NCBI GenBank assembly: GCA_944392205.1
Contig: CALXVV010000041.1
Location: 1 to 63,191 of the forward strand
DNA: 63,191 nt
Reading direction: 5' to 3'
Source: an uncultured Alphaproteobacteria bacterium
GTDB lineage: Bacteria > Pseudomonadota > Alphaproteobacteria > RF32 > CAG-239
This document shows positions 1 through 63,191 of the stretch, piece after piece. Both the position numbers and the translations under genes were made by a program. A model generated the notes under the pieces. That model did no database searches. It was not told where the DNA came from and saw nothing but the letters and a program-made list of their open reading frames with translations. Within the stretch, counting starts at the first letter, position 1. The number at the start of each line of letters is the position of its first letter.

Positions 1-1877
1 TATTCACGCAGAGTCTTGTCTATATCCTTTACCTTTTCAACTTCTTCTGGCTTGGTTTCAACATAATCTTTGGCTGTCATCTCGCTCAAGGAATCTGAAA
101 TCTTTTTCTTGATGGTCTGCGGTGTGATACCATTGGCCAAGTTGTATTCCAGCTGTTTTTTGCGGCGGCGGTTGGTCTCATCCAAAGCTCCTTGCAGTGA
201 GCGAGTCATGTTGTCGGCATATAAAATTACCCTTCCTTCAGCATTTCTGGCTGCACGGCCAATTGTTTGAATAAGGGATCTCTCTGAGCGCAGAAAACCT
301 TCTTTATCCGCGTCTAAAATGGCAACCAGTGAACACTCCGGAATATCTAACCCTTCTCTTAATAAGTTGATTCCGACCAGGACATCAAAAACGCCGAGCC
401 TTAAATCTCTAATGATTTCTATGCGCTCCAGCGTGTCAATATCTGAGTGCAGGTATCTTACCTTAATTCCGTTATCACCTAAATACTCTGTCAAATCCTC
501 AGCCATTTTCTTGGTCAATGTGGTGACTAAAACTCGTTCTCCTTTGGCGGCAACTTTTCGGCACTCATTCATCAGATCATCTATCTGATTTTCTACCGGG
601 CGAATAATGCACAATGGATCTGTCAGTCCGGTCGGGCGAATAACCTGCTCTGTGAACACGCCTTTGGTTTGTTCTAGTTCCCAATCGCCTGGAGTGGCTG
701 AAACAAAAATTGTCTGCCCCCGCATCTTGTCCCATTCATCAAACTTCAGCGGTCGGTTATCCACGCAAGAGGGGAGGCGAAAGCCATATTGTGCTAAAGT
801 CGATTTTCGATTAAAATCTCCTCTGAACATTCCGCCTATCTGCGGTACCGAAACATGGCTCTCGTCTATGAAAAGGAGAGCATCGGGCGGCAAATATTCA
901 AACAATGTCGGTGGAGGATCTCCGGCTTTGCGGCCGGTCAGGTAGCGGGAATAGTTTTCTATTCCTTTGCAGTGGCCGGTTGCTTCCAACATCTCAAGAT
1001 CAAATCTGGTTCTTTGTTCTATCCTTTGGGCTTCCAGTAATTTATTTTCGCTTTGAAAAATCTTTATCTGTTCGGCTAACTCTTTTTTTATTCCTTGAAT
1101 GGCTTGTGAAACAGCCGGGCGAGGGGTTACATAGTGATTGGCCGGATATATGGTGATCTCTTTTAGGTCTGCTGTTCTCTTACCGGTTAGGGAATCAAAC
1201 TCGTATATACTGTCTATCTCATCTCCGAAAAAGGATATTCTCCAAGCTCGATCCTCATAGTGAGCCGGAAAAATATCTAATACATCTCCTTGAACTCTGA
1301 ATGTCGAACGTACAAAGTTTTGTTGATTTCTCTCGTATTGCAACTCCGCTAAACGGGTATAAATCTCTTTGATGCTGATTTCTTGTCCGACTTGCAGATG
1401 CAGTGTCATGGCAGCATAAGATTCAACATCGCCCAAGCCATAAATACAAGAGACAGAAGCCACGATAATGACATCTCTGTTTTCCAAAATATCTCTGGTG
1501 GCGGCGTTGCGCATACGGTCTATTTGCTCATTTTGAGCCGAATCTTTTTCTATATAGGTATCTGTTTTGGGAACATATGCTTCCGGTTGGTAGTAATCAT
1601 AGTAGGAGACAAAATACTCAACATGGTTATGCGGAAAAAATTCTTTCATCTCACTATACAGCTGTGCCGCTAGTATCTTATTGGGAGCCATTATCAGGGC
1701 CGGGCGATTGCATTGTTCTATGACCTTGGCCATGGTATATGTTTTGCCGCTTCCGGTTACGCCAAGCAGAACTTGGTTTCTTTCTCCCCTGTTTATTCCC
1801 TCTACCAATTCTTTTATGGCTTGTGGTTGGTCACCAGCCGGGGCAAAGGGGCTTTCAATTTGAAATATGCTGTTCAT
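1..1877 (-). CDS. uvrB: UvrABC excinuclease subunit B, 3' end outside window
   Basis: UvrB is the damage-verifying helicase-like subunit of nucleotide excision repair, working with UvrA and UvrC in the cytoplasm. About 625 N-terminal residues read without interruption from the ATG at 1877-1875. Visible motifs are the Walker A GVTGSGKT near residues 39-46, the beta-hairpin with [10 protein letters not shown], the DEAD-like FIDESH near residue 338, and the helicase motifs including [10 protein letters not shown]. The C-terminal UvrC-binding part lies beyond base 1. The gene starts 1 base from the stop of the upstream TPR gene, so it is probably the last gene of the flagellar transcript. Confidence 0.96.
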
Positions 1878-1878
1878 C

Positions 1879-4410
1879 CTATTCTACATCATTATCTTGA
1901 AGAGATTCTTCATAAAATTTTGTGTAGTCCGTAAAGCTTTCTACGTCTCTGACTATAGAATCGATTTGATTGATGTCAACCTTATCTTTTTCTAGCTGAT
2001 TGGTTAAAATATTAAAAATGCTATGATATTCCGTATTGGCAAAATAAGGCAAAAACTTATTGCGTAAACGAACTAAAACAGTTTCTTTTCCGGCTTTTTT
2101 CAAAGTCGTGGCCCAGTCCAATATGTAGTTGACCTGTTCTATAGACAGTGGTTGGCCCACTTTGGGCTCTTCTATCAAATATTTTACGGTGGCGGCCGCA
2201 TCAGCCCAACGTCCGGCTTGCCAATAAAGTTGAAATTTATGAATGAGAGCATTCTTGCTGTAATCATTGGCAAGCAGTGCAAGGGCTGCATCTGTTTGGC
2301 CGAGCTGTGCCAAAGCCCTGGAGCGTATTACTCGGCGCGGGCCTATGGTGGCCAGCGAAAGACCTACGGAATTTGTCCTGTCTAAGATCTCAATTGCTTG
2401 ATTGGGGGCCTGCTGAAATAAATCTATGATGGCTAACCTGGCGCCAATGCGTGCTCTGTTCTCGGCTGTGAGATCTTGTGCCTCTAGCACCTCATTTAAT
2501 AAATCAGAAGCTCGTGAAAGAAGATCTACGGCAACCAGTCTGTCAGCCAGGCGTTGCATGATGGCGTTCTTCTTGGTACTCATATCTGCCAGCCATTGAA
2601 AATCTTTGTATAAAGCCAATGCTTTAACCGGAGAAAGTTTGCTGTCTGCCTGGTTGCTCAAGAAGATACCTTCAAATACCCTTATCATTCGATTGGCTAT
2701 TTGTTGTTTTTCTTTTGCGTCTTGAACAAAGTTGCCGGCGTCATTTAAAGTACGGAGGGCATTGTAGTAGTCAAAATCTTTTAGATATAAATCAGACAAT
2801 TTGTTTAGCAGCTTTAACTTAAAATCCTTTTCTCCCCAGGCAAATCTAAGCATTTCAAGTTCCGCAATAGCTTCTTTTAGGGGGATTGCACCGATGCTTT
2901 GGCTCAAAGTGGCATTATCGTAGCGAGCTAGAGCCGAGTATTTTATCGAATCTCCGTTAATAAGTGTTCGGTACTCTTTTATGGCATTGCGCGGATAGCC
3001 CTGAAGCTCAAGTTTCTTGGCTGCCAAATAGGTTATTTCCGGATTTAAATTTCTCAAACGGTCAGGAACTGAGCGTAATATGTCTATAAAGTTTTGAGAG
3101 GCAAGATCATCTCCTGTACGCAGGGCATTCCTTGTCGCTACGAGGGCAATTTGATCTTTGATAGCTTGTGGGTAATCTCTCATGAGAGATATCAAGGAAA
3201 ATATTACGGCGTTGTTTGATTCATCAAATTTGTAAGCACTCTGAGATAGGGTGCGCCAAAATGTTCCTTCACTTAAATTCGGAATATTTCCGTATTCAAA
3301 ATCTTTTACGGCTTCGGGGTAGCGCCTTGCCAGAGAATTGGCAACACCACTCAAAGCGTGAAAACTATCGGTTCTTGATTCCGGTAGGTCTGCTCTTTTT
3401 ATTTGGTTTAATATGTATAACGCATTGGTTCCTAAACCATTATAGATATAATATCTTGCCAAATCTATCCGTGCTAGGTTTTTCTCTGCTGCAGGAGCAT
3501 CTATGATGTTCTTTTTTAGGAGCTCTACGGCATCAACAAATTTCATGTCTATCTGTTTTTGCGGTATTTGTAGATTAAACGCCGGTGCCGTTAACTGTTC
3601 GTCTTTTAGCATTTGCTGCCGTTTGAGCGCATCTAAATCTCCGGTGATGTTGAGACTGCGTCCTTGGGCACGTAAGGTTAATCCTGAGTTGCCGCGGGAT
3701 AGCATGATGTCTGGCGCATTGATGACAAAGGCCAAACCTTGGAGCGTGCTTAAAATATCAAATTCCGGATAGTGGTAAAAAGATTTTGTACCTAAGTGCG
3801 GACGCGATGAGGTGGCAACACTGATGATGTCACCAATCTCTGGGTCTATGATCGAGATGACATTTCCTGCGTATTCAGTCGGAATGTATAAGTATGGCTG
3901 TTTCATACTGTCATATTGAGTAAATATGGTAAGCTCTTTAAACGGCTGTTGTGGCAAGTCATCCGTATATAAATCCAAAATCCATAGCAACCCTTCTTTT
4001 CGGACGGCGCTTTTTACGCCTTTGGCAGGGGTTACTTGTATCAGACTGCCTAAGGGGTGCGGAAATTGAATGATGTTTTCTGCTAATTCTCCGGCAGTCT
4101 TCTTTAAATTTTCAATATTTATTTGCTGCGGATGATCAAAAATTAACCACAATTTGCCGTTGCGTTCAAAAGCTGCCAAATTAACAGGTGTATTCCAGGC
4201 AAAACTCAGACTGGCAATGCGTTTCTTTTGTGCTTGCGCCGGAGAGGCTAAGAATGAGGAAGTCTTGGTATTCTTTATGCTTTCTACTCTTATCGGCTTT
4301 GTCTGCGCTGCTGCAGGTGTATTTTCTGTTTGCGGCAAAGCGGCATTTGTTGCTAACGGAAATAGCAATAAACTTAAAAAAATATATATGTATTTCTTCT
4401 TTGCCAACAA
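1879..4410 (-). CDS. Large secreted or membrane-tethered TPR-type protein of the flagellar cluster
   Basis: An 843-residue protein with an N-terminal hydrophobic signal (residues about 8-23, ending near TNAALP). Residues about 60-280 are beta-rich. From about residue 290 onward there are repeated helix pairs of TPR/solenoid character, for example [20 protein letters not shown] and [18 protein letters not shown]. It follows motE by 15 bases and precedes uvrB directly. A long TPR protein in this place after motE is, as I recall, common in Rhodospirillales-type flagellar clusters, so a periplasmic flagellum-associated role is inferred. The start is a TTG at 4410 (a second TTG is at 4407) and the ribosome site is weak. 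No enzymatic motif is visible. Confidence 0.8.
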
Positions 4411-4425
4411 AATTTATATTCCAAG

Positions 4426-5073
4426 TTAAATATTGTTCCCTATTAGTTCTGCTGTTACAGCCTGTGCTTTCTGTGAATCCATTTGTGATAAAATGGCTGA
4501 AGAACTTGATGGCTTCATCCCTTTTAATAAAGCTACCGTAATATTCATATCCAGATTGTTGAATATGCGGGCGGCATCTTTGGGTTTCATTGATGTATAC
4601 ATCTTGACCATGGCATTTAAATTCTCTTGTTCTTGTTCAGAATAAGCGTTTATCAACTTTTGCAATTTTTGTTCGTAATCTTTCAGCTGACGCAGTTTCT
4701 TATTGATTTCTTCTTCCGTTACTTTTAGCTGAATGGCTCTCTTGTCAATCTCTTGAGCCCTTAAATCCAAGGCCTCACGTCTTTCGGCAAGTTCTTGCAA
4801 AATCATTATCTCTGATTGGGTAAAAGCGGTATTGGCCGGAGGCTCTTCTCCTTTGTTGTCCGGGGCTCCTCCTTGTAAAACCTTTGAAAGAGCCGCCGTT
4901 TCTTGGTTGAGCTTTTCTTCTGCCAAGGCTTGTGCTGTCGAGATGCTTACTTTTTGCTTTATCTGATGATTGTATAAATCAAAGACATTGTTAACTTTTA
5001 TGCTCAGTGTTAGTACTGCCATGAAAATAAGAATCGGTAAAATGCGGATTTTGTTTTTTTTGTTTCTTAACAT
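4426..5073 (-). CDS. motE: MotE-family flagellar motor chaperone-like protein
   Basis: A 215-residue protein with one N-terminal membrane segment (about residues 10-28), a long charged coiled coil (about 80-150) and a C-terminal MgtE_N-like helical domain containing MKPKDAARIFNNLD and AILSQMDSQKA. This is the architecture of alphaproteobacterial MotE, known as a periplasmic chaperone for the stator-associated protein MotC. The ATG at 5073 has AAGGA just upstream. It lies between the DUF6468 gene and the TPR gene in the fliL-fliM run. The family call is firm; the role follows from the family, and motC is not in the window. Confidence 0.85.
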   Translation of the reverse strand: MLRNKKNKIRILPILIFMAVLTLSIKVNNVFDLYNHQIKQKVSISTAQALAEEKLNQETAALSKVLQGGAPDNKGEEPPANTAFTQSEIMILQELAERREALDLRAQEIDKRAIQLKVTEEEINKKLRQLKDYEQKLQKLINAYSEQEQENLNAMVKMYTSMKPKDAARIFNNLDMNITVALLKGMKPSSSSAILSQMDSQKAQAVTAELIGNNI

Positions 5074-5088
5074 GTTTGGTCCTTAATA

Positions 5089-5526
5089 TTATTTTATGGA
5101 GCGTAAAGCTTTCAGAAGCTCAAGCTCTGCTTCTGAGCGGGTGTCTTCTTTGTCTGAAACTGATGGCTCTTGCGAGGCCTTCAGATTTTCCGGTTTTATG
5201 GTTCTGCCGGTGCTGATTACATTCTCAAGTCGGTCTGCCAAATTGTCTGCTCGCTCATTGATGAAAAGCAAATCATCCTTGAGTTCTTTGGCACTGTCAA
5301 CAACTTCTTTTAATCCTTCAGAAGAGTGTTCAGTCACCGATTTTAGTTTCGGAATACTGTTTTCTGCTTTGAAGGTGGCCTCGTTCAATGCATTAACCAA
5401 CTGCGCCAAACTGCTTTGGTTTTGGCGCAAAGCTTTCAAGTTATTGTTTAGGCGATATGCATAAACAATTGTCGGAATTAAAAGCGCAATGATGATAATG
5501 TTGATAATTAATTCAAGATTAGCCAT
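5089..5526 (-). CDS. DUF6468 flagellar-cluster membrane protein
   Basis: A protein of about 145 residues beginning MANLELII with a membrane segment at residues 5-22, then a helical, coiled-coil-prone domain. It matches the DUF6468 family found beside fliM and motE in alphaproteobacteria; its biochemical function is unknown. The open frame could start 21 bases upstream at 5547, but the ATG at 5526 has AAGGAAAGG before it and begins directly at the membrane segment. It overlaps the end of fliM by 8 bases, which suggests translational coupling. Confidence 0.82.
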   Translation of the reverse strand: MANLELIINIIIIALLIPTIVYAYRLNNNLKALRQNQSSLAQLVNALNEATFKAENSIPKLKSVTEHSSEGLKEVVDSAKELKDDLLFINERADNLADRLENVISTGRTIKPENLKASQEPSVSDKEDTRSEAELELLKALRSIK

Positions 5527-6577
5527 CTTTTTCTGCCTTTCCTTCAACTCTAATGACTATGTGGTCGTCTTTTCTGCCCATGGCTCCCTTAAATAAGGGA
5601 ACATCTCCGCAAACTATGTTGACATGTTCTGTCGGCGGAATATCCAAGGGCAAAAATGAACCCTTTTCCCAAGCGGAAATTTCCGCTAACTTAATGTCCT
5701 TTTCTTTTAGCACTGCTTTTATTTCAACTTCGGTGTCCCATAGTTGATTCATTAAGTGGTTTTCCCAAATGGTGTCTCGACCGAAGCGTTCTCCCATAAA
5801 CATTTGGAGCAAAAGTTCTCGAACCGGCTCCAGGGTTGCATAAGGAATCATTAAATCTATCTTTCCTCCGCGATCTTCCATATCAATTCTTAGGTGTGCA
5901 ACAATGACTGCATTCGACATTCTGGAAATGGCGGCAAAACGCGGATTGGTTTCTAATCGGTCAAAGGTAAAAGAAACCGAGGTTATAGGATCAAAGGCTG
6001 TTGATAAATCGCTTAAGATTAGCTGTATCATATCTTTGACGATATTTAACTCAATCGTTGTATAGGGACGTCCTTCAATTCTCATGGCGGCAGTGCCTCG
6101 GCGGCCACCCAGCAAAACATCTACCATTGAGTAGACTAAGGAACTGTCTAAAGACATTAAGCCGTAGTTATCCCATTCTTCTGCTTTGAAAACGTTTAGC
6201 AAAGTTGGAAGTGTGAGCGAATCGATGTACTCACCAAAACGCATGGACTCAATGCTATCTAAAGAAACTTCAACGTTGTCTTGTGTAAAGTTTCTCAAAG
6301 AAGTGGCCATAAGGCGAATCAGGCGGTCAAATACAATTTCAAGCATCGGCAGGCGTTCATAAGATACCATGCTGGAATTGAGAATTGCTCTTACCCCCGT
6401 CGTTTGCTGAGTATATTCCGTATCTGTATCTTTGCCATAGCCTAGCAGACTGTCTATCTCATCTTGATTTAGTATCTTAGAATCCGGGGAGGACGCAATA
6501 TCACTATTGTTGTCTTTTACCTCTATGCTGTCCGCCCAGTCTTTGCTCGTTTCTGCTGTTTTGTTTTCTTCTGCCAC
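5519..6577 (-). CDS. fliM: Flagellar motor switch protein FliM
   Basis: A 352-residue C-ring protein that binds CheY-P and, with FliG and FliN, sets the direction of flagellar rotation. The CheY-binding peptide LNQDEIDSLLG is at residues 36-46, after an acidic, low-complexity extension of about 35 residues that many FliM proteins lack. The middle domain contains SVSFTFDRLETNPRFAAI, and the C-terminal SpoA-like domain contains the segment PLDIPPTEHVNIVCGDVPLF. The start is GTG at 6577 with AGAGGA upstream. It lies 12 bases after fliL and overlaps the DUF6468 gene. Confidence 0.95.
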   Translation of the reverse strand: MAEENKTAETSKDWADSIEVKDNNSDIASSPDSKILNQDEIDSLLGYGKDTDTEYTQQTTGVRAILNSSMVSYERLPMLEIVFDRLIRLMATSLRNFTQDNVEVSLDSIESMRFGEYIDSLTLPTLLNVFKAEEWDNYGLMSLDSSLVYSMVDVLLGGRRGTAAMRIEGRPYTTIELNIVKDMIQLILSDLSTAFDPITSVSFTFDRLETNPRFAAISRMSNAVIVAHLRIDMEDRGGKIDLMIPYATLEPVRELLLQMFMGERFGRDTIWENHLMNQLWDTEVEIKAVLKEKDIKLAEISAWEKGSFLPLDIPPTEHVNIVCGDVPLFKGAMGRKDDHIVIRVEGKAEKDG

Positions 6578-6589
6578 GATGGTTTCCTC

Positions 6590-7114
6590 TTAATCGCTTG
6601 CTGTCTGTATTTCCAGAGATTTAATGTTTAAGTTGTTTATTTTAATAGGGGCTGTCGCCAAATTTAGGCGATATAAAAGCTCTTCTTTTAGCCAATAAAG
6701 GCCGGTTGATCCTTGTACTTCTTCCGGAGTAAGTTCAATGATGTGCGTTAAAACAACATCATTTATTTTGGGGAGAAGAAGTTCTATTGTCTTGATGTCT
6801 TCAACATTGGATAGTTCTAAGTTGAGACGTATGTGCAAAGTTTGTTTATCTGGCCCTTCCGTGTGCAAATTGGCGGTAAGTTCGGGGAGATCATAAAATA
6901 CGGTAATGCTACCTTCTCCCTCACCACTTTTTTGGACAACACTGTAGGTTGCCGGGGTTGTGTGGTAGTCCCGATTAAAGGCATAGTATAAACCCACAGA
7001 CAGGCCGACAACTATCAACACCGGCAAAAGAAATATCAGCATCTTTTTGCGGCTTAGTTGTTTGGGCTGATTGACTTCATCTTCATTGTCTATATCATCT
7101 TCCTGGTCGAGCAT
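6590..7114 (-). CDS. fliL: Flagellar basal body-associated protein FliL
   Basis: A 174-residue inner-membrane protein: cytoplasmic acidic and basic N-terminus, one membrane segment (about residues 26-47), and a periplasmic domain with the FliL pattern YDLPELTANLHT near residues 93-104. FliL surrounds or stabilises stator units at the flagellar motor. The ATG at 7114 has a strong GGAGG. It is the first gene of the minus-strand flagellar operon; the 240-base gap to the divergent pilus-like genes probably carries promoters for both directions. Confidence 0.92.
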   Translation of the reverse strand: MLDQEDDIDNEDEVNQPKQLSRKKMLIFLLPVLIVVGLSVGLYYAFNRDYHTTPATYSVVQKSGEGEGSITVFYDLPELTANLHTEGPDKQTLHIRLNLELSNVEDIKTIELLLPKINDVVLTHIIELTPEEVQGSTGLYWLKEELLYRLNLATAPIKINNLNIKSLEIQTASD

Positions 7115-7345
7115 GAAACCTCCGGAGTGTTATCGCTTCCAGTTTTATTTTCCTATACTATAACATTAAAATTTATAATTAAACGTAAATTTCTTAGTTA
7201 TGCAAAGCTTAGCTGTCGCTTTTTTATAAAATGACAAATTGTCTTTTGCCTTTTGTTGCAGATTTGTGAATTTTAATAAATTTTGCTTGTATTTAATAGA
7301 TTAGAAACCTTTTTTGTGGTAAACTTGTACGTATATGGAATAATT

Positions 7346-7353
7346 GGAGGAGG
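7346..7353 (+). promoter_or_regulatory. Shine-Dalgarno GGAGGAGG that fixes a GTG start
   Basis: The purine-rich GGAGGAGG lies 5 bases before GTG at 7359. An upstream in-frame TTG at 7344 overlaps this ribosome site, so it is unlikely to be the true start. Confidence 0.7.
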
Positions 7354-7358
7354 CCCTG

Positions 7359-8045
7359 GTGTATATCTGGGTGATTTTGGCTACATTCTTGGCTATATTG
7401 GCGTCTTACACGCTGTCTGTGCGTCCGGACATGCGGGAGTTGTCTGTTGCCAGAATGGCCGAAGCTGCGTTGGGACGCCTTGTCGTTCAGCATGAGGCCG
7501 CTCTTAATTATGTAAAATACAACAAATATCCGTATTCTGCCAGCAGAGATAAGGTCGATTATGCTCCGGGAATTATTAGTGATGGGGATTTATTGGCTGA
7601 AATGCCTTATGGACATTCTTTGGATGGACAATATACCAGTAAAATCTTTTGTATGAACCAAGATATGACCGTGGCTTTTGGTAATGCCGGGGCGGAGAAT
7701 CCTTGCGATGTCGCTGATAATCGAAAAATGGTGGTAACCTATGGGCCGATACCGACGCGTTGGTTGAGCTTGTCTTCAGCCATGGAGCGGCCTAATACCG
7801 ATTTTTTGAATGCCCTTTGGAATATGGTAAGCTCAGGAGAGGAATTTGGTTATATGTTACCTGCTTTGGCATCAGACGTCCATGTCAGTGTAGAAAATCC
7901 ATCTGCATCCAATGTGCAGTTGGCAACAAGGCCGGGGGCTGAACTCGTCTTTGTTCCTAAGGCTGTGGTCGAAGATGCTGATTTTAAATCAGTCTGCGAT
8001 TTAGAGGAAAATTTTGTTTGTTTGGTTTATATGAGCGGAATTTAA
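7359..8045 (+). CDS. Single-pass envelope protein paired with the PilV-like gene (possibly PilM-like)
   Basis: About 228 residues. The N-terminus is a membrane segment (VYIWVILATFLAILASYTLS) with almost no leader, followed by a globular domain with cysteines near KIFCMNQ, NPCDVAD, KSVCDLEE and NFVCLVY, suitable for periplasmic disulfides. It lies 21 bases before the prepilin-like PilV protein, so the two are probably one operon. In IncI-type thin pili, pilV is preceded by small pilus genes such as pilM with a similar single-anchor layout. The resemblance here is architectural only and the family is unproven. Confidence 0.6.
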   Translation: MYIWVILATFLAILASYTLSVRPDMRELSVARMAEAALGRLVVQHEAALNYVKYNKYPYSASRDKVDYAPGIISDGDLLAEMPYGHSLDGQYTSKIFCMNQDMTVAFGNAGAENPCDVADNRKMVVTYGPIPTRWLSLSSAMERPNTDFLNALWNMVSSGEEFGYMLPALASDVHVSVENPSASNVQLATRPGAELVFVPKAVVEDADFKSVCDLEENFVCLVYMSGI

Positions 8046-8066
8046 CAAGATTTTGGGAGAAAACTC

Positions 8067-11000
8067 ATGATAAAGAATTGGAACTTTTTATCTCAGAAAG
8101 GTAGCATGATGGTGGAAGCCTTGGCTATGCTGGGATTGATTACGATGGTTACTCCTGTCTTGTACAAAAAGGCTGCCGAACGAACAACCGAGTTGCAGGA
8201 TATTAATACCGCAACTCAGATGCGAACCCTTTCTAAGGCTTTAGATGATTTTATTGGCGATAACTACAATGATTTGGCAGAAGGTCCCGATGGTGAACAG
8301 GAAATCGATAAGGCTGATATCGAACCTTATTTGCCTTATAACTTCAATGTCGACAGTTCCAGATTGTTTGATGATATTCAGTTCGCTATTCGTAATGAGA
8401 AAATTAATGCCGGTACGGAAAAAGAGCACTCCGCCATTACCGGTGTTGTTTTGGCTAAGGCAGCAGATGAAATTCCGATGATACGCGCTTCCAAAATAGC
8501 TTCTATGGTCGGTGCTAACGGTGGTGTTGTTCGCTCCAAGGAAATACAAGGTGTGCAAGGCGGATGGGATGCCCCTCTTAGCGATTTCTTTTCCTCTGAT
8601 GATGTTCCGGACGGAAGCCTTGCAACTTCTTCCGTGCACGCCGTAACGGCTTCAGGCGGTGGTGGCGGCGGTGCCGATTCTAAGCATGTGTTATATAGAG
8701 ATACCAGCAAGGGTGATCTGATGTATAATACAATGGAGACAACCCTTTACATGGGAGGGGAGAATCTGGCCGATGTCAGCAAAATCGTGGCGGCGACAGA
8801 GGCCGGACGTGACGGAACAGAGGCCGGAGCTGTTACTGTCGATGGCAAACTTATCTCCACAGGTGATTTGGATGTCGGCGGCGGAGCTTCTGTGAGTGGT
8901 TCGCTTTCTGCTAATACGGCCAGTATAACCGGCGATTTAACTGCCGGTGCCACAACGGTTGGCAGTTTGATCTCTAATGGTATTGCTAATATTGCCGGTT
9001 TATTGACGGCCGGTGCCGGCGTTACGGTTTCTGCCGGTGGTGTATCTGTAGAGGGAGGCGATGTTACGGTTTCTGCCGGTAAACTGAAGGCTCAGGGTGG
9101 GGCTATCGTTTCTGGAAATAGTGGTGAAAATGATACGGCAAATTCTGAATATGCCTTAGTTAGTGATGGAAACTTGTTGGTTAGGAACAATGCCCATGTT
9201 GTTGGCAGTATGAAAATTGATACTGATTTGGTTGCAAATAACTTGTTTGGAGAAAATTCTATCGGCGGTGGTTCACTGGGAGACGGGAATTATAATTTCC
9301 TTGCCAATGCTTCTCAGGTTTCTGTGGCCGGGAACAATTTGCTGGTAGGAAATAGCGTTGATCCGAGATTGTACACGACCGATACATCTGTTCAGGCCGG
9401 GGTTGGCTCTGCCCAAATGTTGATTGATTCTGGTACGGCTTCTTTGGAAACATCCGGAAGTAGTGTTTGGGTTGATAGTCAGGGTAATGCGGCTTTGCAG
9501 GGAACCGGACAGGTCGATGTTAGGGTAGCTGACAACGATGGCGCATATCCTACTTATCTGACTTTGGATTCAGACGGCGCTGAGTTAACCGGAAATAATG
9601 TTACTGCCAACGCCGGTAATGCCAAGCTGGCTTTGGCCGATGGTAATGTTCGCCTGGGCTTGATTACAACCTCAACAAATGCTGACGGGACCTCTACTAC
9701 AGGGTATGGAGCTAATCTTCATCTAGCTTCTGATGGCGCTGTTCTGACGGGAACCGGTGGCGGTGTGTTGCAGCCGGAGGTTTCTTTGACAAACGGAGAT
9801 GTTGATATTCAAGGTAGCGTTCTCTCGGTTAATACGGATAATCTGCAGGTGGATGCCGATAATATCGTTTTTGATGAAAATGCCGAAATTCCAGAAGATG
9901 GTGACGAACGCATTAATCGTTCTTCCGGTATCAGAATTAGTCGTGAAGGTATTATCCAGTTGCCGGCTGCTTCAAGTGTCGTTTCCGGCGCGTCTCGTAG
10001 CGATCTTTCTACAACGGCAGGGCAGCAAGATGTTGCCGGTTATATTAAGCTGGACAGAATATTGGCTAACGAGGCTTATCCGACTGATCTCGGAACAGGT
10101 GCTTATCCGTTGCATGCAAATGCCTCCGGAAATACGACATCCAAAGGCTATGATGCTTATCAGGTTAACCCGGCTTATACGTCTGTAATGCATGATATTA
10201 AACTAGTCACTCGCGGCGGAGCCAGATTGAGCGATATTTTGCCGGACTTTATCAATAAGGGTATTTATGTGTTGGATAATACTTATCAGGAGGAAACAGG
10301 AAAAACCTCTTGGGAAACATATCAAGTTTCTGTTGGGTCTCAGGTTACTGTTAGCGGAGCTCCCGGAGAATGTACATCTTCAAACTGTATAGCTTCTCCA
10401 TGGCTGGGGTTTGTGCCAACACCGCAGTGTCCTCCCGGGTATTCTAAAGTTATTACCATTAATCCAATCCGTTGGAAAATGGCTGAGGCTTATTATATCC
10501 CGAGCGAAAAACCGGTTAGTGGAGATGTTTCTGATATGTTCAGAAGTTACTTTCTGGTGCCGAGAGACCCGACGACGGCTTCTTTCCAGTTGGCTGAAGC
10601 TGATGGTTCGGCTGGTTCCCATACGCACCAATTATTGGAAGAAAAAGGATTCCCGTTGACTTTTCAGACCAATACCTGGCTCAATACTACTGTTAGTGGT
10701 GTGAAGGGCAATGGTGAAACGGCTGAAAGTTCAGGAGATCAAGGTCCCGGACGTTATGAAACATTTGTGGGGTGGCATGCAATTATGGGTTTCTTGTACT
10801 ATGCTCAAGACTATGAGGCATATCTGAAGGCTTTGGGGCAGGCTAGTTTGGCGACACAGAATGTGGTGGTATGGAATCTGTTCCCCGTTTACAATGAAGA
10901 AATGACGGCCATTGCAAATGTCTACTGTTATTTTGAACGGCGTAACATTGATGAGGCACCGGCTTGGAAGTGGAATAGCAACTTTGTAGATACCGGGTAT

Positions 11001-11099
11001 GACCAATTAACCAACTTTAGATTTGGTTTTGAGAAAAATAATTCAGAGTATAATGAGAGGCTGAATGATCCGGCCCTTGGGTATGATGAAGTTTGGTAA
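8067..11099 (+). CDS. Giant prepilin-like adhesin with PilV/shufflon-type N-terminus
   Basis: A 1010-residue protein. The first 12 residues end in KG and are followed by SMMVEALAMLGLI, a type IV prepilin cleavage site with the conserved glutamate at +5 and a hydrophobic stalk. The next region (IGDNYNDL, GVVLAKAADEIPMI, then ASMVGANGGVV) follows the layout I know from the Shufflon_N domain of IncI PilV minor pilins. After a Gly-rich linker (around residue 195) come about 450 residues of Gly/Ala/Ser/Thr/Val-rich beta repeats, then a C-terminal domain with CPPGYSKV, GSHTHQ and a cysteine near the end (VYCYF). The likely role is a pilus-tip adhesin exported by a type IV machinery not in this window. 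No shufflon recombination sites were seen. The ATG at 8067 has GGGAG upstream. Confidence 0.72.
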   Translation: MIKNWNFLSQKGSMMVEALAMLGLITMVTPVLYKKAAERTTELQDINTATQMRTLSKALDDFIGDNYNDLAEGPDGEQEIDKADIEPYLPYNFNVDSSRLFDDIQFAIRNEKINAGTEKEHSAITGVVLAKAADEIPMIRASKIASMVGANGGVVRSKEIQGVQGGWDAPLSDFFSSDDVPDGSLATSSVHAVTASGGGGGGADSKHVLYRDTSKGDLMYNTMETTLYMGGENLADVSKIVAATEAGRDGTEAGAVTVDGKLISTGDLDVGGGASVSGSLSANTASITGDLTAGATTVGSLISNGIANIAGLLTAGAGVTVSAGGVSVEGGDVTVSAGKLKAQGGAIVSGNSGENDTANSEYALVSDGNLLVRNNAHVVGSMKIDTDLVANNLFGENSIGGGSLGDGNYNFLANASQVSVAGNNLLVGNSVDPRLYTTDTSVQAGVGSAQMLIDSGTASLETSGSSVWVDSQGNAALQGTGQVDVRVADNDGAYPTYLTLDSDGAELTGNNVTANAGNAKLALADGNVRLGLITTSTNADGTSTTGYGANLHLASDGAVLTGTGGGVLQPEVSLTNGDVDIQGSVLSVNTDNLQVDADNIVFDENAEIPEDGDERINRSSGIRISREGIIQLPAASSVVSGASRSDLSTTAGQQDVAGYIKLDRILANEAYPTDLGTGAYPLHANASGNTTSKGYDAYQVNPAYTSVMHDIKLVTRGGARLSDILPDFINKGIYVLDNTYQEETGKTSWETYQVSVGSQVTVSGAPGECTSSNCIASPWLGFVPTPQCPPGYSKVITINPIRWKMAEAYYIPSEKPVSGDVSDMFRSYFLVPRDPTTASFQLAEADGSAGSHTHQLLEEKGFPLTFQTNTWLNTTVSGVKGNGETAESSGDQGPGRYETFVGWHAIMGFLYYAQDYEAYLKALGQASLATQNVVVWNLFPVYNEEMTAIANVYCYFERRNIDEAPAWKWNSNFVDTGYDQLTNFRFGFEKNNSEYNERLNDPALGYDEVW

Positions 11100-11100
11100 A

Positions 11101-11130
11101 ACAAAGGCCCCGATTTATCGGGGCCTTTGT
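11101..11130. terminator. Bidirectional terminator between the adhesin gene and fliP
   Basis: A perfect inverted repeat, ACAAAGGCCCCGA against TCGGGGCCTTTGT, lies 2 bases after the adhesin stop and 4 bases from the stop of fliP on the other strand. It can serve both convergent transcripts. Confidence 0.85.
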
Positions 11131-11133
11131 TCG

Positions 11134-11877
11134 CTATTTGAAACTGTTTATCAGGCTGCCTGCCAATAAATACCAGCCATCTACGAGCACAAAAAATATG
11201 ACCTTAAACGGCAAAGCCAGAACGGTTGGCGGTAACATCATCATACCCATGGACATTAAGACCGAGGCTATGACCATGTCGATGATTAAGAACGGCACAA
11301 ATATCAGAAAACCAATTTCAAATGCCCGGCGGAGTTCACTGATCATAAACGCGGGAATCGCTACTTTCAGGGGTGTTTCTTCGATGCTTTCGGCCGGCTT
11401 CTCACCACTTAAGTCACTAAAAAGCAGTAAGTCTTTTTCTCTGGTGTTCTTGACCATAAATTCTTTGATGGGGTTGGCTGCTTTTTCCAAGCCGTCCATA
11501 ACTTCTATTTTTTCATCCATCATCGGTTTGATGCCTTCTTCCCACGATTTTTCCAAAGTGGGGCTCATAATGAATAATGTCAGAAATAAAGCCAGTGAGA
11601 CCAAAACCATGTTGGGCGGAGTGGCGTTGGTGGCCAGAGCACTGCGCGTGATGGAAAATACGACGATAATACGGGTAAAAGATGTCATCATAATCAGAAT
11701 CGATGGTGCTAACGACAATACCGTGATCATCATCAGAACACTGAAAATTCTTCCCGTGGCGGTACCGCTCGGTGTGTCTCCAAGGCTGATATTCAGGCTT
11801 TGGGCAAAGGCCGGCTCAGTGCAGCAGAGTGCGGCAAAAATAAAAACTAAAATGGCTAAAAGTGATTTTTTATTCAT
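11134..11877 (-). CDS. fliP: Flagellar export apparatus protein FliP
   Basis: FliP forms the core of the flagellar type III export gate with FliQ and FliR. The 247-residue protein has a cleavable-type signal (MNKKSLLAILVF, ending near AFAQS), the membrane segment after SLAPSILIMMTSFTRIIVVFS, and the C-terminal FliP signature FLIIDMVIASVLMSMGMMMLPP. The longer frame to 11931 lacks a ribosome site at its start; the ATG at 11877 has AGGA upstream and begins at the signal. It overlaps fliO by 8 bases. Confidence 0.95.
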   Translation of the reverse strand: MNKKSLLAILVFIFAALCCTEPAFAQSLNISLGDTPSGTATGRIFSVLMMITVLSLAPSILIMMTSFTRIIVVFSITRSALATNATPPNMVLVSLALFLTLFIMSPTLEKSWEEGIKPMMDEKIEVMDGLEKAANPIKEFMVKNTREKDLLLFSDLSGEKPAESIEETPLKVAIPAFMISELRRAFEIGFLIFVPFLIIDMVIASVLMSMGMMMLPPTVLALPFKVIFFVLVDGWYLLAGSLINSFK

Positions 11878-12160
11878 CTTTTTTATCCTGGCGGGAGTTG
11901 GTTTGCAGCAACAGATTTCCGGTTTGTCCAAGCAAGATCAAATATTCAGTTTGATCAGCCCTGAGCAACACAACTTGGTTGCGAGAATCGATGGCGCGTT
12001 TTTCTAAAATATCTATTCTGCGACCGGCATTGAGATCTTTGATGAGCTTGCATTTTAGACCTTTTTGCTCGCAAAACTTAAATATCCAAAGGGTCAAAAA
12101 CAATAGGCCGATGACAAAAATCAGCGATAACAGAGCATGCAATATCTGATGCCATTCCAT
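11870..12160 (-). CDS. fliO: FliO-like flagellar biosynthesis protein
   Basis: About 96 residues with one N-terminal membrane segment (about residues 7-25) and a short cytoplasmic beta domain (GRRIDILEKRAIDSRNQVVLL), the layout of FliO, which assists FliP assembly. A longer frame starts at 12220, but the ATG at 12160 has GGGAGA upstream and begins just before the membrane segment. It overlaps fliP by 8 bases, and the position before fliP supports the call. FliO sequences are poorly conserved, so the name rests largely on context. Confidence 0.8.
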   Translation of the reverse strand: MEWHQILHALLSLIFVIGLLFLTLWIFKFCEQKGLKCKLIKDLNAGRRIDILEKRAIDSRNQVVLLRADQTEYLILLGQTGNLLLQTNSRQDKKDE

Positions 12161-12261
12161 ATTCTTTCTCCCTCTTATTTGGTGCTGATTATAGGCGCAA
12201 ACTTTGGCTCTCGTCAACAAAAGGCTTGCCCTTGTTGATATTGTTTGTTAGATTGCTCCGT

Positions 12262-12801
12262 ATGGTAAAAAAGGATAAGCAAATAAACCTCATCAGTGAG
12301 GAGAGGCGGACTCATGATTTGCAGTCGGTGGCAAAAATGTTGATGCCGCTGGCTAAGAATTTGCTTGGAAAAAAAGGTTTTACGGAGATTGATCTGCTCT
12401 CTAATTGGAAAGAAATTGTCGGTGAGGATGTGGCTGCCTACACGCTTCCTAAGCAAATTATATCTCGCCGCGGCAGTAAAGATGGCGGTTGTTTGCAAAT
12501 CGAGGTTCCGTCGGGAGCTTTTGCCTTAGAGCTCCAATTGCGCGAGAAGATTATTAAGGAAAAAATTAACTTCTATTTTGGGTATCAGGCAATTTCGGAC
12601 ATCCGCATTATTCAAAACTCGGAGCTTGGTTTTGAAGATGATGAGGCGCAAGATATGCAAGGGGTGCAAAAAATACTTGTAACCAAAGAAGAAGAAAATT
12701 ATATTAAGGACTTAAGTGACGGGGTTGAAAATCCTGAATTGAAACAAAAACTTATTGAGCTCGGATGCAGCGTTATCAGTAATAATAAGGGTAATAGTTA
12801 G
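12262..12801 (+). CDS. DciA-like DUF721 protein
   Basis: A protein of about 179 residues with the DUF721 pattern: LMPLAKNLLGKKGF, the conserved WKEIVGEDVAAYTLP, then a beta-rich core. DUF721 proteins include DciA, the ancestral loader of the replicative helicase DnaB, so a role in replication initiation is inferred. The C-terminus adds about 60 charged residues. Translation probably starts at ATG 12262 rather than 12226, because the upstream 12 residues are hydrophobic and atypical. Its stop nearly abuts the DsbA-like gene, so the two are probably translated from one mRNA. Confidence 0.8.
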   Translation: MVKKDKQINLISEERRTHDLQSVAKMLMPLAKNLLGKKGFTEIDLLSNWKEIVGEDVAAYTLPKQIISRRGSKDGGCLQIEVPSGAFALELQLREKIIKEKINFYFGYQAISDIRIIQNSELGFEDDEAQDMQGVQKILVTKEEENYIKDLSDGVENPELKQKLIELGCSVISNNKGNS

Positions 12802-12802
12802 G

Positions 12803-13540
12803 ATGAAGTTTGAACGCGTTATTAAAAATTTGAGCAGTCTGGTGGCTGCAGTTGTTATCTTCTTTATGGCCGGAGGAATGTACCTTTCCAGCAAGGGTTT
12901 TGAAATGACAGAAGATGGCAATATTGTTTTGGTGCAACCGGCTGCCGCACAAGAGGATTTGACAAACTTGCCAGACATTCCGGACAACTTCGTGTTGCCT
13001 GATGAGCATAGTATCGGAGATAAAAATGCTCCGGTTACTTTATATGAGTATTCTTCTTTCGGTTGTTCTCATTGTGCTGATTTTCATCTTCATACCTTGC
13101 CAAAGCTAAAAGAACAATTCGTGGATCAGGGAAAATTGCGTATTGTGTTTGTTCCGTTTCCGATCGACAAAGAATCCATGAATGCAGCTCTTTTGGCTGA
13201 ATGTGTCGATGAAGACAAGTATTTTCCGTTTGTGGATGTTTTGTTCAAAAAGCAGCGTGAGTGGGGATTGTCGAGAAATCCGGATAAGGTTTTGAAGCAG
13301 TATGCAGCATTAAGCGGATTGTCTCAGGAAAAAGCTGAGCTTTGTCTTAAAAATGATGACAATGCTCGCGAGATTCTCTCTAATCGGCAAAACGGCATCA
13401 GCCAGCTCGGAATCCAGGGCACGCCTTCTTTTGTTATATCTTCTCAAGGCAAAAGTGAGATGTTGCCCGGCGTGCATTCCTATGAAAGCTTTGCCGCTTT
13501 AATCGAAGATAGGTTGGCTGAAATACATACTAAAAAATAA
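12803..13540 (+). CDS. Periplasmic DsbA-family thiol:disulfide protein
   Basis: A 245-residue protein with a membrane or signal segment (about residues 10-31), then a thioredoxin fold containing the redox motif GCSHC and the cis-proline region GIQGTPSFVI near the C-terminus. It belongs to the DsbA-like (Thioredoxin_4) group that oxidises or isomerises cysteines in exported proteins. The ATG at 12803 is 1 base after the dciA stop; an in-frame upstream start at 12755 lies inside dciA and is unlikely. In many alphaproteobacteria the DUF721 gene and this gene are followed by smc; here the ATP synthase operon follows instead. Confidence 0.87.
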   Translation: MKFERVIKNLSSLVAAVVIFFMAGGMYLSSKGFEMTEDGNIVLVQPAAAQEDLTNLPDIPDNFVLPDEHSIGDKNAPVTLYEYSSFGCSHCADFHLHTLPKLKEQFVDQGKLRIVFVPFPIDKESMNAALLAECVDEDKYFPFVDVLFKKQREWGLSRNPDKVLKQYAALSGLSQEKAELCLKNDDNAREILSNRQNGISQLGIQGTPSFVISSQGKSEMLPGVHSYESFAALIEDRLAEIHTKK

Positions 13541-13595
13541 AAATTACTCCTTCTTTTTAATAACTGCTTAACATTTTATAATGTAGAGTTTGAGA

Positions 13596-13901
13596 ATGAA
13601 GAAAACACCTGAGGACATCAAACAACTGGAACAAAAAATCCGTGATTTGAAATTCAGGGAAGCTTCCGCGCGCAAAGATAAACCAGAATCTGAATTTGCT
13701 TATGCTTCTAAGGTGGGGTTTAGAATTGGTGTGGAGTTGCTTTCAGGCGTGTTGGTTGGGGCAGCAATAGGCTTTTTGCTGGATAAATTGACAGGCTACC
13801 AACCATGGCTGCTGATTTTGTTTATGTTCTTTGGCGGTGGTGCCGGTGTTTTGAATGTTTATCGCTTTGCCAAAAGCGAGGAAGTGAAACGTAAGGAGTA
13901 G
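13596..13901 (+). CDS. atpI: ATP synthase assembly protein AtpI/AtpZ family
   Basis: About 101 residues: a charged helical N-terminus followed by two membrane segments (about residues 44-65 and 68-90) with the pattern GAAIGFLLDKLTGYQPWLLILF, typical of the small AtpI/AtpZ proteins that begin many F0 operons and help c-ring assembly. The ATG at 13596 is preferred over TTG at 13590, although its ribosome site is weak. It lies 6 bases before atpB. Confidence 0.85.
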   Translation: MKKTPEDIKQLEQKIRDLKFREASARKDKPESEFAYASKVGFRIGVELLSGVLVGAAIGFLLDKLTGYQPWLLILFMFFGGGAGVLNVYRFAKSEEVKRKE

Positions 13902-13907
13902 TAACTC

Positions 13908-14630
13908 GTGTCCAATCCGATGGAACAATTTGTCGTTAAACCCATTGTCCCGATTGAGGTGGGGGGAATCGACATTTCTTTTACCAACTCTGCTTTGTTT
14001 ATGATGTTGGCAGTGGCTGTTTCGACTCTGCTGTTTGCTTTGTGTTTGCGCAAAAGGACGTTGGTGCCTTCTATTGCGCAGTCCGTGCCGGAAACAATTT
14101 ATGAGTTTATTGCCTCTCTTTTGCGAGAAAATGTCGGGGTCGAGGGATTAAAATATTTTCCCTTCATCTTTACGGTGTTCTTGTTTGTGGCCTTTGGTAA
14201 TTTACTTGGTTTGTTCCCTTATGCCTTTACGTTTACCTCTCATTTGACCGCAGTTGGCAGTCTTTCTCTAATCGCTTTGGCATTTAACATTCTTATTGGT
14301 ATAAAAAGAAAAAAAATCGGCTGGCTCAGAACCTTTATGCCAAGGGGAATTCCCATGGCGTTGGCGCCCTTGATTGTGCCGATTGAGATGATTTCTTTCT
14401 TGTCTAAGCCTTTTAGCCTTACAGTCCGTTTGGTGGCAAACATGACGGTCGGGCATATCATGCTCAAGATTATTGCCGGGTTTGTGGCCGCTCTCGGGGT
14501 GCTGGGTTTTATTCCGGTGCTGTTTAACTGCTGCATCGTTTGTTTTGAAATCTTTATTGCTTTGTTGCAGGCCTTTATTTATACGGTGCTGAGCTGTATA
14601 TATTTGGGTGATGCTTTGCACGAGCACTAA
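13908..14630 (+). CDS. atpB: F0F1 ATP synthase subunit a
   Basis: A 240-residue integral membrane subunit that forms the proton half-channels next to the c-ring. It has at least five hydrophobic segments and the conserved stretch SLTVRLVANMTVGHIML, which carries the essential arginine. The start is GTG at 13908 with AAGGAG 9 bases upstream. It is followed by atpE after 43 bases. Confidence 0.96.
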   Translation: MSNPMEQFVVKPIVPIEVGGIDISFTNSALFMMLAVAVSTLLFALCLRKRTLVPSIAQSVPETIYEFIASLLRENVGVEGLKYFPFIFTVFLFVAFGNLLGLFPYAFTFTSHLTAVGSLSLIALAFNILIGIKRKKIGWLRTFMPRGIPMALAPLIVPIEMISFLSKPFSLTVRLVANMTVGHIMLKIIAGFVAALGVLGFIPVLFNCCIVCFEIFIALLQAFIYTVLSCIYLGDALHEH

Positions 14631-14673
14631 GATTGAAAAACTTATTTTAACTAACTCTAGGAAAGGAAATAAA

Positions 14674-14895
14674 ATGGAACCGTTAGCTTATATTGGCGCT
14701 GGTATGTGTGCTCTCTCCATGATGGCTGCCGCTTGGGGTGTGTCTCAGGTATGGACAACCATTATCTCTACTGTCGGACGCAATCCGCAGGTCAAAAAAG
14801 ATGTTGATATTTATGGATGGGCCGGATTTGCCGCCGTTGAGGCGATTGCATTGTATGCACTCGTTATTGCTCTGGTTATGTTGACCGGAAACTAA
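14674..14895 (+). CDS. atpE: F0F1 ATP synthase subunit c
   Basis: A 73-residue proteolipid with two membrane helices joined by the polar loop GRNPQVKKDV. The proton-binding carboxylate is the Glu in FAAVEAIALYAL of the second helix. The ATG at 14674 has GGAAAGGA upstream; a longer frame from 14608 would overlap atpB and has no support. A strong stem-loop follows the gene (14916-14972), which may relate to the higher amount of c subunit needed. Confidence 0.96.
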   Translation: MEPLAYIGAGMCALSMMAAAWGVSQVWTTIISTVGRNPQVKKDVDIYGWAGFAAVEAIALYALVIALVMLTGN

Positions 14896-14915
14896 TTTTT
14901 AAGCAGAGGTTACCA

Positions 14916-14986
14916 TTTCTTGAGAGGAGCCGCAGGCAGCAATTTTGGTGCGTGCACTCCTCTCCCAAGAAAGGGGATCTTTCTTG
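14916..14986 (+). promoter_or_regulatory. Two overlapping stem-loops between atpE and the b' gene
   Basis: The left arm TTTCTTGAGAGGAG (14916-14929) pairs with CTCCTCTCCCAAGAAA (14957-14972) except for a two-base bulge. The 3' edge of this stem, AAGAAAG (14967-14973), can instead pair with CTTTCTT (14980-14986). Only one hairpin can form at a time. Neither is followed by a good T-run, so RNA processing or stability control of atpE is more likely than termination. The pairing is seen; the function is inferred. Confidence 0.6.
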
Positions 14987-15018
14987 AAACTTGTATCTAA
15001 AATTTAAGGAGTTTGGCT

Positions 15019-15504
15019 ATGCCGCAGCTTGATTTCAGCATTTTTCCCTCACAGTTTTTTTGGCTGTGTGTGTCTTTCTTTTTGATGCTGTTTATCATGA
15101 GCAAGTTTATCATTCCCAAAACAGCGGAGATGATTAATTTGCGCAAGGCTAAGATTGATGCCGATTTGGCCGCTGCCGAAGAACTCAAGCAAAAGGTTGA
15201 AAAAACGCTTGAAAAGTATAACCAGGCTCTAAAAAAAGCTTCTGATGAGGCTAATGCTTCTCTGCAAAAAACAAGAGATGAGCTCAATGCCACGATTGAG
15301 CGCAGGCAACAGGAGCTTACCCAAGAACTGAATGCCGAAATTGCTGCCGGTGAAAAGAAAATTGCCGCAGCCAAGCAAAAGGCTTTGGGCAATGTGGAGG
15401 CTATGGTTGAAGAACTAACGCCGCTGGTGCTGAAAAAAATTGGTTTTGCCAAAGTTTCGGCCAAAGAAATTCAGACGGCCCTTAAGATGACGGAGAATAA
15501 GTAA
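15019..15504 (+). CDS. F0F1 ATP synthase subunit b'
   Basis: A 161-residue subunit of the peripheral stalk: one N-terminal membrane segment (about residues 10-30) followed by a long charged helix with dimerisation-type heptads. Photosynthetic and many alphaproteobacterial operons carry this divergent b' copy before b. The ATG at 15019 has AAGGAG upstream; TTG at 15013 is not needed. It lies 2 bases before the b gene. Confidence 0.92.
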   Translation: MPQLDFSIFPSQFFWLCVSFFLMLFIMSKFIIPKTAEMINLRKAKIDADLAAAEELKQKVEKTLEKYNQALKKASDEANASLQKTRDELNATIERRQQELTQELNAEIAAGEKKIAAAKQKALGNVEAMVEELTPLVLKKIGFAKVSAKEIQTALKMTENK

Positions 15505-15506
15505 TT

Positions 15507-16109
15507 ATGCCCGTAGAGAATCGCGAACTTATTGATGCTACCCAAAATGCGGTTTTGGATGCCGCTGACAGCGTGGCAAATGCTCTTGAGACAACCGCGC
15601 AGGAGCTTGGCGGGCATGCCGAGCCGTTTTATCAGAGCGCGGAGTTTTGGGTTGCCGTGTCTTTTGTTTTGGCGGTTGTTGCTTTGGCCAGCCCGGTGTG
15701 GAAAATGCTTAAACACATGCTGCGTAAAAGGGCGCACCTTATCGGCAAGAGAATTGAAGATGCCTCAAATTTAAAAGAAGAAGCGCAAAAGCTTTTGGCG
15801 GAATATGAGCGTAAGTATCGTCATGCCAAACAGGAGGCTGCAGAGATATTATCTCGCTCGGAAAGAGAGATAAATTTGTTGCGCAAGGATCAGATGTCTA
15901 AGCTTGAAAGCGATATGGACAGAAGAGAAAAAGAGGCCAAAGCGCGGGTGAAGTCTGCCCAAGATTTGGCGGCTAAGGAAATATCTGCCTTGGCGGTGGA
16001 GCGCACGATTTTGACGGCCAAGGCTGTTTTGGCGCAAAAGTTGGATGCTCATGCGCAAGATGAATTAATTGAGGCTTCAATCAAGAATTTATCGGAATCT
16101 AAATTCTAA
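15507..16109 (+). CDS. atpF: F0F1 ATP synthase subunit b
   Basis: A 200-residue peripheral-stalk subunit with about 45 soluble residues, a membrane segment (about 48-68, FWVAVSFVLAVVALAS) and a long helical, Ala/Glu/Lys-rich tail. It is the last F0 gene; the F1 genes (atpHAGDC) are absent here, consistent with the separate F0 and F1 operons of alphaproteobacteria. It ends 2 bases from the stop of the convergent pheA gene. Confidence 0.93.
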   Translation: MPVENRELIDATQNAVLDAADSVANALETTAQELGGHAEPFYQSAEFWVAVSFVLAVVALASPVWKMLKHMLRKRAHLIGKRIEDASNLKEEAQKLLAEYERKYRHAKQEAAEILSRSEREINLLRKDQMSKLESDMDRREKEAKARVKSAQDLAAKEISALAVERTILTAKAVLAQKLDAHAQDELIEASIKNLSESKF

Positions 16110-16111
16110 TC

Positions 16112-16948
16112 TTATACTTTTCTATATGGGTGTGCGGGGTAGGTGCCCAGCATGTGAATATGGGTTGAGAAGAATTCCAGCTCGGCAAAGGCGTTTTTGA
16201 ATGCTATGCGCGAGGGGTGAGATTCAATCTCAACATAAAACTGGGCTGAAACAAATTTGCCGTCCAGCAGATAGCTTTCCAATTTTGTGATATTGATACC
16301 GTTGGTGGCGAATCCTCCCAAAGCTTTATATAAAGCGGCCGGAATGTTTTTAGCTCTAAAGATAAAAGAGGTAATGAAATCGCCGCCATCATCTTCAGGG
16401 ATTTGGCTATGGGGCGACATAATCAAAAAGCGTGTGGTGTTGTTGGAGGCATTTTCAATATTAGAGGCCAATATCTCAAGCCCATAGGTTTCAGCTGCCA
16501 GGGCTGAGGCAATGGCGGCGCAAGATTTGTCTTGCAAAGATTTTATCTTTTCACAAGAGATGGCAGTGTCGCTTTCGGCAATAGGGGTGATGCCATGGCT
16601 GCTCAGAAACTTGGAGCACTGAGCCAAAGCCTGGGGGTGAGAAAAAGCTTGTTTGATATCTTCCAGGCGGCTGCCGGGCAGGCCCAAGAGTTGATGCTCT
16701 ATTTTGAGGAAGAATTCTCCGCTGATGGATAAGCCCGTTTGCGGCAGTAGGAGGTGGACATCTGACACGCGGCCGGCGTTGGAGTTTTCTACGGGAATAA
16801 CCGCCAGGTCAGCCTTTTCTTGTTGGACAAGGGCAAAAGCCTCAGCAAAGCTAAAGCAGGGGATATATTCCGCATCGGGAAAAAGAGTTTTGGAGGCGAT
16901 GTGGGAGTAGGCTCCGGCAACGCCTTGGTAGGCAACATGTAACTTCAT
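16112..16948 (-). CDS. pheA: Prephenate dehydratase
   Basis: A 278-residue monofunctional prephenate dehydratase that makes phenylpyruvate for phenylalanine synthesis. The catalytic domain starts AYQGVAGAYSHIA and contains PVENSNAGRV and the conserved NTTRFLIM segment. The C-terminal ACT domain contains the Phe-binding-type pattern ALGGFATNGINITKLES, so feedback inhibition by phenylalanine is expected. It lies 4 bases after the secreted unknown gene and is probably cotranscribed with it. Confidence 0.94.
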   Translation of the reverse strand: MKLHVAYQGVAGAYSHIASKTLFPDAEYIPCFSFAEAFALVQQEKADLAVIPVENSNAGRVSDVHLLLPQTGLSISGEFFLKIEHQLLGLPGSRLEDIKQAFSHPQALAQCSKFLSSHGITPIAESDTAISCEKIKSLQDKSCAAIASALAAETYGLEILASNIENASNNTTRFLIMSPHSQIPEDDGGDFITSFIFRAKNIPAALYKALGGFATNGINITKLESYLLDGKFVSAQFYVEIESHPSRIAFKNAFAELEFFSTHIHMLGTYPAHPYRKV

Positions 16949-16952
16949 TTTT

Positions 16953-17657
16953 TTATTTCTTCATTTTTAATTTGTTCCAGCCTTTGGGGGCGTTGTTTTC
17001 TTCCTCTTCTTGAGCTTTTATCCAATTACGAATGGGCTCGTTCTTTTTATTGAGGAGTTGTTTTTGTTCCTCTGTTTGGGCAACACCGATGGGCAGCAGC
17101 TGGTTGAACAAAGCCGGGGAGGCAAAATCAACCTTGCCTTTGATCAGGGGATTGATGAGCGCATCAATAATTTGGGCGGCAGGCTTGGCATTGAAGGCGT
17201 TAACTTTGCCGCCATAGAAGATGGCAAAAGCATGGCAGGGGGAAGAAAGCAAGACATCGGTGAAATCTACACCACGAACAAAACGCAGCATAACTTTGGG
17301 ACGGATAATGCAATTTTCGGTGACATCGAAAACAATATTGTCGGGGTTCATAAACAGCTCAGAGGTGATCATGGTTTTGAGCTCGTTATTGATGATGCCG
17401 CAAAAGCCGACAATGGCCATACCGTCGATGGTGTAGCCGGTGTAGTTTTCCGGCCGGTTGGTAATCTGGTAGCAAAAGACTTGCTCGGCATTGTTGATGT
17501 TTTCAAGCGCGGAGGGACCGATGGCAGAGACAATTTCTTCCAACACAACGGAGTGTTCAGGGTTGGGTTGCCAGGCGGGGGCGGCTTCTTGCGCGGAGGC
17601 CGGAGAGCCGCACAAACCAAACAGAAAAGCCAGTAAAACGGTACTGATGCGCTTCAT
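16953..17657 (-). CDS. Secreted protein of unknown function, cysteine-containing
   Basis: A 234-residue protein with a clear signal peptide (hydrophobic residues about 6-20, cleavage near ASAQEA). The mature part has cysteines in VFCYQ, VGFCGI, ENCIIRP and SSPCHAFAIFYGG, and a charged C-terminal helix rich in Glu, Asn and Lys. I do not recognise the family. It is upstream of pheA in the same orientation, but nothing ties it to aromatic amino acid synthesis. Its base composition resembles its neighbours. Confidence 0.7.
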   Translation of the reverse strand: MKRISTVLLAFLFGLCGSPASAQEAAPAWQPNPEHSVVLEEIVSAIGPSALENINNAEQVFCYQITNRPENYTGYTIDGMAIVGFCGIINNELKTMITSELFMNPDNIVFDVTENCIIRPKVMLRFVRGVDFTDVLLSSPCHAFAIFYGGKVNAFNAKPAAQIIDALINPLIKGKVDFASPALFNQLLPIGVAQTEEQKQLLNKKNEPIRNWIKAQEEEENNAPKGWNKLKMKK

Positions 17658-17926
17658 TAATCAAAACTCCTTTAATTTATTTTGCTGCCAAGTATTATAT
17701 AGCTATTTTCTGAGATTTCCAGCATTTCTTTGCGGCATAAGAGGGAAACGCTTTGAGGCTTGGCAATGTTGGGGCGGTGACAAATGTGTGAGGTGTGGAA
17801 AATTGGGGATATTAACTCTTTTATAATATCTTTGTGATTAAACTTGAGGCAATTATAAAAAAAAGCTTGATTATTTTTATAAGTCATGGTAGTTTTGGAC
17901 AAAATTAACAAAAGGGAGAGTTATTG

Positions 17927-18532
17927 ATGAATAAGATTTTTGCCACTGCTGCATCTGCTTTGGTTTTGACCTTGGCTGTCAGCTCTGTTGCCGAGGCTCG
18001 TGACGGTTTCTATGTCGCCGTCAGAGGAGGAATGACGGATTATAACATGAATGCTAACGACGATTCTTTGTCAAAGGCTGCTCGTGCTGAGTTTGGCGAG
18101 GTTTGGCATGCATCCGGAGCTTTGGGTTATAAGTATAAGTACTTCCGTATTGAAGGTGAGTATATCTACAGAGATGATGATGAAGATAATTTGAAGAATT
18201 CTCTTGGGGATGTTACCAACCACTATACTTTGGAATCCGATAGTTTTATGGCTAACGCTTATTTGGATTTGATGCCGAATTATTGGATTAGCCCTTATGC
18301 AACAGCCGGTATCGGTCTGAGCCGTGTTACCTTAACAAACCAAGATACAGGTGGAGATAAGAGAGAGTGGGATAAAGATATCTTTTCTTGGCAGGTTGGT
18401 GCCGGTTTGTCTTTGCGTCTGAATCGTTGTTTGAACTTTGATGCCGGGTATCGTTATATTGACATGGGTGATATTGATGATGCCGATGTCAATGCTCATG
18501 AATGGTATGGTGGTTTGCGCTATACATTCTAA
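17927..18532 (+). CDS. Outer-membrane beta-barrel protein (OmpA/Msp4-like)
   Basis: About 201 residues: signal peptide ending near AEARDG, then alternating beta strands that start with GFYVAVRGGMTDYN and end WYGGLRYTF with the C-terminal phenylalanine expected of BAM-inserted barrels. The length suits an eight-strand barrel. The start is ATG 17927 with GGGAG upstream; TTG at 17924 is less likely. It is monocistronic, with a terminator right after it. The function is probably structural or surface-related; no enzymatic motif is seen. Confidence 0.85.
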   Translation: MNKIFATAASALVLTLAVSSVAEARDGFYVAVRGGMTDYNMNANDDSLSKAARAEFGEVWHASGALGYKYKYFRIEGEYIYRDDDEDNLKNSLGDVTNHYTLESDSFMANAYLDLMPNYWISPYATAGIGLSRVTLTNQDTGGDKREWDKDIFSWQVGAGLSLRLNRCLNFDAGYRYIDMGDIDDADVNAHEWYGGLRYTF

Positions 18533-18550
18533 GCCTGATTGGATGAAGGG

Positions 18551-18581
18551 AAAAAGCCTGCTTGAGAAAGCAGGCTTTTTT
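18551..18581 (+). terminator. Rho-independent terminator after the beta-barrel gene
   Basis: The stem AAGCCTGCTT/AAGCAGGCTT with loop GAGA is followed by a run of T. It is also the last clearly alphaproteobacterial element before the Bacteroidota-like islet. Confidence 0.9.
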
Positions 18582-18602
18582 GTGTGTCGGTGATTTAAAA
18601 AT

Positions 18603-18646
18603 ACAACAGCCGCCTCCTGATCCCGAAGGGTCAGTGTGACGGCTGC
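18603..18646 (-). terminator. Compound hairpin terminator downstream of the imported barrel gene
   Basis: Nested pairs CAGCCG (18607-18612) with CGGCTG (18640-18645), and CTGATCCC with GGGTCAG around a GAA loop. On the minus strand it is followed by TATTTTTAAA. It sits 25 bases past the stop of the gene at 18671-19375. Confidence 0.65.
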
Positions 18647-18670
18647 TGCTGTAGAATAATATCGGATGGG

Positions 18671-19375
18671 TTATTTTATTTTGTATAAAGCCCATCCAAG
18701 ACGGATACCTCCGTAGAAATGTCCCCACTCACGATCCAACGGTCCGTCGATCTTGTAGACCTTGGTTCCATTGGAGTGGAATGTTCCGGTTGGCATCTCT
18801 TTTCCCCAGCTGGGAGTTAAGCGACAGCCACCGTAGAATTCCACGTAGAGCCGAGGCTCTTTCCGTGAGGGCTTCCACTTCAGGTCAAACTCTGCGATTG
18901 CAGAGAAGGCCATTCTGGGGCAAGCCAGAGCAAGTTTTACACCCTGAGGCTTTTCCGGATCGGTTGATGCTCCGCACCACATATCCTGCTCACTAGCTCC
19001 TACACCCAATTTGAGAGCAGGAATGAACAAAGAGGCAGCGTGGTAGCGACCGAGGTTCTGCTTGGCATATGCTTCCACAGCGAAACGGTTACCCGCTTCA
19101 AGCTGTCCGCCAAACTCAAACCCTCCGTTTCGCCCCAACTGGTAGCCCAGAGAGGCTGTGCCGTTCACATCTTTTCCATAGCTTGCGCCGACGGTGATAT
19201 GAAGGCCGCGAAATCCGTTTTCAACCTGGGGAGCTACGGTTTTTACACCTTTGTGGCTCTCTTTGGTCTCTTTCACGAGATTGTTGTACTCTGCGTCAGA
19301 GACTAGGTTTATGTTCTGGCTGTATCCGGTTACTGCTGCAAACATGAGTGCTGCAGCAAAAATGAGTTTTTTCAT
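18671..19375 (-). CDS. Outer-membrane beta-barrel-like protein of Bacteroidota type
   Basis: A 234-residue protein with signal peptide MKKLIFAAALMFAAVTGYSQ, a Bacteroidota-like ending, then glycine- and aromatic-rich beta strands (YVEFYGGCRL, HFYGGIRLGWALYKIK). I do not know the family. A longer frame begins at 19456, overlapping the stop of the upstream lipoprotein gene, but a stem-loop (19393-19441) and the leader AAAAAACCCAAAAAA lie directly before the ATG at 19375, so this start is preferred. There is no Shine-Dalgarno sequence, unlike the core genes around it. It is probably of foreign origin. Confidence 0.7.
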   Translation of the reverse strand: MKKLIFAAALMFAAVTGYSQNINLVSDAEYNNLVKETKESHKGVKTVAPQVENGFRGLHITVGASYGKDVNGTASLGYQLGRNGGFEFGGQLEAGNRFAVEAYAKQNLGRYHAASLFIPALKLGVGASEQDMWCGASTDPEKPQGVKLALACPRMAFSAIAEFDLKWKPSRKEPRLYVEFYGGCRLTPSWGKEMPTGTFHSNGTKVYKIDGPLDREWGHFYGGIRLGWALYKIK

Positions 19376-19392
19376 TTTTTTGGGTTTTTTAT

Positions 19393-19441
19393 GCCCCAAC
19401 CATTCGCTTTTGACAATGACGTCTGAGCTAGCGGTTGGGGC
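19393..19441 (-). promoter_or_regulatory. Stem-loop between the two imported genes
   Basis: GCCCCAACC (19393-19401) and GGTTGGGGC (19433-19441) are perfect inverted repeats, with CGCT/AGCG adding inner pairs. On the minus strand it is followed by ATAAAAAACCC. It may act as a partial terminator or an mRNA processing site between the lipoprotein gene and the barrel gene. Confidence 0.5.
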
Positions 19442-19455
19442 GGGTGATTGATTCA

Positions 19456-21438
19456 TTATTTCAAAATTAATTTCGAGTTGTTTGCCAGCTCGAAAGTGGT
19501 CGTTTCGTCCTCACTGTCATAAACACCACTTCCCTGGTAGGGGTTGCGGAGCTTGGCAGTGGTCGACGTCGAAACGGCCGAAACGGCAGTGTAGTACGTG
19601 TGGTCGATTGTGTAGTACGTGTACACGTTCTCCTCAATCAACACGCTTCCTGCAACAAATGTTCCGTTTTTATACACCATTGCCAGGGGCATGGTCGGCA
19701 GGTTCTTACCGCTCGTGTTCTCGCGATAAATCTCAGCACCCGTGGTTTCGTCATAAGCGACGAAAAGGGTGTTATTCTTATCGGTGAGTGACTCAAACCA
19801 TGCGCAGATCGGGGTTGCATTCCAATCCGTGCGGTTCGAATCATAACGGTCAGTCTGGTCTGCGCGGACCAGCTTGTAGCCTTCAATGGTGTAGGGCACT
19901 ACGGCCTTCTTCAGCGTGATGACAGTCTCGTCCGAAGACTTCACAGCATTACGCGAAGCGGTGTAGTTGAGAGTGTAGGGACGCGTCTTGTAGACGTTGT
20001 CCGTGGTTACGTTGCCTGCAACAGGAGCTGTACCAGAAACGGCGACCTCAGACATTTCTACGCCATACTCATGACCGTTGTATACGACAACAAAGTTATC
20101 GTTCTTGGTCACTTTCACGGTATTGCTGATACCGTTCGTATAGTAGAACACATCCTGACGGCTGAACGACGTGAATTTTACATTGTTTACCGTCGAGGTT
20201 TTCGTTTCTGTCCAGTTTCCAGGGTTGTTAACATGCGAGCTGAGTTCAAGGGTCTCAACGATCTTCGTCTGATCTTCTCCAGCGACGAGCGAAATTCCCG
20301 AAGGAGCCGTGAACCGGATATCCTCCTTCTCGTGAAGAATGATATAAACGATTCCGTTCTCCTCCTTTTCAAACTCTGCGTATACACGCAGGGTCTGACG
20401 GATTTCCTTCGTATCAGCAGCCATATCGATATTGTCACAAACCAGCTTGAAGTAAGCCGTGTTCAGGATATCAATATTCTCGGCCGAGTTGTCGACAACC
20501 TTAATATCACCATTGCTGGTGACATAGAGGTCATCATAGATGACGCGAGCCGTGTGGGCCGAACCTTCGTCTTCAAACGATACGGTAGCCGGCATGTCCA
20601 CGCTAGCCGTGAAGCTAACGATGTTCATGACAACATTTGCCGTGCCGTTGGTGACGTTGGCGTCAGCGCCGTAGGCCAGCTGAGTGAGTTCCTCCGCATC
20701 CTCAATGCCTCCACACTCCAGAGTTGCGTGATAGGCAACTCTGATAGGTGAGGTTTCTACCACAGAGCCGTTTACCTTGATGGTTTTAATTATCTCAACC
20801 TCATCGGCCGAGATAATCGTGGCATCACTGTATTCCACCGTGCGAACGTCGTTCTCAACTATTGAAATCTCAACGGGATATTCAAAGCTTTCACGGTCAG
20901 AGATAACCATGTCTGCATAAAGAATGTTCCCGCTGATATTTTTGATCTTGAGCACACTCGGCTGCGGGGTGCAGCAAGTGAGTGCAGCAACGGCTCCATC
21001 TTCAACGAATTTTGAGTGGCAGTAAGTTTTGCCATTCTCGTTGAAGTATACCTTGTCACAATTCTGCAGGGTGACCGTAGCCACCATCATGGTGCCGGCA
21101 AGGTCAAATTTACCATCAACATAGCTGATGGTGGAGTTCTGCAGCTCTTCAGCGATTGCTCGCTTCAGAGTCACTTCACTCACATTGATCTTGTGCTCAG
21201 CAACGTAGGCATGACGCTCGATTTCCTCGTCATTCTTCAGGAGAATCGCGTCGTGGTCGTCCAGGACCTTGCTACCAGCCAACTCGGCACCAACGTGCTC
21301 GGTGATGAGCTCGTAGGTGTCCGGATCTGGGGTAGGTGTACCACCATTGTCCCAACCCTCTGCAATGATGTCCTTCTCGCAAGAAGCGAAACCTAAAGTC
21401 ATGGCGATCATCATCGTAACAAAAATGAGATTTTTCAT
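19456..21438 (-). CDS. Large Bacteroidota-type surface lipoprotein of unknown function
   Basis: A 660-residue protein with a lipoprotein signal (LGFASC, lipidated Cys at residue 20) followed at once by acidic EKD. This resembles the Bacteroidota lipoprotein export signal that sends lipoproteins to the cell surface. A Thr/Pro linker (GTPTPDPD) leads to several hundred residues of beta-sandwich-like repeats, with similar strand patterns recurring (for example FTSFSRQDVFYY and TRPYTLNYTASRNAV). No enzymatic motif is seen. The ATG at 21438 lies behind an AT-rich leader without a Shine-Dalgarno sequence. Codon use (many GCC, ACC, AAC, GTC) differs from the neighbouring core genes. Confidence 0.75.
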   Translation of the reverse strand: MKNLIFVTMMIAMTLGFASCEKDIIAEGWDNGGTPTPDPDTYELITEHVGAELAGSKVLDDHDAILLKNDEEIERHAYVAEHKINVSEVTLKRAIAEELQNSTISYVDGKFDLAGTMMVATVTLQNCDKVYFNENGKTYCHSKFVEDGAVAALTCCTPQPSVLKIKNISGNILYADMVISDRESFEYPVEISIVENDVRTVEYSDATIISADEVEIIKTIKVNGSVVETSPIRVAYHATLECGGIEDAEELTQLAYGADANVTNGTANVVMNIVSFTASVDMPATVSFEDEGSAHTARVIYDDLYVTSNGDIKVVDNSAENIDILNTAYFKLVCDNIDMAADTKEIRQTLRVYAEFEKEENGIVYIILHEKEDIRFTAPSGISLVAGEDQTKIVETLELSSHVNNPGNWTETKTSTVNNVKFTSFSRQDVFYYTNGISNTVKVTKNDNFVVVYNGHEYGVEMSEVAVSGTAPVAGNVTTDNVYKTRPYTLNYTASRNAVKSSDETVITLKKAVVPYTIEGYKLVRADQTDRYDSNRTDWNATPICAWFESLTDKNNTLFVAYDETTGAEIYRENTSGKNLPTMPLAMVYKNGTFVAGSVLIEENVYTYYTIDHTYYTAVSAVSTSTTAKLRNPYQGSGVYDSEDETTTFELANNSKLILK

Positions 21439-22052
21439 AGTTGTGTATTTTTTAAATTATTATTTCGTTAGTTCCGTGCCGCTAACACGGTTGTATATAA
21501 TGGTTGCCACTTCTCTCTACACTATAAATCAATCATATCTATTCCCAAATCGCTCAAACACGTTAGTTTGAGAAAAATGAAAAAGTTAGATTTTACAGTA
21601 ATAGTTATAATGGCTTCTAAAGTTAATAGTTGTACAATTTTAGTTATAGCATAAATTGCTAGTTTTGACAACAAAAAAAGCCGTTTGAGGGTTGATTTTT
21701 AAGCGTTTTTAAGCAAATTTTTACTTTTGACTCACAAATTTATTTTGGTGAAAATAGCCAAAAATAAGGTGAGGCAAGGAGTCGGGCTGAATCAAATCAA
21801 GGCTTTGCGAATCTTTGAGCGAATCGATGTTCTTTTTGTTTTGTCTATTTTGGCGCTCGTTTTGCTCTGAATCTCACCCTTGCGACTCGGGCATTTCCGA
21901 GTCGGGAGCAAATATCTAAAACTGTTGTTGAGATATGTTGAATTTTTGCTTGTAGAATCGGTTTTATTGTTATAATTTACTTGCGAATGTAATTTCATCG
22001 GGCGGATTTTTCTGCCTGATTTTTTCGTTAACCTTAAGGAGAAATCTAAACC
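21439..22052. other. 614-base intergenic region, no gene recognised
   Basis: The left part is the AT-rich leader of the lipoprotein gene, with an inverted repeat GTTAG/CTAAC near 21468-21486. The middle (about 21570-21780) is very AT-rich with no convincing open frame. The right part is the ppdK control region: a hairpin CGACTCGG/CCGAGTCG (21883-21904), a TATAAT at 21971-21976 and an attenuator-like hairpin at 21997-22025. Frames reading antisense through here and into ppdK are shadows. Confidence 0.6.
21971..22025 (+). promoter_or_regulatory. ppdK promoter -10 and attenuator-like leader hairpin
   Basis: TATAAT at 21971-21976 puts a transcript start near 21983; the -35 is unclear. Shortly after comes ATCGGGC (21997-22003), which pairs with GCCTGAT (22014-22020) with one wobble, followed by six T. 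This has the form of an intrinsic terminator lying before AAGGAG (22036-22041) and the ppdK ATG. Conditional termination is inferred. Confidence 0.5.
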
Positions 22053-24746
22053 ATGAGTAAATGGGTATATACATTTGGAAACGGCAAAGCCGAAGGCGAT
22101 GCCAGCATGAGAAATCTCCTGGGCGGAAAAGGCGCCAACCTCGCCGAAATGAATGTGGTTGGTTTGCCCGTTCCTCCGGGATTTACCGTTACAACAGAAG
22201 TTTGCACATACTACTACAACAATAACAAAACATATCCTGCCGACCTTAAAGATCAGGTTCGTGAAGCTGTTGCCGGCGTTGAGAAAATCATGGGCAAAAA
22301 ATTTGCCGATGCCAACAACCCGTTGCTCTTCTCTGTTCGTTCCGGCGCCCGCGTTTCTATGCCGGGTATGATGGATACCGTTTTGAACTTGGGCTTGAAC
22401 GATGAAACCGTTAAGGCTTTGGCTAAGGCTTCTGGCTCTGAGCGTTTTGCTTATGACTCTTATCGCCGCTTCCTGCAGATGTTCTCTGACGTGGTTTTGG
22501 GTGCCGATATTGAGGAATATGAAGGCGCTTTGGAAGCTATGAAGAAAGCTAAAGGCTACAAGTCTGATACTGATTTGACCGCTGAAGACCTCAAAGAATT
22601 GGTTAAAGAATACAAAGAAATCGGTAAGAGATTGGGTAAAGTTGTTCCGCAAGATCCTTGGGAGCAATTGTGGGCCGGTATCGGTGCCGTATTTGGTTCT
22701 TGGATGGCTGCCCGCGCTATTACCTATCGTAAATTGAACAATATTCCGGGTGACTGGGGTACTGCCGTTAACGTTCAGACCATGGTGTTCGGTAATGCCG
22801 GTGATGACTGCGCTACCGGTGTTTGCTTCTCTCGTGACCCCGCTACCGGTGAAAACGTTTACTACGGTGAATATCTGGTTAATGCACAAGGTGAAGACGT
22901 TGTGGCCGGTATTCGTACTCCGCAACCGATGGCTTCTAAGGGTGACGGCACCTCTTTGGAGGAAAAATGGCCGCATCTCTACAAAGAGCTGGTTGATGTT
23001 CGTAACAACCTCGAAGCTCACTACAAAGACATGCAGGATATGGAATTCACCATTGAGCATGGCAAATTGTGGATGTTGCAATGCCGTAACGGTAAACGCA
23101 CTGCCGCTGCCGCTGTTCGTATGGCTGTTGAGATGGTTGAGGAAGGCTTGATCAACAAGGAAGAGGCTGTTATGCGCGTTGGTGCTGACCAGTTAGACCA
23201 GTTGTTGCACCCGATGCTTGACCCCAAAGCCAAGAAAAACGTTATTGCTACCGGTTTGCCGGCTTCTCCCGGTGCTGCCGTTGGCCGCGCTGTTTTCAAT
23301 GCTGAAGACGCTGAAGCTTGGGCTGCTAAAGGCGAGAAAGTTATCCTTATTCGTAACGAGACTTCTCCTGAGGATATTGGTGGTATGCACGCTTCTCAAG
23401 GTGTTATTACTGCCCGCGGCGGTATGACCTCTCACGCTGCCGTTGTTGCTCGCGGTATGGGTACTCCTTGCGTTTCCGGTTCTCATGAAATTCATATCGA
23501 CTATGCTAAGAAAACCATGACCACCGACAGCGGTGTTGTTGTTAAGGAAGGTGATTGGGTTTCTTTGGATGGTGCCAAAGGCCAGATTATCGAAGGTCAG
23601 GTTCCAACCGTTAAGGCTGACACCAACAGTGGTAACTGTGGTAAGTTGATGAGCTGGGTTGATGAAATCCGCACTTTGGAAATTCGTGCTAACGCTGAAA
23701 CTCCGAGAGATGCTCAAACAGCTCGTGATTTTGGTGCTCAGGGTATCGGTTTGGCCAGAACAGAGCATATGTTCTTTGATGCTGATCGTATTCCGGATAT
23801 GCGCGCTATGATTTTGGCTGACAACGAAGAAGGTCGCCGTGCGGCTTTGGCTCGTTTGTTGCCTTACCAGAAGCAAGACTTCAAAGATTTGTTCAAAATC
23901 ATGAACGGTCTGCCGGTTGTTATCCGTTTGTTGGATCCTCCTTTGCACGAGTTCTTGCCCAATACCGAGGCAGAAATGCAAGAATTGGCTAACAAGATGG
24001 GTATGACTCTGGAGAAAGTTAAACAGCGTGCTAACTCTTTGCATGAAGCTAACCCGATGCTTGGTCACCGTGGTTGCCGTTTGCCGATTACTTATCCGGA
24101 AATCTGCGAGATGCAGACCCGCGCTATTTTGGAAGCTGCTTTGGAATGTGCCGATGAAGGTATCAAAGTTTTGCCTGAAATCGAAGTTCCTCTGACAGGT
24201 TCTAAGAAAGAGCTCGACATTGTTAAAGAGATTATTGATACAACTGCCGAGAAAGTATTCGCCGAGAAAGGCAAGAAAGTTAAGTATGAAGTCGGTTCTA
24301 TGATTGAGCTGCCTCGTGCTGCTTTGAAGGCTGATGAATTGGCTCAGTCTGCTGAGTTCTTCGGCTTTGGTACTAACGACTTGACCCAAACAACTTTGGG
24401 TATGAGCCGTGATGATACCGGTGCTATTTTGGATGAATATCGCGCTCGCGGTGTTTATGTGGCTGATCCGTTTGCATCTATTGATGTTGAAGGTGTTGGC
24501 TGCTTGGTTAAAATGGCTTGTGAAAAAGCTCGCAGCTCTAATCCGAAGATTTGGTTGGGTGTTTGCGGTGAGCATGGTGGCGATCCGGCATCTATCGACT
24601 TCTTCCAGACTTGCGGCATGAACTATGTTTCTTGCTCTCCGTACCGTGTACCGGTTGCTCGTCTGGCTGCGGCTCAGGCTGCTGTTCGTCATAAAAATGA
24701 CAAGAACAACAGCAACGGTTCTTGCTGCTGCAAGAAAGCCTGCTAA
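22053..24746 (+). CDS. ppdK: Pyruvate, phosphate dikinase
   Basis: An 897-residue enzyme that interconverts pyruvate, ATP and phosphate with phosphoenolpyruvate, AMP and pyrophosphate; in fermenting bacteria it often serves glycolysis. The ATP-grasp domain starts with GGKGANLAEM. The phosphohistidine domain has GGMTSHAAVVARGMG with the catalytic His at residue 461. The TIM-barrel domain ends with GVCGEHGGDP, with the active Cys at 838. The C-terminal tail after HKNDKNNSNG ends in SCCCKKAC, an unusual cysteine cluster. It is single-gene: own promoter region upstream and two hairpins downstream. Confidence 0.97.
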   Translation: MSKWVYTFGNGKAEGDASMRNLLGGKGANLAEMNVVGLPVPPGFTVTTEVCTYYYNNNKTYPADLKDQVREAVAGVEKIMGKKFADANNPLLFSVRSGARVSMPGMMDTVLNLGLNDETVKALAKASGSERFAYDSYRRFLQMFSDVVLGADIEEYEGALEAMKKAKGYKSDTDLTAEDLKELVKEYKEIGKRLGKVVPQDPWEQLWAGIGAVFGSWMAARAITYRKLNNIPGDWGTAVNVQTMVFGNAGDDCATGVCFSRDPATGENVYYGEYLVNAQGEDVVAGIRTPQPMASKGDGTSLEEKWPHLYKELVDVRNNLEAHYKDMQDMEFTIEHGKLWMLQCRNGKRTAAAAVRMAVEMVEEGLINKEEAVMRVGADQLDQLLHPMLDPKAKKNVIATGLPASPGAAVGRAVFNAEDAEAWAAKGEKVILIRNETSPEDIGGMHASQGVITARGGMTSHAAVVARGMGTPCVSGSHEIHIDYAKKTMTTDSGVVVKEGDWVSLDGAKGQIIEGQVPTVKADTNSGNCGKLMSWVDEIRTLEIRANAETPRDAQTARDFGAQGIGLARTEHMFFDADRIPDMRAMILADNEEGRRAALARLLPYQKQDFKDLFKIMNGLPVVIRLLDPPLHEFLPNTEAEMQELANKMGMTLEKVKQRANSLHEANPMLGHRGCRLPITYPEICEMQTRAILEAALECADEGIKVLPEIEVPLTGSKKELDIVKEIIDTTAEKVFAEKGKKVKYEVGSMIELPRAALKADELAQSAEFFGFGTNDLTQTTLGMSRDDTGAILDEYRARGVYVADPFASIDVEGVGCLVKMACEKARSSNPKIWLGVCGEHGGDPASIDFFQTCGMNYVSCSPYRVPVARLAAAQAAVRHKNDKNNSNGSCCCKKAC

Positions 24747-24750
24747 TTAA

Positions 24751-24812
24751 AATCTGTTTGACAGATTTTAGAAATGAAAAAAAGCGTCTGATGAAAATCA
24801 GGCGCTTTTTTT
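24751..24812 (+). terminator. Tandem hairpins ending the ppdK transcript
   Basis: AAAATCTGT-TTG-ACAGATTTT (24751-24771) is followed by AAAAAGCGTCTGA against TCAGGCGCTTTTT (to 24812) with a T-run. The second is a good rho-independent terminator; the first may stabilise the 3' end. Confidence 0.88.
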
Positions 24813-24831
24813 GCGGCTTCAGGTTGGGTGT

Positions 24832-24860
24832 TGACTTTTTGTCAAATTCTGCTATCCTTG
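24832..24860 (+). promoter_or_regulatory. Candidate promoter of the orphan gene at 24917
   Basis: TTGACT, 16 bases, then TATCCT resembles a sigma-70 promoter. The same bases also read TTG-N19-TATCCTTG, one mismatch from the Bacteroidota TAnnTTTG motif at the right distance. The sequence alone does not decide between them. Confidence 0.4.
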
Positions 24861-24916
24861 TCGCATCAAAAGATATTACTTTATATATAATTTTTAACCA
24901 AAAAAATTAAAAAGCT

Positions 24917-25585
24917 ATGGGAACGTATATCAATGGCGCATATTTTGCTGGAATCCAGGGAGTGCCGGAAGGTGATAGTCATGCAGAAAAGTTCCGAACG
25001 AGGGAAGAAAAAATAGCTTATTTTTTGAAGAAAGAGCTTCAGAAATTCTGCTGCGAAAATAAAGTGCCGGAGGGAGGCACCCTGAATATTGCCGTAGGTT
25101 TGTATGGTCTGGGCGTGACGGTTAATGGTCGAGGTAAGGCGAAGTATCGGGTAAAAACTTCGCTCAACGCGACCACAAGGCGGGAGCGAATTTATCGCTC
25201 GGAGAGCTATGTCGTTCGCAAAGAGGAAGGAAGATTCTTTGTTGAGCCCCTTCTTGCTGATGAGGAGTGGTTGCAGGTTGAGAAAGTCGAAGAGGCTTTT
25301 CTCGCAATCTGCAAAGACAAATCCTGGGAGAATGGTGTACGGCCGTATCTCTGTAAGTTTGAGCAGGAGGACGGATTTAAGTGCATGGCTCTTGCAACAG
25401 TGGCTAAGGATGGCGAAGACAACGAGCATCAGCTGTTGTGCTTGGTGACAAATGGTCTCGTTATGCTTGATGCCGGAGCCAAACTGACGCCGGTGCCGCT
25501 GAACAAAACACTTCTCCGCGTGGCGGATTGCGTATTCCGCCTTGATGTTGGGGAGAAGGGGCTGAGAGCTTTGGTTAGGGCTTAA
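24917..25585 (+). CDS. Orphan protein, paralogue of the 25794 gene
   Basis: A 222-residue soluble protein with no signal or membrane segment and no family I recognise. It shares a diverged pattern with the product of 25794-26519: LQKFCCENKVPEGG against LQEFCNNPENKVQAG, KVEEAFLAI against KVQKAFQRI, and LLCLVTNGLVML against LLCLMDNGRIVE. The ATG follows an AT-rich leader (AACCAAAAAAATT) without Shine-Dalgarno. It has its own promoter candidate and terminator, and its codon use is less AT-biased than that of the core genes. Horizontal acquisition is inferred. Confidence 0.7.
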   Translation: MGTYINGAYFAGIQGVPEGDSHAEKFRTREEKIAYFLKKELQKFCCENKVPEGGTLNIAVGLYGLGVTVNGRGKAKYRVKTSLNATTRRERIYRSESYVVRKEEGRFFVEPLLADEEWLQVEKVEEAFLAICKDKSWENGVRPYLCKFEQEDGFKCMALATVAKDGEDNEHQLLCLVTNGLVMLDAGAKLTPVPLNKTLLRVADCVFRLDVGEKGLRALVRA

Positions 25586-25605
25586 TCCTTCTAAAAATGT
25601 CTGAT

Positions 25606-25641
25606 CGGGCGCTGCTTTGAAAAAAGCGGCGTCCTTTTTTT
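25606..25641 (+). terminator. Terminator after the first orphan paralogue
   Basis: GGGCGCTGCTTT and AAAGCGGCGTCC pair around GAAA, followed by seven T. Confidence 0.85.
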
Positions 25642-25659
25642 ATGTCCATACATAAATTT

Positions 25660-25695
25660 TGATGTTTTGCTATTTAGTATATTGACTAATTTTGT
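25660..25695 (+). promoter_or_regulatory. Bacteroidota-like promoter before the orphan pair
   Basis: TAATTTTG (about 25686-25693) fits the Bacteroidota -7 consensus TAnnTTTG exactly, with a TTTG 17 bases upstream (consensus spacing is slightly longer). It lies about 100 bases before the ATG at 25794. Functional only if recognised by the local sigma factor. Confidence 0.35.
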
Positions 25696-25793
25696 CTAAA
25701 GTTGTAAATTGTAAAGTATCTGAAAAAAATTATGTTAGATTTATTAACCCGATGTGCAGATAGCATTTTGTACATCACAAAAACCCAAATACT

Positions 25794-26519
25794 ATGGAAA
25801 ATTTGAACAAAATCCCAACGGTTCTTCATCCGGACGGATTGCCTAAACCGAAATGTAAATCTCGTAAAAACAGAGACCTCGTCGATTGTTTTATCAATGG
25901 GGTTGGATTGCAAGAATTTTGCAACAATCCTGAAAACAAAGTACAAGCCGGCATGCTGATGCAAATCTGCTGCAGCCAGGAGAATAAGTATTATACACTT
26001 TCTTCGGGAGAGTTTATTGATACTTTCCGGATTAATTTGTTTCCTAATGAGGGACTGCGCCTTTATAAAATGGGCCGTTTTATCAATCGTCCGAGCTGCC
26101 AGTCCGAAATCCATACCTTCTATACTGCCACTTTCTGGGTGACCTTTGAGGAAGGGTACTGGGAAGCAGAAGAGCTTCTTCCTGATGACGGACAGCTTTC
26201 TCCTGACAAGGTGCAGAAAGCATTCCAGCGGATTGCTGAGCTCAAAGAGCTGACCTTGTTAGGGACAAAGCCACAGATCTCTTCAGTACGTTTGGCAGTC
26301 CAAGGGACGTCTACTTTTGAGACCAAGGCTTGGGCTCAGAAGTTTACGACCCCTGAGGGCGAGGAGAAGTCTCTTCTTTGCCTCATGGACAACGGACGCA
26401 TTGTGGAAGTTTCTTCAGCAGAGCTGTCTGTGTGCGAGCCTTGCAAAGATGCTGTTCTGCGGACCAAGTTTAATTGGTTCTCGTGGGATGGCTTTATGTA
26501 TAACAGATTAAAAGATTAG
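25794..26519 (+). CDS. Orphan protein, paralogue of the 24917 gene
   Basis: A 241-residue soluble protein, family unknown, related to the product of 24917-25585 over most of its length (shared LQ-FC, NKV, KV--AF--I and LLCL--NG positions). It has many cysteines (for example CFINGVGLQEFC, QICCSQ, CEPCKDA), but no clear zinc-binding CxxC pair series. The leader reads CACAAAAACCCAAATACT directly before the ATG, without Shine-Dalgarno. The stop is 3 bases before the next ATG, so it forms an operon with 26523-27089. Confidence 0.7.
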   Translation: MENLNKIPTVLHPDGLPKPKCKSRKNRDLVDCFINGVGLQEFCNNPENKVQAGMLMQICCSQENKYYTLSSGEFIDTFRINLFPNEGLRLYKMGRFINRPSCQSEIHTFYTATFWVTFEEGYWEAEELLPDDGQLSPDKVQKAFQRIAELKELTLLGTKPQISSVRLAVQGTSTFETKAWAQKFTTPEGEEKSLLCLMDNGRIVEVSSAELSVCEPCKDAVLRTKFNWFSWDGFMYNRLKD

Positions 26520-26522
26520 GCC

Positions 26523-27089
26523 ATGAATATAAAATTGTTTTTTAATCTGTATGCTGGGGCACGTACGGATGCAGAGTTCAGGCAAGTACTTTCTCTGCTT
26601 TTGAAAGAAAGCACGGAGAATGCTGATCTGAAAGGGATTGCCAAAGGTCTGCAGGACTATCCTGAACTTCTGAAAGGGAAGGAAAAAGAGTTTATAGCTT
26701 TGTTTGACAAGGCTATGCAACAATTTCTCGAACCCAAGGAAGGGGAAGGGGTGGTAAAGCAAACAACAATTTTTAGCTTTCTGCCGGTGTTTGAACTTCC
26801 TGTGATGCTGGAGTTTATGTTCCAAACGGCAGGCCCGGCTTGGGATGTAGGTTTTGCCAAGAAAATGGTGAAGCTGTTTGGCATTGCCCATGCCAGTTTT
26901 TCTCGTCAGGAAGTGGGGCACTTCTTTTTGGAGGTGTTGCCCAAACTGGCGGAAAAGTACCCATTAACCATGCGGGCGCTTTTCACCGAAATCCAAATCC
27001 GCAACCGCAACGCACTCAAGGTCGGAGCCGTGACGGATATTTGGGTTCAGCTTGAAGAGGTCTACGGAGCTCTTCAGAAAAAACATTAA
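26523..27089 (+). CDS. Orphan helical protein of the same islet
   Basis: A 188-residue, mainly alpha-helical soluble protein without signal peptide or known motif. Helices such as EFRQVLSLLLKEST and KEKEFIALFDKAMQQFL suggest a helical repeat or bundle. It starts 3 bases after the previous stop with no ribosome site of its own, so it probably depends on translational coupling. A terminator follows at once. The function is unknown; its tie to the upstream paralogue is by operon only. Confidence 0.65.
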   Translation: MNIKLFFNLYAGARTDAEFRQVLSLLLKESTENADLKGIAKGLQDYPELLKGKEKEFIALFDKAMQQFLEPKEGEGVVKQTTIFSFLPVFELPVMLEFMFQTAGPAWDVGFAKKMVKLFGIAHASFSRQEVGHFFLEVLPKLAEKYPLTMRALFTEIQIRNRNALKVGAVTDIWVQLEEVYGALQKKH

Positions 27090-27091
27090 AA

Positions 27092-27129
27092 CCAAGGCCG
27101 GTTCTACCCAAAAGGTAGGCCGGCTTTGG
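27092..27129 (+). terminator. Terminator closing the orphan operon
   Basis: CCAAGGCCGG pairs with CCGGCTTTGG (one wobble), with an inner CTACC/GGTAG around CAAAA, followed by CATTTT. A 260-base AT-rich gap without a gene then leads to pal. Confidence 0.8.
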
Positions 27130-27389
27130 CATTTTAAAATATCTCCCTTAAACCAAAGCTCTATTTTAAGAATCGGAACCAGAACTTATCTCTTATAGAG
27201 AAATTTGATTTTGAGTGCCAAAATTTGCAAGCCAAAAACTAAAAATGCAGGCCCTTTTGATAAAATTTATGCTTTTTTTGAGGAGTTCTTGTTTTTGGTG
27301 TTGAAAATTAAATTTTTATTGCTTAAGTTAAAACTGTATTAGTTATTTAACGATTACATTTATATTAAAACCCATATGGAGATAATAAA

Positions 27390-27851
27390 ATGAAAAAACT
27401 TTTAAGTTTGTTCTGTGCTATCATTGCCTTGTCTGGCTGTTCTTCTCTGAGCGAGAGTTCTTTGTTCGGCGGCAGCGAGTGCGAATCTAAAATGGCTCGT
27501 GACTTTATGGAAAATGCTGAAGACAGAGTTTTCTTCGCTTTTGACAGCTCTGCCATTAGCCCGGATTCTGCCGAGATTTTGGATACTCAGGTTAAATGGT
27601 TGAAGAAACATGAAAATGTTAATGTAGTTGTTCAAGGTTACTGCGATGAGCGCGGTACTCGTGAATACAACTTGGCCTTGGGTGAGCGCCGTGCAAACGC
27701 CGTAAAACAGTACCTCGTTTCTCAAGGTATTGCTGCTGACCGCATTTCTACCATTTCTTATGGTAAAGAGCGTCCGGCCGTTTTGGGCAGCAACGAAGCC
27801 GCTTGGGCTCAGAACCGTCGTGCCGTTACCGTTGTTAAGGCCGGTAACTAA
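27390..27851 (+). CDS. pal: Peptidoglycan-associated lipoprotein Pal
   Basis: A 153-residue outer-membrane lipoprotein. The lipobox is LSGC (Cys at residue 17) and the OmpA-like domain carries NVVVQGYCDERGTREYNLALGERRA, which binds peptidoglycan diaminopimelate. Pal is the outer-membrane anchor of the Tol-Pal system for envelope constriction and integrity. GGAG precedes the ATG. In most relatives tolB lies just upstream; here an orphan islet does. A strong terminator follows. Confidence 0.95.
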   Translation: MKKLLSLFCAIIALSGCSSLSESSLFGGSECESKMARDFMENAEDRVFFAFDSSAISPDSAEILDTQVKWLKKHENVNVVVQGYCDERGTREYNLALGERRANAVKQYLVSQGIAADRISTISYGKERPAVLGSNEAAWAQNRRAVTVVKAGN

Positions 27852-27873
27852 TCGATATTCTGTCGTTAGTTTG

Positions 27874-27907
27874 AAAAAAGCGTATCCTCTTTGGATACGC
27901 TTTTTTT
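27874..27907 (+). terminator. Terminator between pal and cpoB
   Basis: AAAAAGCGTATCC and GGATACGCTTTTT pair around TCTTT, followed by T. It implies cpoB has a separate promoter or needs readthrough. Confidence 0.9.
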
Positions 27908-27974
27908 GTGCTTGTTATTATCTTAAAAGTAAATTATCTTATTCCAAGGTTTATTGTTTTTTTATGAGGTAAAT

Positions 27975-28823
27975 ATGAAGGTCTTTAAAATTGCTTTGTT
28001 GGCTTCAACTCTTTTGTTGCCCGCTTTTTCGGCTGAGGCTCAAAATGCTTTGCAGGCTGAAATTGATCAGTTGCGTGAAGAAGTGCAGATTTTGCAACGT
28101 CAGGCTTATCGCGAAAAGCAGGATGGAATCGCTCCAGCCTCGGCTCAGAGTGTGGCTGTTAGAATGGGCGAGTTTGATGAGACCTTGCGCCAGGCTGTTG
28201 GCAAGATTGATGAGCTTGAGTTCAAAATCAACAAGCTTAACGAGCGCTTGGATGTGATGAACAAGGATATTGATATCCGCTTCAAGATGTATGAGGGCAA
28301 ACCGATTGAAGGTGGCGGATTGGGACAAACTCAGGCAGAGGCTCCAAAATTTGCGGCTCCGGTGGCAGAAGATGCGCCCGCCTCAATCGTGGGAGGAGCT
28401 ATCTCTAAAGGTGATGATTTGGCTCCGGTCAAAACCCAATCTGCGGAAGATATTTATAAACAAGGTATGGATGCCATCAATGCCGGCCGCAATGATGAAG
28501 CAGCTCAAAAGTTTACTGCTGTTATGACTAAGTTTCCCGAGCATAAGTTAGCCGGCAATGCTCAATATTGGTTGGGTGAGGCTTATTATGCAAAGAAGGA
28601 CTATGCTAAAGCTGCCGTTGCTTTCGGAAAGGTTTTGGAAAAATACAAAGACGGCAATAAAGGCGCAGACAGCTTGCTCAAACTTGGTATGACTATGAGA
28701 GAGCTGGGTAAAAAAGAAGAGGCTTGCACCGCTTTTAAGACATTGCCAACAGAGTTTCCGAAAGCCGAGGAGGCCACCAAGACCAAGGCCGCTAATTTTG
28801 CCAAAGCTTTGGAGTGCAAATAG
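27975..28823 (+). CDS. cpoB: Cell division coordinator CpoB (YbgF)
   Basis: A 282-residue periplasmic protein: signal peptide ending near AEAQNA, an N-terminal trimerising coiled coil (ALQAEIDQLREEVQILQ, then FKINKLNERLDV), a Pro/Ala linker, and C-terminal TPRs (DIYKQGMDAINAGRNDEAA, NAQYWLGEAYYAKKDYAKA). CpoB links Tol-Pal to septal peptidoglycan synthesis. The ATG at 27975 has GAGGT upstream. Its stop directly abuts the tilS GTG. Confidence 0.93.
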   Translation: MKVFKIALLASTLLLPAFSAEAQNALQAEIDQLREEVQILQRQAYREKQDGIAPASAQSVAVRMGEFDETLRQAVGKIDELEFKINKLNERLDVMNKDIDIRFKMYEGKPIEGGGLGQTQAEAPKFAAPVAEDAPASIVGGAISKGDDLAPVKTQSAEDIYKQGMDAINAGRNDEAAQKFTAVMTKFPEHKLAGNAQYWLGEAYYAKKDYAKAAVAFGKVLEKYKDGNKGADSLLKLGMTMRELGKKEEACTAFKTLPTEFPKAEEATKTKAANFAKALECK

Positions 28824-29903
28824 GTGAAGGATTTCTTTGAGCGCTATCCTTTAGAAAAACAAGTTATCGCCGCCGGAGTTTCCGGCGGTGCTGATTCTCT
28901 GGCACTGGTTTTGCGGCTCAAAGATATGGGACGAAAAGTGGTTGCTTTGAGCGTTGATCATGGTTTGCGCCCAACCTCGCGGCAAGAGGCTGAATATGTG
29001 GCCAATCTTATGCAACGTTTTGGAATAGAACACCATATCCTAACCTGGGAAGGAAAAAAGCCATCAGCCGATATTGAGGCCGCCGCCAGAGAGGCAAGAT
29101 ACGCTCTCTTGTGCGGATGGTGCAAAGAGCACGGTGTTTCTGTCTTGGCGGTGGGGCATCATCGCCGCGATCAGGCAGAGACTTTTTTGCTTCGCTTGCA
29201 AAGAGGCAGCGGGTTGTATGGGCTTTCTTGCATGCAGCCGCTGACTTATCGTGACGGGATTTGCCTCATTCGTCCGCAGCTTGATGATTGTCCCGATGAT
29301 TTGAAAGCGTATCTCAAGGCCAAAAATATTGAGTGGGTGGAAGACGAATCCAACCAAAGCGATGATTTTTTGCGCGTTAAAATTCGCAAGTTTTTACCGG
29401 AACTGGAGCGCAAAATAGGGCTTTCTGAAAAACGGCTGGCAGATACGGCCGCTGTGTTGGCTCGCAGTCGCGCTTATTTTGAAGACGAGGTCAAAAATAT
29501 CATGGCCAATCGGGTGCGGTGCTTGGGCAAAAGTATCTTTTCTTTTTCAGCTCATTTGCCCTCAACTCTGCACAGTGAAATTGCCTATCGTCTGTTGGCA
29601 GAGCTTTTGCAACGTGCGGGCAACAAGCCTTATGCGCCCGAGGCTGATGAGCTTTTGCGGCTGGCACAAGAGCTCAAGGGCAAAAATTTTAAAGGTTGCA
29701 CTTTGGGCGGCTGTGAGATTATCTTTGCTCAAAAAAGATTTTGGATTGTTCCTGAACTGCGTGAGGCCAAAGTTTTGGGGCGTGATGAGTGGGAGAAGTG
29801 CTTGCAATTTGTTCCGCAATATGCTAATGCTGAGCTTCCATACAAGGTCAGACGTGCTTTGTATTTTGAGATTATGAAGGTGGCAAATGGCAAAGAAAGT
29901 TAA
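28824..29903 (+). CDS. tilS: tRNA(Ile)-lysidine synthase
   Basis: A 359-residue PP-loop ATPase that makes lysidine at C34 of tRNA-Ile(CAU), allowing AUA decoding. The ATP-binding motif is SGGADS at residues 20-25, with downstream AVGHHRRDQAETFLLRL. The start is GTG at 28824 immediately after cpoB. Its end overlaps the start of smpB by 17 bases. At 359 residues it is shorter than enterobacterial TilS, so the C-terminal domain is reduced. The common partner ftsH does not follow. Confidence 0.93.
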   Translation: MKDFFERYPLEKQVIAAGVSGGADSLALVLRLKDMGRKVVALSVDHGLRPTSRQEAEYVANLMQRFGIEHHILTWEGKKPSADIEAAAREARYALLCGWCKEHGVSVLAVGHHRRDQAETFLLRLQRGSGLYGLSCMQPLTYRDGICLIRPQLDDCPDDLKAYLKAKNIEWVEDESNQSDDFLRVKIRKFLPELERKIGLSEKRLADTAAVLARSRAYFEDEVKNIMANRVRCLGKSIFSFSAHLPSTLHSEIAYRLLAELLQRAGNKPYAPEADELLRLAQELKGKNFKGCTLGGCEIIFAQKRFWIVPELREAKVLGRDEWEKCLQFVPQYANAELPYKVRRALYFEIMKVANGKES

Positions 29904-30369
29904 AAGCGACTATATTTCAACCGGTTTGGTAGCCCAGAACCGGCGCGCTCATTTTGACTATCTGATTGAGGAAAAATTTGTGGCCGGTCTTGAGCTTACC
30001 GGCACGGAAGTTAAGTCTTTGCGTTTGGGGCATGCCAACATCAATGATGCATTCGGCATTGAAAAAGACGGCGAGCTTTATATCTCTAATATGTTTATTG
30101 CTGAGTATGCCAACAAGGGTTATGCCAGCCATGCTGAAAAGCGTGATCGCAAGCTTCTTTTGAAGCACAAGGAAATCATCGACATCATTAACGCGCTTGC
30201 ACGCAAGGGGGCAACTTTGGTTGCCATCAGATTATTCTTCAACGACAAAGGTCTTGCCAAGCTTGAGCTCGGTCTCGGGCGCGGTAAAAAAATCTATGAC
30301 AAGAGAGAGGCTGTGAAGGACCGCGATTGGCAAAGACAAAAAGGTCGTATAATGGCCCATCTAGAGTGA
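29887..30369 (+). CDS. smpB: SsrA-binding protein SmpB
   Basis: A 160-residue partner of tmRNA in trans-translation. It has the core GLELTGTEVKSLRLGHANI, the YANKGYASHAEKRDRKLLLHK-type central segment (here split as RDRKLLLKHKEI), and the basic tail EAVKDRDWQRQKGRIM. The ATG at 29887 lies inside the end of tilS. I looked for the tmRNA gene next to it and did not find one. Confidence 0.96.
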   Translation: MAKKVKSDYISTGLVAQNRRAHFDYLIEEKFVAGLELTGTEVKSLRLGHANINDAFGIEKDGELYISNMFIAEYANKGYASHAEKRDRKLLLKHKEIIDIINALARKGATLVAIRLFFNDKGLAKLELGLGRGKKIYDKREAVKDRDWQRQKGRIMAHLE

Positions 30370-30480
30370 TTTGTTCAGGCCAAAAGTGTCCTCACGTACG
30401 TCTGATGTACGCTCCGGTACTTTTGCCTTTCAAATCGCTCTATCTGAACCATTCTCCAACCTTTTTGAAAATCTCGTCTG

Positions 30481-30540
30481 GCGGTTTTCTGAGATGAAAT
30501 TTTGTGTGCCTTTTTAAACCGCAATTGGGTGGTTTTTTTT
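30481..30540 (+). terminator. Terminator after smpB with a possible antiterminator arm
   Basis: AAACCGC (30516-30522) pairs with GTGGTTT (30529-30535) and is followed by T, a terminator. The same AAACCGC is perfectly complementary to GCGGTTT at 30481-30487, so an alternative stem could block it. The terminator is likely; the switch is speculative. Confidence 0.6.
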
Positions 30541-30541
30541 A

Positions 30542-30569
30542 TTGTCTTTTTATAACTATCTGCTATTAT
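30542..30569 (+). promoter_or_regulatory. Promoter of the 30.6 kb RNA
   Basis: TTGTCT (30542-30547), 16 bases, TATTAT (30564-30569). It predicts a start near 30576, just before the first hairpin of the RNA. Confidence 0.55.
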
Positions 30570-30575
30570 GCTCTT

Positions 30576-30735
30576 GCTGCGGTGGGTTGCCGCAGTGGAG
30601 AGTGAAAACTCCTTATACCAATTATATTCCCCTTTGGGGAGCCGAAGATATAAGCGCATTTTTGCGACGAATAATTCGGGCTGTGGTATAACAGTTTTCA
30701 CCTCCCCTCCTTGATTTTTCAAGGAGGTTATCTTT
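30576..30735 (+). ncRNA. Structured small RNA, candidate 6S RNA
   Basis: About 160 bases between a promoter and a terminator, with no open frame. A 5' hairpin CTGCGG/CCGCAG is followed by a long closing stem: TGAAAACT (30603-30610) with AGTTTTCA (30693-30700), and TTATACCA (30613-30620) with TGGTATAA (30684-30691). The stem encloses hairpins TCCCC-TTT-GGGGA, CCGAA/TTCGG and CGCA-TTTT-TGCG. The 3' end CCTCCTTGA/TCAAGGAGG (30706-30727) looks like a terminator. A long rod with an open centre and this size fits 6S RNA, which binds RNA polymerase; the identity is a guess from shape. Confidence 0.45.
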
Positions 30736-30787
30736 TATAAAGAACAAAAGTTCCTTTGGTCAAAAACTGTCGTTCTTTATAAGGGGC

Positions 30788-30823
30788 GGGGCTTCGAAAT
30801 TTGTTATTAAATTTCGGAGCCCC
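30788..30823 (+). repeat. 15-bp stem-loop before the small ORF
   Basis: GGGGCTTCGAAATTT and AAATTTCGGAGCCCC pair with one mismatch around a six-base loop. There is no T-run, so it is more likely a leader structure of the next gene or an mRNA stabiliser than a terminator. Confidence 0.6.
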
Positions 30824-30850
30824 GGGGTGATGAAAAGAAAGGGGACTACT

Positions 30851-31087
30851 ATGGCTGTTAAAAATAATCAAAGATTGCAAGAGCTGATTAAAACTTTGGA
30901 AGAAGATGAAATATCCATCAATCCTGATTTTATTCTGCCGACAGATAAAAATTCAAATCCTCTAAGATGGTCTCAATTGCACCGCCTTATTCGTTATTTT
31001 GCTGCGATAGATGATGTTGAAACGCGAAACTTTATTGTCGAGATAACTGAAATTTTAGCACAAAAAAATTCTGATTCTTCAAACTGA
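30851..31087 (+). CDS. Small hypothetical protein (78 residues)
   Basis: A short, mainly helical, soluble protein with acidic N-terminal half and the segment WSQLHRLIRYFAAIDD. The ATG at 30851 has AAAGGGGA about 5 bases upstream; in-frame starts at 30827 (GTG) and 30830 (ATG) abut the stem-loop and have no ribosome site. I do not recognise the family. It ends 3 bases from the convergent tadA gene. Confidence 0.6.
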   Translation: MAVKNNQRLQELIKTLEEDEISINPDFILPTDKNSNPLRWSQLHRLIRYFAAIDDVETRNFIVEITEILAQKNSDSSN

Positions 31088-31090
31088 TTT

Positions 31091-31546
31091 TTATTTTCTT
31101 TTTTTCTTAAAAAAGTCTTTTAAGATTTGGCTGCATTCTTGTTCCATCAGGCCGCTGTGGACTTTGGGGCGGTGGTGGCAGGTCGGTTGCTCATAAAACC
31201 TAACCCCGCTTATTATCGCGCCGCCTTTTGCATCCGTGGCGCCAAAATACAAATTTTCTATGCGGGCAAAAGAAATGGCACCTGCGCACATGGTGCAGGG
31301 CTCCAGTGTCACGTACATATCCATGCCGCGCAGGCGATTGCTCCCCGTTTTGCGGCAGGCTTCTTGAATCGCTTTTATTTCCGCGTGGGCAGTGGCATCT
31401 TCACTGTGTTGGCTCTTATTATAAGCCTCGGCAACAATTTCTCCCGTCTCGGGATTGATAATTACGCAGCCAATCGGAACCTCATCTTCTTCTGCTGCTC
31501 TTTGGGCGAGTTCCAAGGCTCTGGCCATGTAGTCTTTTGCTTCCAT
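31091..31546 (-). CDS. tadA: tRNA-specific adenosine deaminase TadA
   Basis: A 151-residue zinc deaminase that converts A34 of tRNA-Arg(ACG) to inosine. The catalytic HAE motif is in ATAHAEIKAI near residue 54, and the zinc cysteines are in EPCTMCAGA. The ATG at 31546 has AAGGA upstream. It is divergent from the pseudouridine synthase gene. Confidence 0.95.
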   Translation of the reverse strand: MEAKDYMARALELAQRAAEEDEVPIGCVIINPETGEIVAEAYNKSQHSEDATAHAEIKAIQEACRKTGSNRLRGMDMYVTLEPCTMCAGAISFARIENLYFGATDAKGGAIISGVRFYEQPTCHHRPKVHSGLMEQECSQILKDFFKKKRK

Positions 31547-31612
31547 CTTTTTCCTTTTTTGTTGTATTTTTGTTTGATTATGCTAAATCTAAAACAAAAA
31601 GGAAAGCATAAA

Positions 31613-32335
31613 ATGACAGAAAGATTGGCAAAATTTATTGCTCGCTCCGGTGTTTGTTCTCGTAGAATGGCTGAGGAACTTATTTCTCAAGGGAGAGTGA
31701 GTGTTAATGGTGAAGTGGTGGAAACTCCCGCTTTCAACGTTTCCGGTGATGAAAAAATTTTAATTGACGGAGAAAAACTCCCGCAAAAAGAACTTACCAG
31801 GTTGTGGCTTTATTACAAACCAGTCGGTCTTGTTACCTCGCACAAAGATGACAAAGGACGTCCGACCGTGTTTGAAAACCTGCCGGCCGGGTTGCCGAGG
31901 GTTATCTCGGTTGGGCGTTTGGACCTAAATTCAGAAGGTTTGTTGCTTTTGACCAACAATGGTGAGCTTTCAAGAAAGTTGGAGCTCCCTTCCAATGGAT
32001 GGGCGCGCCGCTACAAAGTGCGCGTGCATGGTTTTGTTAACTTGCAAAAACTTCAGGCTTTGCAAAAAGGTACCGTTATCGACGGGGTTGAATATGGGCC
32101 GATTACTGCCACTATGGAAAGTTCTCAAGGTGCCAATACCTGGCTTAATGTTACTTTAACCGAAGGCAAAAATCGCGAGATCCGCCGAGTGATGAAGTCT
32201 ATCGGTCTTGAGGTGTCTCGCCTTATCAGGCTTTCTTATGGGCCATTCCAACTGGGCTCCCTTAAAAAGGGCGAGGCTAAAGAAGTGCCGACCAAAGTCC
32301 TGCGTGAACAACTCGGAAATACTTTTGAGCTATGA
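31613..32335 (+). CDS. RluB/RsuA-family rRNA pseudouridine synthase
   Basis: A 240-residue enzyme with an N-terminal S4 RNA-binding domain (LAKFIARSGVCSRRMAEELI) and a catalytic domain with the conserved GRLDLNSEGLLLLTN, where the Asp is the catalytic residue. It modifies 23S rRNA (RluB-type) or a related site; the exact target cannot be told. The ATG at 31613 has AAAGGA upstream; a longer frame back to 31127 overlaps tadA antisense and is not real. Its stop overlaps rsmD by 4 bases. Confidence 0.92.
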   Translation: MTERLAKFIARSGVCSRRMAEELISQGRVSVNGEVVETPAFNVSGDEKILIDGEKLPQKELTRLWLYYKPVGLVTSHKDDKGRPTVFENLPAGLPRVISVGRLDLNSEGLLLLTNNGELSRKLELPSNGWARRYKVRVHGFVNLQKLQALQKGTVIDGVEYGPITATMESSQGANTWLNVTLTEGKNREIRRVMKSIGLEVSRLIRLSYGPFQLGSLKKGEAKEVPTKVLREQLGNTFEL

Positions 32336-32886
32336 GAATTATCGGTGGAAAATATCGCGGCAAAAAATTAATATCTCCTGACAGCGCGGCTGTTCGTCCG
32401 ACATCTGATCGGGCCAGAGAGGCTTTGTTTAATATTTTGCGTTCTCGCCTAAATGTCCCTTTCGCTGAATTGTCTTTACTTGATGTTTTTTGCGGTTCCG
32501 GCGCCTTTGCTTTGGAGGCTTTATCCCAAGGTTTTGCAAAGGCTGGTGCCGTGGATATTGATATTCGCCCTTTGCTTAAAAATTTGGCACTTTTTCCGGC
32601 GGAAAAAGACAAACTTAAAATCTATCGCCAACCGGCCGCAACACTTAAAAATTCCGGCGATGCTTATGATGTCTTGTTTATGGATGCGCCTTACAATCAG
32701 GGGTTAACGGAGCCGGCTCTGCAAGCAATAGCCTCTGCGCGGATGCTAAAACCTTCCGCCTGGTGCTTAATTGAGCTGCGTAATGATGAAATTCTAAACC
32801 TGCCGCCGCAATATCAATATATAGAAGAGCGCCGCTATGGGTTAGCTAAGGTGATTATTGCCCGCTTTGATTCTCAAGGGTCTTGA
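32332..32886 (+). CDS. rsmD: 16S rRNA (guanine-966) methyltransferase RsmD
   Basis: A 184-residue SAM-dependent methyltransferase beginning RIIGGKYRGKKL, with RPTSDRAREALFNIL, the SAM-binding LLDVFCGSGAFALEAL, and a catalytic-loop motif DAPYNQG where most relatives have DPPY. It is translationally coupled to the upstream pseudouridine synthase (ATGA overlap). Its 3' end overlaps the convergent DUF2125 gene by 32 bases. Confidence 0.94.
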   Translation: MRIIGGKYRGKKLISPDSAAVRPTSDRAREALFNILRSRLNVPFAELSLLDVFCGSGAFALEALSQGFAKAGAVDIDIRPLLKNLALFPAEKDKLKIYRQPAATLKNSGDAYDVLFMDAPYNQGLTEPALQAIASARMLKPSAWCLIELRNDEILNLPPQYQYIEERRYGLAKVIIARFDSQGS

Positions 32887-33949
32887 CCGTTATATTTTCT
32901 ATTGCCAACTTATTTTCTCGGTAAGTTATCGGGGTGCTGATGGTTAAATATTTGTCATCTTTGCTCAGTTTGAATGCTTTGGCTCCAAGCAAAATATTGG
33001 CAACAAAAACTCCTTTCTTGTCCAGGTAGTTTTTATTTTGCAAGTCCTCTAACAAGTTCAGCATTGCTTTGGATGAGGTTTGCATTTGTATTTTGGGTGA
33101 AAATTTTTCATCAAACCTGACATCCCCGCGGCCCACCAAATGTAAGGGCTCCCAATTGATAATCAGTGATGGTACTTCTATAAAACCTCCGTTGCGCAGC
33201 CAGGTCTCGGCTGCCAAGGGTAAGCTTTCTTGCACGTTCATCTCTCCCATGAGATTAAACTTTGCATATATTCTTTTTATCTCTGAGGTGAGAGGGTAGT
33301 CTAGCAAGCCGTTCAAGGCAACATCGCGAATTTCTACATGGCTTTCAACTGTTGGGGTGATGGCTCTTTCCGGGATGATGCTTTGGCTTTTTCTCATGGC
33401 TAAAACAAAAGATTTTACTTTGGCAAAGTCTTTTATGTTGAGCTCATCAATATAAGTTTGAAGTTCTTTGAAATCTCCTTGCTTGCCAAACTCTGTCAGC
33501 AGTTCTGCTCTTTGTGCCGTTAATTTTTTAGAACTCTTGTCAAAAGAAAATTCTCCGTCTTCCGTAATTTCAAAATTTAGCTTTCCGGCATTGAGTAGAT
33601 TGGGGCGGCATTCTATTTGAGCTAATTTTAATTTCCACAAATGCTCGCCCCTTAAGTTATAGACCTGAAAATTTTTTAGCTTTATCAGCGGATAAGGGTA
33701 AATACTGTTAAATTGTAAATCCTCGTAGGCAATATCTAAACCAACCTCGTTTAGGTTATTAATGATTCTTGAAAAGTTAACCTTGAATTGCTTGATTGCC
33801 GCATTGCGGCTTAAGGTGATGTCTATGAATGTGAGTACAATTATAAATGCAAACAGAAAAGAGACCAAAAACCATTTACCCTCCTTTATCTTGTGGCTGA
33901 CAAAGGTGAAGGGGGCTTTTATCTTTTCTGCGATTGCTTTGATACTCAC
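32855..33949 (-). CDS. DUF2125-type membrane-anchored periplasmic protein
   Basis: A 364-residue protein with a short cytoplasmic N-terminus, one membrane segment (about residues 27-47) and a large beta-rich periplasmic domain, as in the DUF2125 family of alphaproteobacteria, whose function is unknown. The start is GTG at 33949 with GGAGA upstream. It lies 12 bases after plsC and is probably the last gene of the ftsE-ftsX-ydcF-plsC run. An envelope lipid or AsmA-like transport role is possible but not shown. Confidence 0.75.
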   Translation of the reverse strand: MSIKAIAEKIKAPFTFVSHKIKEGKWFLVSFLFAFIIVLTFIDITLSRNAAIKQFKVNFSRIINNLNEVGLDIAYEDLQFNSIYPYPLIKLKNFQVYNLRGEHLWKLKLAQIECRPNLLNAGKLNFEITEDGEFSFDKSSKKLTAQRAELLTEFGKQGDFKELQTYIDELNIKDFAKVKSFVLAMRKSQSIIPERAITPTVESHVEIRDVALNGLLDYPLTSEIKRIYAKFNLMGEMNVQESLPLAAETWLRNGGFIEVPSLIINWEPLHLVGRGDVRFDEKFSPKIQMQTSSKAMLNLLEDLQNKNYLDKKGVFVANILLGAKAFKLSKDDKYLTISTPITYRENKLAIENITVKTLENQSGQ

Positions 33950-33961
33950 GAGAAATCTCCT

Positions 33962-34726
33962 TTAATCTTTTTTTGCCTGATACATATGGCTTTTGATGTA
34001 GGGATAGTTCTTAATTGCTTCTGCGTTTAGCTCTGCGCATTTGGTTTCTATGCGGTTTTGCAGTTCTGCCATAAAATGTTTCTTATCAAGGCCTGCCGGC
34101 AATGGCTCCATAAATTCAAAGACAACCGTGCCGGGGTAGCGCAAAAACGAGCTCTTTTTCCAAAATAAACCGGTGTTGGTGGCAAATGGTATTACCGGTA
34201 AGTCCAGATGCTGGTACAGCAAAGCAACGCCGGGTTTGTAGACCGGCTCTTGCCCCGGTTGACGGCGTGTTCCTTCTGGAAAAATAATTATCGGACGTTT
34301 ATTCTCTTTCATCTTTTGGGCTTTGCGCAACATATCTTTCATGGCGGCGGAGCCGGCTGAGCGGTTTATGGGAATCATCCCATACAATGCTTGTGCCCAG
34401 CCAAAAAGCGGGATATATGTCAGCTCTTTTTTCAAAACAAAAGTTCCGCGTTTGATAATGCTTGTCATGACATAGGTCTCCATGGCAGATTCATGCTTGC
34501 CTGCATAAATCGCATTCTCTTGCTCAAGATATTGCCTGCCCCTTATTTCTATTTTGATGCCGGCGATATATCGTAAACTCCAAGCAAAGAACGGGATAAA
34601 ACCGTAGTTCCAAATTTTCATAATGGCCTTTTGCGAAAAAATACCGATAATGGTGTTTAGCACGCAACCAACTGCCAGACTACCGTATCCTACAATATTA
34701 AACAGTAATGAACGGATAAAAATCAT
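33962..34726 (-). CDS. plsC: 1-acyl-sn-glycerol-3-phosphate acyltransferase
   Basis: A 254-residue membrane acyltransferase that adds the second acyl chain to lysophosphatidic acid. The acyltransferase block is GKHESAMET (His with an acidic residue five on), and the substrate block is FPEGTRRQPG. N-terminal hydrophobic segments anchor it. The start overlaps the stop of the YdcF-like gene by one base, so they are coupled. Confidence 0.92.
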   Translation of the reverse strand: MIFIRSLLFNIVGYGSLAVGCVLNTIIGIFSQKAIMKIWNYGFIPFFAWSLRYIAGIKIEIRGRQYLEQENAIYAGKHESAMETYVMTSIIKRGTFVLKKELTYIPLFGWAQALYGMIPINRSAGSAAMKDMLRKAQKMKENKRPIIIFPEGTRRQPGQEPVYKPGVALLYQHLDLPVIPFATNTGLFWKKSSFLRYPGTVVFEFMEPLPAGLDKKHFMAELQNRIETKCAELNAEAIKNYPYIKSHMYQAKKD

Positions 34727-35304
34727 TAGTCACCTCGCGGAAAAAAATTACAGCGAACATATGCACATAAAAATTTATTATATTCTGCAAAAATAAGCGA
34801 GAAGGTATGCCAACTCTTCCACCACTTTTTTTTGACCTTATCCGAATATACCGGATGAGCGATTATTTGCAAATTCGGTGCTTGTGCCCTAAACTCGGCA
34901 ATGCTTCTGTCTAGGTGATAGTTTGAGGTTACCAAACGAATCGAGGTTATCTTGTTTCTTTTCAGCCAGGCAACCGTTTCTTTGGCATTACCAAAGGTGT
35001 CTTTGGCCTGGTGTCCTAAACTGACGTTGCTTTCATCTTCAATCTCAAGATTTTGCCTCTTCTTTATCTCATCTAGCGAGCTGTCTTGGCTGACGCCGGA
35101 GATGAATAATTTATCGGCCTTGCCTTGGTTTAGCAAATTTACTGCCTCGGCAATTCGGTATCGGCCGCCGGTCAAGGCTACAACAGCCTCGGTATGCGTC
35201 TTTTCATCCGCCGGATAGTGGTTGATGCGATAGGCGAAAACCGTAAATCCGCCAAACCACAGCGCAATCAACAGCAATCCTGATATAATCAAAAACTTTT
35301 TCAT
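34726..35304 (-). CDS. YdcF-like DUF218 protein
   Basis: A 192-residue protein with an N-terminal membrane segment (residues 4-25) and a DUF218 domain: VVALTGGRYRIAEAVNLLNQGKADKLFISGV, then LGHQAKDTFGNAKETVAWLK and VTSNYHLDRSIAEF. DUF218 proteins such as SanA and YdcF act in the envelope, and some affect vancomycin permeability. In alphaproteobacteria it is usual after ftsX. It touches both ftsX and plsC by single-base overlaps. Confidence 0.85.
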   Translation of the reverse strand: MKKFLIISGLLLIALWFGGFTVFAYRINHYPADEKTHTEAVVALTGGRYRIAEAVNLLNQGKADKLFISGVSQDSSLDEIKKRQNLEIEDESNVSLGHQAKDTFGNAKETVAWLKRNKITSIRLVTSNYHLDRSIAEFRAQAPNLQIIAHPVYSDKVKKKWWKSWHTFSLIFAEYNKFLCAYVRCNFFPRGD

Positions 35305-36218
35305 CAGAGCATCTTTTGCAATGTGCGTTTAACCGTGTAATAAGCCGTGAACATGGATATTGTCATGGCAAAGAGCGGCAATATCAAAATCATGATCCAA
35401 TCTCCGATGCTCAAATTGGCTTCACTGATGATACCACCTTCTATTTGTGTGGCCAGCGAGCCAATAAAGAAAATTATCGGAATGGCAAAAAGCAGCCCAA
35501 ACAATCCCCCAATCAAACCCAAAACCGCCATCCGTTTGGCGTATTGCTGGGCAACATAGGCATCTTTGGCACCCATGATGTGCAATATTTCTATGATGTA
35601 TCTGTGCAGGCCCAAGCTCATTTGGGTGGTGTAGAATATGGCTCCGGCTGAAATTGCCGTTACCAACAACAAAATGGTTAGGGCTATCAGTTTTAGTCCG
35701 TCAGCAAAGCGAATGAGCTTGCTTAGCCAAAGTTTATGATTATCAAGTGAGGCTTGGGGAGAGGCCACAGCCAGGTCTTGGGCAAGTTTGGCAAAATCTA
35801 TCTCGGCGTCTGAGGCAAGTTTGACATCTATAATTCGCGGCATTGGCAAATTTTCGATATTTACACCATCGCCGAGCCACGGCTGAATCAAGCCCTTTAA
35901 TTGCTCGTCATCCAGAGGTGTCACTTTGATGACGCCTTCAACCGTTTGCAAAAACTCAATGGCCTTTTCTTGGTAAGCCAGAGTTTCTGCCGCCGCTTTT
36001 TCCTGGTTGGCATCGTTTATGGGCATGATTTGAACCGTCAGAGAGCCCAAAATGCTCTGATTCCAGTTCTCTAAAATCGAGTTGATGGATAAAACTCCCG
36101 ACAATGTGATTGCAAAAATAAAAACGGCTATTGAGATAATCACTTGTAAAAATAAGCTGGTCGAATCTCCTTTGAGCGGCAGTTCTTGTTTGCGGGCAAT
36201 ATAAACACTCTTAGACAT
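35304..36218 (-). CDS. ftsX: Cell division protein FtsX
   Basis: About 304 residues: one membrane segment near the N-terminus (about 25-48), a periplasmic loop with NLPMPRIIDVKLAS, and three C-terminal membrane segments (LKLIALTILLLVTAI, LGLIGGLFGLLF, WIMILILPLF). FtsX with FtsE regulates septal peptidoglycan hydrolases. The ATG at 36218 has GGGAGG upstream; the frame to 36299 is an extension without support. It overlaps ftsE by 8 bases. Confidence 0.93.
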   Translation of the reverse strand: MSKSVYIARKQELPLKGDSTSLFLQVIISIAVFIFAITLSGVLSINSILENWNQSILGSLTVQIMPINDANQEKAAAETLAYQEKAIEFLQTVEGVIKVTPLDDEQLKGLIQPWLGDGVNIENLPMPRIIDVKLASDAEIDFAKLAQDLAVASPQASLDNHKLWLSKLIRFADGLKLIALTILLLVTAISAGAIFYTTQMSLGLHRYIIEILHIMGAKDAYVAQQYAKRMAVLGLIGGLFGLLFAIPIIFFIGSLATQIEGGIISEANLSIGDWIMILILPLFAMTISMFTAYYTVKRTLQKML

Positions 36219-36927
36219 CGCTACCTCCCAAGCCGCTTTTATCTGATGGATATAAGATATGCAAACCTCTGTTTTGCAAATGCAAACGGGGGTATGCAAA
36301 ATCGTTTATCAGTTTGTCACTGTGAGTGGCAATAACAACCGTGGTGCCTAATTTGTTAAGCTCAACAAACAACTTCATTAGCTTGGGGGCAATGAAATTA
36401 TCTACGTTGCCGGTGGGCTCATCTGCCAGCAAGAGTTCCGGACGATTAATAACCGCTCTGGCAATGGCAACTCGCTGTTTTTCTCCGCCTGAAAGCGTGG
36501 CGGCCGCATCTAACATGTGGCGGTCCAGCTCTACCCAGCTCAAAAGCTCACTCACGCGTTTGCGAACTTCTCTTTCTTCCATGCCGCACACCCTTAAGGG
36601 TAAAGCAACGTTATCAAAGGCACTTAAGTGTTCTAACAGGCGAAAGTCTTGAAATACGACACCAATGCGTCGCCGCAAAGAAGCAAGCGAATCCCGATTG
36701 GTGAAGTTGATGTCTTTGCCAAAAACACTGATGCTTCCACGGCTGGGGCGTTGCCAAAGGTACATCATACTCAAAAGCGAGGTCTTGCCGGCACCGCTTT
36801 TGCCGGTTAGGAAATGAAAAGATCCTTTCTTGAGCGAAAGATTGATATCGCTCAATATCTCGGGCCCTTGATCGTATCTGATGCCAACATTGCGCATTTC
36901 TATAATGCTGTTGCTGTTTTCTGCCAA
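36211..36927 (-). CDS. ftsE: Cell division ATP-binding protein FtsE
   Basis: A 238-residue ABC ATPase: Walker A GKSGAGKTS, Q-loop VVFQDFRLL, signature LSGGEKQRVAIARA, Walker B LLLADEPTGNVD and the H-loop THSDKL. It pairs with FtsX at the division ring. The start is TTG at 36927 with AAGGAG upstream. It is divergent from the zinc-ribbon protein, the usual alphaproteobacterial arrangement. Confidence 0.95.
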   Translation of the reverse strand: MAENSNSIIEMRNVGIRYDQGPEILSDINLSLKKGSFHFLTGKSGAGKTSLLSMMYLWQRPSRGSISVFGKDINFTNRDSLASLRRRIGVVFQDFRLLEHLSAFDNVALPLRVCGMEEREVRKRVSELLSWVELDRHMLDAAATLSGGEKQRVAIARAVINRPELLLADEPTGNVDNFIAPKLMKLFVELNKLGTTVVIATHSDKLINDFAYPRLHLQNRGLHILYPSDKSGLGGSDV

Positions 36928-37047
36928 ACCCTGTCTCCTTTATCTCAATTTCTTTCAAGATAATCGCAATTATTCTTTTAATAAAGTACTTTTTTGCTTT
37001 GATTAAACGCTTTTTCATTCTATGATGTGATTTCAAGAGGTGAACAC

Positions 37048-37857
37048 ATGCATATCTATTGTCCAAAATGCCATATGGGCTATGAAGTTGATGAAAACCT
37101 GATTCCAGAAGAAGGGAGAAGGTTGCGTTGCAGCAATTGTTCCGAGGTATTTAAATTTGACCGCTCCGGTATGAGTGAAAGCGTTTCCCAGCCGGTGCTT
37201 GAGGGCACTTCAGAGAAGGAATCGGGGCCTTTGTTGGCCGATAAACTTCAAGAGGAAAACCTCAAAGAGCAAGAAGAACAGCCGGCCTTGGAAGTGCCTG
37301 AGGTCGATATTAAGGATATTTTTGAGCGCTTATCCGAACAAAGTGAAAAACTTTTTCAGGCAGAACAACAACTGCCATGGCACAAAAGATTTCTTTTGCA
37401 GCTTAAAACAATGTTGGGACTTAATCGCCGTTTTAATATGAAAATTGTCGGGGCGGTTGTTGCGGCTTTTTGGGTGGTGCTTATGTATAATTATCGCTAC
37501 GAAATTGTCAGAACGGCGCCTTTTATGAACGGTATATATCGTCTCTTTGGAATCCGAGCCAAAATTCCGGGAGAGGGACTTGAATTTCAAAATGTCAATT
37601 GGAATTTTAGTGATGTAAACGGGGGAAGAAATCTCGAGATAAAGGGCTTTATCAATAATCCAACCAAAAAAGATATTGATATTCCGGTTGTGCATGTTGA
37701 GCTTTTGGACAAAGATACGGTCTTGTTGCAAAGTATTAACCAAAAACCAACTATAAAGGTCCTGAAACCAGATGGCAGAGTTGCCATCGGCGTTATCATC
37801 AAAACACCGTCGCCAACTGCCAAATATGTATATTTGACTTTTATCGATACCTATTAA
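37048..37857 (+). CDS. Zinc-ribbon and DUF3426 membrane protein
   Basis: A 269-residue protein beginning with an MJ0042-type zinc ribbon (CPKCHMGY near residues 5-12, CSNCSEVF near 36-43), an acidic Pro/Glu linker, one membrane segment (about 138-156, KIVGAVVAAFWVVLMY) and a DUF3426 periplasmic domain (LEIKGFINNPTKKDIDIP). The family is common in alphaproteobacteria opposite ftsE; its role is unknown. The ATG at 37048 has GAGGT upstream. It overlaps ispA by 4 bases, convergently. Confidence 0.85.
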   Translation: MHIYCPKCHMGYEVDENLIPEEGRRLRCSNCSEVFKFDRSGMSESVSQPVLEGTSEKESGPLLADKLQEENLKEQEEQPALEVPEVDIKDIFERLSEQSEKLFQAEQQLPWHKRFLLQLKTMLGLNRRFNMKIVGAVVAAFWVVLMYNYRYEIVRTAPFMNGIYRLFGIRAKIPGEGLEFQNVNWNFSDVNGGRNLEIKGFINNPTKKDIDIPVVHVELLDKDTVLLQSINQKPTIKVLKPDGRVAIGVIIKTPSPTAKYVYLTFIDTY

Positions 37858-38753
37858 TTACGACGGTGGATGATAAAGTCTGCCAGATCTCTTAAATCAT
37901 CAGCTTGAGGGCCAAAGATGTTTAAGGCGTGTTTGGCCTCTGCTATCAGCTCTTTTGCAAGTTGTTTGGCTTTTTCTAATCCATACAGGCTTACAAAGGT
38001 TAGTTTTCCTTGAGCGGCGTCTTTGCCTAAGGTCTTTCCCATCTGCTCAGTTGAGCCTTCCACGTCCAGAATATCATCGGCAATTTGAAAGGCTATCCCT
38101 ATCTTGCGAGAATAGGTGATCAAAGAATCGTATTTGTCTTGAGGGGCTTGCCCCAAAACAGCTCCGGCCTCAACCGCAAAACGCAGCAGGCGGCCGGTCT
38201 TCATTTCTTCTATGTGCTTGATAATCTCTTCAGGATTGTCAATATCTGAAGCTTTTTCACTGTATAAATCCAGCATTTGGCCGGCAACCATGCCGTCAAA
38301 TGCGCCGGCGGCAGAGGCCAGTAAATTGATTAGTTTGCACTTGATGTCGGCGGAAAAGGGATTTTTCTCAGAGCTTATCAGCTCAAAGGCATAGGTCAAT
38401 AATCCATCTCCGGCTAAAATGGCGGTGGCTTCATCAAATTGTTTGTGGCAAGTGGGTTTGCCCCGGCGCAAGTCATCATTATCCATGGCCGGAAGATCAT
38501 CATGAATGAGGGAGTAGCTGTGTAGGCACTCTAATGCCGCTGCGGTGATAAACGCTTGCGAAGTCGAAACGCCAAAAAGTTTGGCTGTATGGGTGACTAA
38601 AAAAGGACGCAACCTTTTTCCGCCGTTCGAAACGGAGTAAAACATTGCCTCAGATACTCGTTTTTCTTTGCCTTTGGGAAAGCTAAACAAGGATGAAAGT
38701 TTGTTGTTAAAGTCACTTGAAAATTGGGCAAGCTTAGTTGTGAAATCTTCCAT
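37854..38753 (-). CDS. ispA: Farnesyl diphosphate synthase (polyprenyl synthetase)
   Basis: A 299-residue isoprenoid chain elongation enzyme. The first Asp-rich motif is DDLPAMDNDDLRRGKPT, the second is DDILDVEGS, and GGKRLRPFL lies near residue 50. Short-chain (C15) product is inferred from length and gene context beside xseB, a frequent ispA neighbour. It lies 3 bases after xseB. Confidence 0.93.
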   Translation of the reverse strand: MEDFTTKLAQFSSDFNNKLSSLFSFPKGKEKRVSEAMFYSVSNGGKRLRPFLVTHTAKLFGVSTSQAFITAAALECLHSYSLIHDDLPAMDNDDLRRGKPTCHKQFDEATAILAGDGLLTYAFELISSEKNPFSADIKCKLINLLASAAGAFDGMVAGQMLDLYSEKASDIDNPEEIIKHIEEMKTGRLLRFAVEAGAVLGQAPQDKYDSLITYSRKIGIAFQIADDILDVEGSTEQMGKTLGKDAAQGKLTFVSLYGLEKAKQLAKELIAEAKHALNIFGPQADDLRDLADFIIHRRN

Positions 38754-38756
38754 TTC

Positions 38757-39029
38757 TTATGCCTTTGGAGAAGAATCTATCGGGGATAAGCCTTCCGGGG
38801 TGAATTCTGTTGCAGACAATGTGCCATCAGCTGTAGTTTCTATCTTTTCTATTTTTAATTTGGCAGCCTCAAGTTTGGTCTCGCAGAGTTGTTTTAGGCT
38901 TATGGCTTGTTCATAGGCTGCGACGGCATCGTCTAATTTAATCCTTCCGCCTTCTAATTCTCTCACTATATTCTCCAGGCGGGAAAGCGCATCTTCAAAA
39001 CTTAAATCTTTTATTTCTTCAGCGTTCAT
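38757..39029 (-). CDS. xseB: Exodeoxyribonuclease VII small subunit
   Basis: A 90-residue protein with the XseB core SFEDALSRLENIVRELEGGRIKLDDAVAAYEQAISL, which reads as two coiled-coil helices, plus a C-terminal tail of about 25 Thr/Ser/Pro-rich residues. It binds XseA, which is elsewhere. The ATG at 39029 has AAGGAG upstream. It forms an operon with ispA. Confidence 0.93.
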   Translation of the reverse strand: MNAEEIKDLSFEDALSRLENIVRELEGGRIKLDDAVAAYEQAISLKQLCETKLEAAKLKIEKIETTADGTLSATEFTPEGLSPIDSSPKA

Positions 39030-39072
39030 CTTATCTGCTCCTTTTTGACTGCAAAGTATCTTATTATATTAA

Positions 39073-39087
39073 GTTGATAATATCAAC
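39073..39087. promoter_or_regulatory. Palindrome, candidate operator for the ArsR-type gene
   Basis: GTTGATA-A-TATCAAC is a perfect seven-base inverted repeat in the intergenic region between xseB and the ArsR gene (divergent). Its form suits a dimeric winged-helix repressor. Binding is inferred. Confidence 0.4.
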
Positions 39088-39226
39088 CTTTGTTATGAGT
39101 TGTTTGTAAACTTTGTTTTTCATCCTTAAGTATAGCTAGCAATTAGCTTTATTAGAACTGGTTGAAGTGCTTTTTGTATGCTAAATTAGTTATAGTTGAT
39201 TCTTGGCATAAACGGAGGCTAGGCAA

Positions 39227-39502
39227 ATGGAAAAAAAGAAAATTTCAGATTGCGCAAAACTTCTTAAGGCAATGGGTAATGAGAAAAGGTTGGAAATTTT
39301 GTATTATCTCTATGACGGAGAGTCTTGTGTCGGTGATTTGGAAAAGAAAGTAAAACTCTCTCAGTCTGCATTGTCTCAACATCTGGCTGTGTTGCGGGAG
39401 GCCGGAATCGTTAAAATCAGACGAAGCGCTCAGACTATTTTTTATTCTCTTAGGTGCAATAAGGTCATTAGCATATTGGATTTATTGCAAAAAATGTCCT
39501 AG
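39227..39502 (+). CDS. ArsR-family transcriptional regulator
   Basis: A 91-residue winged-helix repressor with recognition helix SQSALSQHLAVLREAGIV and the beta-wing VKIRRSAQTIFYSL. The Cys in GESCVGDLE is at the place of the metal-site cysteine of CadC/ArsR proteins, but the ELCVCDL pattern is reduced to one Cys, so it could be a thiol or persulfide sensor of the BigR/SqrR kind. The start has GGAGG upstream. No target operon is adjacent; its end overlaps the convergent rnd gene. Confidence 0.85.
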   Translation: MEKKKISDCAKLLKAMGNEKRLEILYYLYDGESCVGDLEKKVKLSQSALSQHLAVLREAGIVKIRRSAQTIFYSLRCNKVISILDLLQKMS

Positions 39503-40653
39503 CGGTCTAGAAATTCTATCTGCTTGGTTTCGGGGTTGTAGCAAATGGCGATTTGGCCGCGACGCAAATCATCTGCTTGGTGACCGAATATTTGGTGGCG
39601 CCAGCCGTTTAAGACAGGATTATCTTTGTCTTTAAACACGCTTAGGGCATGAAGATTTTCATCCGTGGCAATGAGGCGTGCCACAACCCCTTCTTGTTGA
39701 CTGATGATTTTCAAAAGCAGTTTTAATAGTTCATACAATGAGGAGCTTTTGTCGGGCAAGTCTTTGATTTTTGGCGGAGTAACATATTCGTTTTCAGGAA
39801 TGTGGCGGCAGTGTTCCAAAACCTCCATAATCTCATCACCAAGTCTGCCGGAGGCAATATCTTTGCGCAGGTTGCGAATCTGGCATAATTCTTCTTTGGT
39901 TTCCGGATTGGCAGTACAGATGGTGAGTAAGACATCATCTTTAAGGTAGCTTTGGCGTGGTGTGTTTTTGCGTTGGGCGCGTTCTTCTCGCCAGGCGGCC
40001 AGTTCTTTCAGAATCGTCAGGAAATGGGCATTATGCGAGCGATGTTTTATCTTTTGCCAGGCCTCCTGCGGGTTGACCTTATAGGTTTCAGGGGCGCTTA
40101 ATATTTGCATCTCTTCTGCTATCCAGTCTTGGCGGTTGAGTGTGGTTAATTTCTTTGCCAATTCTTTGTATACATTTACCAAATGTGTAACATCGGACAA
40201 GGCATAGGCTAGTTGCGAATCGGTCAACGGACGCTTGCTCCAATCTGACAGGCGGTTGCTTTTATCTAATCTTATATGCAATAGGTGGCTGACTAAATTT
40301 TCATAACTGATAGCCTCGCCAAAACCGGTTACCATGGCGGCAACTTGAGTGTCAAACAAAGGTGCGGGGATCTTGCCGCTTAAATTATAAATAATTTCAA
40401 TATCTTGCCTGCCGGAGTGGAAAACTTTGGTGACTTTGGGGTTTTGCATTAGCTCAAAAAAGGCAGATAAATTTAAATCTTTGGCTAATGGATCTACTAT
40501 AGCACAGCGGGTTTCTGAGCCCAACTGTATCAGGCATAGTTGCGCATAGTAGTGATGCTCTCTTAAGAATTCCAAATCAACGGTTACAAAAGAATTCTTG
40601 GCCAGGTCTTGGCATAAATTTTCAAGTGCGGCGGTATCGGTTATTACTTCCAT
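39499..40653 (-). CDS. rnd: Ribonuclease D
   Basis: A 384-residue 3'-5' exoribonuclease for tRNA 3' maturation. The DEDD domain has Exo I VTVDLEFLRE, Exo II near FHSGRQDIEIIYN and Exo III with YALSDVTHL. An HRDC domain follows (AAWREERAQRKNTPRQSYLKDD). Length fits the family. It is single-gene, followed convergently by the ArsR gene. Confidence 0.94.
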   Translation of the reverse strand: MEVITDTAALENLCQDLAKNSFVTVDLEFLREHHYYAQLCLIQLGSETRCAIVDPLAKDLNLSAFFELMQNPKVTKVFHSGRQDIEIIYNLSGKIPAPLFDTQVAAMVTGFGEAISYENLVSHLLHIRLDKSNRLSDWSKRPLTDSQLAYALSDVTHLVNVYKELAKKLTTLNRQDWIAEEMQILSAPETYKVNPQEAWQKIKHRSHNAHFLTILKELAAWREERAQRKNTPRQSYLKDDVLLTICTANPETKEELCQIRNLRKDIASGRLGDEIMEVLEHCRHIPENEYVTPPKIKDLPDKSSSLYELLKLLLKIISQQEGVVARLIATDENLHALSVFKDKDNPVLNGWRHQIFGHQADDLRRGQIAICYNPETKQIEFLDR

Positions 40654-40868
40654 TATTTATCTTCTCAATTTTTTGTTTCTCACTCTTTTACCATGACAAG
40701 TTTAAGATTTTTTTAATTTTTGGCTAATTTTTTCTTGAATTTGGAAAAAAATTAAAATATAACATCGGTACTTATTTAAGTATTTTATATAGATTGTGTT
40801 TTGTCATCAGTTGGTGGTGCTTCTGATGATTTGAATATATTACCACAAAACCCAAAATTTTTATTTTT

Positions 40869-41477
40869 ATGCAAAAAAAAGACAATGTGCGTCTCTATGC
40901 AATTGTAGACGCGAGCGACACTGCTGCCGTTGCTACTCTGAAGGCTGTTTTAGTTCCTTATTCCCCCAAGTATCGGGATGGAAAAACAGTCGTGATCGGT
41001 GGGGTTGAACACGTTCTGTTTGTGGAGTTTCGCAAACGCGAAGGCCCTATGTTCGACATCATGAAGAGCTTGGCCGACCGGTACAAGCTGTATCCTTTCT
41101 ACGTGATCGAGGAGGACAAGGATCTTCAGCCGAAGTCGGATAAGTATGGTAACGACTGCAAGTACTTTGTGGTCGATGCGGCGGTGATGGATTTCCCCGC
41201 TCCGGCGGAAGGGTTCGGTACCTGGCAGGAAAAGTTCCGGGCGGTGGCCAAGGAAATCTACCGCGATGACAGTGTGTTCCTCAAGGTGCATGCATACTAC
41301 CGCAGAGAGAACGGCACGATCCATGCCATCATCGGCAATACCGAAAATACCAAGCGCCAGGCTCCCGAAGACAAGGTGAAGCTTGGCGAGAAGGGATGGC
41401 GGGATGCCGTTTGTAAGATGGCAGAGGCTCTCGGGATCGAGCCGAAGTTTAAGAAAGTTCGTTATAAGAACCTCTAG
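40869..41477 (+). CDS. Orphan protein with Bacteroidota-type leader
   Basis: A 202-residue soluble, basic-acidic mixed protein with no signal peptide and no motif I know. Secondary structure looks alpha/beta (VRLYAIVDASD, then KYFVVDAAVMDF and RAVAKEIYRDDSVFLKVHAYY). The leader ATTACCACAAAACCCAAAA precedes the ATG without Shine-Dalgarno, and the codons are richer in G and C (GCC, AAG, GAC, ATC) than those of aspS or rnd beside it. It has its own terminator. It appears to be an imported single-gene islet. Confidence 0.65.
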   Translation: MQKKDNVRLYAIVDASDTAAVATLKAVLVPYSPKYRDGKTVVIGGVEHVLFVEFRKREGPMFDIMKSLADRYKLYPFYVIEEDKDLQPKSDKYGNDCKYFVVDAAVMDFPAPAEGFGTWQEKFRAVAKEIYRDDSVFLKVHAYYRRENGTIHAIIGNTENTKRQAPEDKVKLGEKGWRDAVCKMAEALGIEPKFKKVRYKNL

Positions 41478-41493
41478 GGCCTCATCAAACTCA

Positions 41494-41524
41494 AGGAACC
41501 TGTGAAAACGGGTTCCTTTTTTTT
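41494..41524 (+). terminator. Terminator of the 40.9 kb orphan gene
   Basis: AAGGAACC and GGTTCCTT pair around TGTGAAAACG, followed by at least six T. Confidence 0.88.
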
Positions 41525-41610
41525 GTTCTATTTTTGCTTTTAAGGTTGCTTTTGCTAGATTTTCGTAATAAAACTTATTTCCAGTTAAACTATTTTTTAA
41601 GAGGTTGAAT

Positions 41611-43371
41611 ATGCAAAGCTATCGGACGCATACCTGCGGAGAACTGCGGGCACAAGATATCGGCAAAGAAGTGAAACTCGCCGGTTGGATTCATCGTAAA
41701 CGCAATTTGGGTAATTTGTGCTTTATTGATTTGCGAGATCATTACGGAATTACTCAATGCGTGGTCGACAGCAATTCCGATTTGTTTGAAAAAGTTCAGG
41801 CTTTGCGCCCCGAATCGGTGGTCGGATTTTCCGGCAAAGTTATTGCTCGTGAGAGTGTTAATAAACATATGCCAACCGGTGATATCGAAATTAAGGTCAG
41901 CGCTTTGGAGGTTTATTCCGAGGCTCAGGTTTTGCCTTTCCAGGTAGCTATCGAAGATGATGCGCCAGAGGAAATTCGTTTGAAGTATCGTTTCTTGGAT
42001 TTGCGCAAAGAGAGAATCCACAACAATATCTTGTTGCGTTCAAAAGTTATTGAACGTTCTCGTCAATTGATGAGAGAGCAGGGCTTTACCGAATATCAAA
42101 CCCCGATTTTGACGGCTTCTTCTCCCGAAGGTGCACGCGACTTTTTGGTGCCTTCTCGTCTGAACCCGGGTAAGTTTTATGCTCTGCCACAAGCTCCGCA
42201 ACAGTTTAAGCAGTTGTTGATGGTTTCGGGCTTTGATAAATATTTTCAAATTGCCCCTTGTTTTCGTGATGAAGATCCCAGAGCAGACCGTAGCCCCGGT
42301 GAGTTCTATCAAATGGATATGGAAATGAGCTTTGCTACCCAGGAAGATGTGTTTGCCGTTATTGAGCATACTTTGGGCACTATTTTTAATGAATTTTCTT
42401 TCGGCAAAACGGTTGACCAAGCTCCGTTTGTGCATATTCCTTTCCGCAAGGCCATGTTTGAATATGGCTCAGATAAGCCTGATTTGCGCAACCCTCTTAT
42501 CTGGAAAGATGCAACAAACTTCTTTGGCGAATCCGGTTTTGGGGTTTATGACACAAGAGTTAAAGAAGGGGATATGGTTAAAGCAATGGTGGTATCTTCT
42601 GCCGGCGATAAGCCTCGTTCTTTCTTTGACAAGTTGGATGCTTTTGCCAAGGAAGAAAATATGGGCGGTGTCGCTTATATTGCTTTTGCAGAGGCCGGCG
42701 CCAAAGGTATTGCCAAGTTCTTTGACCAAGACAAGCTTGCCAATATCCAAAATTCTCTTAATGCCAAGCAGGGTGATGCCATCTTATTTGTTATTGGCAA
42801 GGGCATGAAGTTTGACAAGTTCAGCGGTCGTTTACGCAATAAGGTTGGCGAGGAACTCGGCTTGATTGATAAGAACTCTTTCAAGATGTGCTGGATTGTC
42901 GATTTTCCGTTTTATGAGGAAAATGAAGAAACCGGTGCCGTTGAGTTCTCTCATAATCCGTTCTCTATGCCGCAGGGCGGAATGGATGCTTTGCTCAATA
43001 AAAATCCTTTGGATATTTTGGCTTATCAGTATGACTTTGTTTGCAACGGTGTCGAGCTGCTCTCAGGTGCTGTGCGCAACCATGAGCCGGATATTATGTA
43101 TAAGGCTTTTGAGATTGCCGGCTATGACCACAGCGTGGTTGATAACAAGTTCGGCGGTATGATCAGCGCTTTTAAATTCGGCGCTCCTCCGCACGCGGGC
43201 TCTGCTTATGGTATGGACAGATTGATTATGTTGCTTTTGGATGAAGAAGTTATCAGAGACGTGATTGCCTTCCCCTTGAACGGTAAGGCTCAAGATTTGA
43301 TGATGCAGGCTCCAAATGAAGTAACCGAGCAACAACTTAAAGATTTGCACATTAAAATTAATATGGACTAG
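41611..43371 (+). CDS. aspS: Aspartyl-tRNA synthetase
   Basis: A 586-residue class II synthetase of the bacterial type, with an N-terminal OB fold (VKLAGWIHRKRNLGNLCFIDLRD), class II motif 2 (CFRDEDPRADRSPGEFYQMDME), the GAD insert, and motif 3 with GMDRLIMLLL. Such enzymes in organisms without an asparaginyl route may be nondiscriminating; this cannot be told here. The ATG at 41611 has AAGAGG upstream; TTG at 41605 is an unlikely start. The stop overlaps the convergent anmK stop (CTAG). Confidence 0.96.
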   Translation: MQSYRTHTCGELRAQDIGKEVKLAGWIHRKRNLGNLCFIDLRDHYGITQCVVDSNSDLFEKVQALRPESVVGFSGKVIARESVNKHMPTGDIEIKVSALEVYSEAQVLPFQVAIEDDAPEEIRLKYRFLDLRKERIHNNILLRSKVIERSRQLMREQGFTEYQTPILTASSPEGARDFLVPSRLNPGKFYALPQAPQQFKQLLMVSGFDKYFQIAPCFRDEDPRADRSPGEFYQMDMEMSFATQEDVFAVIEHTLGTIFNEFSFGKTVDQAPFVHIPFRKAMFEYGSDKPDLRNPLIWKDATNFFGESGFGVYDTRVKEGDMVKAMVVSSAGDKPRSFFDKLDAFAKEENMGGVAYIAFAEAGAKGIAKFFDQDKLANIQNSLNAKQGDAILFVIGKGMKFDKFSGRLRNKVGEELGLIDKNSFKMCWIVDFPFYEENEETGAVEFSHNPFSMPQGGMDALLNKNPLDILAYQYDFVCNGVELLSGAVRNHEPDIMYKAFEIAGYDHSVVDNKFGGMISAFKFGAPPHAGSAYGMDRLIMLLLDEEVIRDVIAFPLNGKAQDLMMQAPNEVTEQQLKDLHIKINMD

Positions 43372-44648
43372 AATTCTTTTTGCTCTTGTTCCCAACCTTT
43401 GGCGGCGGTGTTTATGCAATCATTATAAACATGGCGGTCAGGTTGGGGGCAGGCGATGATTCCGCAAACAATTTTGTTGCCGCTGTTGATGAATTCAGGC
43501 AGTTCCCATGTTTTATCTTCCAGCTTGTAGCGAGCGAGGTCTGCCATTAGGCGGGCTTCCATAAAGTTCTCAAATTCTGAGGTGCAAATTGAGGGCTCTT
43601 TTTGAAACCGTTGTTTTAATGCCATAAATTGTTTTTGGTGTTCGGGCAAAATTTCTCCCTTGCCGGATAATAAATCAGTAAAGCTTTGGCGGGCGAGGGG
43701 ATTCTTCCAACCGCCGCCAAAGAGAACAATTTTATCTGGCAATTCTATCTCTTGAGGAACCAGGGTCAAGGCGTGGGCAGCAATATAGCCTGCAAAATAT
43801 TCAAAGGTATGTACCGCGTCATTAAAAGAAATATTTTCTTTTTCTACGTATTGAAAAATCTCGTCTTTGTGGTAATAAGCGGGGTCTCCGGATTTGGGCA
43901 ATGCTTGTTCGTAGAAATCTCGTCCGAAGTGAAATAGCTTTTGCAACATTTTCATATTTAGTTTGCCGGTTTTGCCGAAGTTGGCGTTTTCATCGTAGGG
44001 CAAATTTGTATGGCGGCGGATGAAGTTGTCCGTATATTCATTAAACGGGCCGGCATCGGAGCCGATTTTGACGCTTCCTTCTGATATAATGGCAAAATTA
44101 GCGGTGTTGCCGCCGTTGTAATATATGCAATCTCCTTGAGCGGCGGAGATATGGGCATTGTGCGGAGGCACCAAGGGCGCACCCTCAAAACCCAGCATTA
44201 AAGGCAAAGAGCGAAAGTCGTAAACAACCTTAATTCCGGTTAAATCTGCCAGCATTTGGCCGGAGCCCATTTGTACGGTGTAGGGCAAATTTCCATTTCT
44301 TTTTGCCTGTGAGGGAGGATTATGGTCTAAGGTTTTGCCGTGAAAACCAATGGCATCAATGCTATCTTTATCAATTTTGTTTCGTTGGCACATATCATTG
44401 ATGCAATCGGCAATTTGGTGGATATATTCATCGTGCAGAGTCTGAAACCCTAGTAATTTTTCTATCTCTTTTTTGCTTAAACCTTTGGCCTTTTGGCGCA
44501 AATCTTCCATCTTTTTTTGCATGGCCTGATTATATGGTTTGCTGTAAGAGCAAATGTCTGTGATTTTATTGCCGTCAAACTCGGTTAAAACCAGGTCAAT
44601 CGCATCCATGGAATTTCCGGTCATGTTGCCGATGATTTTGAGAGACAT
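43368..44648 (-). CDS. anmK: Anhydro-N-acetylmuramic acid kinase-like protein
   Basis: A 426-residue ATPase-fold sugar kinase beginning IIGNMTGNSMDAIDLVLTEFD, the phosphate loop of the AnmK family, with AIGFHGKTLDHNP and the nucleotide region GGNTANFAI. AnmK phosphorylates 1,6-anhydro-MurNAc during peptidoglycan recycling. It is longer than the common 370 residues, mainly in its C-terminal half. No murQ or nag genes are near. The family call is good; the exact substrate is inferred. Confidence 0.82.
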   Translation of the reverse strand: MSLKIIGNMTGNSMDAIDLVLTEFDGNKITDICSYSKPYNQAMQKKMEDLRQKAKGLSKKEIEKLLGFQTLHDEYIHQIADCINDMCQRNKIDKDSIDAIGFHGKTLDHNPPSQAKRNGNLPYTVQMGSGQMLADLTGIKVVYDFRSLPLMLGFEGAPLVPPHNAHISAAQGDCIYYNGGNTANFAIISEGSVKIGSDAGPFNEYTDNFIRRHTNLPYDENANFGKTGKLNMKMLQKLFHFGRDFYEQALPKSGDPAYYHKDEIFQYVEKENISFNDAVHTFEYFAGYIAAHALTLVPQEIELPDKIVLFGGGWKNPLARQSFTDLLSGKGEILPEHQKQFMALKQRFQKEPSICTSEFENFMEARLMADLARYKLEDKTWELPEFINSGNKIVCGIIACPQPDRHVYNDCINTAAKGWEQEQKEF

Positions 44649-44719
44649 TTTGAATTGCCTTTTATCTTATTTAATACCTTTTTTCCAAGCTAGCAGATGT
44701 TTCTTTGGCGGTCAATCCC

Positions 44720-46549
44720 TTAAACTCTGATTGCGTTTAGGATGGCAATGACCGAGACGCCGACATCGGCAAAGACCGCTGCCCAAATAGAGACTTCACC
44801 AAAAGCACCAAGACCTAAAACCAAAAATTTGACGGCAAGCGCAAAGATAATGTTTTCTTTGGCAATAAAGAGGGTGCGACGAGCTATTTTGACGGCGGTG
44901 GCAATCTTTGAAAGTTTGTCATCCATTATCACGATATCTGCCGCCTCTATTGCCGCATCAGAGCCAATGCCGCCCATGGCAATGCCGATATCGGCACGAG
45001 CCAGGCTGGGGGCATCGTTGATGCCATCACCAATAAAGGCTACTTGGCCGGGGTTTTGGGCCAGGCAGGCCTCCAAATGTTTGACCTTTTCTGCCGGCAA
45101 AAGTTCGGCAAATATGGTGTTGATTTTTAGTTTGTCGGCAATGCTTTGGGCAATTTGTTTGCGGTCACCGGTGAGCATAACGGTTTGTTTGATACCTAAG
45201 TTGTTAAGTGAGGCAAAAGCATCTTTGGCATCTTCTCTTATTTGATCGGCAATGAGCAAATAGCCAAGATATTTGCTGTCTGCGGCAACATAAACCAAAG
45301 AACCTGCAGCAGAAACTTTTGGTGTTTTCAGGTTTAATTTCTTCATTAATTTGGCATTGCCGGCATGGATAATTCTGCCATCGACAACGGCTTTGACACC
45401 GAGGCCCGGCATTTCTTCAACATCACCGGTGAGGCGGGAGAGTTTAAGCCTTTTGCCATAGCGTTTTTTGATGGAAACGGCAATCGGGTGAGATGAGTGC
45501 GCCTCCACGTAGGCGGCCAACTCCAAAAGAGAATCCGCATCTCCTTCTTGAGGAACAATTTTTTCAACTTCAAATTTGCCATAAGTCAGGGTGCCGGTCT
45601 TATCAAAAACCAAACAACGGATTTTGGCAAGGCTTTCTAAATATACACTGCCTTTGACTAAAATTCCTTCTCTTGAGGCTCTGCCAATGCCGCCAAAAAA
45701 ACTAAGCGGAACGGAAATCACCAAAGCGCAAGGGCAGGAAATAACCAAAAAAGTGATGGCTCGGTACAGCCAGGTCTCAAAATCTAAATAACCACAAAGG
45801 GGAGGAATAACCGCCAGTGCAAGAGCCAAGAAAACAACTGCCGGAGTGTAATATTTGGCAAAGCGGGTGATGAGGTTTTCAACACTGGCTTTTTTGGCAG
45901 AAGCATTTTCTACCAGTTCCAAAATTTTGGCCACGGTCGAATCCTTAAACAAACTGGTGACTTTTACCTCTAGGGTTCCTCCTTGATTAATACACCCTGA
46001 GATAACCTGATCTCCTTTTTCAACATTGCGAGGCAAAGATTCTCCGGTGAGGGCAGAGGTATCCAAGCTTGAGGTCCCTTTGGTGATGATGCCGTCTAAG
46101 GGGATTCTTTCTCCGGGGCGAATCAAAATACTATCACCAAGTGCAACTTTTTCGGGCGCGGAGGTGATGACTTCTTCGCCCTTGATGATGTTGGCATAAT
46201 CGGGACGAATGTTCATCAGCGAGGCAATGGATTTGCGGGAGCGATTGACAGCATAAGTTTGAAAAAACTCACCGACTTCATAAAACAACATGACTGCCAC
46301 GGCTTCTGGATATTGTTTGATGCCAAAAGCCGCTAATGTGGCAATGGTCATCAGCAAATTCTCGTCAAAAACACGACCGTTTTTGATATTGAGAGCAGAT
46401 TTGCGGATAATGTCAAGTCCAACTATCAAATAGGCGATAATCAAAAAAGCAAGATAGATTTTTGGCGGCAAGGGCAAAATAAGGGCTGAGAAAAAAAGCA
46501 AGCCGGCAATGATGATTTTGTATAGGCGTTTTTTTAAAAGCTTAGTCAT
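44720..46549 (-). CDS. P1B-type metal-exporting ATPase (Zn/Cd/Pb type)
   Basis: A 609-residue P-type ATPase with the metal-selective CPC motif in ISCPCALVIS, actuator motif TGES, phosphorylation site DKTGTLT, and the hinge GDGINDAPSLA. It lacks an N-terminal HMA domain; a separate HMA protein is encoded directly upstream and overlaps it by 8 bases. The C-terminal membrane part has the ADVGVS-type segment of ZntA-like pumps, consistent with Zn2+, Cd2+ or Pb2+. The adjacent ArsR-type repressor fits this. Confidence 0.92.
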   Translation of the reverse strand: MTKLLKKRLYKIIIAGLLFFSALILPLPPKIYLAFLIIAYLIVGLDIIRKSALNIKNGRVFDENLLMTIATLAAFGIKQYPEAVAVMLFYEVGEFFQTYAVNRSRKSIASLMNIRPDYANIIKGEEVITSAPEKVALGDSILIRPGERIPLDGIITKGTSSLDTSALTGESLPRNVEKGDQVISGCINQGGTLEVKVTSLFKDSTVAKILELVENASAKKASVENLITRFAKYYTPAVVFLALALAVIPPLCGYLDFETWLYRAITFLVISCPCALVISVPLSFFGGIGRASREGILVKGSVYLESLAKIRCLVFDKTGTLTYGKFEVEKIVPQEGDADSLLELAAYVEAHSSHPIAVSIKKRYGKRLKLSRLTGDVEEMPGLGVKAVVDGRIIHAGNAKLMKKLNLKTPKVSAAGSLVYVAADSKYLGYLLIADQIREDAKDAFASLNNLGIKQTVMLTGDRKQIAQSIADKLKINTIFAELLPAEKVKHLEACLAQNPGQVAFIGDGINDAPSLARADIGIAMGGIGSDAAIEAADIVIMDDKLSKIATAVKIARRTLFIAKENIIFALAVKFLVLGLGAFGEVSIWAAVFADVGVSVIAILNAIRV

Positions 46550-46760
46550 TGGTTATCTCGCAGTCTGGTTCAATTTTTGCGGCAATGCGGCGAACTTCTT
46601 CCATGATGGTTTCTTCATCATCTGCAAAATCAATGTAGAGTTTTTGAGCCATGAAACTAACCGTGGCGGTGTTGATTCCTTTAATATTTTGCAAGGCATT
46701 TTCCAGTTCGGCGGCGCAGTTGGCACAGTCTAAATTTTCTATTGTGTAAGTTTTTTGCAT
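46542..46760 (-). CDS. Separate heavy-metal-associated (HMA) domain protein
   Basis: A 72-residue ferredoxin-fold HMA domain with the metal-binding motif LDCANCA (Cys at residues 11 and 14). Normally this domain is fused to the N-terminus of the ATPase; here it is a free protein translated just before the pump, perhaps a metal chaperone for it. The ATG at 46760 has GAGGT upstream; the longer frame to 46823 would include the promoter. It is the first gene after the operator. Confidence 0.88.
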   Translation of the reverse strand: MQKTYTIENLDCANCAAELENALQNIKGINTATVSFMAQKLYIDFADDEETIMEEVRRIAAKIEPDCEITND

Positions 46761-46768
46761 GGCTACCT

Positions 46769-46823
46769 CAATTAAACGATTAAATATATGTTTAATTGTA
46801 TGGCAAAAATAATTCCTTGTCAA
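46769..46823 (-). promoter_or_regulatory. Promoter with overlapping ArsR-type operator
   Basis: On the minus strand TTGACA (46823-46818) and TACAAT (46800-46795) are 17 bases apart, close to consensus. The -10 overlaps the inverted repeat CAATTAAAC (46769-46777) and GTTTAATTG (46790-46798), which also contains ATTAAA-N6-TTTAAT. An AT-rich 12-2-12-like dyad on the promoter is typical of CadC/SmtB/ArsR repression. Metal-inducible expression of the HMA protein and pump is inferred. Confidence 0.75.
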
Positions 46824-46834
46824 GTCCCTTTATT

Positions 46835-47185
46835 TCAGCGAGGACAGTTCATATCAAAAATATCATCAATAGCTTTGTGGAGGAGTTTGGCCTCCGGGGT
46901 ATCGGAGAGCTTGTAGAACATTTCTTTGCCGTCTCTGCGGCTGGAGAGAAGACCTGCTTGTTTTAGGAGCCTTAAGTGGTGGGAAACAGCCGGAGAGCTC
47001 ATGTTAACGGCGGCGGCGATATTGTTGACACATTCTTCACAATGGCACAAAAGCCATAAGATTTTGAGGCGAGAGGAATCGGCGATCAGCCCAAAGGTGG
47101 CGGATACGTTCTCAAAGGCCTGAGGGCAAGGCATTTTTTTGAGCATTGCCTCGGTATCATCATGGTGGTGGTGTAATTTTTCCAT
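46835..47185 (-). CDS. ArsR/SmtB-family metal-sensing repressor
   Basis: A 116-residue winged-helix regulator. A histidine-rich N-terminus (LHHHHDD) precedes Cys 20 in MPCPQAF; the helix-3 site reads LLCHCEECVNNI, close to the CadC ELCVCD motif, and the DNA-reading helix is SSPAVSHHLRLLKQAGL. The pattern suits sensing of Cd, Pb or Zn. It lies upstream of the HMA gene and its pump in the same direction, with an internal promoter-operator between. The ATG at 47185 has GGAG upstream. Confidence 0.9.
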   Translation of the reverse strand: MEKLHHHHDDTEAMLKKMPCPQAFENVSATFGLIADSSRLKILWLLCHCEECVNNIAAAVNMSSPAVSHHLRLLKQAGLLSSRRDGKEMFYKLSDTPEAKLLHKAIDDIFDMNCPR

Positions 47186-47272
47186 ATCATAAACTCCGTT
47201 TTTATATTATCCATTTGCAGGGAGTTTGCAAATATTTTTTGCAGAAGTTTATCTTTGGGCGGCATATTTTTG

Positions 47273-47301
47273 TTGACAAGGCGGTTTGTGTATTTTATAA
47301 G
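47273..47301 (+). promoter_or_regulatory. tRNA-Thr promoter
   Basis: TTGACA (47273-47278), 17 bases, TATAAG (47296-47301), about 13 bases before the tRNA. Confidence 0.7.
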
Positions 47302-47314
47302 GGGCAAAGGTTAT

Positions 47315-47390
47315 GCCGATTTAGCTCAGTTGGTAGAGCAACTGATTTGTAATCAGTGGGTCGGGAGTTCAAGTCTCTCAATCGGCACCA
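47315..47390 (+). tRNA. tRNA-Thr (anticodon UGU), CCA encoded
   Basis: Acceptor GCCGATT pairs with AATCGGC; the D arm is GCTCAGTTGGTAGAGC; the anticodon arm is ACTGA-TTTGTAA-TCAGT with TGT at its centre; the T arm is GGGAG-TTCAAGT-CTCTC; the gene ends ACCA. It reads ACA and other threonine codons. Confidence 0.97.
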
Positions 47391-47400
47391 TTAAAAACAA

Positions 47401-47426
47401 AATGCGCCTTCCAAAGGCGCTTTTTT
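47401..47426 (+). terminator. Terminator after tRNA-Thr
   Basis: GCGCCTT and AAGGCGC pair around CCA, followed by six T. Confidence 0.88.
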
Positions 47427-47494
47427 GTTTTTAAAGTCGATTGAGGGTTGAACTCATGAGGCGATAATCTGACTTCTTGTCTTTAATTTTTTAG

Positions 47495-47522
47495 TTGAAT
47501 TTTAATCAGGTTCTTTTATATT
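47495..47522 (+). promoter_or_regulatory. Candidate promoter of the 47.5 kb RNA
   Basis: TTGAAT (47495-47500), 16 bases, TATATT (47517-47522). A start near 47529 is predicted. Confidence 0.5.
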
Positions 47523-47528
47523 CAAGGC

Positions 47529-47786
47529 AGGCAGTATGAATAATGCTGTTTAGCACTCAGGTGCGAGGCTGTCGTAAGCCTATATACCAAGCGACGTTTT
47601 GGATATGACGCCGTTACATTGTCTGGCTGTTTATAGAGTTAGCAATGAATATATCCCTGACCGAAGGTCGGGGAGCTTTTGGCGTATGTTCAAGGTGATA
47701 CCCAAAGGCCAAAAGGTCATCTCTTGGTATATGATTTACGAACTACCCCGACCACCTTTGTGCAAAAGGTGGTCTTTTGTGTTTTC
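47529..47786 (+). ncRNA. Structured RNA or attenuated leader before the Xre gene, class unknown
   Basis: About 260 bases with dense pairing. AGGCT/AGCCT (about 47566-47580) closes a small hairpin. CCCTGACC-GAA-GGTCGGGG (47655-47673) is a hairpin whose right arm can instead pair with CCCCGACC (47746-47753). Nested inside is CTTTTGGC (47676-47683) with GCCAAAAG (47708-47715). A terminator GACCACCTTT/AAAGGTGGTC (47750-47774) with CTTTTGTGTTTT ends it and shares bases with CCCCGACC. No good coding frame is present. It is either a free RNA or a switch controlling the next gene. Confidence 0.45.
47750..47785 (+). terminator. Intrinsic terminator upstream of the Xre gene
   Basis: A ten-base stem GACCACCTTT/AAAGGTGGTC is followed by a T-rich tract. 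Its first bases overlap the alternative pairing partner CCCCGACC. Confidence 0.75.
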
Positions 47787-47855
47787 TATAAAAATTTTTG
47801 ACCTCGAATACAGCATCTAAAAAATCTGTTTTAATAACATGGTTAGGAGTATGTC

Positions 47856-48362
47856 ATGAATACTAAACAAATGAAAACTGATTTTATGAAATATAGGGGA
47901 AGAATGATGAATGGTGAGGCCAACCCTATAGATGTCTATGTGGGAAATCGTCTCAGATTGCGCCGAGAAATGCTGAAAATTTCACAAGCCAAGCTGGCTT
48001 TATTGTTGGGTGTTACCTTCCAGCAAATCCAAAAATATGAAAAAGGCACCAACCGGATGGGCGCAAGCCGTATTTGGGATATGGCTTCAGTTCTGAAAGT
48101 GCCCGTTAATTACTTCTATGAAGGAATTGATGAAAAGCTTGATAAATATAGTCCTCGCAGGCTTTATGGAATTAATAATGAAGCCGTTGCAATCAACCCA
48201 GAATCTGATCCACTGTTTAAGCAAAGTAATATAGAATTGCTTATGGCTTTCGGAAAAATTAAAAATTGCAAATTACGACAATCAATTCGCAACCTGATAA
48301 TTTGCTTATCAAAAACAACGTCTTATAATTCAAGCGAAAGTTTGGCTAAAAATATTGATTAG
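47856..48362 (+). CDS. Xre-family helix-turn-helix regulator
   Basis: A 168-residue DNA-binding protein. The HTH region begins with the alphaproteobacterial pattern NPIDVYVGNRLRLRREML, followed by SQAKLALLLGVTFQQIQKYEKGTNRMGASRIWDMA. The C-terminal 90 residues are helical and carry no recognised ligand domain. It has GGAG before the ATG and is the only gene after the structured 47.5 kb leader, so attenuation may control it. The targets are unknown. Confidence 0.88.
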   Translation: MNTKQMKTDFMKYRGRMMNGEANPIDVYVGNRLRLRREMLKISQAKLALLLGVTFQQIQKYEKGTNRMGASRIWDMASVLKVPVNYFYEGIDEKLDKYSPRRLYGINNEAVAINPESDPLFKQSNIELLMAFGKIKNCKLRQSIRNLIICLSKTTSYNSSESLAKNID

Positions 48363-48375
48363 AAGCTGGTTGTAA

Positions 48376-48402
48376 AAAAGCACCCTCAGTAGGGTGCTTT
48401 TA
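48376..48402 (+). terminator. Terminator after the Xre gene
   Basis: AAAAGCACCCT and AGGGTGCTTTT pair around CAGT; the T-run reads in both directions and may also serve the convergent dehydrogenase gene. Confidence 0.85.
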
Positions 48403-48419
48403 TTTTGAAAAGGGCTTTT

Positions 48420-49361
48420 TTATTTTAGCAGGCTTTCTGCCTCAGAGGAGGCTTGTTTCAAAACCTCGGCGCTGTGGCGGAGAGAGGCCATCTCTTCATT
48501 ATTCAGGCTTGGAACGGCGGCATCGTGTGCGCCAAGGCGGTCAACAATGGTGGGCAGGCTCAAACATACGTCTTTTACTCCCGCTACCTCACTGTGCAGG
48601 GTTGAAACGGTTAGGTCTCTTTGCTCATCTTTGATTATGGCCTCGCAAATGCTTACCAAAGAGCTGGCTATGCCGTAATAAGTTGCTTTTTTGCCATGAT
48701 AAATCTTGAAGCCGACATCTATGACATCTTGGGCGGTTTGTTTCTTGAAGTCTTCACTTAACGGTCTTTTTAGGCGGGCGGCATATTCTTTGATATCTGA
48801 ACCGCCGATTGTAGCCGTGGACCAAGATACAAGCGAAGAACTGCCATGTTCTCCCATAACATATGCATGAATGGAGCGAGGGGAAACGTTGAAATATTCA
48901 CTCAGCATCGAGCGAAAACGAGCCGTGTCCAAAACCGTGCCGGAACCGATAACCCGCTCTCTTGGAAAATGTGAAATATCAAGCACAATCTTGGTGATGA
49001 CATCTACCGGGTTGGTGGCAATTAGGATGATACTTTCCGGTGCGTTTTCTGCGATTTGAGGAATAATGCTTTGCATGATTTTGGTGTTGCTTTCCAACAG
49101 GGCCATACGAGAATCCGTAAGGACTTTGTGGCTATCTACGGTGATGATAACAATGCCTGCTCCTTTAAGATCGGGATAGCCTCCCTGGCAAACTTTGCAA
49201 CCGGCGTTAAAAGCTGCCGCGTGCAGAACATCTAGGCTTTCTGCCTCGGCCTTATCTTTGTTGATGTCTACCAAGACAATTTCTCCGGCCAGATTTTTAA
49301 CCGCCAAAGTATAGGCTGTGGTGCTGCCGACAAAACCGGCTCCGATTATTCCTACTTTCAT
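48420..49361 (-). CDS. L-lactate/malate dehydrogenase-family protein, atypical specificity loop
   Basis: A 313-residue NAD-dependent 2-hydroxyacid dehydrogenase. The dinucleotide motif is GAGFVG at residues 7-12, and further motifs are ATNPVDV and GEHGSSSLVSW with the catalytic His. In the mobile specificity loop, LDH normally has GANQKPGETR and MDH has GxPRKPGMTR; here it reads DSHKVLTDSR, so the residue at the 102 position appears to be Lys or His, not Gln or Arg. L-lactate may still be the substrate, but this is uncertain. The ATG at 49361 has GGAGACGGAG upstream; TTG at 49376 is not preferred. Confidence 0.82.
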   Translation of the reverse strand: MKVGIIGAGFVGSTTAYTLAVKNLAGEIVLVDINKDKAEAESLDVLHAAAFNAGCKVCQGGYPDLKGAGIVIITVDSHKVLTDSRMALLESNTKIMQSIIPQIAENAPESIILIATNPVDVITKIVLDISHFPRERVIGSGTVLDTARFRSMLSEYFNVSPRSIHAYVMGEHGSSSLVSWSTATIGGSDIKEYAARLKRPLSEDFKKQTAQDVIDVGFKIYHGKKATYYGIASSLVSICEAIIKDEQRDLTVSTLHSEVAGVKDVCLSLPTIVDRLGAHDAAVPSLNNEEMASLRHSAEVLKQASSEAESLLK

Positions 49362-49506
49362 CTCCGTCTCCTTCAAAATTTATAAAGATACTCCTATATA
49401 TAAAGTCATTATCTATTAATGTTAAGCGAAAAATTATTTTAATTTTGTTGACGAGTATGGGGTTTGAACTTATATTAAAAAAAGTTTTTTTATTAAGGAT
49501 AGTTAG

Positions 49507-50502
49507 ATGGCTTTTAAAACAAAACGTTTGTTGAAAAAAATGGTCTCTTGGGCCGGCTTGTTTTTCTTTGCCGTGGCCGCTTATATGCTCTATGTCCAGC
49601 TTTCTCGCTATAGTATGCAGGATATTAAAGAGGCTCTCTTTTCCATTCCGGCTCATAATTTATGGATGGCTTGTTTGGCCTCTTTGGGTGGGTATGTCGC
49701 TTTGTCATCTTATGACTATTTGGCCCTGCGCTATATCAAACGCAAACTTGCTCCGTGGAAATGGATTTTTGCCGGCTTTATTGGATTTTCGGTCAGCAAT
49801 AATGCCGGACATGCCATTGTCTCCGGCGGAACTATTCGCTATCGTCTATACACCAGGTGGCGTTTTCATGCCACGGAGATTGTGCGGATGGTTACATTCT
49901 CCGGGTTTACGTATTTGGTGGCTTGTTTCTTCTTGATTATTGTCGGCTATTTTCTGACCCCAAACCACGCTTTTGGCGCCGGCTCCGTTTCTAAGGTGAC
50001 AACCGAGGTTGTTACGCTGGTTTCCGCCATCGGCTTGTTTATTTATTTCTGTGCCAGTCTCTTTTACAAAAAACCGATTATCATTAAGGAAGTGGAATTT
50101 GATATTCCCTCCTTTAGGATGGCTTTGGCGCAAGTGTTTATCGGCGCGGCTGATATCTTGATGGCGTCATTGGTTTTGTACTTTGCGCTTATCTCGTTTA
50201 TGGATATCTCGTTTGATACCTTTATGGGCGTGTTTATCATTGCGCAGGTGCTTGGCGTGTTTAGCCAGGTGCCGGGAGGTTTGGGCGTGTTTGAGGGCTT
50301 GTTTATGTATATCATCCCCGGAGATCACAACCAGGCAACTTTGTTTGGCGCTCTTATTGCTTATCGCGTTATCTATTATCTGTTGCCGCTTATTTTCTCC
50401 GGCGTGGTGCTCTTTGCATATGAGGCTTATTTGAAATATGTGAAAAAACAACGCTTGGAAAAATTGAAGATTTTCAGAACCGAAAATGTCAAGCAATTAT
50501 AA
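49507..50502 (+). CDS. UPF0104/YbhN-like flippase-type membrane protein
   Basis: A 331-residue protein with about eight membrane segments and the family patterns SNNAGHAIVSGGTIRYRLYTRW and VPGGLGVFEGLF. This is the membrane domain also found at the N-terminus of lysylphosphatidylglycerol synthases (MprF), here without the synthase domain, so it may move or sense a lipid. The substrate is unknown. It is single-gene with a terminator after it. Confidence 0.83.
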   Translation: MAFKTKRLLKKMVSWAGLFFFAVAAYMLYVQLSRYSMQDIKEALFSIPAHNLWMACLASLGGYVALSSYDYLALRYIKRKLAPWKWIFAGFIGFSVSNNAGHAIVSGGTIRYRLYTRWRFHATEIVRMVTFSGFTYLVACFFLIIVGYFLTPNHAFGAGSVSKVTTEVVTLVSAIGLFIYFCASLFYKKPIIIKEVEFDIPSFRMALAQVFIGAADILMASLVLYFALISFMDISFDTFMGVFIIAQVLGVFSQVPGGLGVFEGLFMYIIPGDHNQATLFGALIAYRVIYYLLPLIFSGVVLFAYEAYLKYVKKQRLEKLKIFRTENVKQL

Positions 50503-50536
50503 AAAAATATCCTCGCCGAATGCGAGGATATTTTTT
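50503..50536. terminator. Bidirectional terminator between the membrane gene and the cold-shock gene
   Basis: AAAAATATCCTCGC and GCGAGGATATTTTTT pair around CGAAT, 9 bases from the convergent cold-shock stop. Confidence 0.9.
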
Positions 50537-50545
50537 GTTATTCTT

Positions 50546-50755
50546 CTACCAGCCAAGAATTTTAATCTCTCCCGCTGCCGTGCGGCCACGGTCATCATAA
50601 GTTTCATAGCTTACTTTTTGAAACTCGTTTAGCCTCTTTAAGCCGGCGCGCTCTATTTGCGTGACGTGTACGAATACATCCTTATCACCTTCATCGGGCG
50701 TGATGAAGCCATAACCTTTGATACTGCTGTACCATTTGACTGTACCTGTTGCCAT
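50546..50755 (-). CDS. Cold-shock protein (CspA family)
   Basis: A 69-residue single cold-shock domain with RNP1 KGYGFITP and RNP2 VFVHVTQI, binding single-stranded RNA or DNA as an RNA chaperone. ATGGCAACAGG starts it with AAGGGAAT some bases upstream. Unlike many alphaproteobacterial copies it is a single domain. Confidence 0.95.
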   Translation of the reverse strand: MATGTVKWYSSIKGYGFITPDEGDKDVFVHVTQIERAGLKRLNEFQKVSYETYDDRGRTAAGEIKILGW

Positions 50756-50864
50756 TGTCTTATTCCCTTATCTAAAATTGTCTATTGCAACCAGCAATTT
50801 CTAATTTAGAATAATACCAACTAAAAGTTTGTCAAGGCGCTTTCTTAAAATCAATAGTAGCAAG

Positions 50865-51320
50865 CTATCCATTGTTGCCTAGAAAGTTATTAACCTCATT
50901 TACAAAATAGTCTTCCATACTTACCGGATCTGAGGTCATGTTTTGCAGATTTTCTATTTTGGTATAGCCAAAGGGAGCGCCGTCGTCTATGCGAACCAGC
51001 ACGACCTCAAGCGGCCGTGAGAGGTTGTAGGTTTGTATGAAATTGTTTTCATCATCATTTTGATAATTAATCATGAACATATTGTATTCATCGATGAAAT
51101 TCTGGTCATAGAATTGCTCTATCATCTCAATGGCGGCAGCACAGGTATAGCAAGGCTCGTTGTTGAAAAAAATATAAATAATCGATTTATCATAACTGCT
51201 TTCATCGGCGTCAAAATAAGGTTCTATTCCTTGCGAAGGCATATAGCCATCGGTTGGGACAACCTGAGCTTGTGCGGAAAAGGCAAAGATCAGGCCCAAA
51301 GCAAGCAAAAGTTTGCGCAT
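50865..51320 (-). CDS. Secreted thioredoxin-like CxxC protein
   Basis: A 151-residue exported protein with signal peptide MRKLLLALGLIFAFSAQA and a thioredoxin-like core: strand IIYIFFNNEPCYTCAAAIEMI carries CYTC at the start of the first helix, as in redox-active thioredoxins. A clear cis-proline is not seen; RPLEVVLVRI may be the matching strand. It may be a periplasmic thiol protein or a degenerate relative. It is not in an operon. Confidence 0.72.
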   Translation of the reverse strand: MRKLLLALGLIFAFSAQAQVVPTDGYMPSQGIEPYFDADESSYDKSIIYIFFNNEPCYTCAAAIEMIEQFYDQNFIDEYNMFMINYQNDDENNFIQTYNLSRPLEVVLVRIDDGAPFGYTKIENLQNMTSDPVSMEDYFVNEVNNFLGNNG

Positions 51321-51362
51321 CTGTTTCTCCTATTTTATACACTTATGTCAAAAGTGTATAGG

Positions 51363-53042
51363 TTATAACGGGGCGCAGGAAACTGTCAGCCAATTTTGCA
51401 TTTCTGAGGGCAACAGCTGGTTTAGTTTCTGATAGACTTCCTTGTGGTAGTCATTGAGCCAGCTTATTTCCTGCTTAGTTAGGAGATATTTATTGATGAG
51501 GCGTTTATCAATAGGTACTAAGGTTAAATTTTCAAATTTCAGCATCGGCTCGGCAAAATCCGGATTGTTATCTTCAGCAATATAGTACAAATTCTCTATT
51601 CTGATACCATATTCTCCGGCAACGTAATAGCCCGGCTCAATGGATGTCACTTGGCTTTTCTCAAGCGGGGATTTGCTGCGGCGGGATAGAGAAACAGGGC
51701 TTTCATGCACGCAGCCAAAACAGCCGACGCCATGCCCGGTGCCGTGGTTAAAGTCTTTACCAAAGCGCCATAATTCGGCTCTGGCCAAAGTATCAATGGC
51801 GCGTCCCTGAGTGCCGCTCGGAAAACGGCTTGAGGCAGCGGCAATATGCGCTTTCAATACCTGTGTAAAGCTGTCTTTTATTTTATCTTCAACTTTACCA
51901 ATGGCAATGGTGCGGGTGATGTCGGTCGTACCGTCAAGATACTGAACACCGCTGTCTAACAGCAAAACGGAATTGGCCTCTAAGGTAAGGGCTGTTTCTT
52001 GTTTGGGTGTGTAGTGGACAATGGCTCCATTGCTACCAAATGCGGCTATGGTTTCAAAACTCAAGTCTTTGAAGTTTTCTCCCTGGGCCCTGAATTCTTT
52101 AAGCTTCTCGGCAATGGAAAATTCATTTTGCCCTTGCCAGTTGTTTTCCAGCCAATACAAAAACTTGCAGACGGCAACACCATCACGGATGTGCGCACGG
52201 CGAAAACCTTCCAGCTCCACCTCATTTTTGGCCGCTTTCCAAGAGAGAATCGGGTTTGCCAGATTGCAAATCCAGATTTTATGATTTTTCATCAGATTTT
52301 GTATCTTCTTGGGAGTGGCGTTGGGAGAAAGCCCGATTTCTTTGCCTTTATAGCGAGCGAGCTCAGCTTCTATCTTGTTTAAATCATTGGTAAATAAGCT
52401 TACCTCTCCTTCTTTGTCAACCAGGGCAAAAGCTCTTAAAACCGGAGTGTATGGCAGGCAGTTTGAACGCAAATTCAAGAGCCAGGAGACTGCTTCGCAC
52501 TCGCTGATAAAATAAGCTTCCAACTTATTTTTGTTTATAAAATCCGTCATATAAGAAATTTTTTCTTCTACCGAAACGCCGGCAAACTCAATATCGTGCT
52601 CAAAAATATCCGCAACTTGAGGGGAGATTCTGGTGCCTAGAACTCCAATGTTGTCTTCAACAAAATGATGTTTTTTTACGGCACGATTCCAGAATTCGAC
52701 CTCGCTTATGGAGTGGCACCAGGGGTCATAGGCAATATTTAAGCCGCTCTCGTCTTCTTTTTGGAGCCAGCTGCCGATGCTGTCTGAAGTACAAACAACC
52801 TTGACTTCTTTTGTATCAACTTCTTTGGTGGCTTGGAGTTCGTAGCGGCCGTCTACCAGTAAAACAGCACTATCTTTAAAAACAATCAAGGTTCCGGCTG
52901 AGCCGCTGAAACCGCAAATTTCATATAGCTTGTTCTCTTCTTTCAGCGTGGCTTCTTGGCTTAGGAACATGTTGCCGCGGGTGATGATGTAGGCATCCCA
53001 TTTGTGTTTTATCAATTCTTTTTGCAAATCTGAAATTATCAT
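51363..53042 (-). CDS. Xaa-Pro aminopeptidase (aminopeptidase P type)
   Basis: A 559-residue M24 metallopeptidase with two creatinase-like N-terminal domains and a pita-bread C-terminal domain. Metal ligands are visible in LLLDSGVQYLDGTTDITRT, in the HGTGHGVGCF region, and in VTSIEPGYY and YGIRIENL. It removes N-terminal residues before proline. The ATG at 53042 is chosen; the frame to 53090 overlaps prmA by tens of bases. It follows prmA. Confidence 0.92.
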   Translation of the reverse strand: MIISDLQKELIKHKWDAYIITRGNMFLSQEATLKEENKLYEICGFSGSAGTLIVFKDSAVLLVDGRYELQATKEVDTKEVKVVCTSDSIGSWLQKEDESGLNIAYDPWCHSISEVEFWNRAVKKHHFVEDNIGVLGTRISPQVADIFEHDIEFAGVSVEEKISYMTDFINKNKLEAYFISECEAVSWLLNLRSNCLPYTPVLRAFALVDKEGEVSLFTNDLNKIEAELARYKGKEIGLSPNATPKKIQNLMKNHKIWICNLANPILSWKAAKNEVELEGFRRAHIRDGVAVCKFLYWLENNWQGQNEFSIAEKLKEFRAQGENFKDLSFETIAAFGSNGAIVHYTPKQETALTLEANSVLLLDSGVQYLDGTTDITRTIAIGKVEDKIKDSFTQVLKAHIAAASSRFPSGTQGRAIDTLARAELWRFGKDFNHGTGHGVGCFGCVHESPVSLSRRSKSPLEKSQVTSIEPGYYVAGEYGIRIENLYYIAEDNNPDFAEPMLKFENLTLVPIDKRLINKYLLTKQEISWLNDYHKEVYQKLNQLLPSEMQNWLTVSCAPL

Positions 53043-53046
53043 TGTC

Positions 53047-53910
53047 TTATGCCTTTTGCAGGAGGGCTGCGCGCCAGTTGTCAAATTCATATAACTTGCA
53101 CAATTTTAGCCCAAGTTGTTGGTGAGTGGAAATAATCCAGTCTGTTTGATTGTCTACGAAGCCTGAAAGAATCGCATAACCCTGAGCAGACAGGTGTTTT
53201 TGCAAATCCGGAGCCATTTCTAAAAGCGGGCGAGCCAAAATATTAGCCAAAACCAAATCATAGGGGGCGTTTTCTTTAACCAAAGGGGCTTTATAGCCGT
53301 CGCTTTGGCATATTTTTAGCTTACTTTCCAGGTTGTTGTTTTGGGCATTGCTTTGGGTTACCAGCACAGATTCCTCATCTATATCTACCGCTGTGATTTC
53401 TGCTTTGGGCCAAAGGCTGGCGGCTGCTAAAGACAAAATGCCGGACCCAGTGCCGACATCTAAAATCTTTTGGGGCACAAAACCGTTGTGATACAGCTCG
53501 CTGATGGCGGTTAAGCACGCTCTGGTGGTTTGGTGGTCTGAGCCAAAAGCGGTGGCCGCATAAATTTGAAGCGGAATTTTATTGGTTTGGGGAGCTTCTT
53601 TTTCGTGGATGCCATAAATGCAGAAATCTGCAACCTCAAACGGGGCAAAGCGGATAACATAGTCTTTGAGCCAGTTGGCGCTTTCTAATTTCTCAACCTT
53701 ATAAGGCGGCAATGTAAGTCCGCGCTTTTTTGCGCTTTCTTGCAGATCTTCTTCTTTGAAATCTTTGGCCGTGTAGCCTATGTATTCATCTTTGCCGTCA
53801 TCGTCAAAATTTTGGGCGTAAACTTCAAAATATTCTTCTAAGAAATTTTCAAACTCTTCGCTTATCTGTCCTTTAGGATGAAAGCTTATCTGCCAACAAC
53901 TGCTCATCAT
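53047..53910 (-). CDS. prmA: Ribosomal protein L11 methyltransferase
   Basis: A 287-residue enzyme that trimethylates L11. The N-terminal domain is small and divergent; the methyltransferase part has ILDVGTGSGILSLAAA, AVDIDEESV and the catalytic-loop motif LANILARPLLEMA. The upstream AAFGSDHQTTRACL is the usual PrmA GTGxHxTT segment in altered form. It overlaps the peptidase gene region only at the extended start. Confidence 0.93.
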   Translation of the reverse strand: MMSSCWQISFHPKGQISEEFENFLEEYFEVYAQNFDDDGKDEYIGYTAKDFKEEDLQESAKKRGLTLPPYKVEKLESANWLKDYVIRFAPFEVADFCIYGIHEKEAPQTNKIPLQIYAATAFGSDHQTTRACLTAISELYHNGFVPQKILDVGTGSGILSLAAASLWPKAEITAVDIDEESVLVTQSNAQNNNLESKLKICQSDGYKAPLVKENAPYDLVLANILARPLLEMAPDLQKHLSAQGYAILSGFVDNQTDWIISTHQQLGLKLCKLYEFDNWRAALLQKA

Positions 53911-54010
53911 TTTGTAGAGTTATCCCTGATGTTATAAAATTATTTACTAAACGAAGTTTATAGTATAATAATTAAAAATAAATTTAATTTGAACAAGAAG
54001 AGGGGACCTC

Positions 54011-54787
54011 ATGAAAAAATTATGTCTGTTGGTATCTTTGGCGTTGTTGACAGGCTGTTTTAGAGCCGGGGATTATAATATTTTGCCTCAGCGCAATGAT
54101 ATTTTTACCATGTGGAACGGGCATAAAATTACTTTTTATGAGACGGACGGAAAGCCTACACTGCTTAGAACCGAGCGGGTGGAAGAGCGAAATTTTAAGC
54201 CAAATGTGGCACAGACCGTTTATACCGGCTATTCGGTTCTCAATAGTAAGGTTTATCAGAAGAATTACTATGCTCAAGAGTATATGAAACCTAATAAAAA
54301 CGGAGCCTTGAACAGCGCTTCGTTGCCGATTGTGTTGAAGGCGGATAAGAAGTATAAGCTTATCGGTGAGGTGACTATTGACGGGCAAGTTTATCGTATG
54401 ATCCCAGGGGAGATGGATGGTTATGCCGTCTTGATTGATGAAAATGGCGGCTTTTATAATAAAATCGGTCAGATAGACGGGGATTATCTTGTGCTTTTGG
54501 ATACGGAGTTTTTTCCTTATCCGGCAGATCTGAAAATGATTGATGTTAAAAATACCAAAGCAGAGCAGAGTGAGGCTATCAAAGGCTTTGATGTTAAGTA
54601 TGACGGTGTCAAACTCGACAGAATCTGGTTTACTTATTTGGACTATGATCAAGGTTTCGGCGACGGCGGCGTCTTTAAAAACATCAGTTTCCCCAATAAG
54701 CCGGGCTTGATTACCATTAATAACATCGGATTCCGTGTTTTGCAGGCCGATAATGAAAAAATTACTTATATGGTGCTGACTGAATAA
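54011..54787 (+). CDS. Lipoprotein of unknown function
   Basis: A 258-residue protein with a lipoprotein signal (LLTGC, Cys at residue 17) and a beta-rich mature part (HKITFYETDGKPT, GEVTIDGQVYRMI, GDYLVLLDTEFFPYP). There is no family I recognise. GAGGGGAC precedes the ATG. It has the same base composition as the core genes, so there is no sign of import. It stands alone between prmA and yebC. Confidence 0.7.
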   Translation: MKKLCLLVSLALLTGCFRAGDYNILPQRNDIFTMWNGHKITFYETDGKPTLLRTERVEERNFKPNVAQTVYTGYSVLNSKVYQKNYYAQEYMKPNKNGALNSASLPIVLKADKKYKLIGEVTIDGQVYRMIPGEMDGYAVLIDENGGFYNKIGQIDGDYLVLLDTEFFPYPADLKMIDVKNTKAEQSEAIKGFDVKYDGVKLDRIWFTYLDYDQGFGDGGVFKNISFPNKPGLITINNIGFRVLQADNEKITYMVLTE

Positions 54788-54890
54788 ATAAATTTTAAAT
54801 CTGCTTTCTCTTTTGCAAAAAAATCTTGCGCTTAAGTATTGCTTGTTGTATAACAGCCCCGAGTTAAGATTTTTTTCAAGGAGTAAATAG

Positions 54891-55649
54891 ATGTCTGGAC
54901 ACTCCCAGTTTAAAAATATTATGTACCGTAAAGGTGCCCAAGATGCCAAGAAGGCAAAGGTTTTTGCCAAGTTGGCTCGTGATATTACCATTGCCGCCAA
55001 GAGCGGTTTGCCCGAACCTGATAAAAACCCTCGTTTGCGTTTGGCTATTCAGGCTGCTCGCGCCGAAAGTATGCCTAAAGACAATATTTAGCGTGCTATT
55101 GCCAAAGCAACGCAAACTGCCGGCGGTGCGGATTATGTTTCTGCCCGTTATGAGGGGTTTGGTCCCGGAAAGGTCGCGATTATTGTTGAGGCCATGACTG
55201 ATAATAAAAACCGCACGGCCGGAAATGTTCGCACCATCTTTGGCAAACGTGGTGGCTCTATGGGTGAGAATGGCTCGGTTGCTTTCAACTTTGAGCGCAT
55301 TGGTTTTATCCAATATCCTTTAAGCGCTGCCGATGCCGACAAGATGTTTGAAACAGCCTTGGAGGCCGGTGCCAATGATGTTGTCAGTGATGATGAACAT
55401 CATGACATTGAGACCTTGCCCGATGATTTGTCAGCTGTGACCGATGCTTTGGAAAAAGTTTTCGGCACGCCGTCTGCTTCTCGTTTGGATTGGAAACCGG
55501 TGGTTAAAACCGATATCAATGATCTTGAAACGGCCCAAAAACTGCTCGATTTTATTGATGCTTTGGAAGATGATGACGATGTTCAACACGTTTATCACAA
55601 CGCCGAGATTTCCGATGAGGTGATGAAAAAATTAAATCCTGAGGAATAA
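54891..55649 (+). pseudogene. yebC: YebC/TACO1-family gene interrupted by an in-frame amber codon
   Basis: The frame encodes a complete 251-residue YebC-type protein, starting [20 protein letters not shown], except for TAG at 55089-55091. In relatives the place reads MPKDNIERA, so GAG to TAG is a one-base change at codon 67. All later YebC features are intact (GFGPGKVAIIVEAMTDNKNRT; FERIGFI; NDVV; the acidic C-terminus). YebC helps translation of difficult sequences such as polyproline runs, or regulates transcription. This may be a fresh null, a sequencing error, or readthrough; TAG is a normal stop elsewhere in the window (atpI, dciA, aspS). Confidence 0.85.
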
Positions 55650-55669
55650 TCTCAGATTTTTGATGAATT

Positions 55670-55710
55670 AATCCGCTGTTTGTTTATAATAAAACACAGC
55701 GGATTTTTTT
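55670..55710 (+). terminator. Terminator between yebC and ruvC
   Basis: AATCCGCTGT and ACAGCGGATT pair across a 16-base loop, followed by T. Confidence 0.85.
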
Positions 55711-55724
55711 GAGGTTGGAGAATT

Positions 55725-56201
55725 ATGGTCAGAATTTTGGGATTGGATCCGAGTTTGTCTTCTACCGGTTGGGGAATTATCGAGGCCGAGAGTAATCGCT
55801 TGCGCTATGTGGCAGACGGTTTTATTCCCACCGAGACCAAGACCCCTATTGCCGAAAGATTGGCGCAGATAAAAAATGCTTTGTGCGATGTTATTGAGTT
55901 TTATAAACCCGATGAGGCTGCAATTGAACAAGTGTTTATGAATACAAATGCTGTTTCCACCATCAAACTCGGTATGGCGCGCGGAGTGGTGATGATGGTG
56001 CCGGCTCTTTACAATATCAGCGTGACCGAGTATGAGCCCAACAAAATCAAAAAAGCAGTGGTCGGGGTCGGAAAAGCCGAGAAAAATCAGGTTGAAACCA
56101 TGGTTAAAATCCTGCTGCCCGGGTGCAAACCTAAAAACAACGACTCCTCTGATGCTCTGGCAATTGCCATTACGCATAATTCTTTCAGGCGAATGCGCTG
56201 A
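55725..56201 (+). CDS. ruvC: Holliday junction endonuclease RuvC
   Basis: A 158-residue resolvase. The RNase H-like fold shows the acidic residues in ILGLDPSLSSTGWG (Asp 7), EQVFMNTN (Glu) and the C-terminal NDSSDALAIAITH. It cuts junctions moved by RuvAB. GAGG precedes the ATG. It starts the ruvCAB run; a terminator separates it from yebC. Confidence 0.96.
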   Translation: MVRILGLDPSLSSTGWGIIEAESNRLRYVADGFIPTETKTPIAERLAQIKNALCDVIEFYKPDEAAIEQVFMNTNAVSTIKLGMARGVVMMVPALYNISVTEYEPNKIKKAVVGVGKAEKNQVETMVKILLPGCKPKNNDSSDALAIAITHNSFRRMR

Positions 56202-56311
56202 TTTATCTGCTATGCTTAATTTTTGGGTTTGTTCTTAAGTGCAAAAAGCGCTTGTAACAGAAGAGCTTTTTGTTTAGGATGATTGCATAATTAAAAATAA
56301 GGATTACATAG

Positions 56312-56968
56312 ATGATTGCAAAATTGCGTGGTTTGGTTGATGCTTTGGGCGAGGATTCCTGCATTATTGATGTTAACGGGGTCGGGTATTTGGTCTTTGC
56401 TTCAGCTAAAACACTTTCTAAACTTGTGGTTGGGGCTGAAGCATCGCTGCTGATTGAAACCGTGGTCAGAGAAGACAGTATCTCTCTTTTTGGTTTTTAT
56501 GATGCTTGGGAGAAAGAGTGGTTTAATACTCTAACCAAAGTGCAGGGTGTGGGGGCCAAAGTTTGTTTGGCAATTTTGTCGGTGCTTTCGCCGTTGCAGT
56601 TGGCTCAGGCCGTTTCCGCTCAGGATAAAAACTCCTTTACCAGAGCCAGCGGCGTGGGGCCAAAATTGGCAGCCCGGATTGTGACTGAACTGAAAGATAA
56701 GATAGTGACTATCCCAACAAGCGAAATGGCAAAGGATTTGGATATGAATATGACACCGCAAGAGGATGCTAACAGTGTGGCTGATATTCTGGCTGCGCAG
56801 CAAGGTGATCCGGACAAAATTGAGGATGCAATCTCGGCTTTGGTCAATTTAGGGTATCAGCGCTTGGAAGCTTATAGAGCCGTGAACCAAGCCGCTCTTA
56901 AGACTCCTGATGCCGATATGGCCACCTTGATTAAACTGGCTCTTAAAGAATTTGCAAATAAGGACTAG
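56312..56968 (+). CDS. ruvA: Holliday junction binding protein RuvA
   Basis: A 218-residue DNA-binding subunit. The N-terminal OB fold starts MIAKLRGLVDALGEDSCIIDVNGVGY, two HhH motifs follow (VQGVGAKVCLAILS and ASGVGPKLAARIV), and the C-terminal helical domain (ISALVNLGYQRLEAYRAV) contacts RuvB. It forms a tetramer on the junction. It lies 110 bases after ruvC and 7 bases before ruvB. Confidence 0.96.
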   Translation: MIAKLRGLVDALGEDSCIIDVNGVGYLVFASAKTLSKLVVGAEASLLIETVVREDSISLFGFYDAWEKEWFNTLTKVQGVGAKVCLAILSVLSPLQLAQAVSAQDKNSFTRASGVGPKLAARIVTELKDKIVTIPTSEMAKDLDMNMTPQEDANSVADILAAQQGDPDKIEDAISALVNLGYQRLEAYRAVNQAALKTPDADMATLIKLALKEFANKD

Positions 56969-56975
56969 AACTTAG

Positions 56976-58031
56976 ATGATTGAAGAACGTATTGTCAGTC
57001 CAAAAAGACAAACTGAAGACGAAAGTGAGGCTACCTTAAACAGCCCGGTTAATCTGCGGCCGCAAAGTTTGGCTGATTTTGTCGGGCAGAGGAGTGTTTG
57101 CGAAAACCTGAAAGTCTTTATTGAAGCCGCCAAGCAGAGGGGAGAGGCTTTGGATCATGTCTTGTTGTTTGGGCCTCCGGGGCTTGGCAAAACCACTTTG
57201 GCTTCTATTATTGCCAAGGAGTTGGGGGTTAATTTCCGCGCAACTTCGGCGCCGATGATTTCAAAGTCGGGCGATTTGGCGGCAATCCTTACTAACCTTG
57301 AGCGCAATGATGTGCTTTTTATTGATGAAATTCATCGCCTTAACCCTGCGATTGAGGAAGTGTTGTATTCGGCAATGGAAGATTTTCAGCTCGATTTGAT
57401 TATCGGTGAGGGGCCTTCGGCGCGCTCGGTGAGGATAGATTTGCAGCCTTTTACTCTGGTGGGGGCCACAACCCGCTCAGGTATGCTTTCTACCCCCTTG
57501 CGGGAGAGGTTTGGTATTCCTTTGCGGCTTGATTTCTACTCGCCGGAGGAGTTGAAAAAAATTGTAATACGTGGAGCTCATTTGCTTGGTATGCCGCTTT
57601 CGGATATAGGAGCGTTGGAGATTGCCAAACGCTCAAGAGGAACACCGCGCGTGGCCGGGCGTCTTTTGCGGCGTGTGCGTGACTTTGGTGCGGTTTGCGG
57701 GGCGGCAGAGATTGACAACAAAATCGCTGATAATGCTTTGCGCCGCCTAGATGTGGATGACTTTGGCCTGGATGCGTTTGACCGCAGATATCTGAACTGT
57801 ATTGTCCAAAACTACGGCGGCGGGCCGGTTGGAGCTGATACTTTGGCGGCGGCCCTATCTGAGGAGCGTGACACCATTGAAGAGGTTATCGAGCCGTTTT
57901 TGCTCAAACTCGGTTTTTTGCAGAGGACACCCAGGGGCAGGGTTATTTCTGATTTGGGCTGCCAGTATTTGGGCGTGCCAAAACTCAAAAAGGACAAAGT
58001 TTCTGCGCAATTAGATTTATTGGATAACTAA
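56976..58031 (+). CDS. ruvB: Holliday junction helicase RuvB
   Basis: A 351-residue AAA+ motor. Walker A is GPPGLGKTT, Walker [10 protein letters not shown], sensor 1 VGATTRSG, arginine finger region PLRERFG, and the winged helix at the C-terminus ends with [18 protein letters not shown]. It drives branch migration with RuvA. Confidence 0.97.
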
Positions 58032-58041
58032 AGAGGATAAA

Positions 58042-58482
58042 ATGATTATAAAACCAGTGTCTCCGGCCAGCGGAGAGTTGAAAGACAACGAGTTTTTGTT
58101 TCCGGTGCGTGTATATTATGAGGACACCGATGCCGGCGGTATTGTTTATTATGCCAACTATCTCAAGTTTGCCGAGAGAGCCAGAACCGAGTATATCAGA
58201 GCTTTGGGCATGCGCCAGCAGGATGCCTTGGAAGATGATGACAAGTTTGGTTTTGTGGTCAGGCATTGCGAAATTGATTATCAGGCACCGGCTGTTTTGG
58301 ACGATGAGCTGATTGTTTCTTGCAAGGTGACGGAAATGGGGGGAGCCTCTTGCACCATGCACCAGGAAATCACCAGAGGTGATCAGGTTTTGGCAGTGCT
58401 TGATGTTAAGGCCGTTTATGTTTCGCTCAAAACCAAAAGGCCTTCCAGAATCCCTAGGGAATTGGCGGCAAAAATCATGTAG
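58042..58482 (+). CDS. ybgC: Acyl-CoA thioester hydrolase YbgC
   Basis: A 146-residue hotdog-fold thioesterase with the conserved YEDTDAGGIVYYANYLKFAERART, where the Asp is catalytic. YbgC commonly heads the tol-pal operon, and here it is followed by tolQ, although a terminator lies between. It may act on short-chain acyl-CoA or acyl-ACP. GAGGA precedes the ATG. Confidence 0.94.
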   Translation: MIIKPVSPASGELKDNEFLFPVRVYYEDTDAGGIVYYANYLKFAERARTEYIRALGMRQQDALEDDDKFGFVVRHCEIDYQAPAVLDDELIVSCKVTEMGGASCTMHQEITRGDQVLAVLDVKAVYVSLKTKRPSRIPRELAAKIM

Positions 58483-58500
58483 TCTGTTTTTTTCTTATTT

Positions 58501-58536
58501 CTCCGCCTTTTCTTTCAAGGACTGGCGGAGTTTTTT
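58501..58536 (+). terminator. Terminator after ybgC
   Basis: CTCCGCC (58501-58507) pairs with GGCGGAG (58524-58530), followed by six T. It ends the ruv-ybgC transcript before tolQ. Confidence 0.85.
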
Positions 58537-58576
58537 AGCAACATAAAGATTTCACTGTTAAAAAACAATATATTAA

Positions 58577-58604
58577 TTGAATCTTTATCTTTGTGTGCTA
58601 CATT
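58577..58604 (+). promoter_or_regulatory. Candidate promoter of tolQRA
   Basis: TTGAAT (58577-58582), 16 bases, TACATT (58599-58604), 47 bases before tolQ. Confidence 0.5.
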
Positions 58605-58650
58605 GCGCTAAAATTGTGCAGGAATCTCTTTAGAAAAAAGGTAATTAAAT

Positions 58651-59388
58651 ATGGATACACAAGTTGTAAGCGAAGTTGCTAACCAGATGTCTATGTGGGA
58701 TTTGGTGTGGGCATCTGATATGATGACCAAGGTGGTGATGATTGGTCTTATTGCCGCTTCTGTTTGGTCGTGGGCAATTATTTTTGAAAAATTGGGAACT
58801 TTGCGCCAGCTTAAGGCTCGCTCGTTGAAATTTGAGGAGAAATTTTGGTCCGGCGGCTCACTTGATCGCTTGTATGATTCCATCGGCAATCATCCCAATG
58901 ACCCGATGGCCTCTATGTTTGTTGCCGCTATGCGAGAGTGGAAACGTACTAATATCTTGAAGTCTAAAACCGATCGTGGGTTGCGAGGTGTGTCTTTGCA
59001 ACAGCGTATTGAAAAGGCTATGACCGTTTCTATGGACAAAGACTTGGATGCCATGGATAATCGTCTTGGCTTCTTGGCTTCTACCGGTTCGGTGGCGCCA
59101 TTGGTTGGTTTGTTTGGTACCGTTTGGGGAATCATCAACAGCTTTAATGCTATTGCCACCACTCAGAGCAACTCTTTGGCCGCAATGGCGCCCGGTATTG
59201 CCGAGGCTTTGTTTACCACAGCCTTTGGATTGATTGCCGCTATTCCCGCTGTTGTGGCTTATAATAAAATATCTTCTGATATTGATCGCTATGCAAAAAA
59301 GTTGGAAAACTTTATGGCTGAATTTTCAAGCATTTTGTCACGCGAAATTGATGATACGGCTATCAAAGCCGATATGGCCGGAGAATAA
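58651..59388 (+). CDS. tolQ: TolQ inner-membrane proton channel subunit
   Basis: A 245-residue ExbB/TolQ-type protein with three membrane segments: one after MWDLVWASDMMTKVV, then VAPLVGLFGTVWGIINSF and AEALFTTAFGLIAAIPAVVAYN. With TolR it couples proton flow to TolA. It is the first gene of the tolQRA run. Confidence 0.96.
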   Translation: MDTQVVSEVANQMSMWDLVWASDMMTKVVMIGLIAASVWSWAIIFEKLGTLRQLKARSLKFEEKFWSGGSLDRLYDSIGNHPNDPMASMFVAAMREWKRTNILKSKTDRGLRGVSLQQRIEKAMTVSMDKDLDAMDNRLGFLASTGSVAPLVGLFGTVWGIINSFNAIATTQSNSLAAMAPGIAEALFTTAFGLIAAIPAVVAYNKISSDIDRYAKKLENFMAEFSSILSREIDDTAIKADMAGE

Positions 59389-59390
59389 AA

Positions 59391-59831
59391 ATGTTTTTGA
59401 TGCCAGAAACCAGACGTCAATCTGTTCGTTATCGCCGCAATGCCGATGTTAATATCACTAACCTGATGGATGTGATGATGGTATTGTTGGTGGTGTTTAT
59501 GGTGGCGGCCCCGCTCATGACCTCGGGTATTGCTCTTGATTTGCCCAAAGTCGGCGGCAAGGCCATGGAGGGCGAGGAGACCTCTATTAACATCAGTGTT
59601 GACAAAGAGGGCTACTATTATATCGGTGAGACTGAAATTCCGGCAGATAAAGTGGTTGAAAAACTCAATGCCATGCGTGAGGCCAACAGCGAGCTTAGTG
59701 TTACAATATCTGGTGATACAGGTGCCGAATATGGCAGAGTCATCGGCTTGATGGCGATATTAAAAGAGGCCGGTTTTGATAAAGTCGGGCTTAAAACCGA
59801 ACCTAAACCGAGAAATTTTAGAAAGAAATAA
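59391..59831 (+). CDS. tolR: TolR inner-membrane proton channel subunit
   Basis: A 146-residue ExbD/TolR protein with a membrane segment starting NITNLMDVMMVLLVVFMVAAPL, where the Asp is the proton-binding residue, and a periplasmic domain. It lies 2 bases after tolQ and 8 before tolA. The positively charged N-terminus (RRQSVRYRRNADVN) is typical. Confidence 0.95.
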   Translation: MFLMPETRRQSVRYRRNADVNITNLMDVMMVLLVVFMVAAPLMTSGIALDLPKVGGKAMEGEETSINISVDKEGYYYIGETEIPADKVVEKLNAMREANSELSVTISGDTGAEYGRVIGLMAILKEAGFDKVGLKTEPKPRNFRKK

Positions 59832-59839
59832 TTTCTGAT

Positions 59840-60793
59840 ATGAGTACGGCGCTTAAAAAATCAATTGCTCTCCATTTGCTGGTGTTTATCATCTGCATGG
59901 TGGATTTGCCGTTGTTTTTTTGGAATAAGCCGACCATCGGTCAAGTGCCGATTATTGTTGATCTCAAAGATGTTAAAATCTCTGAGATGACCAATTTGCC
60001 GCCTAAGGCAAAGTTTGGTGATGAGGATAAGGCCGCAAGCCAGGTCAAACGTAAAATTGAAAAAAATTATACTAAAGACGAGCCTAAAGAAGAAGCCTCT
60101 GAGCCGGAGCCTAAAAAGGTAGAACCCAAGGAGGAAAAAACTCCGGAACCGCCCGCGGCTAAACCTGAACCGCCAAAGAGAGACCATTTGGTGGCACCTC
60201 AGCCTAAGAAACCGGCTCCAAAAGTTGAGGCTAAAAAAGAGGCTCCCAAACCTAAGCCGCAGCCTAAAAAAACTGAGCCTAAAAAGCCGCAGCCCAAAAA
60301 AGAAGACACTAAGAAGCCTGAATTGGCTAACCCCTTAAAAAGCTTGTTGGCCTCGGTTGATGCCCTGGAAAAAGCCGAAGGACCCACAGATACTACTGCC
60401 ACCATCAAAGAGGGGACAGATGTCAACAATATGGGAATCGAGGGCGGAACCGGTGGGTCTTATTTCAGCGAGCTTTCGATTTCTGAGATTGATGCTATTG
60501 CCGGACGGCTGCGTGCGTGTTGGAACCTTGATCCCGGCGCAATGGGAATCGAGGACATGATTGTGGAAATCAGGGCGCAACTGAACCAAGACGGCACTGT
60601 TCGCAAGGTGGAGATTTTGGATACCGGACGCTATAACTCCGATAATCACTTCCGCTCGGTGGCTGATAGTGCCCGCAGGGCTGTTTATATCTGCGCGCCA
60701 TATTCGATTTTGGCAGATAAATATGCCGAGAAATACGATTTGTGGAAGGTTTTGCGTCTGCGCTTTAACCCGATGGACAACTCTGTTCAGTAG
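59840..60793 (+). CDS. tolA: TolA-like periplasm-spanning protein
   Basis: A 317-residue protein with an N-terminal membrane anchor (about residues 8-28), a long Lys/Pro/Glu-rich stretch (about 80-165; many KPxPKKxEPK units) in place of the usual Ala-rich helix, and a C-terminal globular domain with RLRACWNLDPGAMGIEDMIVEIRAQLNQDG, which is the TolA/TonB C-terminal pattern of alphaproteobacteria. It transmits energy from TolQR to Pal. The next gene is not tolB. Confidence 0.9.
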   Translation: MSTALKKSIALHLLVFIICMVDLPLFFWNKPTIGQVPIIVDLKDVKISEMTNLPPKAKFGDEDKAASQVKRKIEKNYTKDEPKEEASEPEPKKVEPKEEKTPEPPAAKPEPPKRDHLVAPQPKKPAPKVEAKKEAPKPKPQPKKTEPKKPQPKKEDTKKPELANPLKSLLASVDALEKAEGPTDTTATIKEGTDVNNMGIEGGTGGSYFSELSISEIDAIAGRLRACWNLDPGAMGIEDMIVEIRAQLNQDGTVRKVEILDTGRYNSDNHFRSVADSARRAVYICAPYSILADKYAEKYDLWKVLRLRFNPMDNSVQ

Positions 60794-60811
60794 TTTTGAG
60801 GGGAGAAGGTT

Positions 60812-61552
60812 ATGTCTGAGGTATCTTCAACCAAAAAATTGCCGCTAAAAAAGATTTTGCAAGAAAGTTTTGGTTACTGCAACCAAAACCCCAAAATGGC
60901 GGCATTGTTCGTGGTGCTTAACTATCTGACTTGTGCCGCTGTTTTTTATACATGGAAAAGCGTGTGGCTGTGGTTGGTGGCGGCGGTGATGTATGTTTTG
61001 TGGAGCGGTTTTTTTCGCTATTATTTTAACCGCAAACCTTATCTGCAACTGGGGCCGCTTGTATCTTCTTTGGTGCCGTCGACCAAAATTTTGGTGCTGA
61101 CCGTGGTGGTGGTTTCAATCTTTTTGTTGTTGCCGTTTGCCATTATATTTATTCCGCATTTGCCGCCTCAGTTTGTTGCACATTATTCTCATTTTCTGCA
61201 GATGAACTCACAAGGCGGAAGTGGCGATTTGAATACAATTGTCAATGTGGTTATTGTTTTATTTTCGCCTTTGATTTTTTATCGACCGATGCTGGCATGG
61301 ATTGCCACACTCATCGGGCGTAGCGGATCGCTGCGTTTTACCTGGAGCAAAACCAAGGGGAATTATTGGGAATTTTTGTTGCTGGCCATTGTTATCGATT
61401 TGAGTCTGAGTTTTGTATATAAAGGTATCTTATTTGTTGGTGGCGGTGTATGTGCGGCTCTTATTCCTATTTCTGTTTTGGTGGTTTACTACAATATTGT
61501 CTTGGCCAGGTTATATGAGTTTTTCTTTTTGGAAATAGAGCCAAAAGAGTAA
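60812..61552 (+). CDS. Polytopic membrane protein of unknown function after tolA
   Basis: A 246-residue protein with about six membrane segments (for example ALFVVLNYLTCAAVFY, ILVLTVVVVSIFLLLPFAIIF, LLLAIVIDLSLSFVY). No motif that I know is present. It lies 18 bases after tolA in the same direction, probably in the same operon, where relatives usually have tolB. It is not TolB, which is a periplasmic beta-propeller. A terminator follows. Confidence 0.72.
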   Translation: MSEVSSTKKLPLKKILQESFGYCNQNPKMAALFVVLNYLTCAAVFYTWKSVWLWLVAAVMYVLWSGFFRYYFNRKPYLQLGPLVSSLVPSTKILVLTVVVVSIFLLLPFAIIFIPHLPPQFVAHYSHFLQMNSQGGSGDLNTIVNVVIVLFSPLIFYRPMLAWIATLIGRSGSLRFTWSKTKGNYWEFLLLAIVIDLSLSFVYKGILFVGGGVCAALIPISVLVVYYNIVLARLYEFFFLEIEPKE

Positions 61553-61564
61553 ATGCCCAAAACG

Positions 61565-61587
61565 AGGCCCCTTTTCGGTGGGGCCCT
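61565..61587 (+). terminator. Terminator of the tolQRA-membrane protein operon
   Basis: AGGCCCC and GGGGCCCT pair around TTTTCGGT, followed by TATCTTT. Confidence 0.7.
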
Positions 61588-61723
61588 ATCTTTATGCAAA
61601 AAAGATTATAATCTAAAATACAGAACTTGTTTTTGTGGAAAAGTCCTCCGTTTTTCTGGCAACCGATGTTGAAAAATATATAATCGAGGCTGGTATACTT
61701 AAATAGAGAAATGTAGGGGACTT

Positions 61724-63191
61724 ATGAGCGGAATTAGCTTAACCGCATCGATGCGGTCGAATTTGCTGAGCCTGCAAAACATCAGCGGGCAGGTTTCCTC
61801 TACTCAAAATAAGCTCTCAACGGGAAATAAAGTAAATTCCGCCATAGATAATCCAAGTTCTTACTACACGGCGCTTTCACTGAATAATCGTGCAGATGAC
61901 TTGAACGCTTTGCTCGACAGTATGGGCCAAGCGGTGAGTACGATTAAAGCCGCCACCACAGCCTTAGAAAGCGCCACCGAGTTTCTGGAGCAAGCGACGG
62001 CAATTGCCACACAGGTAAATTGTAGCTCTTATGTTCCGGAAAAGTCTTATTTTGAAGAAAAAGTCGGTGAGAACGGTGCCGTCGTGACGACTGCGCAAGA
62101 GCTAAAAGATGCCATAGCTGCCGGTAAAGAAACAATTTGTGTTTATGGCGCCATAGATTTGGGCGATATCTCGACATCTGGCGGATTAACACTGCAGGAG
62201 AATCAAAAACTCGTCGGAGTTGGTTATTATGGTAACTTCGGCACCAAGGGAAAGGATTTTTCTTCCATCAGCGCCTCAGCAGACACCAAAGCTCAGAACC
62301 TCATTACCATCAACAAAACCGGCAATTTGGTTAGCGACTTGAATATAGATTATAAAAGCTCTTTGGCGGATACGAATGGATATGCTGCTATTCGTGTGAA
62401 TTCTAAAGCTGAAGCAGATTTAAAAAATTTGAATATAGATGCCAATTTTGCGGCAATTAGGAATTATGGGCAACTCGATTTAGATGGCTCATTTAATATA
62501 AAAACAGATGCAGAGTGGGGAAGGGGGATTACAACAGAGAATGATGGCATTTGTAATATTAATGCAAATGCCAGATTAGATATTGAAACTTATCAAAATA
62601 CATCGATAGGAATAGTTTCTGTCAATGGTGGTGTCACCAATATCAATTCCGGCTCTTTGATTAGAATTAATAGTTTAAAATATTATAGTTTATGTGCACA
62701 TCAGAATTCGACACTGAATATTGCGGAAGGAGCCGATATTTATGTCGAAAGCAATATTTCTAGTATATTAGTCTATTCAGGTACTTTAAATATTGCCGGA
62801 AATTTGTATAGTAATAGTGGTGTTACCACAACGATGGACAATTGCCGTATCCATATTGGTGCGACAGCTCAGATATATTCCGGATATAATGGCAGTGGCC
62901 TTTCTGTTGGTACTAGTAGTGCTAATCCCAACATTCTAGACATTGCGGCGGGGGCGAAGATAGCTTTTGAGAAAAACGGTGCCACCAAGTGGTACGAGCT
63001 TCAATCTGATTATAATTACACGGCTTCAACAGCTGGGGTTAATATTTCTTATGATAATGCCGACAGTATTCTAAATGTAGCTAACACCGGTTCTTGGAAG
63101 ACGGCCAAAGATGTTATTGCCGAACAAGAGCAAAAAAATCAGGAAGAAGAAAATAACACGAGCTTAATAGAAACAGATGATTTAATCAGCT
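61724..63191 (+). CDS. Flagellin with a beta-helix-like insert, 3' end outside window
   Basis: At least 489 residues in one open frame from ATG 61724 (AGGGGA upstream). Residues 1 to about 98 are the flagellin D0/D1 N-terminus: LTASMRSNLLSLQNISGQV, QNKLSTGNKVNSAIDNPSSYYTALSL and a helical stretch to IATQV. From about residue 100 the usual hypervariable domain is replaced by AQELKDAIAAGKETICVYG and many short Asn/Gly/Ile-rich repeats (IRVNSKAEADLKNLNID, LNIAEGADIYVESN, LNIAGNLYSNSG), like a right-handed beta-helix of pectate lyase or adhesin type. The C-terminal D1/D0 part must lie beyond the window. Surface-exposed filament decoration is inferred. Confidence 0.85.
   Translation, partial: MSGISLTASMRSNLLSLQNISGQVSSTQNKLSTGNKVNSAIDNPSSYYTALSLNNRADDLNALLDSMGQAVSTIKAATTALESATEFLEQATAIATQVNCSSYVPEKSYFEEKVGENGAVVTTAQELKDAIAAGKETICVYGAIDLGDISTSGGLTLQENQKLVGVGYYGNFGTKGKDFSSISASADTKAQNLITINKTGNLVSDLNIDYKSSLADTNGYAAIRVNSKAEADLKNLNIDANFAAIRNYGQLDLDGSFNIKTDAEWGRGITTENDGICNINANARLDIETYQNTSIGIVSVNGGVTNINSGSLIRINSLKYYSLCAHQNSTLNIAEGADIYVESNISSILVYSGTLNIAGNLYSNSGVTTTMDNCRIHIGATAQIYSGYNGSGLSVGTSSANPNILDIAAGAKIAFEKNGATKWYELQSDYNYTASTAGVNISYDNADSILNVANTGSWKTAKDVIAEQEQKNQEEENNTSLIETDDLIS

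Follow-up and report, generated by a model that had tools for sequence, protein, structure and literature searches.

Two adjacent genes in the 63,191-nt stretch of DNA analysed here (the window) encode a PilM-like protein and a 1010-residue protein with the N-terminal domain of PilV. I propose that the larger protein is the fixed, non-switching tip minor pilin or adhesin of an R64-type (type IVb) pilus that has become domesticated on the chromosome, and I give this reading about three chances in four. PilV is the adhesive tip protein of the type IVb pilus, and R64-type pili and their PilV have been studied mainly on conjugative plasmids and islands. What is found here is a near-core chromosomal version of that system, retained across a whole order of alphaproteobacteria.

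The two open reading frames lie on the forward strand at 7359-11099, with 21 bp between the 228-aa gene and the 1010-aa gene (Table 1). That the large gene stands beside flagellar genes with one small partner had been noted earlier, and it holds: FliL and FliP are identified by Pfam, the pilM-like gene lies immediately upstream of pilV, and FliM and a MotE-like protein, annotated from sequence, are also in the neighborhood. A TTG at 7344, taken as the start of the pilM-like gene by a mechanical ORF call, was rejected, as relatives do not use it. The pilV frame is not fortuitous, because relatives at 42-81% identity carry it unbroken and the neighboring genes are conserved as well.

Table 1. 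Features of the pilM-like/pilV locus, in coordinates of the window.
Feature	Position	Strand	Basis
fliL, conserved neighbor	6590..7114	-	PF03748 3.3e-10 and synteny
Putative ribosome-binding site of pilM-like gene, GGAGGAGG	7346..7353	+	Sequence reading; 5 nt upstream of GTG 7359
pilM-like gene, 228 aa, start GTG	7359..8045	+	Orthologues begin at same MYIWV
pilV-like gene, 1010 aa	8067..11099	+	Homology of N-domain to PilV
Prepilin leader, 12 aa, MIKNWNFLSQKG	8067..8102	+	Sequence reading; expected cleavage after Gly12
Pilin (Shufflon_N-like) domain, residues 13-240	8103..8786	+	PF04917, hhalign, pilin fold
Gly/Ala/Ser-rich beta-repeat stalk, residues 241-690	8787..10136	+	Conservation profile; poorly conserved
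Conserved C-terminal domain, residues 691-1010	10137..11096	+	Alignment of 22 relatives and conservation profile
Perfect 15-bp inverted repeat, 2-nt loop, in the gap where pilV and fliP converge	11100..11131	.	Repeat search
fliP, conserved neighbor	11134..11931	-	PF00813 7.9e-79 and synteny

Might this be a surface protein associated with the flagellum? In many genera of the order the pair sits beside fliL/fliM and/or fliP, and a place so well conserved is what such a protein would have. Each gene of the pair, however, has its own ribosome site, the flagellar genes on either side are read from the other strand, and the inverted repeat between pilV and fliP is probably a bidirectional terminator. 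The N-domain, moreover, is of the PilV type, and other alphaproteobacterial families have pilV among non-flagellar genes, several of these loci with a PilM-like neighbor. A flagellar role is therefore a long shot.

The case for PilV rests on the N-terminal part of the protein. The sequence around the expected cleavage site is MIKNWNFLSQKG followed by SMMVE, the codon for Glu at +5 is 8115-8117, and 21 diverse relatives all keep this Glu and the Gly at -1. The 12-residue leader described in the earlier note is just as it was stated, and so, on three independent lines of sequence comparison, is the resemblance of the N-terminus to Shufflon_N of PilV: the domain is a member of the PilV family. 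First, residues 12-256 alone score 28.7 bits (E 1.2e-6) against PF04917, above the curated cut-off of 27.5; R64 PilV, the positive control, scores 621 bits. The family is missed by Pfam and NCBIfam scans of the whole 1010-aa protein, and PF04917 is likewise not matched from residues 1-200. Of the 21 aligned relatives, 12 match it with E no higher than 0.1, the best at 7e-11; in another alphaproteobacterial family there is a relative that does so at 2.8e-20. Second, tblastn of the whole protein against plasmids finds 249 records (148 with the N-terminal 200 aa), and every one of the 25 listed for the whole protein is annotated as PilV, the best of these at 2e-7. Third, a 61-member profile of the order, compared by hhalign with nine plasmid PilVs including that of R64 (NC_005014), gives a probability of 99.8 over 231 columns, and 99.4 with residues 1-65 removed, while the controls (PilS, plasmid PilM, reversed and shuffled sequences) give 0.3-1.9. 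The domain also ends in the PilV-type motif VLYR..KGD..YNTMETTLYMGG.

Then there is the predicted structure. The AF2 model of PilV has a mean pLDDT of 36; its confident part covers about residues 40-192, and beyond residue 192 it is unreliable. The structures closest to that confident part are TcpB, E. coli PilM, the TCP and CFA/III pilins and CofB (for TcpB, 7w63: VIA Z 7.0, rmsd 5.0, 130 aligned), and each of the first 13 structural matches is a pilin, a minor pilin, a pseudopilin or PilM, with Z values of 5-7. The model thus suggests a type IVb pilin fold, a long N-terminal helix on a beta sheet. By itself the match is only suggestive, because Z is below 8; taken together with the sequence it is firm. 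Foldseek gave no significant match for the models of PilV or of the pilM-like protein, and sequence searches of the PDB with the whole PilV, its N-domain and its C-domain gave nothing credible. Counted against the main reading were the unreliability of most of the model, the lack of a significant Foldseek match and the identification of PilM by fold and not by sequence.

The rest of the protein is laid out as had been described from the sequence, a long repetitive beta region rich in Gly, Ala and Ser (241-690) and then a domain containing cysteines. All four (Cys 769, 774, 788 and 954) are in the C-terminal part and the stalk has none. The stalk varies in length, the distance from MGG to P[AS]xTS being 384-698 residues in the relatives measured. 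Whole-protein Pfam/NCBIfam scans give it a weak match to Bactofilin (E 0.08), which I read as similarity of repeats. Over 61 relatives, conservation is seen in the N-domain and in blocks 691-750, 781-810 and 901-960 of the C-domain, and the stalk is not conserved. The C-domain carries the motifs NPAYTSVMHDIKL..RGGARLSDILPDFINKGIY, CPPGY and YCYF and matches nothing in Pfam, PDB sequences or plasmids. A supposed likeness of its motif GARLSDILP to plasmid PilVs was dropped, the motif being absent from the nine plasmid PilVs checked. That the domain is unlike any known adhesin was counted against the proposal. Its conservation suggests one common target, and the variable stretch within it, at about 811-900, would be a candidate for fine specificity.

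A shufflon can be ruled out for the window gene. In shufflon PilV a constant N-terminal region is joined to a switched C-terminus (PMC9045228); here the pattern is the reverse, with the C-domain conserved across the order and the stalk variable. There are no inverted sfx sites and no C-terminal cassettes: the window has a single sfx-like site, at 48046, with 3 mismatches, which is about chance level, none of the inverted repeats is sfx-like, and fliP, beginning 34 bp past the stop, leaves no space for cassettes. Homologues in which one constant N-terminus precedes differing C-termini, which the earlier note had suggested looking for, do exist in another alphaproteobacterial family, at about 11 matching places per genome.

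The partner adjoins pilV in the loci of the order long enough to tell, and pilV is adjacent to pilM on plasmid pKM98_p3 as well. The 228-aa protein is predicted to have an N-terminal hydrophobic helix, with no prepilin leader, and then a pilin-like alpha/beta domain. Its AF2 model (pLDDT 78) has E. coli PilM (3eoi) as best structural match, with Z 7.5 and rmsd 4.3 over 121/123 residues; the next match has Z 5.0. There is no Pfam match to PF07419, nor is there one for its relatives in other families, and hhalign to plasmid PilM gives a probability of 14, over the TM helix only, which is not significant. It is on the predicted fold that I call the protein PilM-like.

If the protein is a PilV, the cell should have a pilus to put it on. 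The absence of a pilus ATPase, secretin or prepilin peptidase remarked on earlier is true of the window, which is on contig C41, but not of the genome (1.38 Mb in 45 contigs, 93% complete). Contig C40 has an operon in R64 order: TcpQ-PilN-PilO-PilP-PilQ-PilR-PilS-PilS-ATPase. Its PilN matches TIGR02520 at 1e-83, just under the equivalog cut-off, PilO matches PF06864, and PilP falls just under its cut-off; the remainder are a PilQ-type ATPase, a PilR-type T2SSF protein, two PilS-type pilins and a PilT/TraJ-like ATPase. A pilin of C40 has a leader of the same kind as that of PilV, G followed after cleavage by RSMVE. One prepilin peptidase (Peptidase_A24) is encoded on contig C28. The earlier note would have taken its reading as refuted had there been neither a PilV or prepilin match nor such a peptidase; both are present. 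The R64-type machinery and the peptidase are thus in the same cell as this PilV; the same is not so in some genomes of the genus. The gene lies outside the pil operon (C41 against C40), and a location inside it is not required of the domain family.

Contig C40 also carries a VirB-type secretion locus, with homologues of VirB4, VirB8 (two), VirB9-like, VirB10 and VirB11. An alternative view is that the protein is what I say it is, and that its pilus is there for DNA uptake or for conjugation alone, recognizing mates for the VirB-type system, rather than for surface attachment. The shared contig speaks for this, as does VirB4, 79-88% identical across the genomes having it, and plasmid PilVs do recognize recipients (PMC9045228). 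Retention throughout the order suggests instead a housekeeping use, and I consider such a specialized pilus possible but doubtful. This alternative differs from the main reading in the target, not in the mechanism.

The window pilV is the only PilV-like gene in its genome and is detached from the operon, as would be the decaying remnant of a plasmid. It is hard to take this seriously for a gene intact and conserved in 143 of the 153 genomes of the order, with invariant residues in the N- and C-domains. These genomes are small, 1.0-2.0 Mb as a rule, and 127 of the 153 have PilN. Where both places are listed, pilV is never near the pilus operon within the order: the two are on different contigs or, in G048, 427 kb apart. 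This separation of pilV and pilM from the operon was counted against the main reading. Beyond the order, relatives of the N-domain turn up in scattered alphaproteobacterial families; of 385 genomes drawn, 34 have one, a figure that includes members of the order.

Four genomes rated 100% complete (G045, G046, G049 and G055) keep pilV, pilM and the prepilin peptidase and have no PilN and no T2SSE assembly ATPase above cut-off, which was also counted against the proposal. G047 and G057 have only a PilT-like ATPase, and in these two and in G064 the ATPase stands alone among unrelated genes. From such genomes one may argue that pilV and pilM act without an R64-type pilus, as a short pseudopilus or a membrane-anchored adhesin, with a lone PilT/TraJ-like ATPase or none. 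However, the absences are scattered on the tree, requiring 7 changes, and the close relatives G038 and G055 differ; PRT and VWA, the flanking genes tested, are likewise missing from the same four genomes and from G071, as they would be with a lost contig; and pilus and pilV occur together in most genomes. No prepilin is known to work without an assembly ATPase. This explanation is unlikely. In the empty-site comparison, genomes without the operon either lack the flanking genes or have a flank that is not conserved. Because the absences are scattered and flanking genes disappear along with the operon, the evidence favors either drop-out of the locus from metagenome assemblies or repeated loss. 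The narrower idea, that in some species the pair is autonomous, a prepilin-derived adhesin with a new C-domain that needs the prepilin peptidase and no more than a lone PilT-like ATPase besides, seems slightly less likely again.

To return to a tip protein on an R64-type pilus, I picture its action as follows. The prepilin peptidase encoded on C28 would cut off the leader, and the N-terminal helix would then hold PilV anchored in the inner membrane. The pilin domain would then dock with the major PilS-type pilins and start the assembly of a filament by the machine of C40 (PilQ/PilR/PilN), with the PilM-like protein perhaps an inner-membrane helper. The long repeat stalk would carry the C-domain out by way of the secretin, clear of the cell, to bind its target, perhaps partner cells for the neighboring VirB-type system or the surfaces of host, mucus or food. 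By analogy with TcpB/CofB and plasmid PilV, PilV most likely initiates the filament, caps it and bears the binding domain, and, by analogy with TcpB/CofB, it may do so as a trimer.

Throughout this alphaproteobacterial order, a giant PilV that does not switch and the locus for an R64-type pilus are near-core parts of the chromosome. With pilV and pilM apart from the operon, the order provides a natural test of the genetic context that a tip pilin needs. It would also offer a fixed adhesin whose binding domain is conserved across the order and resembles no known Pfam or PDB family, and a way to study attachment in bacteria that are for the most part uncultured.

How far does the protein depart from those already known? 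With the PilVs of IncI1/IncI2 plasmids (R64, TP114) it shares a prepilin N-terminus, a Shufflon_N domain with the LYR...N.MHT.IDMG motif, a Gly-rich repeat stretch, a separate C-terminal domain and an R64-type machinery in the cell. The known PilVs, put at about 450 residues in the earlier note, are indeed that size (420-488 aa in nine plasmid proteins), whereas the window PilV has 1010. The stalk, roughly 146 aa in R64 PilV by my own cut, is about three times as long here (about 450). The C-domain, of about 320 aa, is conserved rather than switched and is unrelated in sequence to the C-termini of plasmid PilVs. PilV C-termini serve as receptor-binding adhesins in R64/TP114 (PMC9045228) and in PAPI-1 (PMC5297154). 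There is also no shufflon, and the gene is chromosomal and lies away from the pilus operon. The partner resembles PilM (PF07419; 3eoi, 3hg9) in its small size, N-terminal hydrophobic helix, pilin-like domain and place beside pilV, but it is longer (214-293 aa against 141-148) and has no significant sequence or Pfam match to it.

TcpB of V. cholerae and CofB of ETEC also have a pilin domain and a large beta-rich extension, and the N-domain matches them structurally. TcpB starts type IVb pilus assembly (PMC5207764), and the two proteins initiate it as homotrimers (PMC5207764, PMC9565799). No sequence match to them was found, and the lectin-like C-domain and the trimer are features of TcpB/CofB.

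The suggestion of a new class of chromosomal pilus-tip or surface adhesin is right as to a chromosomal protein of PilV type. 'New class' is too strong, because chromosomal R64-type pili with PilV are already known, on the island PAPI-1 of Pseudomonas aeruginosa, where the order is pilV2 then pilM2 (PMC5297154), and, with PilO2, in Burkholderia pseudomallei (PMC3984277). PilV2/PilM2 of PAPI-1 are the nearest case, also chromosomal, with pilV beside pilM and a single PilV. There, however, the two genes belong to the pil cluster on a transferable island, whereas here the pair stands by itself, in conserved synteny, among flagellar genes. The gene pair of the window is real and well conserved, and its PilV is a variant of a known family.

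Five near-complete genomes (G045, G046, G049, G055 and G071) retain pilV and a prepilin peptidase and lack the secretin, the assembly ATPase and also the PRT and VWA genes, which elsewhere lie near the pilus operon. In G057 and G064, a lone PilT-like ATPase is found a few genes away from flagellin genes (loci L104 and L110).

The window's own genome carries, close to its pilus operon, a VirB-type locus (L012) with two very long proteins, both filled by beta-flower repeats (PF21785), the longer one ending in a VirB10/TrbI domain. In the window itself there is a pair of genes whose starts (MKKLIFAAALMFAAVTGYSQ; lipoprotein ASCEKD) look Bacteroidota-like. Neither matches Pfam, and the pair may reflect gene transfer or misassembly.

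Coordinates of the two loci
Feature	Position	Strand	Remark
Genes of 261 and 660 aa	window 18671-21438	-	Bacteroidota-like starts
Proteins of 1511 and 1138 aa (L012)	C40:2704-10658		VirB-type locus

Two very small genomes (0.9 Mb), G508 (L135) and G219 (L136), have three prepilin-like genes in a row, and the profile of the PilV N-domain picks up two or all three of them. In a related alphaproteobacterial family, about 11 places per genome match the PilV-type N-terminus, and the ORFs read there (G173, L127-L130; G304, L132) share that N-terminus and differ in their C-termini, as if the repertoire were kept as paralogues rather than as a shufflon, the C-terminus switching of plasmid PilV.

What the first reader, a model, noticed from the sequence alone, without database searches (positions are those of the whole stretch)
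61724..63191. Flagellin carrying a long beta-helix-like domain in its surface-exposed region
The first ~98 residues are a clear flagellin D0/D1 half, yet the next 390+ residues read as Asn/Gly/Ile-rich repeats of the kind that fold as a right-handed beta-helix, opened by a typical capping segment (AQELKDAIAAGKETICVYG). Enzyme- or adhesin-decorated flagellins are known (flagellinolysins), but a beta-helix of this size is unusual. It could make every filament subunit a ligand- or glycan-binding or glycan-degrading surface. The seen part is the frame and the repeats; the fold and function are inferred.
Basis: partly seen in the sequence, partly recalled or inferred. Interest (0 to 1): 0.75.

Follow-up and report, generated by a model that had tools for sequence, protein, structure and literature searches.

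The report
Flagellins with swappable beta-helix surface domains
A small-genome gut bacterium carries about fifteen flagellin genes whose filament-building ends are nearly identical while most have a large beta-helix on the outside that differs from gene to gene and has been replaced at the same chromosomal spots in its closest relatives, so its propeller looks like a constantly changing display surface.

Summary
The ORF at 61724-63191 is a flagellin N-terminal half followed by a right-handed parallel beta-helix (AlphaFold pLDDT mostly 90-98; structural Z 21-26 to adhesins, tailspikes and pectinases). It runs off the contig, but a 90-nt overlap leads to a contig carrying a flagellin C-terminus, and a 71%-identical homologue is complete.

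The larger finding is that this is one of 14 such flagellins (plus one plain flagellin) in a 1.38-Mb genome. Their cores are almost identical in protein (N-terminal pN 0.025 against pS 0.50), while the outer domains differ (median 41% identity). In three sister genomes, flanking DNA at the same loci is 84-97% identical, yet the outer domain was replaced in 11 of 13 comparisons, including at the window locus (27-28% identity). One locus is empty in all three sisters. No catalytic residues are conserved, so a glycan-degrading enzyme is unlikely.

Best reading: a non-enzymatic, diversified display surface (binding and/or evasion), changed by recombination between dispersed gene slots. In other species of the genus the outer domain is a C-type-lectin-like Lcl_C domain, and in one a diversity-generating retroelement mutates it. 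Function is untested; all genomes are metagenome assemblies.

The parts
61724..63191 (+). Flagellin gene with beta-helix outer domain; 489 codons inside the window, 3' end beyond the contig
   Evidence: open frame; Flagellin_N; 90-nt overlap into contig C24 carrying the C-terminus
61724..61999 (+). D0/D1 N-terminal half (residues 1-92), nearly invariant among 14 paralogues
   Evidence: pN 0.025, pS 0.50
62075..62236 (+). N-terminal cap of the beta-helix (residues 118-171), the conserved part of the insert
   Evidence: invariant columns; strands and helices
62237..63085 (+). Right-handed beta-helix body (residues 172-454), variable between paralogues
   Evidence: pLDDT mostly 90-98; Z 21-26; median pN 0.47
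63104..63190 (+). Start of the C-terminal D1 helix (residues 461-489)
   Evidence: continues in contig C24 and in L074
61634..61723 (+). Upstream block shared in part with paralogues: TGTGGAAAAGTCCTC..., TATAAT at 61679-61684 and AGGGGACT ribosome-binding-like site. The near-identity of the flanks to sister genomes falls off around here
   Evidence: promoter function is inferred from the consensus only

Best explanation
The gene encodes a flagellin that polymerises through a standard D0/D1 core and carries a non-enzymatic right-handed beta-helix as its outer domain, pointing outward from the filament. It is one slot of a dispersed multigene set of 14 such flagellins. The cores are held constant so that all can go into filaments; the outer domains are under pressure to differ. 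Diversity is produced by recombination: whole genes or outer domains are replaced at fixed chromosomal slots using the conserved leader, N-terminal and C-terminal sequences as homology, and slots are also gained and lost. The product is a filament surface that varies between species, and possibly within a cell, serving binding to host, mucus or other glycans and/or escape from antibodies, flagellum-specific phages and predators. Shown by sequence: gene family, conserved core, divergent outer domains, replacement at syntenic loci, an empty slot. Predicted: the fold. Inferred: assembly into filaments, homologous recombination as the mechanism, display function, selective agent.
For: 15 flagellin genes in a 1.38-Mb genome, 14 with the insert. 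Fold. Core against surface: N-terminal pN 0.025 and pS 0.50, helix pN 0.47. Outer-domain replacement with flanking DNA 84-97% identical in 11 of 13 syntenic comparisons over 8 loci, with identity falling to background at codon 91-183 or already in the leader. At the window locus the sister flagellins share 95-96% of the N-terminus but 27-28% of the outer domain. The C14 slot is occupied here and has no flagellin in three sisters. At the C11 slot a sister has an Lcl_C-like outer domain instead of a beta-helix, i.e. exchange between folds. Long runs of identical codons between otherwise diverged paralogues, exceeding all 1000 shuffles in 58 of 91 pairs (p<=0.001), fit gene conversion (partly explained by conserved cores). 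The weak sequence match of some inserts is to a 'pectate lyase-like adhesive domain', PF20585. In G048 a diversity-generating retroelement targets a flagellin of this kind, an independent sign that surface change is selected.
Against: No binding, motility, expression or filament data. pS in the helix is saturated, so positive selection in the strict sense (pN>pS) is not shown; relaxed constraint plus recombination would look similar. All genomes are metagenome assemblies, and repeated genes often end contigs. Two comparisons (C26 and C3, each against G051) keep their outer domain at 93-97%, so not every slot turns over.
Confidence: 0.6

Rival explanations
1. Pure evasion: the beta-helix has no ligand; it is an exchangeable antigenic or phage-receptor coat, and only difference matters.
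For: Outer domains differ strongly between paralogues and are replaced between close species; no helix residue apart from structural ones is conserved.
Against: The same fold is kept across most of the set, and the alternative domain used in the genus is Lcl_C, a C-type-lectin-like domain and a common target of retroelement diversification (DUF1566 in PMC6642488). That suggests binding matters.
Confidence: 0.25
2. Glycan-degrading or glycan-modifying enzyme displayed on the filament, as the first reader suggested and by analogy with flagellinolysin.
For: The best structural matches include alginate epimerases, pectinases and lyases.
Against: In 25 aligned homologues the near-invariant helix residues look structural (D205, N235, G403 and hydrophobics); no conserved Asp, Glu, His or Arg cluster; no catalytic Pfam family matches. 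The fold is equally shared by adhesins (Vag8, SRRP, pertactin).
Confidence: 0.08
3. Mechanical role: the bulky outer domains thicken or stiffen the filament or make lateral contacts, e.g. for swimming in mucus or rumen fluid; sequence variation is drift.
For: Outer-domain contacts are reported to matter for motility in viscous media (abstracts of PMC8931119 and PMC10256154).
Against: Drift does not explain replacement of the domain, even by another fold, at loci whose flanks are 94-97% identical, nor an expansion to 14 copies.
Confidence: 0.1
4. Assembly or binning artefact that joins unrelated repeats.
For: Several copies end at contig ends with exact 127-nt or 90-nt overlaps, as expected at k-mer forks.
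Against: Seven of the 14 decorated copies are complete inside one contig. The family recurs in independent assemblies from other samples, including genomes of 7-20 contigs.
Confidence: 0.03

Closest known systems
Flagellinolysin (flagellin with M9-like metallopeptidase insert; PMC5595980)
   Same: Functional domain inserted in the flagellin outer region; filament multiplies it many times
   Different: Insert is a protease with HExxH; here a beta-helix without conserved catalytic residues, in a large paralogous set. That survey reports 61 domain families in flagellin hypervariable regions; whether a beta-helix is among them was not visible in the passages read
Multi-flagellin Alphaproteobacteria (Caulobacter FljK-N; Rhizobium leguminosarum, seven flagellins, PMC2936354)
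   Same: Several flagellins with shared core in one alphaproteobacterium; Caulobacter flagellins are the closest solved relatives
   Different: The solved Caulobacter flagellins are 270-273 residues, too short for an outer domain of this size
Right-handed beta-helix adhesins: SRRP of Lactobacillus reuteri, autotransporter passengers Vag8 and pertactin
   Same: Same fold; Vag8 and SRRP are the two best structural matches (Z 25-26); surface-exposed
   Different: Anchored to the cell wall or outer membrane, not part of a flagellar filament; 11-16% sequence identity
Flagellar phase and antigenic variation (e.g. Salmonella H antigens; from general knowledge)
   Same: Constant core, variable exposed region, change by recombination
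   Different: Usually one or two loci; here 14 dispersed slots, presence/absence of slots, and exchange between different folds
Diversity-generating retroelements targeting DUF1566/Lcl_C domains (PMC6642488)
   Same: In same-genus genome G048 the flagellin carries a beta-helix-like part plus an Lcl_C domain with a TR/VR pair
   Different: Window genome has neither reverse transcriptase nor Lcl_C. 'Flagellin' appears once in that paper's list of target annotations, without detail in the passage read

Membership tests
Bacterial flagellin | N-terminal D0/D1 helical domain | tested here: met
   PF00669 E 8.8e-11, residues 11-99; helices 8-99
Bacterial flagellin | C-terminal D1/D0 helical domain | tested here: inconclusive
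   Not in the window. 90-nt overlap to contig C24 with a flagellin C-terminus, shared with C40; complete homologue L074 has it; sister proteins match PF00700
Bacterial flagellin | Assembly into an external filament | not testable with these tools
   FlgG-, FlgF- and FlgH-like genes lie beside the C3 paralogue (recognised by eye); no protein data
Right-handed parallel beta-helix (pectin-lyase-like) fold | Predicted fold matches solved right-handed beta-helices over most of the domain | tested here: met
   pLDDT mostly 90-98 and Z 21-26, rmsd 2.5-4.3 over 240-305 residues
Polysaccharide lyase, GH28 or alginate epimerase | Conserved catalytic residues | tested here: not met
   No conserved catalytic-type cluster on the helix in 25 homologues; no catalytic Pfam family for 14 inserts. 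Individual members could differ
Flagellinolysin | Peptidase M9-like (HExxH) insert | tested here: not met
   Insert is a beta-helix; no peptidase family in Pfam
PF20585 Pectate_lyase_5 (adhesive domain) | Score above the gathering cut-off | tested here: not met
   Best E 0.0032 in 2 of 14 inserts; 19.5 bits against cut-off 24.3 in sister L121. Window insert: no match
Antigenically diversified multigene family | Constant core, variable exposed domain, multiple copies | tested here: met
Antigenically diversified multigene family | Exposed domain replaced by recombination at fixed loci | tested here: met
   11 of 13 syntenic comparisons
Antigenically diversified multigene family | Recognition by antibodies, phages or host, or switching within a clone | not testable with these tools
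   No immune, phage or time-course data
Diversity-generating retroelement target | Reverse transcriptase plus TR/VR pair with adenine-specific mismatches | tested here: not met
   Window genome: no RVT_1. Met only in G048 for another flagellin (13 of 15 mismatches at TR adenines)

The most novel reading that the evidence does not exclude
One genus of gut Alphaproteobacteria has turned the flagellum into a modular display library: up to ~20 flagellin slots per 1.4-1.7-Mb genome, a fixed core, and outer domains of at least two folds (beta-helix, C-type-lectin-like Lcl_C, and fusions) exchanged between slots and species by recombination, with at least one species adding targeted hypermutation by a retroelement. 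The filament would act as an evolving receptor or antigen array rather than only a propeller.
Probability: 0.45. Interest if true: 0.87.

Novelty: new variant of a known kind. Interest (0 to 1): 0.74.

Why it matters
Flagellin is a major immune and phage target, yet its outer domain is usually treated as one variable region per species. Here close species keep the filament core and the chromosomal slots but change the exposed domain, even its fold. That makes two questions testable: what a flagellar outer domain is selected for (binding or evasion), and how a reduced genome maintains a large surface repertoire. The outer domains are also natural examples of large cargo carried by a filament.

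Tried and rejected
Viral collection scan with the window protein: nothing. Phage records, protein search with L074: nothing. Sequence search of PDB with the insert profile: only chance-level hits. PHROGs: only scattered single-member hits. Insert profile class-wide: no match in the other 384 genomes drawn, so the sequence family looks restricted to this bacterial family; beta-helix flagellins of unrelated sequence elsewhere are not excluded. The one hit in a sister family (G152) is not recognisably a flagellin: a long repetitive protein with a similar helix, with unread stretches in the record. Literature: 'flagellin' with beta-helix or beta-solenoid gave no paper describing such a flagellin; many subscription papers are not held. 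Gene conversion as sole explanation of the conserved N-terminus rejected: proteins are almost identical but about half of synonymous sites differ, so purifying selection holds it. Within-strain switching, suggested by two contig ends meeting one contig start, is not concluded, since an unbinned repeat copy explains it.

Full report
Observation. The frame at 61724-63191 is real: 489 codons from an ATG with a ribosome-binding-like site, open at the contig end. Residues 11-99 are Flagellin_N. The window is contig C41 of a 1.38-Mb, 45-contig assembly, about 93% complete. The gene lies downstream of a MotA/TolQ/ExbB-type and an ExbD/TolR-type gene.

Fold. AlphaFold with 24-25 homologues gives a helical N-terminal segment, a beta-strand solenoid at pLDDT mostly 90-98, and a helical C-terminal segment, both for the window protein (residues 118-454) and for the complete homologue L074 (639 aa). 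The model matches right-handed parallel beta-helices at Z 21-26 over 240-305 residues: Vag8, Lactobacillus SRRP adhesins, alginate epimerases, tailspikes, pectinases. Plain Foldseek E-values were weak (best 2e-3), as expected for a large two-part model; its top hits are Caulobacter flagellins and polygalacturonases. Pfam gives at most weak matches of some relatives to an adhesive pectate-lyase-like domain.

C-terminus. The last 90 nt are identical to the start of contig C24, which reads on into a flagellin C-terminus. The paralogue on C40 ends in the same 90 nt, so the assignment is not unique; L074 shows the same junction in one gene.

Gene family. The genome has 14 flagellins with such inserts and one plain flagellin. 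They are dispersed among unrelated genes. Outer domains have a median pairwise identity of 41% and differ in length, in part by numbers of ~28-residue repeats (e.g. C31b, visible). The N-terminal 92 residues have median pN 0.025 and pS 0.50; the helix has pN 0.47 with saturated pS. So the core is conserved by selection on the protein, not by recent duplication. C41 and C40 alternate between stretches with no nucleotide difference and strongly diverged stretches, and long identical runs occur in many pairs, which fits gene conversion.

Exchange between species. In sister genomes G061, G052 and G051 the DNA beside these genes is 84-97% identical. At the window locus, identity to G061 and G052 is 94-95% over 3.9-4.0 kb, falls to paralogue level around the leader and the N-terminal region, and to background after codon ~91. 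The sister flagellins there are 95-96% identical in the N-terminus and 27-28% in the outer domain. In all, 11 of 13 comparisons at eight loci show a replaced outer domain (21-52% identity); two (C26 and C3 against G051) keep it at 93-97%. In several cases the break lies in the leader, so the whole gene was replaced. At the C11 locus G052 has a flagellin with an Lcl_C-like outer domain (Lcl_C E 0.032, below the cut-off, but the same sequence type scores better in relatives). The C14 locus has a flagellin here and none in the three sisters.

Distribution. The insert profile matches 35 of 152 genomes of the family, up to 18 matches per genome (matches can be several pieces of one gene), and none of the other 384 genomes sampled across the class. 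In the genus, Flagellin_N counts run from 0 to 20. Named records are uncultured Alphaproteobacteria or proteobacteria from metagenomes, including the RUG series; a gut or rumen origin is inferred from those names.

Function. In 25 homologues the near-invariant residues are in the cap or look like structural positions of the helix; no conserved acidic, His or Arg cluster exists. An enzyme shared by the family is therefore unlikely. A diversified display surface fits the constant core, variable exposed domain, exchange between species, and the alternative use of a lectin-like domain. Which pressure acts (adhesion, antibodies, phages, predators) is not known.

Related finding. In several relatives the outer domain is Lcl_C/DUF1566-like or a beta-helix-like part plus Lcl_C. 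In G048 the flagellin next to a reverse transcriptase contains a variable region whose template lies upstream, with 13 of 15 mismatches at template adenines, the mark of a diversity-generating retroelement. DUF1566 is a common target of such elements, and 'flagellin' is mentioned once among target annotations in PMC6642488. The window genome has neither part.

Limits. All genomes are metagenome assemblies. Nothing about expression, filament composition or binding was measured. The structural statement is a prediction, strong for the fold, silent on function.

Noticed in passing
L188 (G048:C2:131000-141000): flagellin 3523-5910 (-), RT 6437-7882 (-), TR 7856-7974, VR 4436-4554: Diversity-generating retroelement targeting a flagellin: beta-helix-like part plus Lcl_C outer domain, 13 of 15 TR/VR mismatches at template adenines.
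   Followed up: partly
L157-L163 (G045): At least seven flagellins whose outer domain is Lcl_C/DUF1566-like, differing strongly in the WSSSE...VR stretch, although no reverse transcriptase was found in that genome.
   Followed up: partly
L167-L169 (G034), L172 (G054), L174 (G048), L175 (G035): Flagellins that look like a beta-helix-like part followed by an Lcl_C-like part in one protein (by eye; Lcl_C matches).
   Followed up: no
L189, L195, L205, L196 (G049, G054, G062, G043): Further TR/VR-like repeat pairs near reverse transcriptases in the genus, the G049 one inside phage-like genes; G043 and G063 have 26 Lcl_C matches each.
   Followed up: no
L014:6473-6630 (-) and the same region upstream of C40, C31a, C31b, C13, C2: Conserved 5' leader of many paralogues forms a long hairpin (-49.7 kcal/mol, z -5.2); 46 consensus pairs, changes mostly keep pairing, only 2 pairs with both sides changed; no Rfam match. 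Could be a regulatory leader or a MITE-like remnant. The window gene has a different, shorter leader.
   Followed up: partly
L212 (G051:C107), gap about 2260-3392: The flagellin-free C14 slot in G051 holds an IS200/IS605-like transposase gene, recognised by eye.
   Followed up: no
L210 (G152:C82): In a sister family a similar beta-helix occurs in a long repetitive, apparently non-flagellin protein, a possible source of the outer domain.
   Followed up: no
L019 (C3): The flagellin beside flagellar rod/ring-like genes (FlgG, FlgF, FlgH-like) keeps its outer domain at 97% in G051, unlike most dispersed copies.
   Followed up: partly
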